Virus record (IMG/VR): IMGVR_UViG_3300025778_000059
Location: 1 to 29,503 of that record
Source of the DNA: a virus
Strand: one strand, 5' to 3'
DNA: 29,503 bases
Shown here one piece after another: positions 1-29,503 of the stretch (its first letter is position 1; each line of letters opens with the position of its first letter). Under the pieces are notes generated by a model. That model did not search any database. It saw nothing but the letters and a program-made list of their open reading frames with translations, and was not told where the DNA came from. Position numbers and translations under genes: made by a program.

Positions 1-75
1 AAGCATACTTCAGCTCAATAAGCCGAGGGTGTACGACTAAGCAGCTTGTCCTGTTTTTTTAACTTAGGGGGAATT
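1..75. other. unresolved left edge
   Basis: This stretch precedes the first clear gene. All three + frames run open from the edge for only a few codons before a stop (stops near 19-21, 38-40 and 60-62), so it may hold the tail of a + strand gene, but no frame can be chosen. A run of seven T at about 54-60 follows a region without a convincing hairpin. A ribosome site AGGGGG lies just upstream of the ATG at 76. Confidence 0.4.
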
Positions 76-156
76 ATGAAAACAGCAATTATTGAATGGG
101 TAGGCGTAATACTGCTTGGTATTGTCTTGGGCGCAATGTTTGGATTGGGGTTTTAA
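76..156 (+). CDS. 26-residue single-span membrane peptide
   Basis: A short ORF that starts with ATG after a strong purine-rich ribosome site (AGGGGG about 6 bases upstream) and ends directly against the next gene's ATG at 157. The product has a short N-terminal stretch (MKTAIIEW) followed by a continuous hydrophobic segment rich in V, I, L and G that would span a membrane once. No function is recognised. Tiny membrane peptides are common in phage early or accessory operons, but whether this one acts on the host envelope is unknown. The good ribosome site and exact abutment support it as real; it could still be a leader peptide that couples translation to the next gene. Confidence 0.6.
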   Translation: MKTAIIEWVGVILLGIVLGAMFGLGF

Positions 157-405
157 ATGGAACAGATACACGAATTTGAAAGCCCAGACTTTGCACAATA
201 CAAGTGTTACAAAATGGGCGGAATATTACATATTCCTCATTATGTTAAGCCTGGCGTCTATGTAGCTCCTTGCATCAAGATTGTTAACCAATTTGGTCGT
301 AGCGAATATCCAGCTCGGTATTTTTACAAGCATGAGTTATTAGCAATGGGTGCAGTAGAGGTTATGGAAACCCTATGGAAAACTACAGCGAGAGACTCAA
401 AATGA
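157..405 (+). CDS. hypothetical protein, 82 aa
   Basis: Starts immediately after the stop of the preceding peptide, so it is probably translated by re-initiation. The protein is soluble, with three cysteines and several aromatic residues (KCYKMGG, IPHYVKPGVYVAPCIK), and no domain is recognised. It reads like a compact beta-rich protein with a helical end. The next gene starts inside its stop codon (ATGA at 402-405). A longer version of the next ORF from 375 would overlap it by 31 bases and is less likely. The function is unknown; its position at the head of the accessory operon is the only clue. Confidence 0.65.
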   Translation: MEQIHEFESPDFAQYKCYKMGGILHIPHYVKPGVYVAPCIKIVNQFGRSEYPARYFYKHELLAMGAVEVMETLWKTTARDSK

Positions 406-590
406 ACGCTTATAAATTAGCTGAAGAACTGCAAAGAGCAATAGCTGACAATATGACCGATTTGGTTTGTGTCCAAGACGCAGCTACTTTGCTTAGAAAA
501 CAAGCAGATGATATTGAATATATGCAAGAGCAGTTTGATAGAGCTATAGAGTTTTTAGCTAAATGCAACGGATGGAGCAAAAACAAGTGA
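402..590 (+). CDS. hypothetical protein of the NAYKLA family, copy 1
   Basis: I choose the ATG at 402 because it forms an ATGA overlap with the stop of the previous gene and gives the N-terminus MNAYKLAEEL. That matches the N-terminus of the next gene (NAYKLADKLEQ), so the two are paralogues. Both continue into a helical stretch with an AATLLRKQ or AATMLRQQ motif, then a charged, coiled-coil-like helix with several Q, E and D. An earlier ATG at 375 would add nine residues. Small helical proteins of this type occur in uncultured phages, with no known role. The product is 62 residues from this start. Confidence 0.65.
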   Translation: MNAYKLAEELQRAIADNMTDLVCVQDAATLLRKQADDIEYMQEQFDRAIEFLAKCNGWSKNK

Positions 591-868
591 ACGCATATAA
601 ACTAGCTGATAAATTAGAGCAAGGTCATTGGGAAGGTGGCACAAGAGAACAAGCAGCCACCATGCTACGCCAGCAACAAGCTGAATACTATTCTTTACTT
701 GTTAATCACGACAAACTTTATGCAAAAGTAGTAGAGCAACAAGCTGAAATAGAGGCGTTGAAAGACTTTGCTATTTGGTTGACTGGTTGCGGTTATGACT
801 TTTGCCAGCATGAATACTTTATTAAGTGTAGAGATGAATTGCTTATTGGAAATGGACAAGAGAAATGA
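587..868 (+). CDS. hypothetical protein of the NAYKLA family, copy 2
   Basis: The preferred start is GTG at 587, which overlaps the preceding stop as GTGA and lines up the N-terminus with its paralogue. Upstream ATGs at 563 and 572 are possible. After NAYKLADKLEQ there is GGTREQAATMLRQQQAEY, then a long glutamine- and glutamate-rich helix (about residues 40-70) likely to form a coiled coil. The end carries two cysteines and aromatic residues. The gene overlaps the next one by four bases (ATGA at 865). Duplication of the preceding gene followed by divergence is the simplest origin. The function is unknown. Confidence 0.65.
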   Translation: MNAYKLADKLEQGHWEGGTREQAATMLRQQQAEYYSLLVNHDKLYAKVVEQQAEIEALKDFAIWLTGCGYDFCQHEYFIKCRDELLIGNGQEK

Positions 869-1101
869 AGGAAACAAAAGCATATTGGGGTAAAGATAAT
901 TGTTTTGTTGATGTGCGTTTACCTGATAGTGAAACAGAAGTTATTAGATTTTGGAACGACCAATTAAATGAATCTTATGAGCCAAAGACACTAACAGATG
1001 ATGAAATAATTGAAATTTGGTGTGGAATGGAAACAGACACAGGTGAACAAAACATTATTTTTGCTAGAGCAATACTAAGAAAGGCACAAGATAATGGCTG
1101 A
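865..1101 (+). CDS. hypothetical protein with TLTDDEI / FARAILRKAQ module, copy 1
   Basis: A 78-residue acidic protein whose ATG overlaps the previous stop. The N-terminal half (about 1-38) is not recognised. The C-terminal half holds KTLTDDEIIEIW, then FARAILRKAQDNG, a helix-turn-helix-like pair of amphipathic segments. The same two motifs recur in the gene at 1276-1563, and the DNA for the end of the module is identical over 31 bases. The gene ends at a TGA that overlaps the following ATG (1094) by eight bases. This C-terminal module is often found in small aquatic phage proteins (family impression, not checked). The role is unknown. Confidence 0.65.
   Translation: MKETKAYWGKDNCFVDVRLPDSETEVIRFWNDQLNESYEPKTLTDDEIIEIWCGMETDTGEQNIIFARAILRKAQDNG
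1059..1089 (+). repeat. 31-bp exact direct repeat, copy A
   Basis: Identical to 1479-1509, exactly 420 bases away. It encodes FARAILRKAQ at the end of the 865-1101 gene. The repeat lies just upstream of the start codon of the following cysteine-rich gene in both places, so it also supplies the purine-rich AAGAAAGG ribosome-site context. Confidence 0.9.
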
Positions 1102-1279
1102 TATAACAATGTGCCGTGACGAGGCTTGCAAGAAACGTGAAAGGTGTTATCGCTTTACTGCTAGGGCAACACCAGAATATCAGTCTTATTTTGTAAATAG
1201 TCCTAGAGAAGGTAAGGATTGTAAATACTTTAGTGATAACGAAGATAAAACTAAACGATTAAGAAAGAACTGCAAATGA
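1094..1279 (+). CDS. cysteine-rich mini-protein, 61 aa
   Basis: The ATG at 1094 overlaps the previous gene by eight bases, behind the purine-rich repeat. The protein has cysteines in a spaced pattern: C7 and C12 near the start, CYRF about six residues later, then CKYF and a final C near the end. It is basic at its C-terminus. The pattern suggests a small metal-binding (zinc-type) fold. Proteins with a CxxxxCxxxxxCYR..YF layout are widespread in phages but have no assigned function. It is paired with a FARAILRKAQ gene just as the 1514 gene is, which suggests a duplicated two-gene unit. Confidence 0.65.
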   Translation: MADITMCRDEACKKRERCYRFTARATPEYQSYFVNSPREGKDCKYFSDNEDKTKRLRKNCK

Positions 1280-1563
1280 ACAATGAACCAGTAGCGTGGA
1301 TTAGAAGCGGCGATGACCAGCTTTCTTTAGTTAAAGGGGAAGACGATGGCTATATGGTTTGGAATTTACTCTATACCCATCCAGCAAAAACACTAACAAA
1401 TGATGAAATATTAGAAATTGCAAATCAATCTTTAGTTGGCGCTACTGCTTGGCATAACCCTGATTTAGACCCTATTAATTTTGCTAGAGCAATACTAAGA
1501 AAGGCACAAAAAAATGAATACTTGCGACAAATGCATTTATTACACTCCGCCAAATTCTTATGA
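1276..1563 (+). CDS. hypothetical protein, EPVAW type with TLTNDEI / FARAILRKAQ module, copy 2
   Basis: Starts with an ATGA overlap. The N-terminus (EPVAWIRSGDD, then LLYTHPAKTLTNDEI) has a PVAW...LYTHP layout that I associate with small aquatic-phage proteins. The C-terminal module repeats that of 865-1101. Unlike copy 1, which stops right after the module, this ORF continues for about 17 residues and overlaps the next gene by 50 bases. Seven consecutive A at 1508-1514 run directly into TGA in another frame; one extra A would stop the protein at the expected place. So the true end may be shorter if the tract slips or carries an error. Confidence 0.6.
   Translation: MNNEPVAWIRSGDDQLSLVKGEDDGYMVWNLLYTHPAKTLTNDEILEIANQSLVGATAWHNPDLDPINFARAILRKAQKNEYLRQMHLLHSAKFL
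1479..1509 (+). repeat. 31-bp exact direct repeat, copy B
   Basis: Second copy of the repeat at 1059-1089. It lies just upstream of the ATG at 1514 and runs into a seven-A tract (1508-1514). Confidence 0.9.
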
Positions 1564-1723
1564 ACCAAAAGGTTATGAATATGATGGTAAATGCGCTTTG
1601 ATGGCTTATGGCGCACCAATATTAATTAACAGAGCAATTCCTTGGGATTACGAAGGATATAGTGCTGGAGTTCATGTTGGCCCTAAATTTGGTTGCATTA
1701 ACTGGGAGGCACAAGAGAAATGA
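1514..1723 (+). CDS. cysteine-rich small protein, 69 aa
   Basis: Begins MNTCDKCIYYTPP with a CxxC pair, and has two more cysteines later (DGKCAL and GCINWEAQEK). Four cysteines in two separated groups fit a small zinc-binding fold. Aromatic and glycine content is high. The start overlaps the preceding ORF by 50 bases, which is large for this operon and suggests that the preceding gene ends earlier in reality. The stop overlaps the next ATG (1720). The function is unknown. As a small cysteine-rich gene following a FARAILRKAQ gene, it mirrors the 1094 gene, although the sequences differ. Confidence 0.65.
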   Translation: MNTCDKCIYYTPPNSYEPKGYEYDGKCALMAYGAPILINRAIPWDYEGYSAGVHVGPKFGCINWEAQEK

Positions 1724-1806
1724 TAAGCCCAAGCGTAATAATTCTTATGTTTGTTTTTGCTGGATTTGGTTTTCTTGCTGGTTATTTATTGGGGAGTAAA
1801 AAATGA
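1720..1806 (+). CDS. 28-residue single-span membrane peptide
   Basis: A short ORF bounded on both sides by ATGA overlaps (1720-1723 and 1803-1806), which supports it strongly despite its size. The product starts MISPSVII, continues as one hydrophobic span rich in F, G and L, and ends with a positively charged tail GSKK. That suggests a single membrane helix with its C-terminus in the cytoplasm. It resembles the 76-156 peptide in size and hydropathy but not clearly in sequence. The function is unknown. Confidence 0.6.
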   Translation: MISPSVIILMFVFAGFGFLAGYLLGSKK

Positions 1807-2012
1807 GCTATGAACACTTTGTTAACAACTATCAAAGATACCTAAAAAGCCCTAAAACGCTCTCAGAAGCGATAAAAGATGCTGAGTATTGCTCTGCTAT
1901 TACTAGACCAAAAGAAAGCGAATACGGGCTTTTAGGAGCTGTTTTAGGGGCATTAGCGTTTGTAGCTATATTTGGTTATGGATTCTGGTTAACTATTGGG
2001 CGATATGCTTAA
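1803..2012 (+). CDS. small membrane protein, 69 aa
   Basis: The N-terminal half (about 1-40) is polar and helical, with YQRYLKSPKTLSEAIKDAEYC. The C-terminal half (about 43-66) is one hydrophobic span, GLLGAVLGALAFVAIFGYGF, with a short tail. It is a candidate inner-membrane anchored protein with a cytoplasmic head. The start is an ATGA overlap with the preceding peptide, and the end overlaps the next gene by eight bases. No family is recognised. It could be a holin-like or superinfection-related peptide, but nothing in the sequence decides this. Confidence 0.6.
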   Translation: MSYEHFVNNYQRYLKSPKTLSEAIKDAEYCSAITRPKESEYGLLGAVLGALAFVAIFGYGFWLTIGRYA

Positions 2013-2436
2013 GCCTTTTAGCCAAGAGCTTCATAACATTTATGATGCCCCAGCTCGTAAAGCAGTAACGGATTGGGCGCAGATGAAATGGGGTTTAAAA
2101 GTTAAAGAGAACCCTAATCGCTATGGAGTTGACTTAATCTGCTTTCGATCAGACACTCCAGTTGGTGCGCTTGAGGTAGAAGTTCGTCAACCAGGTTTTG
2201 ATCTAAATCGTAGTATTCACGTAGGGCAGCGCAAAGAAAAACTATTTCAGGAAGGTCTGCCGACTCTATTTTTTGCCTTAACTCAGGACTTATCTCGTGC
2301 GTATTACCTGAAAGCAGACTTGATAAAAGATTGCCCATTGGTAGAAGTCCATAATCGTTATGTTGGTAAAGGGGAGATGTTTTACGATGTCCCGATTACC
2401 ATGTTCAAAATTGCCAATCTTACAGATGTATTTTAA
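2005..2436 (+). CDS. putative nuclease-fold protein, 143 aa
   Basis: I prefer the ATG at 2005; a TTG at 1996 would add three residues. After an N-terminal helix there is RYGVDLICFRSD, then GALEVEVRQPGF and HVGQRKEKL. An acidic residue after a strand (D43), a strand with E57-x-E59, and a basic helix start (RK at 76-77) fit the layout of PD-(D/E)XK-type nucleases. The catalytic lysine appears replaced by glutamate in ExE, and this is a fold guess rather than a recognised family. It is the last gene of the + operon. Its stop overlaps the stop of the opposing gene. Confidence 0.45.
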   Translation: MLKPFSQELHNIYDAPARKAVTDWAQMKWGLKVKENPNRYGVDLICFRSDTPVGALEVEVRQPGFDLNRSIHVGQRKEKLFQEGLPTLFFALTQDLSRAYYLKADLIKDCPLVEVHNRYVGKGEMFYDVPITMFKIANLTDVF

Positions 2437-2633
2437 TATTTACGCATTGAAGGCAATGGAGCTTCTTTTTGACTAGATTCAACGTGATGAGCTTTTTGCA
2501 TAGGAAGGGCAATATGCTTATCCAATTTGCGCTCAAGGCGTTCAACTTCCTTCTCTATCCTGTGGGGCGATTCTTTTACGTAATGGCCTTTTGGGGATTC
2601 GTATGTTTTGCCTTCAATCTTGAAATTGGTCAT
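2433..2633 (-). CDS. hypothetical charged protein, 66 aa, after the endolysin
   Basis: Last gene of the - strand late operon. Its ATG overlaps the endolysin stop by four bases, so it is likely coupled to the endolysin. The protein begins with a short strand-like segment (FKIEGKTYESPKG), then a charged helix HRIEKEVERLERKLDKHI with heptad-like spacing that suggests a short coiled coil. No signal peptide or membrane span is present. The role is unknown; the position suggests a lysis-related accessory or a leftover at the operon end. A + strand ORF at 2469-2732 covers the same DNA but has no coupling or ribosome site. Confidence 0.55.
   Translation of the reverse strand: MTNFKIEGKTYESPKGHYVKESPHRIEKEVERLERKLDKHIALPMQKAHHVESSQKEAPLPSMRKY
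2445..2470 (+). terminator. weak candidate terminator at the convergent junction
   Basis: On the + strand CATTG-AAGG-CAATG forms a five-pair hairpin at 2445-2458. It competes with an alternative GAAG/CTTC pairing (2449-2452 with 2462-2465) that is followed directly by TTTTT at 2466-2470. Both stems are short. It lies just after the last + gene and inside the 3' end of the opposing - gene. It could end the + operon but is weak. Confidence 0.3.
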
Positions 2634-3145
2634 GCTTGTTCTCCGATCATGTTTAATGCGTTAAATTTTACATCTTCTACTCTTTTTAGCCATCCTTTGC
2701 CAAAAGTAGCAAAAGTAGGTAACGATTCATAAAAGCTAGTCTTGCGATTGCTGTAGGCATCTACAACATCTTTAGGGTCTTTTTGAGCAATTAGTTGCAT
2801 AGTGCGTGGGCCTATTACCCCATCAGGAACGCATCCCATAGCTTCTTGAAGTAATTTGACAGCTCTGCCTGGCCCCATATTTACAGCAGCATCAAACGCC
2901 ATATAATCCACGCCTGTAGGAAGCTGATTAGCATAGCAAGCCATCCAATACTTAGCTTGATACATAGGAGCTACATCGGCAGGGGTTAGACCCTTCATAG
3001 TCTTAACATCATGCCCGACCCATTCTTCCCAGACCTTTTTAGTTACGCCAAGATTGGTTTCACCGCCAGGGTCTGCTGGATTGTTAACCCAACCGCCTTC
3101 TGACTTCAACACAAGGTCAAGGCACTTTTGAAAATTATTTTGCAT
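2630..3145 (-). CDS. endolysin, GH108 N-acetylmuramidase type
   Basis: Cleaves the glycan backbone of peptidoglycan to burst the cell. The N-terminus contains LVLKSEGGWVNNPADPGG followed by ETNLGVT. The EGG motif, with Glu16 as the expected catalytic residue, and the NPADPGG.TN.G block are the hallmark of the glycoside hydrolase 108 family. The C-terminal half (about residues 95-165) contains GCVPDGVIGPRT, matching the peptidoglycan-binding domain that usually follows it. Length 171 is typical. There is no signal peptide, so release needs a holin. The start forms a TAATG junction with the upstream HNH gene. Nearby holin candidates and spanins confirm the lysis role. Confidence 0.92.
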   Translation of the reverse strand: MQNNFQKCLDLVLKSEGGWVNNPADPGGETNLGVTKKVWEEWVGHDVKTMKGLTPADVAPMYQAKYWMACYANQLPTGVDYMAFDAAVNMGPGRAVKLLQEAMGCVPDGVIGPRTMQLIAQKDPKDVVDAYSNRKTSFYESLPTFATFGKGWLKRVEDVKFNALNMIGEQA

Positions 3146-3624
3146 TATTGATGCCTAGCAAATTCGCCATGAAATTTATTTCTTACTTCTTGAACCACAA
3201 GTTCAGCCAATTCTAAGTCATCAAAATAACCTAAATGTTTATTTTTTTTATTAACTTTTACTCTTGCGTGCCATTTTTGTTTATCTTTTTTCCAAGTAAC
3301 TCCTTTTACACCAGATGTGTTTCTAGAATTTAGTTTTTGATTCATGCCGTTTTCTGATCTATTAGCTTGTCGCAAATTTTCAATACGATTATTTGATGGA
3401 TTGCCATCAATATGATCTATTTCTTTTGGCAAAAATCCATAATGCCACATAAAAATTAAACGATGCGCTCTTGAATATTTACAATCAAAATTTCCAACTA
3501 TATAACCATCATTTCTTAAACACCCAAATTGATCGCCAATTTTTATAGATTGTTTTGCAACTTTCCAATATAAATGACCATCTTTGTAATCAAAGATTTG
3601 ATTTAAATATTTTTTATTCATCAT
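3145..3624 (-). CDS. HNH homing endonuclease with AP2 DNA-binding domain
   Basis: A free-standing homing endonuclease: it cuts DNA lacking the gene and spreads it by repair. Residues 54-85 hold the HNH core: AHRLIFMWHYG, then EIDHIDGNPSNNRIENLR, with H54, the D70-H71 pair and the Asn pair. Residues 104-145 hold an AP2-like DNA-binding domain (SGVKGVTWKKDKQKWHARV, then KHLGYFDDLELA). The gene is more AT-rich and lysine/asparagine-rich than its neighbours, which suggests a foreign origin. It sits between Rz and the endolysin, overlaps the Rz end, and forms a TAATG junction with the endolysin start. Two consecutive ATGs (3624 and 3621) are possible starts. Confidence 0.92.
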   Translation of the reverse strand: MMNKKYLNQIFDYKDGHLYWKVAKQSIKIGDQFGCLRNDGYIVGNFDCKYSRAHRLIFMWHYGFLPKEIDHIDGNPSNNRIENLRQANRSENGMNQKLNSRNTSGVKGVTWKKDKQKWHARVKVNKKNKHLGYFDDLELAELVVQEVRNKFHGEFARHQ

Positions 3625-4045
3625 TGTTTAATTTTACTTGATCCCGAACCCATTCTTGGAGGGTGCGGAGCTGTTCGGTTGTTGCTGCACATTGGGAGGC
3701 AACATCCACAATGTTATGGGTTTCGCCATTAACTGTGATGGTGGCATTGGGGTCGGAGGACACTGCACCGCTACGGGAGTTGAGCATCCCAGTATAGAAA
3801 GTATGGATGCTAGTGAGGCGAGCTTCGTAAGTTTGCTTAATGTTTTCATTGATTATTTCCTGTTCTTTAATCTTTGCTTGGTTTTCTGCCTGTTGTTTTT
3901 CTGCAACAATTTTGACTTCATTTCGATAGTCAGCAAACCGCAGATGCTCCACATAAAAGCCAGCCCCAAAACTGCCCAAAACCAAAGCCAAATAAATGTA
4001 GATTTGTCCACCAATACCGCCCAAAAGTCTAAGTATAAAGCTCAT
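3614..4045 (-). CDS. Rz: Rz-like inner-membrane spanin
   Basis: The i-spanin joins the inner membrane to the outer-membrane Rz1 lipoprotein and fuses the membranes in the last step of lysis. Residues about 14-33 form one N-terminal membrane span (IYIYLALVLGSFGAGF). They are followed by a long charged helix (about 40-85, AEKQQAENQAKIKEQEIINENIKQ) typical of the periplasmic coiled coil. Length 143 fits Rz proteins. The start overlaps the holin candidate by four bases. An out-of-frame lipoprotein gene (3634-3849) is nested wholly inside it, which is diagnostic of a lambda-type Rz/Rz1 pair. Confidence 0.88.
   Translation of the reverse strand: MSFILRLLGGIGGQIYIYLALVLGSFGAGFYVEHLRFADYRNEVKIVAEKQQAENQAKIKEQEIINENIKQTYEARLTSIHTFYTGMLNSRSGAVSSDPNATITVNGETHNIVDVASQCAATTEQLRTLQEWVRDQVKLNNDE
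3634..3849 (-). CDS. Rz1: Rz1-like outer-membrane spanin lipoprotein, nested in Rz
   Basis: Encoded in a different frame entirely within Rz. The 71-residue product has a lysine-containing N-terminus, a hydrophobic signal segment and a lipobox ending SILGC, so Cys22 would be lipidated and the signal peptide removed. The mature part is short and proline-rich (CPPTPMPPSQLM), as in lambda Rz1. A ribosome site (AGGAAA) lies about nine bases upstream of its ATG. Together with Rz it would form the periplasm-spanning complex. The combination of nesting, lipobox and proline content makes a chance ORF unlikely. Confidence 0.88.
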   Translation of the reverse strand: MKTLSKLTKLASLASILSILGCSTPVAVQCPPTPMPPSQLMAKPITLWMLPPNVQQQPNSSAPSKNGFGIK

Positions 4046-4272
4046 TGTGGCTCTGCCCCTGCCATTTGTTTAGCTGCTACTGATGCTGCACCAGACCCTG
4101 AAACTATGCCTAAAGCACCAGCAAGTTCAGTCAAGCTAATTTCTTTGCCTGTGTAAATTAAATAAATTGCTGCGCCTGCAACAACAAAAAAGCCAAGCAT
4201 CCACGCCCAACGAGCGATGCAATGTGTGGCGTTGTCACGATTTGTTAATATGTGTGTAAATATTTCGTTCAT
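4042..4272 (-). CDS. candidate holin, 76 aa
   Basis: A small membrane protein in the lysis cassette, upstream of Rz and overlapping it by four bases. After a polar N-terminus (NRDNATHCIARW) there is a strong membrane span, AWMLGFFVVAGAAIYLIYTG (about residues 23-43). A second glycine/alanine-rich, moderately hydrophobic segment, LAGALGIVSGSGAASVAA (about 50-68), precedes a short polar end. Size, two-segment layout and context fit a class II-type holin that permeabilises the inner membrane for the endolysin. I do not recognise the exact family. The neighbouring 4269-4490 gene is the other holin or antiholin candidate. Confidence 0.65.
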   Translation of the reverse strand: MNEIFTHILTNRDNATHCIARWAWMLGFFVVAGAAIYLIYTGKEISLTELAGALGIVSGSGAASVAAKQMAGAEPQ

Positions 4273-4490
4273 TTTTTATTAAGAAAAACATCAACCAAAA
4301 TAGTAATAAAACCACCAACTACTGATGCTACTCCCATTAATGCCCAAAGCGATCCTTTAGAGCGTTCTGCCATAGCTAAAAGGGTTTTAATGTCATGCCG
4401 AATTTCGGTCATCTCTTTTTCCATAGCTTCTACCTTTTGCCACATTACCCCTATTTTCATTAGATCAATATCAGACATTATCAGTTCCAT
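4269..4490 (-). CDS. XhlA-like holin or antiholin, 73 aa
   Basis: The N-terminal half is a charged helix, KVEAMEKEMTEIRHDIKTLLAMAERSKG when read in pieces, with coiled-coil spacing. It is followed by SLWALMGVASVVGGFITILVDVF, one membrane span near the C-terminus, and a short basic tail. This coiled coil plus RSKGSLW plus terminal span is the layout of the haemolysin XhlA family, whose members act with a holin and endolysin in lysis of PBSX-type phages. The start is a TAATG junction with the upstream fibre gene. An internal Met (MSDIDL) is an alternative start. Whether it promotes or restrains pore formation cannot be read from the sequence. Confidence 0.65.
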   Translation of the reverse strand: MELIMSDIDLMKIGVMWQKVEAMEKEMTEIRHDIKTLLAMAERSKGSLWALMGVASVVGGFITILVDVFLNKK

Positions 4491-5035
4491 TATGTTTTCT
4501 GTATAAATGCTAAAGAATAATATAAAGGAGCATTAGTGCCTGTGTTGGTTACTACTCCGCTAGATGCAAAGCCACCAGTTGCATTGACTGTGTAAAGATT
4601 GCCTGAGCCGACAACAAAGCTATCTTGTAGGTTTGGTGTGCCATTTTGACCATTACAAAGTAAATAGCCTGTAGGAACAGTAGCAATAGAACCTGACCAC
4701 ATTAAGATTGCACCGCTTGGCACAGTCGTAATAGATGCTGTTAATGGAATACCAGAAATATTGTCGTAGGTATATAAGACATTATTAGAAGAATCGGCCA
4801 ATACAAACTTATAAGCTACACCGCTAGTAAGCCAAATTTCAGTTGGGGGTAAACCATTAGTTCCTAAAACAATTGGATTAGCACAAGCAATAGAACCGCT
4901 TGAATTGGTATAAGTAGCTAATGAAGTGGTTGACCCTGCTTGGTAAGTGTATAAATAACCACCAGCTAATGGTAAAAAATTACCGCTTACAAAAGGTGTC
5001 ATTGAGTTGCCAATAGGCGATAGTAAGACTGTCAT
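4490..5035 (-). CDS. tail collar domain fibre protein
   Basis: A 181-residue virion protein. The N-terminal half has LPLAGGYLYTYQAGSTT, then YTNSSGSIACANPIVLG and IWLTSGVAYKFVL, a conserved layout in phage tail-tip proteins. The C-terminal half contains PSGAILMWSG, then VPTGYLLCNGQNGTPNLQDSFVVG, which is the phage tail collar fold found at the tips of many short tail fibres. It ends with YYSLAFIQKT, typical for this family. It is likely part of the receptor-contacting tail. Coupled by TAATG to the internal protein upstream and to the lysis genes downstream, it is the last structural gene before lysis. Confidence 0.85.
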   Translation of the reverse strand: MTVLLSPIGNSMTPFVSGNFLPLAGGYLYTYQAGSTTSLATYTNSSGSIACANPIVLGTNGLPPTEIWLTSGVAYKFVLADSSNNVLYTYDNISGIPLTASITTVPSGAILMWSGSIATVPTGYLLCNGQNGTPNLQDSFVVGSGNLYTVNATGGFASSGVVTNTGTNAPLYYSLAFIQKT

Positions 5036-7029
5036 TATTGTCCTTTAGGTGTTGGTGCGCCAGATAATAAGCCACGCAAAGCAGTAGCTGGTACATTGGC
5101 AGTTCTTGTTGTTAATTCTGGTTTTTGGCCTAAACGCATCATATCTGCCAAAACCGAAACATCATTTTTTCTCATCTGCGTTGCAGCATATTTAGATCCA
5201 CTTGCAGCCAAAGCTGCTGGAATTCCAACATAAGGATTTAAAACTATGCCACCAAAAGCTGGAATACCTGCTATTGGACTATCTGGAGCAAATTTACCAA
5301 ATAATTTAAGAACATTTTGTATGTTTCCACCACGAGCAGCTTTTTTAATTTCTTCTTGTTCTTCAGGGGTAAATGTTCTCATTCTTTTTGGATTGTTAGT
5401 TAATTGGCGCAACTGTTTTGCCAAAGAATTTTCTTCACCTGATTTAGTGTATAAATTTTTACCCTCTATGCTGGCTTGTTCTAACATATCATCAAAAACT
5501 TCTGCTTTTTTAAGTTTGTTATACGATTTTCTAGCAGATTGCCAGTCTAATAAACCTTTTTTATCAGCAATTTGTAAATGAGATTCTGGTGCATTTAAAA
5601 TGTAATCATCAAATTCATCTTTTAATTTTCCAGCCAACATTCTAACTTTTGGATTTTGTGAAACTTGTTCTCCTGCAATAATTTCTCTTAATGCTTGTAA
5701 TTCCAAATAATCTTTTGGTCTGGATGAATCTTTTAATTCATCTAAAGCACCTTTGATTCCAGAATAAGTGCTTGAGTTTTCAGCATATCCAAATTTTCTT
5801 AAATCTTTTCCAACTTGATCCATATGATTTGCAAATTCTTTAGAATTAAATTTAACTCCAGAATTTTCTGCGCTTGCATATAAAGATTTAGCTTCATCAG
5901 CTAAATATTGTTGAGTTGGTGTATTTAATGCTTCTTGGCGCAATCTAAATCCAAAAGGTGCAGCAGTAGCCATACCAGCAGCCATTCCTAAATACGGATT
6001 ATTTGTTTTTTCTCCAACTCCTTGACCAACAGCAGCGGATAAAGGTGCTGCTATTGTCTGTGAAATTGGAGCTTGTGCAAATTGTTCTGCTAAAGCTCTT
6101 GCTGCTGGAGAAGTTGCAGTTCTTGCCAAGTTAGACAAAGCTGGTAATTGACCAGCAGTACCGCCCAATGCGCTACCAGCAGATTCAATCATACGTTCGC
6201 CAGTAGTTTCTGCAACTGGCAATCCTGCTTTAGTCATATAATTTGCAGCAATTTGACTTGGCATCTGTAACTGTGGAATGTTTGTACCAGCGTATTTATT
6301 GATACCGCCAGTAACAGCATTAATTCCAGTATTTAAAATATCACCAGCAGGCAAAGCCATAGAGCCAACCAATGCACCAGCAGGCCCAGCAACAAGCTGA
6401 CCAGCAGCTGCTCCAGTAACAGCAGGAGCCATTCCACGAGTAACTAAACCAGCAACTCTTCCCGCAGTTAATTTTTCAGGTTCTTTTAATTCTGATTCAG
6501 GAATATTTAAATTTCCTGCTTCTTCCATTAGTTTATTGGAAGAAATTAAATCAGCATCATGTTGGGTGTTATCTACACCTTCTAAAACTTTAGCTAAATA
6601 TTTTGATGGGTCTTTTGTTTTAAAACCACCATATTCAGACATTGCTTTTGTATAATCGCCACCATGTTTTTTTGCAAGGTGAGAAATATAATAATCCATA
6701 GCAGCTCTTGCTTCATCTGCTTTAAATGGATTAAATTCAATTCCTTGTTTATGTAGCATAGCAACAGTTTCAGGCATAAATTGGCCAACTCCCATTGCTC
6801 CAGATTCTGGATTTACTGCGTGAGGGTTACCAGAGCTTTCAACTTGAATAGTGTTATCTAATAATCTTGCAGGTGTACCATAACTTTGTTTAGCAGAAAA
6901 CTTTTCTGGTTCAGTATATCCAGTAATTTGTATTGATTTACTTGGACTTGTATAAGAATAGTCTTTAGATGGAGCTTCCGCACCAACTTCTTTAAATAAA
7001 TCAGAAGAACCAATTAAATCATTAGCCAT
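5035..7029 (-). CDS. internal virion protein with lytic transglycosylase domain (gp16-like)
   Basis: A 664-residue ejection protein candidate. Residues about 55-150 form a soluble lytic transglycosylase domain: QVESSGNPHAVNPESGAMG then GQFMP, with catalytic Glu64, and a later YGG motif. Such domains cut peptidoglycan so that DNA can cross the wall at entry. Residues about 190-240 are glycine/alanine-rich and hydrophobic, suggesting membrane contact. The rest is helical and charged. By order and size it matches P22 gp16 (609 residues), the last of the three ejection proteins. P22 gp16 is not known for this motif; T7 gp16 is. Confidence 0.85.
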   Translation of the reverse strand: MANDLIGSSDLFKEVGAEAPSKDYSYTSPSKSIQITGYTEPEKFSAKQSYGTPARLLDNTIQVESSGNPHAVNPESGAMGVGQFMPETVAMLHKQGIEFNPFKADEARAAMDYYISHLAKKHGGDYTKAMSEYGGFKTKDPSKYLAKVLEGVDNTQHDADLISSNKLMEEAGNLNIPESELKEPEKLTAGRVAGLVTRGMAPAVTGAAAGQLVAGPAGALVGSMALPAGDILNTGINAVTGGINKYAGTNIPQLQMPSQIAANYMTKAGLPVAETTGERMIESAGSALGGTAGQLPALSNLARTATSPAARALAEQFAQAPISQTIAAPLSAAVGQGVGEKTNNPYLGMAAGMATAAPFGFRLRQEALNTPTQQYLADEAKSLYASAENSGVKFNSKEFANHMDQVGKDLRKFGYAENSSTYSGIKGALDELKDSSRPKDYLELQALREIIAGEQVSQNPKVRMLAGKLKDEFDDYILNAPESHLQIADKKGLLDWQSARKSYNKLKKAEVFDDMLEQASIEGKNLYTKSGEENSLAKQLRQLTNNPKRMRTFTPEEQEEIKKAARGGNIQNVLKLFGKFAPDSPIAGIPAFGGIVLNPYVGIPAALAASGSKYAATQMRKNDVSVLADMMRLGQKPELTTRTANVPATALRGLLSGAPTPKGQ

Positions 7030-8447
7030 TATTGACCTTTACTTACAAGATTATTAATCTCATCTAATTTTTTAGCTGCATCTATAAACTTTTTAGAATC
7101 TTTACCGCCCAATTCTTTAACAACTTCTCTAAATCCTTCTGGATCTTCAGCTTTATTTTTCAAAGCATCCATTAATCTTATGCTATTTATATCAAGAACA
7201 TTACTCCATTTATTTTGATATTGATTAGCAGCTAATGGATTGTTGTTACTAATTTCTTGAGATTTTGTTAAACCTTTGTTAAATAAAGCAGTTACTTCGC
7301 CTAATGAACGATTTGTACGTGAAGTATTTTGAATAGCTTCTCGTGTCCAATTTGTTGTTCCAGCAGTTTGTGCAGCTAAAGATTTTCCTGCGTCTGTGCC
7401 AGATAATGCAGGATTATTAGCTAAAGTAACAGTTTGTTGAGCCAAATAATGACCTAATTGATTGAAGTCTGTTGCGCTTCCTGTCCAATCCATAGTAGGC
7501 GCAAATACTCCTTGACCTTTTAAGGTTGCAACAATTCCTGCGCCTTGACCAACATCAGCAGTTTTAGCCAACCTAATAATTTGATTAGAATTAAATTGTA
7601 TTTGTGGAACATTAGAAGCAGCATCTCTTGTTTTAGTAATTAATGCTGTTCCAGCAGCCAAATTAGTCGCCATTGAAGGGCCAAGAGCAGAAACTAAAGG
7701 CGCAGGTTTAGGCTGACCCATCTGTTGAGGTGTAACTCCTTGATTACCTTGTGGAGCATTTCCTTGTTGTGATGGCTGCGCTTGTCCTCCTGGGCCAACT
7801 AAATATTTAGTGCCAGGCTCTAAACCTGATCCATCTCCAGGTTGAGCTGTCAACTCTGTGCCGATAGGAACTTGACCTTGAACAAATTGATTTTGTGGCG
7901 CACCCTGATATTGAGAAGTAGGAACAAATTGTGTGCCTTGACCAGTAGAAACAGGAGTAGGGGCACGATTTGCTTGTGCAAATTGTTCTGCATTTGTGCC
8001 ACCTTGTTGAACACCATTTTTAATGATTTGATATGCTTGTTTAGGGTCTTGATCTACAGCTTTTAAAATGACATCGTGTTGTTTTCCACCATCAAATTCT
8101 GGAACTCCAACGCTATGGAGATATTCTTTTGTTTGATCCAACTTCTTTTTCATGGCTTCTTTGTTTCCACTAATGAAATCGGGATCGGTTAATAAGCCAC
8201 CATAAGTACCACGAGCAATATTTGCGTAATGTTGATTTAGATCAACTCCAGCTTTTTCAGCTTCCAATACTTTTTTCTTGCTTTCGGCTTTGCCAGCTTC
8301 AATGCTAGGTTGTAACAATGCTTGTTTTTTTTGATAATCCAATAAATCATTAAGCTGAGTCATTCCATCTTTAGGCTCATACTTAGCTCCCGCAACAGGA
8401 TTTACTTGGTAATTAGGGGCTTGAAACCCTTGAACGTCAAAAGCCAT
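7029..8447 (-). CDS. internal virion protein, probable ejection protein (gp20-like by position)
   Basis: 472 residues. The N-terminal 80 residues are helical and lysine-rich (YQKKQALLQPSIEAGKAE). A glutamine, glycine and proline-rich low-complexity stretch occupies about residues 155-250, and a helical C-terminal half follows. No enzyme motif is seen. The position between a small alanine/glycine-rich protein and the transglycosylase protein, and a length almost equal to P22 gp20 (471), suggest the middle ejection protein, which would leave the head with the DNA. The assignment rests on synteny, not on sequence recognition. The start follows a good AAAGGA ribosome site. Confidence 0.65.
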   Translation of the reverse strand: MAFDVQGFQAPNYQVNPVAGAKYEPKDGMTQLNDLLDYQKKQALLQPSIEAGKAESKKKVLEAEKAGVDLNQHYANIARGTYGGLLTDPDFISGNKEAMKKKLDQTKEYLHSVGVPEFDGGKQHDVILKAVDQDPKQAYQIIKNGVQQGGTNAEQFAQANRAPTPVSTGQGTQFVPTSQYQGAPQNQFVQGQVPIGTELTAQPGDGSGLEPGTKYLVGPGGQAQPSQQGNAPQGNQGVTPQQMGQPKPAPLVSALGPSMATNLAAGTALITKTRDAASNVPQIQFNSNQIIRLAKTADVGQGAGIVATLKGQGVFAPTMDWTGSATDFNQLGHYLAQQTVTLANNPALSGTDAGKSLAAQTAGTTNWTREAIQNTSRTNRSLGEVTALFNKGLTKSQEISNNNPLAANQYQNKWSNVLDINSIRLMDALKNKAEDPEGFREVVKELGGKDSKKFIDAAKKLDEINNLVSKGQ

Positions 8448-8457
8448 AATTTATCCT

Positions 8458-9348
8458 TTAAGACATTAAAGCCATGTAAGATGCTTGATCTGCTGCTGAT
8501 ACAGGATTCATAGCACCTTGTGATATTTGTTGTGGGGTGTATCCACCAGCACCGCTTGAATATAAACTTCCATCACTTGTTTGGCTGCTATTAGGTTGTC
8601 CAAAATAATTTCCAGCTAATGCACCAAGCATAGTTCCTGTATTTGCATACATATTACCCATAGTATTTGCTGCGCCTACAGTTCCTGCGCCTTGTGCTGC
8701 GCCTTGTTGACCATAATTTCCAGCAAGAGCAGAACCATAAGAAGTATTAAGGTTAGCCATTGAACCACCATAACCAGTAGTTAAATTAGATAGTTGATTA
8801 GTAGCAGTTAAGCCTTGTCCTGATGCTGTTCCTAAATTGCCTAGAATGTTATTTCTTTGCGCTTGATAATTATTAAATGCGTTTTGATAAGCGTTTTGAG
8901 CGTAGTTTTGAGTAAAAGTATCTAAACCTTGCAAAGCATTTCCGCTAACCATTCCGCCAGCAGCATTAGTTGCAGCATTTGTAGCTTGCTGTCCTTGACC
9001 TAACATAAAATTGTAATTAGGCGCAAGTTGCGATGTTAAATCTTGATTGTTAAATTGATTGGTTGCATAACCACTACCAATCAAGTTATTTAAAGCAGTA
9101 GTTGCAGATGTACCAGTAGTTGTATAAGGCGTATATAATCCTGATGCAGTATTATATGCGTTGGTTAAATAAGGCCCAGCAGCATTAAAAGAATTAGTTA
9201 AAGCCTGTGAGCCTTGCTGTAATCCGCCAACTTGCTGTTGTGCGCCCTGTTGTTGACCTTGTGCAGCCGTACCGCCACCTATAGCTTGTCCTACTATATT
9301 TCCTACAATTGGCGCTGCAACAGCAGCAAAAATCGAACTGAATGGCAT
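8458..9348 (-). CDS. internal virion protein, probable ejection protein (gp7-like by position)
   Basis: 296 residues, very rich in A, G, N, Q, S and T, and poor in charge. The N-terminus (FAAVAAPIVGNIVGQAIGGG) is a hydrophobic glycine-zipper-like segment that could insert into membrane. The middle holds repeated NA and YNQ-type helices such as NYNFMLGQGQQATNAATNAA. It lies first of three proteins that match the P22 gp7, gp20, gp16 order. Such proteins are usually called DNA transfer or internal virion proteins. No enzymatic motif is visible. The start is preceded by AGAGG. The function is inferred from composition and synteny. Confidence 0.6.
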   Translation of the reverse strand: MPFSSIFAAVAAPIVGNIVGQAIGGGTAAQGQQQGAQQQVGGLQQGSQALTNSFNAAGPYLTNAYNTASGLYTPYTTTGTSATTALNNLIGSGYATNQFNNQDLTSQLAPNYNFMLGQGQQATNAATNAAGGMVSGNALQGLDTFTQNYAQNAYQNAFNNYQAQRNNILGNLGTASGQGLTATNQLSNLTTGYGGSMANLNTSYGSALAGNYGQQGAAQGAGTVGAANTMGNMYANTGTMLGALAGNYFGQPNSSQTSDGSLYSSGAGGYTPQQISQGAMNPVSAADQASYMALMS

Positions 9349-9349
9349 A

Positions 9350-9703
9350 TTAAACCTCTTTTATCAATACTTTGTCTATTTTATCTGCATTTGTTTCGTT
9401 TGTAGAGTGAATACAATACCAAACGCAGTCCTCTAAAGCTAAAATTGCATGATTTACCGCTGCTTTAATTTCAATACAGGCTGGTGAAACATATTTATTT
9501 GAATCATAATCTGTGGTAATTAGGACAGAACCTTTAGCCAATAGGCTTAAATGGCTGTAATGATGCTGATGTGAGATTGCGGTATATCCTTTAGGAATAC
9601 GCATTTCTTTAGCATACAAACCATCAGAAAAATGATGAACTGTGCCTAGATCGACTTCAAAAGTCCCTAAATGCTTTTTGGCTAGTTCTGTAATATTAGA
9701 CAT
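9350..9703 (-). CDS. cupin-fold protein in the tail region
   Basis: A small beta-barrel protein. I choose the ATG at 9703 (MSNITELAKK) because it overlaps the upstream gene by only eight bases; the longer form from 9733 would overlap by 38. The segment GYTAISHQHHYSHLSLLAKG fits cupin motif 1, G(x)5HxH(x)3-4E(x)6G, except that the Glu is His, leaving a three-histidine metal site. A later NHAILAL supplies a possible fourth ligand. Cupins bind metal and small molecules or sugars. Lying among neck and ejection genes, it could be a virion component or a moron-like enzyme; the sequence does not say which. Confidence 0.7.
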   Translation of the reverse strand: MSNITELAKKHLGTFEVDLGTVHHFSDGLYAKEMRIPKGYTAISHQHHYSHLSLLAKGSVLITTDYDSNKYVSPACIEIKAAVNHAILALEDCVWYCIHSTNETNADKIDKVLIKEV

Positions 9704-9932
9704 TGTAATAAGGCACTTTAAAAGGTTGACCATTAATGGTGACGTTCATAAAACCAGCAGGATTTGCAGGCAAAGTAGCTGTGCCAGTAGTTGCCGTTGT
9801 TGATGATGTGTTATTAACTAAATTAAGCAAATACTGAATCCACGCCCTTGTGGGGCGATTTGTTTTGGTTTCCAAGAAATCGGTTTGTGGCAAAGGATTG
9901 TTAGTATTGCCAGTAAATATCTGATTAGCCAT
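9696..9932 (-). CDS. small structural protein, 78 aa
   Basis: Lies between the gp10-like protein and the cupin, with a TAATG junction upstream and an eight-base overlap downstream. It begins [15 protein letters not shown] and contains TNRPTRAWIQYLLNLVNN, then a serine/threonine-rich linker and an end rich in strands (GQPFKVPYYNV). The RAW..YLLNL segment looks like a short amphipathic helix that is often seen in small phage tail-associated proteins. It occupies the place where P22 has the tail needle gp26, but it is far too short and lacks a long coiled coil, so it is not called as the needle. Confidence 0.55.
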   Translation of the reverse strand: MANQIFTGNTNNPLPQTDFLETKTNRPTRAWIQYLLNLVNNTSSTTATTGTATLPANPAGFMNVTINGQPFKVPYYNV

Positions 9933-11932
9933 TAATTTTCCCCTTCTGAGCCTTTAAGGTTGGCAGATACGATAACCGCTTTAACGGGATCGGTTACTAC
10001 AACCTCAAAAATTCTATCTCTGGCTTGACCTAATCTGCGCCAAATAGCACGATTTTTGTATTTACCTTGCTGACCAATGTTTTGCCAATGCTCATTAGAG
10101 TAGGTAGAACCACCATCGTTTGACCAGCGTAGCATTGCTTTAGGATTGGTTAAAGTATCTGAAGGCTGGATTTGTCCTGCGCTACCCAATACATCAATAT
10201 CATTTACCCCAATAGTTAAAGGAGTGCTTAAAGAAATCGTGTAAGGATTGCCTAAATAGGTGTTTCTGTCTTTAGAAAAGCCATTAATACCAACGCCAGG
10301 CTGAAACTGAATCTGTAATTCATCAAAGAATTGACGTTGTAAATCAGTTAAAAGGTGGGGGGCTCTGCGTAATCTACGGATTTCACCGCCATTATCGGTG
10401 TAATTAGATTGATCTAACTGATATAAATTGCCGTTTTGCCAATCACCTACTACTACAACGCCTTGAAATACCGCAGCGCAATTACTGCGGTGACGATGAT
10501 AGACGTTGTTTGAATCTACCCAAAGCCATTTATGCCATAGCTGGGTAGTAAAGTCGTATGCCCAAGTAATGTCTATCGTTGGGAAAGTAATCACATAAAC
10601 TTCGTGACCTTCAAGTTGATAAGTATAAGCAATAGCATCAGCAGTATATTGATCTACAAGGCTTTGCTCGACTGCGTGGGTAGAAATTCTGACAGGGACA
10701 TAGCCATTCATAGCTACAACTTGATTTAGACCACGAATATTTTGTGACAGATAAGCAAAAGAATTGCCTACTCGTGCTACAGAGAACGGGGCAATAATAC
10801 CTTGTTGGGTAGATGAGCCAGGGATTCTTTGATAAGCAAAAGGGAATGTGCCTTGATCTTGCCAAACTTCTGAAGATTTCTCGCCCAAAAGATAAAGCTG
10901 TCCATCGCTTGCAATTAAAGAAACTAAATTGTCAGGCGAGGTAAATTTACTAGCAAAACTTAATGGTCTAGTAATTGGACTTAATAAATCAGATACGGCA
11001 AATTGCTGTGTGCCAGGTCTGTTATAAATAAAGTAATTGTCGTTGACATCAACTACGCCACCGCCAGTAAATGCGCCATCAGTAGATGGAATAATTGAAA
11101 ACTGCTCTAAATACATGGTTTCAGAGCTTACAGTCAAGCTATTAGCACCACTTAGAATATATGTACCCGTGCCACCTGTGCCTGTTCCCAATGCAGTAAT
11201 AATTGTGTTAACAGGAATATTTGCGCCCGTAACAGTTGTGCCTATTTGCAAAGTTCCATAAGAAACTGCTGAAACAGTAAGGGTAATTACTAATGATCCA
11301 CTAGATGTTGATGAAGCAATAGCACCTGTAAAACTAGCAGTAGCAGGGGCTACATTCAGTTGTTGAGAGGATATATTTTGGCTGTAATTGACTGTATATA
11401 CAGAACCAGACCCACCTGTAACAATAGTGCCAGGCGAAACACCAACTCCATATAACTCAGACCCTACTTTAATATTAACGGGATTAGAGCTAGTAATGTT
11501 TAAAGTTGTGCCTGTGACATTCCCTGTAAAAGAAATAGTATTGGGCTGTTCTATTAGCCAAGAATATCGATAAGTGCCGTCAACAATATAAACATAAATG
11601 CCATTGTCGGTAATGCTTACAGGGCCTGTAGAGGTTAATAAAGAACCAATAATTGCGGGCTGAAAATTATAAGCTACAGAATATACATATTGTCCGCATA
11701 CTGCGATTAATTGTGAACCGCCTGAAGATATGGCTCTTAGACCTCTTACTGCTTGCTGATTAGGGAATGTTGCTAATAATGTTAGACCTGGTGTTGGATA
11801 TAAAGCAGTAACACCTCTTTCGCCAGGTGCTTTTGTAGGATCAACCTCTGGCCTCCAATTGATGCACTCTTGGTCATCTTGGTATATAGAGGGTGCTGTG
11901 TAGGAAGCTCCTACAAATCCAAAATCAGCCAT
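9932..11932 (-). CDS. gp10-like packaged-DNA stabilisation (neck) protein
   Basis: In P22, gp10 forms a hexamer that closes the head below gp4 and connects to the tail. This 666-residue protein starts with [11 protein letters not shown] and [11 protein letters not shown], then a beta-propeller-like series ([19 protein letters not shown]), and later [13 protein letters not shown]. These fit the gp10 family. P22 gp10 is 472 residues. The extra length here is largely two beta-modules at residues about 134-194 and 200-275, rich in G, S, T and V ([13 protein letters not shown], then [12 protein letters not shown]), inserted between propeller strands. A related module is in the gp4-like neighbour. 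TAATG junctions flank the gene. Confidence 0.82.
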
Positions 11933-12903
11933 TATCTAAAGAATCCTCCAGATAGAATCCAGCCAGCATCTTTTTGACGGCTAGATAACATTGCATCAGC
12001 AAATCGTGCAGATTGAACTGGGCGCATATTGGTGCGTTTGATAGTTGCTTTAGCTTGAGCTGCGTATGCTGCAATCATGGTGATTTGAGTCTGTGATGCT
12101 TTACCATACATAGGCATTAAACGTTCTGCTAAACACCAACGCAAAGCCATGTTATAGCCTTGTGGCAGAATAATTGAATCGTAGAGTGATGTGTATTTTG
12201 AAAAAATAAAGTCAGCAAAAACGTGCATTTCACCCTGTGATGGGTTTGGCCATACAAAGAAGTTGCCTAATTGCTCAGTTGGCTGATAGTAAAGAGCTTT
12301 AGGCCACGGGCCATTTAAAGTCTTTAAACCAATCATTTCGTAATCTTCTACGTTCAAAATAGAAACTGGGTAATCTAATCCGCCATTGTTAATTGGAATA
12401 CCATTGCTGTTTGTATTAATTCGCACAAACGCTGAATACACATTTAATGGGCGTTCATAGTAAAGATTAAGGGTTTCAGAGCTAACAGTTTGGCTAATAT
12501 TTACTGTATATGTGCCAGCTTCGTTTACATTACCGCCTGCGCCTGTTTGGAAAGCAACAATCTTCGTGCCTGATGCCACGCCCGTACCGCTAATGGTTTG
12601 ACCTAGATTGATTGCACCTGAAGATATGCCTGTAACAGTAAGGGTTGTCCCTGATATAGAACCCGTAATAATTGCGCCAACTTGACCGCCAGGGCCAATC
12701 GTATATTGAGTTTGACCAGCAGTAATTGGGAATACGATTTCAGTCTTATAGAAAACCATCATATCTTCGTTTGACCATTGATCGATTAGATCATTAAGCA
12801 TATCAAAAGCATCTTGAGCAGCCTCTGGGGTTGGAGTTTCACCCGCTTCTAATGCCCCAATGTCTTTTAATGCTCTTGAAATAATGTCAATTGGCTGTGT
12901 CAT
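11932..12903 (-). CDS. gp4-like head-to-tail adaptor protein
   Basis: The P22 gp4 family binds the portal and starts closure of the head. The N-terminus ([17 protein letters not shown], then [20 protein letters not shown]) has the conserved helical pattern of the family, including the [11 protein letters not shown] block. A strand follows ([13 protein letters not shown]), then an extra beta-module at about 77-148 ([14 protein letters not shown], then [16 protein letters not shown]), after which the normal core resumes at [12 protein letters not shown]. The C-terminal helices contain the [16 protein letters not shown] block. P22 gp4 is 166 residues and also carries a lytic activity, which I do not see here. 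Confidence 0.82.
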
Positions 12904-12912
12904 AACAAATCC

Positions 12913-13227
12913 TTAAATATTCGGTGTAAAAACTTGTGGCAACCACGGCAATACCGCTTTGTTTTTACTTCTTAATGCCTCTAATTGCTTATCTAATTGG
13001 GCAGTAATATGACACTTTCCATCAATTACGGCTTCAGATTGAATCCAATTAGCAATTAATTCTTCTGTAACGTCTTTAAATGCTATTTTACCTTCTGGGC
13101 AGTCAAAATACCAATTGCCTTCAGTTTCTACGCTGTTTTGCTCATCACTTGCAGTAACGTGATATTTAGCGTGAGTAATGACCTCATTCTCAGCAGAAAT
13201 CTCAGTAATTTTCCATACATAACTCAT
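12913..13227 (-). CDS. conserved tail-region protein, 104 aa
   Basis: Begins MSYVWKITEISAENEVI and continues with alternating strands and an acidic helix (FKDVTEELIANWIQSEA). The VWKI start and a WIQSEAV-type helix followed by a QLDKQLEAL helix resemble a small family of conserved phage proteins usually next to fibre genes. I recall that similar proteins occur in T4-like cyanophages, but I assign no function. The ATG at 13227 overlaps the stop of the glycine-rich adhesin upstream (ATGA), so the two are translationally coupled. It may be a fibre-assembly or tail accessory protein. Confidence 0.6.
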   Translation of the reverse strand: MSYVWKITEISAENEVITHAKYHVTASDEQNSVETEGNWYFDCPEGKIAFKDVTEELIANWIQSEAVIDGKCHITAQLDKQLEALRSKNKAVLPWLPQVFTPNI

Positions 13228-14258
13228 GCTGTATAAGTTCCTGAAGAAGTAAATTTAATAATGGTGTTTGAACCGCTTGTGGTTACTGTTGGGCTACCAG
13301 TTGTTGTTCCTGAGTAACTAGAAGTAGGAACTCGAATAATTACAACACCTGATCCACCTGAAAGACTTGCTGCACCACCGCCACCAATGTTTGCAGTAGA
13401 ACCACCGCCTTGACCATTAGAACCTGATGAACCGCCACCATAAATACCGCCACCACCGCCAGCGTAATAAACGCCAGTTCCAGTAATATTGTTTGATAAA
13501 CCATCACCGCCATTGCCAGGCGTTGTGCTTGTATTGCTTGTTCCCATAGCTCCTGCACCGCCACCACCTGAAGCAGTTGTATATGGATAACCACCAGTAG
13601 TGGAATTTCCACCAGCATTTCCTTGACCTGATGTTCCTGATCCACCAGCGTAGACTCCTGCACCACCACCACCGCCTGATCCACCATTAGCTCCAACGCT
13701 AGAAATACCGCCAGAACCGCCACCGATTGCTGTTGTATATCCTGTAATTGAAGAATTGCCACCATTAGCTCCTGAAACACCGCCTGCTCCTACAGTAACT
13801 GTAAGAACTGTGCCAGTAATAAATGTGACTTGAGAGCCTCCAATGGTCGTTAAATAGCCTCCACCACCACCGCCACCATAATATCCACCGCCACCGCCAG
13901 CAACAATTAAATAGTCTGCCAAATATGCGCCTTCAACTGAGCTGGTAAATTTAATCCAATTTCCGTTTTGATAACCTTCATAAAATCCACCGCCATCGGT
14001 ATTAAAACGAATCATCCCTGTTACAGGGCTAGTTGCTCTTTGCGCTGTATTGCCTTTAGGAAGCTGTAATTGCCCTGTTCCTGTAAAGCTAGGAGTGCCA
14101 GTAACAGTTAAGTTATTAACAGTTAAGTTGTTGGTGCTATCGGCAAGTAAAAGCGTTCCGTTAGTAGCAGGAAGGGTTACATTAATTGCGCTTGCAGTAT
14201 CGGCATTAGTAAGAGTTACTGTGCCACCAGAATTAGCTAAAAAGATTAATTCGCTCAT
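13224..14258 (-). CDS. glycine-rich tail adhesin, 344 aa
   Basis: I choose the ATG at 14258, which forms ATGA with the previous stop; a start at 14270 is less likely. Residues about 1-110 are threonine/asparagine-rich strands ending NGNWIKF. Residues about 113-320 begin ADYLIVAGGGGG and form a long glycine-rich domain with many GGGG runs. The last 40 residues (SGVVIIRVPTSSYSGTT, then a TSGSNTI..FTSSGTYTA end) match the end of the 1052-residue fibre. Glycine-rich domains of this type can fold as packed polyglycine helices, as in the S16 gp38 adhesin. A receptor-binding role is inferred. Confidence 0.78.
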   Translation of the reverse strand: MSELIFLANSGGTVTLTNADTASAINVTLPATNGTLLLADSTNNLTVNNLTVTGTPSFTGTGQLQLPKGNTAQRATSPVTGMIRFNTDGGGFYEGYQNGNWIKFTSSVEGAYLADYLIVAGGGGGYYGGGGGGGYLTTIGGSQVTFITGTVLTVTVGAGGVSGANGGNSSITGYTTAIGGGSGGISSVGANGGSGGGGGAGVYAGGSGTSGQGNAGGNSTTGGYPYTTASGGGGAGAMGTSNTSTTPGNGGDGLSNNITGTGVYYAGGGGGIYGGGSSGSNGQGGGSTANIGGGGAASLSGGSGVVIIRVPTSSYSGTTTGSPTVTTSGSNTIIKFTSSGTYTA

Positions 14259-14617
14259 GCTGCCACCCAAGATTTAGTTGTTTCATCCCATTTATAAGGT
14301 TTACCATCTGTAGGCATAGGGGTTGGGGCTTCCCATAACCAAGTTGTCTGATTTAGAGTCCAAGATGGGTAAGGTTGGGGCGCATAAAATACATCATTAG
14401 TGTGATCGTATGAATAACCAATTCCTGCGTAGTTTCCACGCAAAGCCGTTCCATTATCTTGCTGACCATCTGCACCATAATGTTTTCCACCACGGGTATT
14501 GTAAGAAGTCTGAATCCAAGAACCAGGGCTTGTATCTACAAAATGATTAAAAAAGTCGGCTTCAGCCACAATTACTTGTGTTACTTTGCCGTCTACTACT
14601 TTTGCGTAATGTGACAT
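14255..14617 (-). CDS. conserved fibre-associated protein, 120 aa
   Basis: Starts MSHYAKVVDGKVTQVIVAE and contains WIQTSYNTRGGKHYG, then ALRGNYAGIGYSYDHTNDVFY and PQPYPSWTLN, ending with WDETTKSWV. This aromatic-rich layout is highly conserved across marine and freshwater phages, including T4-like cyanophages, where it is a predicted structural protein. The function is not known to me. It lies between the two glycine-rich adhesin genes and overlaps the downstream one by four bases, so it is expected to be made in step with them, possibly as a cap, chaperone or surface component of the fibre. Confidence 0.75.
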   Translation of the reverse strand: MSHYAKVVDGKVTQVIVAEADFFNHFVDTSPGSWIQTSYNTRGGKHYGADGQQDNGTALRGNYAGIGYSYDHTNDVFYAPQPYPSWTLNQTTWLWEAPTPMPTDGKPYKWDETTKSWVAA

Positions 14618-14627
14618 GATTTTCCTT

Positions 14628-17600
14628 TTATGCTGTATATGAACCGCTAGATGTAAATGTTAATATTGTATTGCTTCCTGATGTTGTAACAGTTGGGCTT
14701 CCTGTGGTTGTGCCTGTGTAATTTGCGGTTGCTACAGAAATAATTACCACTCCTGAACCACCATTTCCACCAGCATAGTATGTTGAATTAATAAATCCAC
14801 CGCCTCCACCACCACCGCCAGTATTAGCCGCTCCAGCAGTACCAGTGGAAGAATAAGTACCACCATTTCCACCGCCACCTGTACCGCCTGTGCCGTAAGT
14901 TAATCCGTCATAAGTATTATTACCGCCACCGCCCCCACCGCCAGCATATGTTACGGCTGAACCAGTAATTGAGCTAGAAGTTCCATTACCACCATTACCA
15001 GGCACAGTTGAAGAAGGTGTACCACCAATAGCACTAGAACCACCGCCACCACCAGGATTTTGAGTTATTCCATTAGCACCAGCATAGCCTTGTCCTGATG
15101 TGCCAGAGCCAGCAGTTCCAGAAGCGTATCCACCACCACCACCTGACCCACCTGATAATCCATTTGCTGCAAATCCACCGCCTCCACCACCAGCTATTGC
15201 AGATAGACCAAAACCTGTGCTATTTGTTCCACTTGAACCAGTATTTAAACCGCCAGACGCACCACCATTTCCACCGCTTCCTACAACAAAAGAATAAGTT
15301 GTTCCAGAAGATAAAGTTGTTGTACCGCTTAGCAATCCACCAGCACCGCCACCGCCACCTGAAGCAGAACCACCTCCACCACCGCCAGCAACAATTAAGT
15401 AAGAAGCAGAATAGCTAAGAGATTTCCATGTTGGGGTAGATGATCCTTGTGAAACTAATACTTGGCCTGATGTTCCTGCTGCTGTAAATCCGTAAGCAGT
15501 TCCAGTTCCGTATGCCACTGCACCAGCAGTAGGGGTAGCGGATGAATTTGTGCCACCATAAGCAATTGCTAAAGTACCGCTAGAAATATTGCTTGCATTA
15601 AGACTGGTTAAATTTGCACCTGAACCACTAAAAGAGGTTGCAGCCAAAAGACCTGTGCTAGGTGTGTAATTAAGTTTAGTGGAGCTAGTATATTCATTAG
15701 TAATAGAACCAGATGTAACACGAGCAAATAATGGATAATAAGCACTTGCAGAGCTTGTATCGTCTGTAATTGTGATTCCAGAAGAAGAAGCAGCAGCCCA
15801 AGTCGGTACACCGCCCGCCAATGTTAAAACGTATCCGTTTGTTCCAGCAGCTAAGAAAGTCGTTGTATTTGCCGAGGATTGATAGGGCAATGAACCTGTT
15901 GCACCGCCAGCTAAATTTGTGGCGGTTGTTGCTGATGTTGCGCTGGTTGCTGTGGCAGCGTTCCCGCCAATCGAAAGACTAGAAGCTGTACCTGTTAAAC
16001 CTGTTCCTGCGCCACTAAAGCTAGTAGATGTAAATACGCCAGTAGAAGGGTTGTATTGCAGTTTAGTAGAGCTTGTATATTCTGTTGATAAGTTTCCGCT
16101 TGTTTGGTTAGCAAACAAAGGATAACGAGTGCTATTTGTAGTGGTGTCATCGGTTACAGTCGCATAAGCAGTTGGGGTTGTCCAAGTTGGCGTTCCTGTT
16201 CCTGCGGATGTCAAAACTTGACCTGAAGTGCCAGCAGCAGTAAATCCTGTTGTATTTGCTGAAGATTGCCACGGAATTGCACCCGCTACTCCGCCAGCCA
16301 AATTAGTCGATGTTGTTGCTGTTGAGGCTGATCCTACGGAAAGGGTGCTTTGAGCTACATATTGTGGAGCAGATGCACCAGCAGTCAATACATAGTTTGT
16401 AGTGCCTAAAGCAAGGCTAGTAGTTGTGCTAGAAGCCGATTGATACAATAATGAGCCTGTTGCCCCACCAGCTACGTTAGTTGCCGTAGTTGCACTAGCG
16501 ACTGCGCCACTTACGATAGAACCTAAAATTGAGGTAATCCAGCTAGGATTTGAGTAGCTACCTGTTGTATATACGCCATTAGTAACTGTTCCAGCATTAC
16601 CTGTAATACTGATTCCCCAATTACCACTAGCGTTTGTGCCTGTGGTAGAAGGTGCGCCCACAGTATTGTATGAAACAGTTAACGCAGAAGCACCATTAAA
16701 GGTTGACCCAGATGCGCTTCCTGACCCGCTATTATTAAATGTAATGCTATTCGTTACACTTCCTGCACTTGTAGCAGATGTTGCAGTCGCAGCATTTCCG
16801 CCAATACTTAATCCTGATGCTGTTCCTGTAAGCCCGCTACCTGATCCACTAAAAGAAGAAGTAGCAGTAATAGTAGTACCAGTAATTGCGGAAGCAGTAG
16901 AACCGCCAATAGTAGTGCCATTGATTGATCCTCCTGTAATTGCTACGCTATTTGCATTTTGGGTTGACATTGTGCCAAGACCGCTAACTTGGCTATTTGA
17001 TATTGCAATAGCAGTAGCAGATAAAGACGTTAACTGACCTTGAGCATTGACTGTTGCTAATAATGTGTTACTAGACGAACCATAAGAACCGCTGGTAACG
17101 CCTGTATTGGTAATGCTAAATTGGTTTGAAGAAAGCGTTAAACCTGTGCCTGCGGTGTAAACAGCACTACCTGAGAATTGAACCCACGGCATCGCTGTGA
17201 CGTTGATTGTTCCCGTCTGTGTTGCTGTGCAAACCCAACCTGTGTCAGATTGACCGCCATTTAATATGACTGTATAAGCACCTGGCACTTCTGACCATAC
17301 ATCCATATCTGTAGAACGAGTCCATGCAGATGCAGATGCGATATAAATGCCGTTATATTGGCTCAAAGACTGGTTTTTGACGAGAACACGATCACCAGCT
17401 AGGGTAGTGTACCCATCAATCGTTTGTAGCCCTGAGAGCGTTATATTGGCTGTTGTTGCGACTTGGCAAGCAGCTTTAGGGCCAAGACCTTGTGCAACTG
17501 TATCGACATAGTATTTATTAGCAATATCAGTAGAGCCTGAGGGCGTGGTGCTAATTTGCCCTGTAGTGGTCGTAATATTGGTAAAAACGCCTGTAGAAGG

Positions 17601-17786
17601 GCTTATAGCACCGATTGTAGTGCTGTCAATCGTGCTATTAGTAATGGTTAACCCTGATTGAACAGGGTTAAATGTGGCGTAAAAGGGCTGACCTTGACCT
17701 ATGAACGTATTAAACGTGCCATCAAGATTAAAATACGCCTGAACAGGCAGGAGATTCTGCGTTACAGAATCATTAATTCCAGCCAT
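14628..17786 (-). CDS. long tail fibre / adhesin, 1052 aa
   Basis: Largest gene of the window. Residues 1-35 contain NLLPVQAYFNLDG and a GQG motif shared with the 17796-18266 protein, probably an attachment tag. Residues about 85-225 form a fibre domain with ANKYYVD, then LAGDRVLVKNQS, NGIYI and WTRSTDMD, known from many phage fibres. The shaft (about 260-790) is built from repeats: SIGGNAATATSATSA, SANTT-x-F-x-AAGT, and a TDDT...YPLFA...EYTSSTKL unit, each at least twice. From about 793 (SYLIVAGGGGGG) to the end is a glycine-rich tip homologous to that at 13224-14258. Host-receptor recognition is inferred. Confidence 0.85.
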   Translation of the reverse strand: MAGINDSVTQNLLPVQAYFNLDGTFNTFIGQGQPFYATFNPVQSGLTITNSTIDSTTIGAISPSTGVFTNITTTTGQISTTPSGSTDIANKYYVDTVAQGLGPKAACQVATTANITLSGLQTIDGYTTLAGDRVLVKNQSLSQYNGIYIASASAWTRSTDMDVWSEVPGAYTVILNGGQSDTGWVCTATQTGTINVTAMPWVQFSGSAVYTAGTGLTLSSNQFSITNTGVTSGSYGSSSNTLLATVNAQGQLTSLSATAIAISNSQVSGLGTMSTQNANSVAITGGSINGTTIGGSTASAITGTTITATSSFSGSGSGLTGTASGLSIGGNAATATSATSAGSVTNSITFNNSGSGSASGSTFNGASALTVSYNTVGAPSTTGTNASGNWGISITGNAGTVTNGVYTTGSYSNPSWITSILGSIVSGAVASATTATNVAGGATGSLLYQSASSTTTSLALGTTNYVLTAGASAPQYVAQSTLSVGSASTATTSTNLAGGVAGAIPWQSSANTTGFTAAGTSGQVLTSAGTGTPTWTTPTAYATVTDDTTTNSTRYPLFANQTSGNLSTEYTSSTKLQYNPSTGVFTSTSFSGAGTGLTGTASSLSIGGNAATATSATSATTATNLAGGATGSLPYQSSANTTTFLAAGTNGYVLTLAGGVPTWAAASSSGITITDDTSSASAYYPLFARVTSGSITNEYTSSTKLNYTPSTGLLAATSFSGSGANLTSLNASNISSGTLAIAYGGTNSSATPTAGAVAYGTGTAYGFTAAGTSGQVLVSQGSSTPTWKSLSYSASYLIVAGGGGGGSASGGGGGAGGLLSGTTTLSSGTTYSFVVGSGGNGGASGGLNTGSSGTNSTGFGLSAIAGGGGGGFAANGLSGGSGGGGGYASGTAGSGTSGQGYAGANGITQNPGGGGGSSAIGGTPSSTVPGNGGNGTSSSITGSAVTYAGGGGGGGNNTYDGLTYGTGGTGGGGNGGTYSSTGTAGAANTGGGGGGGGFINSTYYAGGNGGSGVVIISVATANYTGTTTGSPTVTTSGSNTILTFTSSGSYTA

Positions 17787-17795
17787 AATCTACCT

Positions 17796-18266
17796 TTAGT
17801 AGGCGATACAGTTAACTAAAACTACATCTCCAGCAGACATATTAGCAGCAGCACCTGTTGTAACAGAATAGCTAGTAAATGTGACTGAAGTGGTTGTGCT
17901 TCCTGTTAATTGCAAAAATACTGCATTACCACTAGTTACATCAGCAGCAAAACCTAACCAACCATTAGGGGCTGTAGGAAGATTGATCGTTCCATTAGCT
18001 GCGCCACCTGTGCCAACTGTTACTTTGAAACAAAAACTGTTATTAGCAAGAATAGTGGGGTTAGTTCCCCATCCAGAACCCAAAGTAGGATTAGTTCCTG
18101 AAATTACTAAATTGCCTTCAACGCTTAAATTAGTAGCATTTATTGGTGTTTGTAACGAATTGCCACCTTGACCATACAGACCCAAGCAGTTGCCATTGGC
18201 ATCATATTCAGCTTGAACTGGTAATAAATTGATAACTGAACTGCTTGCAACGCCTGGGTTTGCCAT
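17796..18266 (-). CDS. small fibre-like virion protein, 156 aa
   Basis: The N-terminus (SSSVINLLPVQAEYDANG, then YGQGG) repeats the tag at the start of the 1052-residue fibre, so both may dock to the same site. The rest is beta-rich with short motifs (NLSVEGNLVISG, then TINLPTAPNGW, GDVVLVNCIAY). It resembles the strand-rich ends of trimeric fibres that carry an NLPTAP.GW.C/G.-type segment. The gene is preceded by AAGGAAAA. It is likely a minor fibre, tip or alternative adhesin. Function is inferred from shared sequence and position; no enzymatic motif is present. Confidence 0.65.
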   Translation of the reverse strand: MANPGVASSSVINLLPVQAEYDANGNCLGLYGQGGNSLQTPINATNLSVEGNLVISGTNPTLGSGWGTNPTILANNSFCFKVTVGTGGAANGTINLPTAPNGWLGFAADVTSGNAVFLQLTGSTTTSVTFTSYSVTTGAAANMSAGDVVLVNCIAY

Positions 18267-18275
18267 AATTTTTCC

Positions 18276-18629
18276 TTAGTTCTGATCTACCATTGGCAAC
18301 ACATATAGTGTGCCACTTGTTCCAATCGCTGTAATTGCAAAACTTGGGGGTACTGCCAAAACTGTAGGCTGGGACATTGCTACGCCCAACACAAAGCTCT
18401 GGCTAGTGTTTCCACCTGATGGCAATACGGCTGCTGGGGCTGTTGTTGTTGTGCCTGCAATAGCAGGAGCAATCGTAATAGCAACAGGGCTAGAGCCAGT
18501 ATTCAAAAAGCCACAAAAGTTCGCTTGATCGTTCCCGTTAGGGGTAATCGTTACAGAAGTAGAAGAAGTGCCACTAACGCTAATAGCCGTTGTAGGGCCT
18601 ACAAAACGATATGCTGATACGTTAGCCAT
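18276..18629 (-). CDS. beta-rich structural protein, 117 aa
   Basis: Composition is dominated by T, S, A, V, G and P with one cysteine (NFCGFLNTGSSPV). Predicted strands alternate with short loops, as expected for a single beta-sandwich. It begins ANVSAYRFVGPTTAISVSG. No signal peptide or charged helix is seen. It sits in a row with two other proteins of similar size and composition (18639-18968 and, beyond the glycosyltransferase, 19751-20203), which suggests head-decoration or tail-surface proteins. I do not recognise the family. The ribosome site is AAGGA. Confidence 0.6.
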   Translation of the reverse strand: MANVSAYRFVGPTTAISVSGTSSTSVTITPNGNDQANFCGFLNTGSSPVAITIAPAIAGTTTTAPAAVLPSGGNTSQSFVLGVAMSQPTVLAVPPSFAITAIGTSGTLYVLPMVDQN

Positions 18630-18638
18630 GTTTAATCC

Positions 18639-18968
18639 TTAAGCTGCGTTAGTTGGGAGGATTGTGCCTTCTAAACGATCACAAGCAAGGATGTATGTGC
18701 CAACAAAAGGGGTCAAAGCAGAAGTGCTTGCGTTAACAAATTGGATAGACAATACGTTAGCAGCAGAAACCCAAGTATTAGCTACTGTAATGCCAGTAGT
18801 TTGTGCGCCTGCAGAAGTTGCGCTAATTGCATCATTTACAGCTAGACCAGGAATAGTAAAGGTCTGAACGGCAGTAGAAGAAGCTGATACTGAAGTTGGG
18901 GTTAAGGATGGATAAACGAGGAAGTTATAAAGAATATTTCCACGTGCTGGAGTTGTTTGAAATGACAT
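18639..18968 (-). CDS. beta-rich structural protein, 109 aa
   Basis: Starts MSFQTTPARGNILYNFLVYPSL. The rest is strand-rich, for example VQTFTIPGLAVNDAI, VLSIQFVNAST and GTYILACDRL. The TFTIPGLAVND then VSAANVLSIQFVNAS pattern occurs in small phage proteins of unknown function found near coat or fibre genes. Its ribosome site AAAGGA lies within a 12-base palindrome (18976-18987). The gene follows the glycosyltransferase in transcription order, after a short non-coding gap. A virion surface role is likely but not shown. Confidence 0.6.
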   Translation of the reverse strand: MSFQTTPARGNILYNFLVYPSLTPTSVSASSTAVQTFTIPGLAVNDAISATSAGAQTTGITVANTWVSAANVLSIQFVNASTSALTPFVGTYILACDRLEGTILPTNAA

Positions 18969-19008
18969 AGTTTTTCCTTTGCAAAGGGGGTGTGTTGTGA
19001 ATCTACAA

Positions 19009-19686
19009 CTATTTTACATTGTTTTCTAGACTTCTCAAGTAATTTCCCATGCTTCCTTTGTAAGATTTGTAACCTATGTGACCCATCTCCATTTCAAAGT
19101 CAGCCCAGACTTTTCCACCAATTTGACGGAATCTTTCGCAAAAGCTGAAATCCTCACTTAAACGATCACCAGGTATATCCAATGGATCAAAGAATGGCCA
19201 AAACTCTGAGCTTTCATTAGTGCTTCTTTGGGTGGTTTTGGGATAGGCTTTAATCATCTGTTCTACGCAATTACGGGTAATTTTCATAAAACCGCCAGGA
19301 AGTCCAGCCACTTCCATCAATCCTGTTTCTGAATCTGTTCTATATTCTTCTTTTAAGTCCATGCGAACAGGAAAAGCTACTTCTTCTGTCTTTTTAGGGT
19401 AAACACCACCTACAACATCTACTGGATATTCTACTAATTTGACCATATCGCCTTGTGTCCAAAAGACATCATCATCAATAAAAATGAGTTCATCAGCTAT
19501 AGAACGATAAAAAGTGGCTACGATTGCTGCTCGACACGCTGCAATATCGCTATTTCCAACATCTTCGGCAATCATAAATTTATAGCCTTTTGAGAGCAAT
19601 AAAATGACATCGCCCATTAAAGCTCGCATCGTTTGGACATGGACTTTGCCTGAATAGCAAGGAAGCCCGATCATAATTGTTTTCAT
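19009..19686 (-). CDS. glycosyltransferase, GT-A fold
   Basis: 225 residues. The N-terminus MKTIMIGLPCYSGKVH, then SDIAACRAAI and ADELIFIDDDVFW, fits a GT-A sugar-nucleotide fold; the acidic DDD at 71-73 is the metal-binding DxD motif. GLPGGFMKI (about 128-136) and LSEDFSFCERF (about 176-186, with E178-D179 as possible catalytic base) match the acceptor side of GT2-like enzymes, and GHIGY at about 202-206 gives the usual late His. It would move a sugar to an unknown acceptor. Lying within the virion genes, it could decorate the coat or fibres, or alter host surface sugar. The ribosome site is AAGGGGA. Confidence 0.82.
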   Translation of the reverse strand: MKTIMIGLPCYSGKVHVQTMRALMGDVILLLSKGYKFMIAEDVGNSDIAACRAAIVATFYRSIADELIFIDDDVFWTQGDMVKLVEYPVDVVGGVYPKKTEEVAFPVRMDLKEEYRTDSETGLMEVAGLPGGFMKITRNCVEQMIKAYPKTTQRSTNESSEFWPFFDPLDIPGDRLSEDFSFCERFRQIGGKVWADFEMEMGHIGYKSYKGSMGNYLRSLENNVK

Positions 19687-19704
19687 TAATTCCCCTTAAA
19701 TGTG

Positions 19705-19731
19705 AAAAACCCACCCTTTTTAGGGGGTGGG
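19705..19731 (-). terminator. rho-independent terminator after the coat operon
   Basis: On the - strand CCCACCC pairs with GGGTGGG (seven G-C-rich pairs, 19725-19731 with 19710-19716) around an eight-base loop, followed at once by five T (19709-19705). It lies between the 19751-20203 gene and the glycosyltransferase, so it would lower transcription from the head genes into the tail genes. On the + strand the following bases are not a clean T-run. Confidence 0.8.
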
Positions 19732-19750
19732 CTTCTACTTTACTACAAAA

Positions 19751-20203
19751 TTACTGCTGTGGGCCTGATAAATCGTAGCCGTAAACATACACGTCAACTG
19801 TGCCTGAAACAGTAGCAGTAGCTACGTTTACATACAAAGTTTGTGCTGTTTGCGCCAAAGCAGGGTAACTTGCAGCAACTACATCAACATACGTTGTGCT
19901 GGTAAAGCTAGCAGGCAAAGTAGCGGTTGTGAGAATTGCAGCGGTTGTGTTGCCCTGTGATGGAGCATTGTAAATACCAAAATAAACGCTTGCTGGGCTA
20001 GAGATTGCAGAACCTGCGTTGTTTGCGTTAGCAATCAAAACAGTTGCTGGAACATAGCTAGAAGTGTTAATTACGTTAACTGCGGTATCAGTATCAGATG
20101 CTAGGCTTACACCCTTGCTTACTGCCAAAAGGCGCAGAGCTTGGTTTGTACCTAGATTCTGTGGATGAATCGAGTTAGTTACTGCTGGTCCTGGATTAGA
20201 CAT
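19751..20203 (-). CDS. probable head decoration or minor capsid protein, 150 aa
   Basis: Immediately downstream of the coat gene, with a good ribosome site (AAAGGAAA). The protein starts MSNPGPAVTNSIHPQNLGTNQ and is strand-rich, with A, T, V and S dominating (VYFGIYNAPSQGNT, TLYVNVATATVSGTVDVYVYGYDLSG). Its end resembles a beta-sandwich. By position directly after coat and before the terminator it is a candidate decoration or head-stabilising protein, made in large amounts together with coat. No family is recognised with certainty. Confidence 0.65.
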   Translation of the reverse strand: MSNPGPAVTNSIHPQNLGTNQALRLLAVSKGVSLASDTDTAVNVINTSSYVPATVLIANANNAGSAISSPASVYFGIYNAPSQGNTTAAILTTATLPASFTSTTYVDVVAASYPALAQTAQTLYVNVATATVSGTVDVYVYGYDLSGPQQ

Positions 20204-20229
20204 ATAGTTTCCTTTCGTTATCCGTTAAA

Positions 20230-21468
20230 TTAAGCTGCAACACGGCAAGCGAGTTCAGGATACAAGTTAGCCCAACCATACAGAACGTCTAAACGAGTAG
20301 GAATAGAATCGTTGTTAATGGTGTATTGACGAACTACACGCATTGACAGACCGATTTCCTTATCGCTTGCACGACCTGCAAAGTGAACACCCTCTGGCAA
20401 CTCAAGGTCGGCTACTGCAAGAGTAAACGCATTGCGGTGCATGATGATGTTTTGTGGGGAAACAGTACCAGACTGGTTAAAGAAGGTAACAGCTTGTCCG
20501 CTTGCTGGAGAAGGAATAGATACGTTCTGGAACTGACCAGCGGTGATGATTGCTGGGGAAACGTTTACAGAAATAGTACCACCTGAGCCAGAAACAGCAG
20601 TATTAACTACAAAGTTACGCAACTTGTTTGAACCATAAGCTTGACGATTCTGTGGGTTAACTGCATAAACGCCAGCGATAGTGAATGTATCGCCTTGGTT
20701 CAAGCTAACGCCATTGGTCAAAGACAAAGTGATGGTGCTTGAAGAAGCCCAACCAGATGTCAAGAAACCAGTAGCGGTAGAAGTGTTAACAGTAGCAGAA
20801 CCTGAGAAGTTACCGAAAGTATGGGATACGATGTTTTGATCCATCTTCCAGTTCATACCAGCAGAGTCACGACCCATCAAACCTTTGCGATACTGCTCGC
20901 CAATAGCTTCCTGTGGCACAAAGAGGCCTTTCAAGCTGTCAACGATAGTAGCTGAGGTAAATGGCTCAACTGTGCATGAACGACGACCATCACGTGGTGC
21001 GCCTTCAGCATCAAGGTAAGCAGCAGCGGTCAAGTAAGTGATCAAACCAGTTGGAGGCGTACCAGCAACACCAACGATGTTCGCTGTGTTGTTAGCAGCT
21101 TGCAAAGTACCATCACGGTCAATCTTGTTAGCGATAGCAGCTACAGCAGGCTTCAATACACGATCAGAGAACATATCCAAAGACAAAGCTAAGTCTTGGG
21201 TTGTGAACTGTGTGTCAACGTGAAACTGAGTTGACAAAGTCACAGGCACAGAAGTTTCATTGAAGTCTTCTACGTTTAGGGCTGGGCCAGTTGTACCAAT
21301 GAAACGACCTGGTTTACGAACGTTAACTGTGTTACCGATCTTGCCACCCACGATTGCAAATTGGTCGTCATAATTTCTATCGACTTCGCTTGTAAATGTT
21401 AATTCGTTTTCCAAGACCATCAACGCTTCGTTGGTGATCTTAGAAATAGTTAGCAAATTATTTGCCAT
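20230..21468 (-). CDS. major capsid (coat) protein, P22 gp5-like
   Basis: Forms the icosahedral shell. The N-terminus (NNLLTISKITNEALMVLENEL, read in pieces) and FTSEVDRNYDDQFA, then GNTVNVRKPGRF, are characteristic of P22-type coat proteins. QFHVDTQFTTQDLALSLDMFSDRVL lies on the following helices. Residues about 215-330 are rich in S, T and G and should include the inserted I-domain of this family (INQGDTFTIAGV-like block: SLNQGDTFTIAGVYAVNP). The end is LYGWANLYPELACRV. Length 412 compares with 430 for P22. The start follows AAAGGAAA. A co-chaperonin gene at 28639 may help fold it. Confidence 0.92.
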   Translation of the reverse strand: MANNLLTISKITNEALMVLENELTFTSEVDRNYDDQFAIVGGKIGNTVNVRKPGRFIGTTGPALNVEDFNETSVPVTLSTQFHVDTQFTTQDLALSLDMFSDRVLKPAVAAIANKIDRDGTLQAANNTANIVGVAGTPPTGLITYLTAAAYLDAEGAPRDGRRSCTVEPFTSATIVDSLKGLFVPQEAIGEQYRKGLMGRDSAGMNWKMDQNIVSHTFGNFSGSATVNTSTATGFLTSGWASSSTITLSLTNGVSLNQGDTFTIAGVYAVNPQNRQAYGSNKLRNFVVNTAVSGSGGTISVNVSPAIITAGQFQNVSIPSPASGQAVTFFNQSGTVSPQNIIMHRNAFTLAVADLELPEGVHFAGRASDKEIGLSMRVVRQYTINNDSIPTRLDVLYGWANLYPELACRVAA

Positions 21469-21500
21469 GATTATTTCCTTTATATATATTTAAATGGGTA

Positions 21501-22421
21501 TCAGCGAATCCGTTTAGCCTGTCGTGCTGCTTTCCATTGGGCGTAAGTTCCATGAAATGCTCCATCTCCATCGATGAGAACATCTCCTGTACCTTTGCCA
21601 GCGGTGAGAGGCTTAATCGGTGCTGGTGCTTTAGTACGAGCAACAGGTTCGCTTTTCTCAACAGGAGCTTCTTTACGCTCATATTGACTTTCCAATTTCC
21701 CTAATTCTTTAAGAGCTTTAGCTACAGGCATAGAAGCTACTTTTTGAGCGTAATCCGTATCTGATGCTAAGTGATATAGGATTTGTGGGCCTACATCGGA
21801 TTCTAGGATTGCATCTCGTACTTCATCTCGTACGACTACATTACTAGAACTAACCATATCATCAAAGTCAGGAAGTTCAGCTTTTGCTTTTTCAAGTTTC
21901 TGAGTCCAAGACTGTATTACTTGATTTCTTTCTTCTTGAATTTTGCGTTGCTGTTCTTGTATATCACGCTGTTCTAAGGCTTTTTCTGCACTCCACTCTG
22001 CTAATGCTTCAGCGTATTCAAAAGCATCATTAAACTGCGATGCTTGTGGTTTTTCGCTAACGGGATCAGCTTGAATAGGCGCAGGCTGTTGCTGTCTTTC
22101 AAGTTCTTGTAAACGGGCTTCTAGGGCTTGCTTTTCGGCTTCAGCTTGTTTAGCACGTTTAGTAAGCTCTGAAAAACGCTTTTCAAGTTTGGGATTTTGT
22201 TTAGGCTTGTCTGTTACTTCCGCTTCTTGTTCTGCCTCTGATTCACTCTCAGCTTGAGCTTCAACTTCTGGCTCTGTGGAAACTTCTCTTTCGAGTGTTT
22301 CAACTACAGCCTCAGAAGGAGCTTCTTCGCTAGCTAAACCAAGTTTATTAGCAGTCCATTCCGCTAAATTATCTGACGTTACTACATTGTCTGCTGTTCT
22401 TACTACTGTTTCTTCTGACAT
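21501..22421 (-). CDS. scaffolding protein
   Basis: A helical, highly charged protein (about 306 residues) between portal and coat, as expected for the internal scaffold that directs coat assembly and then leaves. I choose the ATG at 22421 (MSEETVV), preceded by GAGGAA; the open frame extends to a TTG at 22433. Glutamate-rich residues 40-75 are followed by long coiled-coil-like helices with Q, E, K and R (RFSELTKRAKQAEAEKQALE, then QRDIQEQQRKIQEERNQ). The C-terminus is basic (ARQAKRIR), suited to contact the coat. Composition and position define it; sequence identity to P22 gp8 is not evident by eye. Confidence 0.82.
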   Translation of the reverse strand: MSEETVVRTADNVVTSDNLAEWTANKLGLASEEAPSEAVVETLEREVSTEPEVEAQAESESEAEQEAEVTDKPKQNPKLEKRFSELTKRAKQAEAEKQALEARLQELERQQQPAPIQADPVSEKPQASQFNDAFEYAEALAEWSAEKALEQRDIQEQQRKIQEERNQVIQSWTQKLEKAKAELPDFDDMVSSSNVVVRDEVRDAILESDVGPQILYHLASDTDYAQKVASMPVAKALKELGKLESQYERKEAPVEKSEPVARTKAPAPIKPLTAGKGTGDVLIDGDGAFHGTYAQWKAARQAKRIR

Positions 22422-22474
22422 GAGATTCCTCAAGAATTAACCCTGTGAACCCACAGGTAGGTACTACAAATATT

Positions 22475-22503
22475 TTTATATCACAAATGTTGCGCTTTTA
22501 CAA
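22475..22503 (-). promoter_or_regulatory. candidate sigma70-type promoter upstream of scaffold and coat genes
   Basis: On the - strand TTGTAA (22503-22498) and TATAAA (22480-22475) are separated by exactly 17 bases. They match the TTGACA and TATAAT consensus at four and five of six positions. It lies in one of the longer gaps of the head region and would drive the scaffold and coat genes. A six-pair hairpin (ATGTTG/CAACAT, 22487-22506) overlaps it, and another (CCTGTG/CACAGG, 22442-22457) follows. Confidence 0.45.
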
Positions 22504-22505
22504 CA

Positions 22506-22721
22506 TTATTCTTTATTGTATTTTTTTGAGATTTCATTGGAAACATAATCTGCCATATTTTCTTTACGCATATTTTTTTCTTTTTGCATCATTTCTTGAA
22601 TGGCATTTATTTTGTTTGCATCAGAATGTGAAATTGATTTTTTACCAACAGCTTCAACAACTTTTGGATCATATTTCTCTTTATTTAACAAAAATTTGTA
22701 TTTTTGTTCAGCTTTTGACAT
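22506..22721 (-). CDS. hypothetical charged protein, 71 aa, between portal and scaffold
   Basis: A lysine-, asparagine- and glutamate-rich helical protein (SKAEQKYKFLLNKEKYDP, then SHSDANKINAIQEMMQKEKN). It begins MSKAEQKYK two bases after the portal stop. No membrane span or cysteine is present. It could be an accessory assembly factor, but nothing supports a definite role. The base composition is more AT-rich than that of portal and coat, so it may be a recent insertion. P22 has no gene at this place. The region after its stop (22434-22505) holds the candidate promoter and two small hairpins. Confidence 0.6.
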   Translation of the reverse strand: MSKAEQKYKFLLNKEKYDPKVVEAVGKKSISHSDANKINAIQEMMQKEKNMRKENMADYVSNEISKKYNKE

Positions 22722-22722
22722 A

Positions 22723-24798
22723 TTAAATAGCCCTTTCTACGGCTTCTTCGTTGGATAGTTTCATTTCAGTCTTGTTCATGTGAGCCAAAACAAGGGCTAA
22801 TTGCGCCTTCAGTTGCTCAATTTCAAGCTGAGTTTGTGTCTTAATAACTGTGTCATGAGCAATCGTATCGGTGCGTAACTGGCTATCAGCTTGCTTAACT
22901 TGCAATTCCATCGCTGTTTTCTTAAGCATTGCCTGATCTTTTTGCTCTGTAACGCTGGCACGATATTTAGCATCCATCTGCATCATCTGAATCTGCTCTT
23001 GTAGCTTCTGAATCTGTGCTTTGCTTTGAGCAATCATCATCTGAGCTTGTGGAGGAATATCGGATTTCTCATCTATTTGGGCGAGAGGATTATTGATTGC
23101 CAAGCGGTCAGCAATGATGTCTGAGCCAGGGAAATCCATGTTTCTGACATATAGATCACCAGCGACTTGTACGAGTTGAGGATCAGCAGCAAATAAGTTG
23201 GTCATTGCCTCTACAGCTTCTTGACGCTTGGAGTTATAGCCAGGGCCTGTATCCATTACAACGTCATATTCACCGACTGTAACGTCATTTAAGACCTTAG
23301 CTACGCCATTTTCGTCTGAACCTGGCTGATTTAATGTAACGATTTCAGGCTTTCCATCATCGCCAATGATCCGCATGACTCGTTCTCTGTCATAAATCTT
23401 AGGCACTAAATCCAAAATAATACGACCTGTGTGACGGATACTGCGTGTCAGATTGTCGTAATAATGGAAGTTAGTCATATCAGCTTGCATCTGCTGACCA
23501 TTGATTGACTTGCCTGACTGAATACCTTGTGGAAGCTGGCTAGGATCAAAAATACCTACAACTGCTTGTAAATCCTGATTCATGCCTTGCAAAGCAGCCA
23601 TTACGCCCGCAGGAGGTGGCTCTGGTTGCAATCTTGTAGGGGCTGGAGCTGGTCTACCTTCGGTATCTGTCTGTTTGTAACGCAATACAGGCATAGCTTT
23701 GATATTAGCCATCGCCCATTCGTTCTCATGTCCTTCGTCTTGACCCTCTGCCAACAGCCACTTAGCTTTAGGAGCAAGAGCTACAGTTTCAGTAAGGGCA
23801 GTAGACCAATAGTTATACATACGCTGTGGGTCTTTAGCCATACGAACTAAGCCAAATTTCTTATGCTTATCGTCTACTCTGACTTCTTGACCATAAACAG
23901 GCACGATTGGAATGTATTTACCAGCCCATTCTCCTTCTTCAAGGATTTGCATAGCGGTTAGCTTGCAATATTTAATCTTTTTGCGCCAAACATCACGCTT
24001 TGCAATGACAGTAATGCCTGCTTGGGCTAAAACTTCTTTGCTTGGGACTTCGCTGGAATAGCCAGTTGTGCCATCAGATAGCTCTAAAAGCATATCTTTA
24101 ATGCGTTCTGTGTAGAAATACTCAGCTATGCGTATATCTTCTTTTGTAACCCATTCGCTCTCTGTATCGCCCGTTCCTCTTGATGAGAAACCCTGATCCA
24201 CTTCTGCATCTGGGTACATGGTTTTAAACACTTCTTTACTGACAACTGTTGTGATAAGAACTCTCTCAGCATCAGAACCATCAGGCAACACACTATTAGG
24301 ATCAAAATAAACAGTAAATGGGTTCTCAACTGGTCTAATGTAGATTTCTTGATCAAAGCTGTCCTCTTTTACATAGTCAGTAGTAATGCGCCAATAGCCC
24401 CAACCCATCTTTACGCAATATTCAAAAGCGTGGTCATAAGCTGCATCTGCATCGGATTGGTTTTCAATATGACGGCAAATACCTGTCAGAATCTCTGCTA
24501 CTTTCTCGTCTGACTCATTGTTCATGCCATGCACTTTAATGCGTGGGCGTTGCTGTCTTTGCTGGTTACAGATTTGACGGATATAAGCGTCAACTTTATT
24601 GATAGTCAAACAAGGTCTAGCTTCTAAAACACGGCTATTTTGCACGTCTACAGGCCATTGATCGCCTGCTGCAAATCTTACGTCATCCAACGCTTCTGCA
24701 CGATTGTTGCTATCCGAATCATTACAAAGTCTTAAAAAGTCCTTTGCTTCTTGGATTCTGCCATCTGATTGGGAGTCTGCAACGCTATCGTATGCCAT
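22723..24798 (-). CDS. portal protein, P22 gp1-like
   Basis: The dodecameric ring through which DNA enters and leaves the head. 691 residues (P22: 725). The N-terminal region holds EAKDFLRLCNDSDSNNR, then FAAGDQWP and LTINKVDAYIRQICNQQRQQRP, and MGWGYWRITTDY with NPFTVYFDP, all characteristic of P22-type portals. The C-terminal 150 residues form a long glutamine-rich helix (AQMMIAQSKAQIQKLQEQIQ, read in pieces), like the barrel of P22. It is followed by the small 22506 gene and the scaffold, and preceded by terminase, the normal packaging order. The ribosome site is AAGGAA. Confidence 0.93.
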   Translation of the reverse strand: MAYDSVADSQSDGRIQEAKDFLRLCNDSDSNNRAEALDDVRFAAGDQWPVDVQNSRVLEARPCLTINKVDAYIRQICNQQRQQRPRIKVHGMNNESDEKVAEILTGICRHIENQSDADAAYDHAFEYCVKMGWGYWRITTDYVKEDSFDQEIYIRPVENPFTVYFDPNSVLPDGSDAERVLITTVVSKEVFKTMYPDAEVDQGFSSRGTGDTESEWVTKEDIRIAEYFYTERIKDMLLELSDGTTGYSSEVPSKEVLAQAGITVIAKRDVWRKKIKYCKLTAMQILEEGEWAGKYIPIVPVYGQEVRVDDKHKKFGLVRMAKDPQRMYNYWSTALTETVALAPKAKWLLAEGQDEGHENEWAMANIKAMPVLRYKQTDTEGRPAPAPTRLQPEPPPAGVMAALQGMNQDLQAVVGIFDPSQLPQGIQSGKSINGQQMQADMTNFHYYDNLTRSIRHTGRIILDLVPKIYDRERVMRIIGDDGKPEIVTLNQPGSDENGVAKVLNDVTVGEYDVVMDTGPGYNSKRQEAVEAMTNLFAADPQLVQVAGDLYVRNMDFPGSDIIADRLAINNPLAQIDEKSDIPPQAQMMIAQSKAQIQKLQEQIQMMQMDAKYRASVTEQKDQAMLKKTAMELQVKQADSQLRTDTIAHDTVIKTQTQLEIEQLKAQLALVLAHMNKTEMKLSNEEAVERAI

Positions 24799-24856
24799 AG
24801 ATATTCCTTATTTATTGCCCGATTTTAAGACAAGTGTCTCATTTTTACTACACATT

Positions 24857-26155
24857 TTAACCCATCCAAGAGCTAGGAAGTTGATAAGTTCCCTTCTGTT
24901 TGGGTGCTTTTCTAGGTTCATTGACCATCAATCCAATGTATCGGAAAGCATCTGCCCCGTGAGAATAGTTATCGTGTAAGGGTCTTTGACTAAATTGCTT
25001 GGTATCAGGATCAACGTCATATCGATAATGGCGCAAGCATTGTAAGCCATCGTGCGTATTGTTCTTATCAAACCAGCATTTATTAAACATCATTCGGGCA
25101 GCATTAATAGAATCAACGATTGGTGTTCGCTCAATAACTCTAGTGTTATACCCTGAAGCTCTCACGATTTCCTCAATACTCTTGCCGTTTGATGCCAGAG
25201 TTTTGTTTCCAGCATCGTGGGGCAGCCAAATAGTGTCAACAACATATCCATAAGACTGAATTTTAGCTAAATAATGAGCAATTGTTTCTTGATTGTTCTC
25301 GTAGTAGCGAATAAGGCGGGTTTCCATGCCTATAAACTGAACAACCCAAAATGCCGTTGCATCGGCCCAACCGAGATCGAATACAACATGGCAGGGTTTA
25401 ATAGGATCGTAAGGCACATTGGTTATGCGCCCATCTAGCTCTGCCATAGTCATTTCTTTGGCAAAGATAGCACCATCTACTGTCTGACGGCATAAGCCTT
25501 CCCAGACTGTGTTGTAGGCTTGAATATCTCTAGCTTTTAATGCATCTTTTTCTAATTTAAGCGTGTCTGGAAACCAGGGATTATCCTGCCAATTAACTTT
25601 AACGCTCTTACAGTTTTCAGGGGGTGATACAACGAACCTTTGATAGGTTTCATCTGTTTCAAGCTCTGGGTTGAATGTGACCCAAATCTCCGAATTTTCT
25701 TTTCGGATCGTAGGTATAAGAATGTTCCACGATGTTTTAGATACGCTCTGTGCCTCCTCGACCCAGCATATATCCACACCCTCATAGGACTTAATGTTTG
25801 CCACGTTGTTTTTAAGCCCAACAAACGCAAATTCTGTGCCGTTTTGCCCTCGAATGGTGTTCTGCGTGATCTCATAAAACGATTCCAACCTTAAATCAAT
25901 AATTTGATCTGATAATAATTTGTGAACAGATTGGCTAATAGAGTTTTGAAACTCACGAGCGCATAGCACCCTGGTGGGTTGTTTTACGCCCAATACCAAC
26001 AAAGCACGGGCAAACGACCAAGATTTGCTTGATCCACGCCCACCCCAAGCGCATTTATAACGCATAGGCTCAAAGAGGAATTGCAGCTTATAAGGGAACT
26101 CTACCCCCGCCAAAGACTGCCTAAGCTGTGGTGAAACGCTATTCTGGCTTGACAA
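24857..26155 (-). CDS. terL: terminase large subunit
   Basis: Motor and nuclease for DNA packaging. Residues 38-45 are the Walker A loop GGRGSSKS, and 127-135 (VDICWVEEA) hold Walker B with the catalytic Glu. The C-terminal nuclease has D260 (VVFDLGWADATAF), D314 (LPHDA) and D402 (SHGADAFRY), the three acidic positions of the RNase H-like fold. The layout is that of the PBSX-type (Terminase_3) family. Length 432 is normal. The start is TTG at 26155 behind AGAGG, overlapping the small subunit by 17 bases. No intein or frameshift is visible. Confidence 0.93.
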   Translation of the reverse strand: MSSQNSVSPQLRQSLAGVEFPYKLQFLFEPMRYKCAWGGRGSSKSWSFARALLVLGVKQPTRVLCAREFQNSISQSVHKLLSDQIIDLRLESFYEITQNTIRGQNGTEFAFVGLKNNVANIKSYEGVDICWVEEAQSVSKTSWNILIPTIRKENSEIWVTFNPELETDETYQRFVVSPPENCKSVKVNWQDNPWFPDTLKLEKDALKARDIQAYNTVWEGLCRQTVDGAIFAKEMTMAELDGRITNVPYDPIKPCHVVFDLGWADATAFWVVQFIGMETRLIRYYENNQETIAHYLAKIQSYGYVVDTIWLPHDAGNKTLASNGKSIEEIVRASGYNTRVIERTPIVDSINAARMMFNKCWFDKNNTHDGLQCLRHYRYDVDPDTKQFSQRPLHDNYSHGADAFRYIGLMVNEPRKAPKQKGTYQLPSSWMG

Positions 26156-26477
26156 ACCGAACCTCTAAGCCCTTTATTGGCCCACCATCTTCGCCTGTAA
26201 GCTCGGTGACTTGTGTTTCTTTCCAGCCAGCCCTAGTCTTTAACCAAAAGATAGCAGCCGTCATATTTCCTGATTTAGCGTTTTGAAACAGAGTATTAGC
26301 TATCTGAGCGTTGGCATCTATGCGCCCATCCTCTAATTCAGGCTTGTAATGCTTTCTTAGCGTGTCATCGGTTATATCTAGCTTATGGGCTATATCGACA
26401 AAGCGTGTTCCCATAGCAGCTAGGTTTCGCACTAGCTTTCTGCTGTCATCGGTTGGAATATGTTCTACGCCCTGCAT
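26139..26477 (-). CDS. terS: terminase small subunit
   Basis: Recognises phage DNA and recruits the large subunit. The 112-residue product has a helix-turn-helix at about residues 12-45 (KLVRNLAAMGTRFVDIAHKL, then DDTLRKHYKPEL). A helical middle contains NAQIANTLFQNAK and AAIFWLKTRAGWKET, a motif common to small terminases of this size. The end overlaps the large subunit by 17 bases. Its ribosome site is weak (AAGAT), and it follows the methyltransferase gene closely. A packaging site (pac) may lie within or near this gene, as in P22, but none is recognised. Confidence 0.85.
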   Translation of the reverse strand: MQGVEHIPTDDSRKLVRNLAAMGTRFVDIAHKLDITDDTLRKHYKPELEDGRIDANAQIANTLFQNAKSGNMTAAIFWLKTRAGWKETQVTELTGEDGGPIKGLEVRFVKPE

Positions 26478-26486
26478 TTTTATCTT

Positions 26487-27686
26487 TTATATGTCCGAAA
26501 GTAATATAGCTTGCTTGCCTGTGAATTCTTCCCAACGCCTCACAATAACATCACAATACTTAGGATCAAGCTCCATAAGCCTTGATTTTCTTCCCATTTT
26601 CTCACAAGCAATCATAGTTGTTCCAGAACCGCCAAAAAGATCAAGAACAACATCTCCTGATTTACTACTATTGGTTAAAGCTCTTTCGACCAGCTCTACA
26701 GGCTTCATTGTTGGATGCAAAGCCGAATTTCCGGGTCTTTTAATCTCCCATACATCGGTTTCTTTTCTATCTTCAACTCTTAATCTGTTAGATATTCCAT
26801 CTTTCCATCCATAAAGAATAGTTTCATGTCTTGAATGATAGTCTTTTGCACTTAAAACAAGCCTATCTTTAACCCAAACAATAAAACTAGCCCATTTTCC
26901 ACCTAATTTTTCAAAAGTAAGTTGCATGTGACCTAATTCTTTATCAGACATAGCAATATAAATATTACCTTTGCAATAGGTTAACAAAACCGTGATGTAA
27001 TCGCTTACAAAAGAATCCCAATCAGAATCACTCATCTTATCGTTCATAATTTGACGAGATTTGTGTCTAGGGTTGTTGGAGTTTCCATAATCCACGTTAT
27101 AGGGAGGATCAGTGAAAACCATATCAGCAGGTTGATTTTCAAGCAGATCTTCTGCTTGTTCTAAATTTGTGCTATCGCCACACATTAGCCTATGGTTGCC
27201 AAGCACATATATATCGCCAGGCTTGGTTTTTGGCTCTTCTGGCACGTCGGGCACAGCATCTTCATCTGTTAGCCCTATGGTCGGTTCTATAGCGTTTAAA
27301 AGGGCATCTAGCTCTTTAGCATCAAATCCAAGCAAATCTAATGAAAAATCATCAGCCAACAACTCTTTTAACTCTATTTGCAGTAATTCGGTATCCCAAT
27401 CAGCATTTAAAGCCAATTTGTTGTCGGCAATAATTAAAGCCTTCTTTTGAGTATCAGATAGGTGTGCCAGCTCGATAACAGGCACTTTATCCATGCCCAG
27501 CTTACGAGCAGCCAATAGCCTGCCGTGACCAGCAATAATGCCGTTAGTGCCATCCACCAATATAGGATTAGTCCAGCCAAACTCTTTAATACTGGCTGCA
27601 ATTTGAGCCACTTGTTCATCAGAGTGTTTACGGCTGTTATTAATGTAAGGAATTAAGGCTTCAATAGGCCGTTGTTCTATTTTCAC
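26487..27686 (-). CDS. ParB-domain DNA methyltransferase fusion
   Basis: The N-terminus (1-100) is a ParB/sulfiredoxin-like nuclease domain: RPIEALIPYINNSRKHSDEQ, then GIIAGHGRLLAARKLG with the GHGR core at 53-56. Residues 155-390 are an adenine-N6 or cytosine-N4 methyltransferase: motif IV DPPY at 193-196, then HPTMKPVELVERAL, and the S-adenosylmethionine loop DLFGGSGTT at 349-357. The order of DPPY before the FxGxG loop marks the beta class. The start is GTG at 27686, overlapping the previous stop. It probably modifies phage DNA to avoid host restriction; the target sequence cannot be read. Confidence 0.92.
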   Translation of the reverse strand: MKIEQRPIEALIPYINNSRKHSDEQVAQIAASIKEFGWTNPILVDGTNGIIAGHGRLLAARKLGMDKVPVIELAHLSDTQKKALIIADNKLALNADWDTELLQIELKELLADDFSLDLLGFDAKELDALLNAIEPTIGLTDEDAVPDVPEEPKTKPGDIYVLGNHRLMCGDSTNLEQAEDLLENQPADMVFTDPPYNVDYGNSNNPRHKSRQIMNDKMSDSDWDSFVSDYITVLLTYCKGNIYIAMSDKELGHMQLTFEKLGGKWASFIVWVKDRLVLSAKDYHSRHETILYGWKDGISNRLRVEDRKETDVWEIKRPGNSALHPTMKPVELVERALTNSSKSGDVVLDLFGGSGTTMIACEKMGRKSRLMELDPKYCDVIVRRWEEFTGKQAILLSDI

Positions 27687-27880
27687 TGTTGTATTGGCGC
27701 AACGCTTTCGGACTGTTGTATTTCCGCAACAGGTGGATTAGCAGCTTGGATTGCAGCTACTTGAGGAACTGCTTGTCCATGAATCTTTGCAATTAGTCCT
27801 GCTACATCAGCATAGGCTTGCTGACTAATGTGTTTTAGGACTGCTTCTACTTCTGCGATTTCTAGATTGATATTAATCAT
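27683..27880 (-). CDS. hypothetical protein, 65 aa
   Basis: Begins MININLEIAEVEAVLKHISQQAY and continues DVAGLIAKIHGQAVPQV. This is an N-terminal strand plus two amphipathic helices, followed by an A/P/Q-rich tail (QAANPPVAEIQQS). The start of this layout, with a short strand and a helix holding LI.KIHGQ, is common in small phage proteins of unknown role. Both ends overlap neighbouring genes by four bases (ATGA at 27877-27880 and GTGA at 27683-27686), so it is part of a coupled chain ending in the methyltransferase. Confidence 0.65.
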   Translation of the reverse strand: MININLEIAEVEAVLKHISQQAYADVAGLIAKIHGQAVPQVAAIQAANPPVAEIQQSESVAPIQQ

Positions 27881-28023
27881 TTTGTTTTAGCTTTCTTTGA
27901 TTTGGCAGCGTTTTTCTCAGCGTATGCAATAGCGACAGCTTGCTTTACTGGTTTACCAGCTTTAACTTCAGTCTTGATATTCTCTTTAAATGCTTTTGGG
28001 CTTGCAGATTTCTTTAATGGCAT
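27877..28023 (-). CDS. internal-start small protein, 48 aa (MPLKKS type)
   Basis: An in-frame alternative start inside the longer gene. The ATG at 28023 is preceded about six bases upstream by AAAGGAAAA (28031-28039), one of the best ribosome sites of the window, although it lies in coding sequence. The product begins MPLKKSASPKAFKENIKTEV and ends lysine-rich. Stand-alone proteins with the same S.SPKAF..N...E..AGKP.KQA.AIAY layout are frequent in phages, which argues that this start is used. The function is unknown; its length and basic charge would suit a nucleic-acid binding or virion-packaged peptide. Confidence 0.65.
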   Translation of the reverse strand: MPLKKSASPKAFKENIKTEVKAGKPVKQAVAIAYAEKNAAKSKKAKTK

Positions 28024-28185
28024 AGTATTTTCCTTTCGGGTTGTTGCCTTCTTCAAGGCGGGTTTTGCTTTAATTGTTGCTTTGCGTGGTTCAAAGTCCT
28101 CGGTTACAGGAAAATGCCATTGATTAGATGGCTTAGGCTTTGGGCCTAGAACTTTACAAAGCCACTCTTTAAACTTTACAATCAT
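27877..28185 (-). CDS. basic protein, 102 aa, containing an in-frame shorter gene
   Basis: I choose the ATG at 28185 (MIVKFKEWLCK), preceded by AAGGGG; the open frame extends to a TTG at 28203. The N-terminal half has FKEWLCKVLGPKPKPSNQW and a basic linker (KAKPALKKATTRKENT). The C-terminal half (MPLKKSASPKAFKENI, then EVKAGKPVKQAVAIAYAEK) is a compact small protein common on its own in phages. No stop separates them, and the second half has its own strong ribosome site, so this looks like a fusion of two genes or one gene with two products. Very basic; DNA binding is possible. Confidence 0.6.
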   Translation of the reverse strand: MIVKFKEWLCKVLGPKPKPSNQWHFPVTEDFEPRKATIKAKPALKKATTRKENTMPLKKSASPKAFKENIKTEVKAGKPVKQAVAIAYAEKNAAKSKKAKTK

Positions 28186-28196
28186 CTCTATTCCCC

Positions 28197-28472
28197 TTAA
28201 CAATTCCAGTTCTTTAAACTAGCTTTAGCCCGTTCTGCTGGGCCTTTTGCTTTCTTTACTACGCCTTCCATTCTTGCACAGAATGATGCCTTACGACCCT
28301 TATCTTTCTCAGTCTTTGGGTTTGGTGCTGGTGCTTTTAGATCACTACCATTCTTTTTATTGTATTCAGCTCTACCTTTGGCGGTCATTCCTGCGCCCTT
28401 TTCTGTAGGGTTATAGGTTTTGCCTTTGCCTGTAGTCTTATGCGGAATAGGTTTATCGTGTTTATTAGCCAT
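28197..28472 (-). CDS. conserved basic protein, 91 aa (KGAGMTAKGRA type)
   Basis: Contains YNPTEKGAGMTAKGRAEYNKK, then LKAPAPNPKTEKDKGRKASFCARMEGV and an end ALKNWNC-like (SLKNWNC). This conserved pattern, with two cysteines (one in FCARM, one last), is widespread in phages and of unknown role, and it is usually near packaging genes. It is very lysine-rich (strongly basic), suggesting nucleic acid contact. The start is a TAATG junction with the upstream 55-residue gene. The next gene begins 11 bases after its stop. Confidence 0.72.
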   Translation of the reverse strand: MANKHDKPIPHKTTGKGKTYNPTEKGAGMTAKGRAEYNKKNGSDLKAPAPNPKTEKDKGRKASFCARMEGVVKKAKGPAERAKASLKNWNC

Positions 28473-28639
28473 TATTTCTTCTTCGCAGTCTTAGCAGAGT
28501 CAATAAATGCTTGCTTGGTAGGTGCGCCTTTAGCTCCTACTTTACGCATCTTTTCTACAGGCTTACCTTCAGCTTTTTCACGCTTAATGCGCTCTTGTTT
28601 AGCGTGGATATTCGCATAAAGACCAGGTTTAGTTGCCAT
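28472..28639 (-). CDS. small basic conserved protein, 55 aa (KPGLYANIHAK type)
   Basis: A short ORF with one-base TAATG junctions on both sides (28472 and 28639), so it fills the gap between two genes exactly. The product begins MATKPGLYANIHAKQERIKR and contains MRKVGAKGAPTKQAF, ending in basic residues (KTAKKK). The KPGLYANIHAK and GAKGAPT blocks are a recurrent pattern in phage genomes. No function is known. As with its neighbours, the high lysine content points to DNA or RNA binding, but this is only inference. Confidence 0.75.
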   Translation of the reverse strand: MATKPGLYANIHAKQERIKREKAEGKPVEKMRKVGAKGAPTKQAFIDSAKTAKKK

Positions 28640-28965
28640 TATTCATTTTCCTGTTCAACCCAACATATATCTTGCCATGAAAGCAACAAACACTTCTCGC
28701 CCTCGTGGTCTATCTTAGTGAACTTTAGATATTCCTCTTTGGGATCATCGTTCATTGTGCCAAAACGGACTCTCGCCCCCACTTGAATTGGCATTGCTTC
28801 TCTACGATCTGCCGATAACTTCTTGCCAGGGCCTACCGCTACTACAGTTCCCATGTTCTCAGCTTCTTTGTTATTCACAATTAAGACAGAGCTTAAAACA
28901 CGAACATCTGGGCGGACAATAATCTTGTCCCCCAGAGGTTTAAAAGTTACAATTTCATCAGCCAT
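28639..28965 (-). CDS. GroES-like co-chaperonin
   Basis: A heptameric lid that works with a GroEL-type chaperonin. The N-terminus FKPLGDKIIVRPDVRV is the signature start of the Cpn10 family (KPLGDRVLV). NMGTVVAVGPGK is the matching beta segment. The mobile loop region is short (RVLSSVLIVNNKEAE), with the hydrophobic VLIV probably taking the place of the IVL tripeptide that touches GroEL. The C-terminal half has VGARVRFGT and KCLLLSWQDICW, where bacterial GroES has YLILSESDILA. Length is 108 against about 97. No GroEL is present here, so host GroEL is the likely partner, probably for coat folding. Confidence 0.85.
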   Translation of the reverse strand: MADEIVTFKPLGDKIIVRPDVRVLSSVLIVNNKEAENMGTVVAVGPGKKLSADRREAMPIQVGARVRFGTMNDDPKEEYLKFTKIDHEGEKCLLLSWQDICWVEQENE

Positions 28966-28992
28966 CTCAATATTACCCTATTGTTGTGGTCA

Positions 28993-29030
28993 TACAGCCT
29001 GTAGCCCTTTACCGAGAGCTATGGGCTGTA
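28993..29030. other. 13-pair hairpin between small genes
   Basis: TACAGCCTGTAGC (28993-29005) pairs with GCTATGGGCTGTA (29018-29030) around a 12-base loop. On the + strand two pairs are G-U and the rest are Watson-Crick, and GTTTTATT follows, so the structure could terminate + strand transcripts. On the - strand, which carries the genes here, those two pairs become mismatches and no T-run follows, leaving seven and four pairs. It sits in the 71-base gap between the 29037 gene and the co-chaperonin gene. Confidence 0.6.
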
Positions 29031-29036
29031 GTTTTA

Positions 29037-29306
29037 TTACTTATCGTCTTGGTCGTGACCCATGCGCTTATGGCTGTAGCACTCACGCTCACCCATATTG
29101 CCGTCATTCAACTCACCAAGTTTGCCTTCAAAGTTTCCAGCGTGGCTGATTGGGCGTGATCCCATAGAATCCATTTTTCCCATGCCGACGCCACCAACTA
29201 GTTTAACGCCTTTACGCTCGCCAGAGGTATCAGAAGCATCTGCACCTTTTGGTAGCTTATCGCCAGTTGATAGTGGAATACCTTTGCTGCTGTCCATTTT
29301 GCCCAT
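29037..29306 (-). CDS. hypothetical glycine-rich protein, 89 aa
   Basis: Begins MGKMDSSKGIPLSTGDKLPKG and contains a second GKMDS (GVGMGKMDSMGSRPISHAG), a short internal repeat. The end has ERECYSHKRMGHDQ. Rich in G, K, D and S, with no hydrophobic core or membrane span, it may be partly disordered. Comparable short proteins with a GKMD..G....G...PKGA opening occur in phages, without known function. The ribosome site is AAAGGA. It is the first complete gene of the - strand series in this window. Confidence 0.65.
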   Translation of the reverse strand: MGKMDSSKGIPLSTGDKLPKGADASDTSGERKGVKLVGGVGMGKMDSMGSRPISHAGNFEGKLGELNDGNMGERECYSHKRMGHDQDDK

Positions 29307-29355
29307 GATTTATCCTTTAAGATGGGGTTAATACACTACGAATAATAATACTATT

Positions 29356-29503
29356 TTACGATTTTTCAAGCAATTTTACTAGATTTATTGCGCCTTCAAT
29401 ATCGTGGATTCTAGCTACTGTTGATCCTTTCCAATTCATCATAAAAAGCTGTTGGGCTTTAGTATATGGTGCTTTGGCATCTCTCTTGAACTCACAGAGT
29501 ATC
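29356..29503 (-). CDS. C-terminus of a VRR-NUC-like nuclease (partial)
   Basis: The right edge cuts this gene. The visible 48 residues are ILCEFKRDAKAPYTKAQQLF, then MMNWKGSTVARIHDIEGAI and a short helical end LVKLLEKS. The EFK triplet fits the (D/E)xK end of the PD-(D/E)XK active site. KAPYTKAQ followed by a W.G strand and a helix with a .E.A/GI pattern resembles the C-terminal third of small phage VRR-NUC-type nucleases (EVKDG.KPP....LT..Q...W.G...). The upstream acidic residue and start lie outside the window, so assignment is provisional. Confidence 0.6.
   Translation of the reverse strand, partial: ILCEFKRDAKAPYTKAQQLFMMNWKGSTVARIHDIEGAINLVKLLEKS

Follow-up and report, generated by a model that had tools for sequence, protein, structure and literature searches.

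One family of small β-domains inserted in two adjoining neck proteins of a virus with a P22-like structural block

Do the extra segments carried by two adjoining neck proteins of a virus belong to one domain family and, if so, how did they come to lie in both proteins and what might they do there? The stretch of DNA analysed here (the window) is the whole of IMG/VR record IMGVR_UViG_3300025778_000059, 29,503 bases that are possibly a fragment of a virus genome. A P22-like structural block on its minus strand comprises genes for a portal (22723-24798, PF16510), a coat protein (20230-21468, PF11651), an SU10-type adaptor (11932-12903) and a gp10/Hc3 protein (9932-11932). The stop of the adaptor gene overlaps the start of the gp10 gene, with no gene in between. 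About 53 relatives have a gap of 300-900 bases separating gp4 from gp10, and the gap of locus L081 (5035-5613) holds a gene resembling those of HNH/homing endonucleases. Just downstream of gp10 in the window lies an ORF of 127 aa (9350-9733) matching short tail fibres or fibre adhesins and, weakly, cupins, while two predicted tail or fibre proteins with Gly_rich_2 (PF21722) at their ends (13224-14270 and 14628-17786) sit between the coat and adaptor genes. No host is claimed here: a bacterial MAG contig with both genes (Methylococcales, L333) may be a binned phage contig.

The adaptor, of 323 aa, is gp4-like: it passes the cut-off of the SU10_adaptor family (PF24175, 34.9 bits against 27, residues 157-291), matches phrog_637 (Ad3) and is linked by Foldseek to podophage adaptors. 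As far as the secondary structure of its AlphaFold2 model goes, strands 51-233 lie between helices 26-45 and 250-266. The gp10-like tail protein, of 666 aa, is a full-length match to head closure Hc3 (phrog_578, E=2.5e-93, residues 1-662), with phmmer matches to 7eeq_1 and 9vyg_M. Its AlphaFold2 model, a predicted seven-bladed propeller with a platform, is matched by Foldseek to P22 gp10 (8eap_D, E=3.5e-23) and also to Sf6 7sg7_S.

An earlier note on this DNA had proposed that related β-modules interrupt both proteins, the conserved core resuming after each, and that such a module may spread between genes. The gp4 module covers residues 77-148 (12460-12675, minus strand; profile match 79-145, 93.3 bits with the module alignment), the first gp10 module residues 134-194 (11351-11533, minus; match 135-192, 70 bits) and the second residues 200-275 (11108-11335, minus; match 201-273, 67.9 bits). 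These coordinates, taken over from the earlier note, all translate in frame. The three modules belong to one family of all-β domains of about 65 aa, with a consensus of 63 protein letters. A profile of 28 module sequences, none of them from gp4 or gp10, matches exactly three places among the ORFs of the window: the gp4 module (78.8 bits) and the first and second gp10 modules (36.2 and 50.9 bits). The module alignment, searched against the entire record, likewise returns the three module places and no others. Profiles made from gp4 modules only detect the gp10 modules, and those made from gp10 modules only detect the gp4 modules. In local BLASTP the gp4 module is 41% identical to each gp10 module (E values of 5e-15 and 1e-13 in a three-sequence database), and the first and second gp10 modules are weakly similar to each other. 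The proposed relationship is thus borne out by independent profiles and by local BLASTP.

No family in Pfam or NCBIfam covers this domain. Among the Pfam Ig families, the gp4 module reaches 14.8 bits with Big_6 (E=0.034, cut-off 27.6) and the gp10 modules match none; no relative of the module turned up among solved structures by sequence search. Partial matches to the modules do come from phrog_21413 (unknown function) and phrog_38233 (tail fibre protein) in most proteins tested, through positions of about 398-468 and 555-629 of the respective profiles. The gp4 and gp10 proteins of the window match both across their module regions, and so does an isolated module from the second gp10 slot of L041 (E=1.7e-16 and 2.5e-14). 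Both are long multi-domain clusters in which the module domain is neither delimited nor named.

Homologues without modules define the insertion sites. About 80 related loci lack modules in both proteins, gp4 being about 230-250 aa long in them and gp10 about 475-510 aa, and the segments are therefore not part of the core of all homologues. When 60 gp4 homologues, some with modules and some without, are aligned, the insertion site has a conserved YTIGPGG at its upstream edge (residues 67-73, 12685-12705, minus) and a conserved RP at its downstream edge (residues 151-152, 12448-12453, minus; P152 is invariant); module-less gp4 proteins join YTIGPGG directly to RPxxI where the window carries its module. 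Module-less gp10 proteins have a short turn, GYxxNP-xTG-xxxQI, at the site of the two modules of the window. There the gp10 core resumes at residues 276-286 (11075-11107, minus), where the alignment and model strand 278-281 place the fourth strand of the blade that the modules interrupt. Resumption of the core is clean on either side of the inserts in gp4 and gp10 alike, as had been supposed, and permissive insertion sites are now defined for both adaptor and gp10/nozzle proteins. Other inserts occur at these positions. The gp4 homologue of Xanthomonas phage PBR31 (L083, 2045-2998) has about 60 aa inserted at the gp4 site, with a diverged form of the motif (ISGAGIPAGATVTAI) that falls below the profile threshold. 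After residue ~130 of the L172 gp10, unrelated inserts (GSGYxxPTxTI repeats and a STAVTVGQQVFYNNNLYTY stretch) occupy the module site, which for this reason resembles an insertion hotspot.

The AlphaFold2 models give the gp4 module a pLDDT of 84-92, except for loop 121-130 at 63, and the first and second gp10 modules 87-95 and 88-93. The predicted strands are 1) 76-95, 103-105, 114-118 and 131-148 in the gp4 module; 2) 133-146, 159-161, 170-175 and 178-195 in the first gp10 module; 3) 199-226, 233-235, 243-248, 256-260 and 268-276 in the second. At the level of secondary structure, each is a unit of about 65 aa that begins and ends with a long strand, and the strand order is similar in all three, which speaks against structurally unrelated segments. 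The closest solved fold found by Foldseek for the module region is 8eci_1 of Arthrobacter phage Bridgette (75 columns, rmsd 2.9, 25% identity, probability 1.00, with an E value of 0.12 that is not significant), a separate chain of 124 residues, whereas the module is an insert.

Where the modules would point can be judged from the models and from related necks. Seven blades of four strands each can be read from the gp10 model. The insert falls between strands 122-126 and 278-281, in the turn joining the third strand of a blade to its outermost one; by our reading this is blade two, although the blade number may shift with the closure of the propeller. The gp4 site is, in the model, a hairpin of the adaptor β-domain, probably the one to which tail fibres dock. 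A β-rich fibre dock is present in the T7 and SU10 adaptors (PMC9509320, PMC6702177), and the SU10 propeller has its blades 1-3 away from the channel and accommodates inserted Ig-like nozzle domains (PMC9509320). The gp10 blade bearing the insert probably faces away from the channel and, from the predicted strand order together with the published T7 and SU10 architecture, we infer that both sites face outward. T7 gp12 and SU10 gp17 (PMC6702177, PMC9509320) share with the present case the insertion of domains in a propeller nozzle and the β-rich adaptor dock. The present case differs in that adaptor and nozzle carry one domain family, which many close relatives lack, and the likeness is architectural, with no sequence relation claimed.

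The explanation that we consider probable is that an outward accessory β-domain was inserted separately in two stacked neck proteins, where it serves as cement or spacer and/or in weak binding. The domain, of about 65 aa and all-β, would have entered permissive hairpins of the gp4-like adaptor (probably a dodecamer) and of the gp10-like propeller or nozzle (probably a hexamer) of a P22-like podophage, the core fold of each carrier running on across the insert. With both insertion sites in hairpins that probably point outward, the modules would surround the neck on its outer side with one or two collars of β-domains. Like Ig-like virion domains, these would be cement or spacers and/or weak surface binders on which assembly would not depend, and stability and/or weak adhesion seems the most likely function of such an outward accessory domain. 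The numbers of gp4 and gp10 modules vary separately, from (0,0) to (3,2) per locus (gp4, gp10).

The two slots may not serve alike. Mean identity is 0.68 for the gp4 module against 0.71 for the gp4 core, while the gp10 modules, at 0.58-0.61 against 0.70 for the gp10 core, evolve faster than the protein around them. An inserted loop of the GAGGNVNE type occurs in 101 of 141 gp4-slot modules and in none of 249 elsewhere; together with the conservation of this slot, it suggests a specific, fixed local contact rather than a free accessory domain. Since the gp4 module is slow and has the loop and the gp10 modules are faster, we favour a putative role as accessory cement or spacer for the gp4 module; those of gp10 would have a looser role, accessory or adhesive.

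Additional Ig-like domains of phage tail sheath proteins offer the nearest parallel, adhesion or stability having been proposed for them (PMC9230969). Such Ig-like or β-sandwich virion domains (PMC9230969; Hoc, PMC10385173) are, like the module, small β-domains inserted or appended in variable copy number, carried by unrelated virion proteins and missing from homologues. The module differs in its length of about 65 aa, its distinct sequence signature, its scores below the Pfam Ig cut-off and its location inside connector ring proteins. A tenable alternative, to which we give limited credence, is that the modules are adhesion domains, which by weakly binding host-surface or environmental glycans would increase encounters with the host, in the manner of Ig-like, BACON and Hoc domains. 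The published proposal for Ig-like domains agrees with this, as do the sharing of the domain with tail fibres, pectate-lyase spikes and laminin-G fibres, the faster evolution of the gp10 modules and the acceptance of other domain types at the gp10 site (L172). It fits poorly with a gp4 module nearly as conserved as its core and equipped with a slot-specific conserved loop; moreover, the neck does not make the first contact with the host, and profile searches with lectin families give no match to the modules.

The domain reaches well beyond the neck of this virus. The 28-row module alignment being too diverse for a collection scan, we used a six-row subset. Viral contigs gave at least 448 confirmed stretches and bacterial genome contigs 47 loci; the domain is widespread, mostly in virion proteins. 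Carriers among the matches listed include the neck terminator (PF23961), tail sheath (DUF3383/phrog_205), cement (PF22758) and head protein (phrog_1912) families, Phage-tail_3, phrog_2048, Baseplate_J, major tail protein (phrog_807), phrog_687 and phrog_3287, as well as tail-tip proteins, laminin-G and other fibres and pectate-lyase spikes; an HK97-type major capsid protein and one gp10 are added by structure prediction. Recurring in about a dozen unrelated virion proteins, the domain behaves like a clip-on part. It is joined to a cement protein in L204 and L360; in the window it is an insert in neck proteins only, not a stand-alone decoration or cement protein. Adjoining neck terminator and tail sheath genes both carry the module in L216, L223, L329, L331 and L343, and in L223 a third neighbouring head gene carries it too.

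To follow its history in the neck, we counted modules in 292 loci with both genes, gathered from four seeds (certain contigs enter the count twice, and contig ends truncate some of the genes). Counts for gp4 and gp10 were (0,0) in 80 loci, (1,0) in 73, (2,0) in 21, (3,0) in one, (1,2) in 46, (2,2) in 21 and (3,2) in one; a nested domain was present in 38, and 11 had gp10 counts of 1 or 3, from cut genes or split matches. In none of the 292 does gp10 have modules while gp4 has none. A quick tree was made from 98 gp10 cores after the insert columns had been taken out. It requires a single change for the presence of modules in gp4 and a single one for gp10, the latter nested inside the clade with gp4 modules; the gp4 copy number (1-3) requires 12 changes on it, or nine on the gp4-core tree. 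The insert of L083, a locus scored here as module-less, is possibly a remote member of the family, in which case the gp4 gain may be older.

This distribution bears on an unlikely reading in which module copies in adjacent proteins touch one another and lock neighbouring rings, so that the domain recurs in partners that are in contact. The confinement of gp10 modules to loci with a gp4 module would be expected, as would the loci with modules in both terminator and sheath and the conserved loop specific to the gp4 slot. Yet the common (1,0) and (2,0) states imply that the gp4 module needs no gp10 partner, local recombination alone may share domains among neighbouring structural genes and, each gain being a single event on the tree, the co-occurrence in gp4 and gp10 has no statistical weight. 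Quite unlikely, too, is the broader version in which an uncatalogued promiscuous domain acts as a clasp, matched copies in touching proteins (adaptor and nozzle, terminator and sheath) reinforcing the joints of the particle.

Recent copying of modules between gp4 and gp10 within genomes, through gene conversion or by duplicating a DNA cassette, is in our view very improbable, as nearest neighbours almost always share a slot (55 of 56 for the first gp10 module, 30 of 30 for the second and 43 of 47 for the first gp4 module) and nucleotide identity between gp4 and gp10 modules is 0.57 within genomes against 0.56 between them, an excess of about 0.01 that a nucleotide permutation detects but that is tiny. 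The module pairs of the window are 0.53, 0.46 and 0.29 identical in nucleotides. A case for copying comes from L196, where neighbouring tail genes have copies identical at 79% of amino acids and 81% of nucleotides, just above the 99th percentile of the background; within-genome copying may therefore occur elsewhere. Of the idea that the module spreads between genes, the part that stands is its presence in many virion proteins; no recent copying between gp4 and gp10 is seen and modules group by slot, and by these comparisons the spread of the domain between genes appears to be old here, not a recent process.

Convergence, in which Gly/Thr/Ser-rich β-structures came to look alike without homology, is hardly credible: the composition of the modules is biased and tblastn of the consensus module against the phage collection returned nothing (presumably through the low-complexity filter), but the best of 9,000 composition-matched shuffles scored 12.7 bits against 36-79 for the real modules, which also share ordered motif blocks and a similar predicted strand order.

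The phage proteins known to share domains are mostly fibres, sheaths and endolysins. In the present neck, one unnamed domain lies within two stacked rings of the connector sealing the genome in the head, in up to three tandem copies, and one profile labels a domain of about a dozen virion families (among the matches listed) that is missing from Pfam and NCBIfam. Shared accessory β-domains, and domain mosaicism among phage proteins in general (PMC10684548), are already known as a kind of phenomenon; on this domain, or on its insertion in both adaptor and gp10, a partial literature search found no paper.

In many relatives a second domain is itself nested inside the module domain. What looked like a third module in gp10 proteins of 700-749 aa proved on inspection to be a different domain of about 75 aa, located in the variable loop of the second gp10 module (L021, L030, L033, L042, L044, L069, L072 and others). 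Its sequence runs GTGYAVNDTITVxGG...GSGTGLTLTLTFG, and its best profile match is phrog_9703, a head decoration family.
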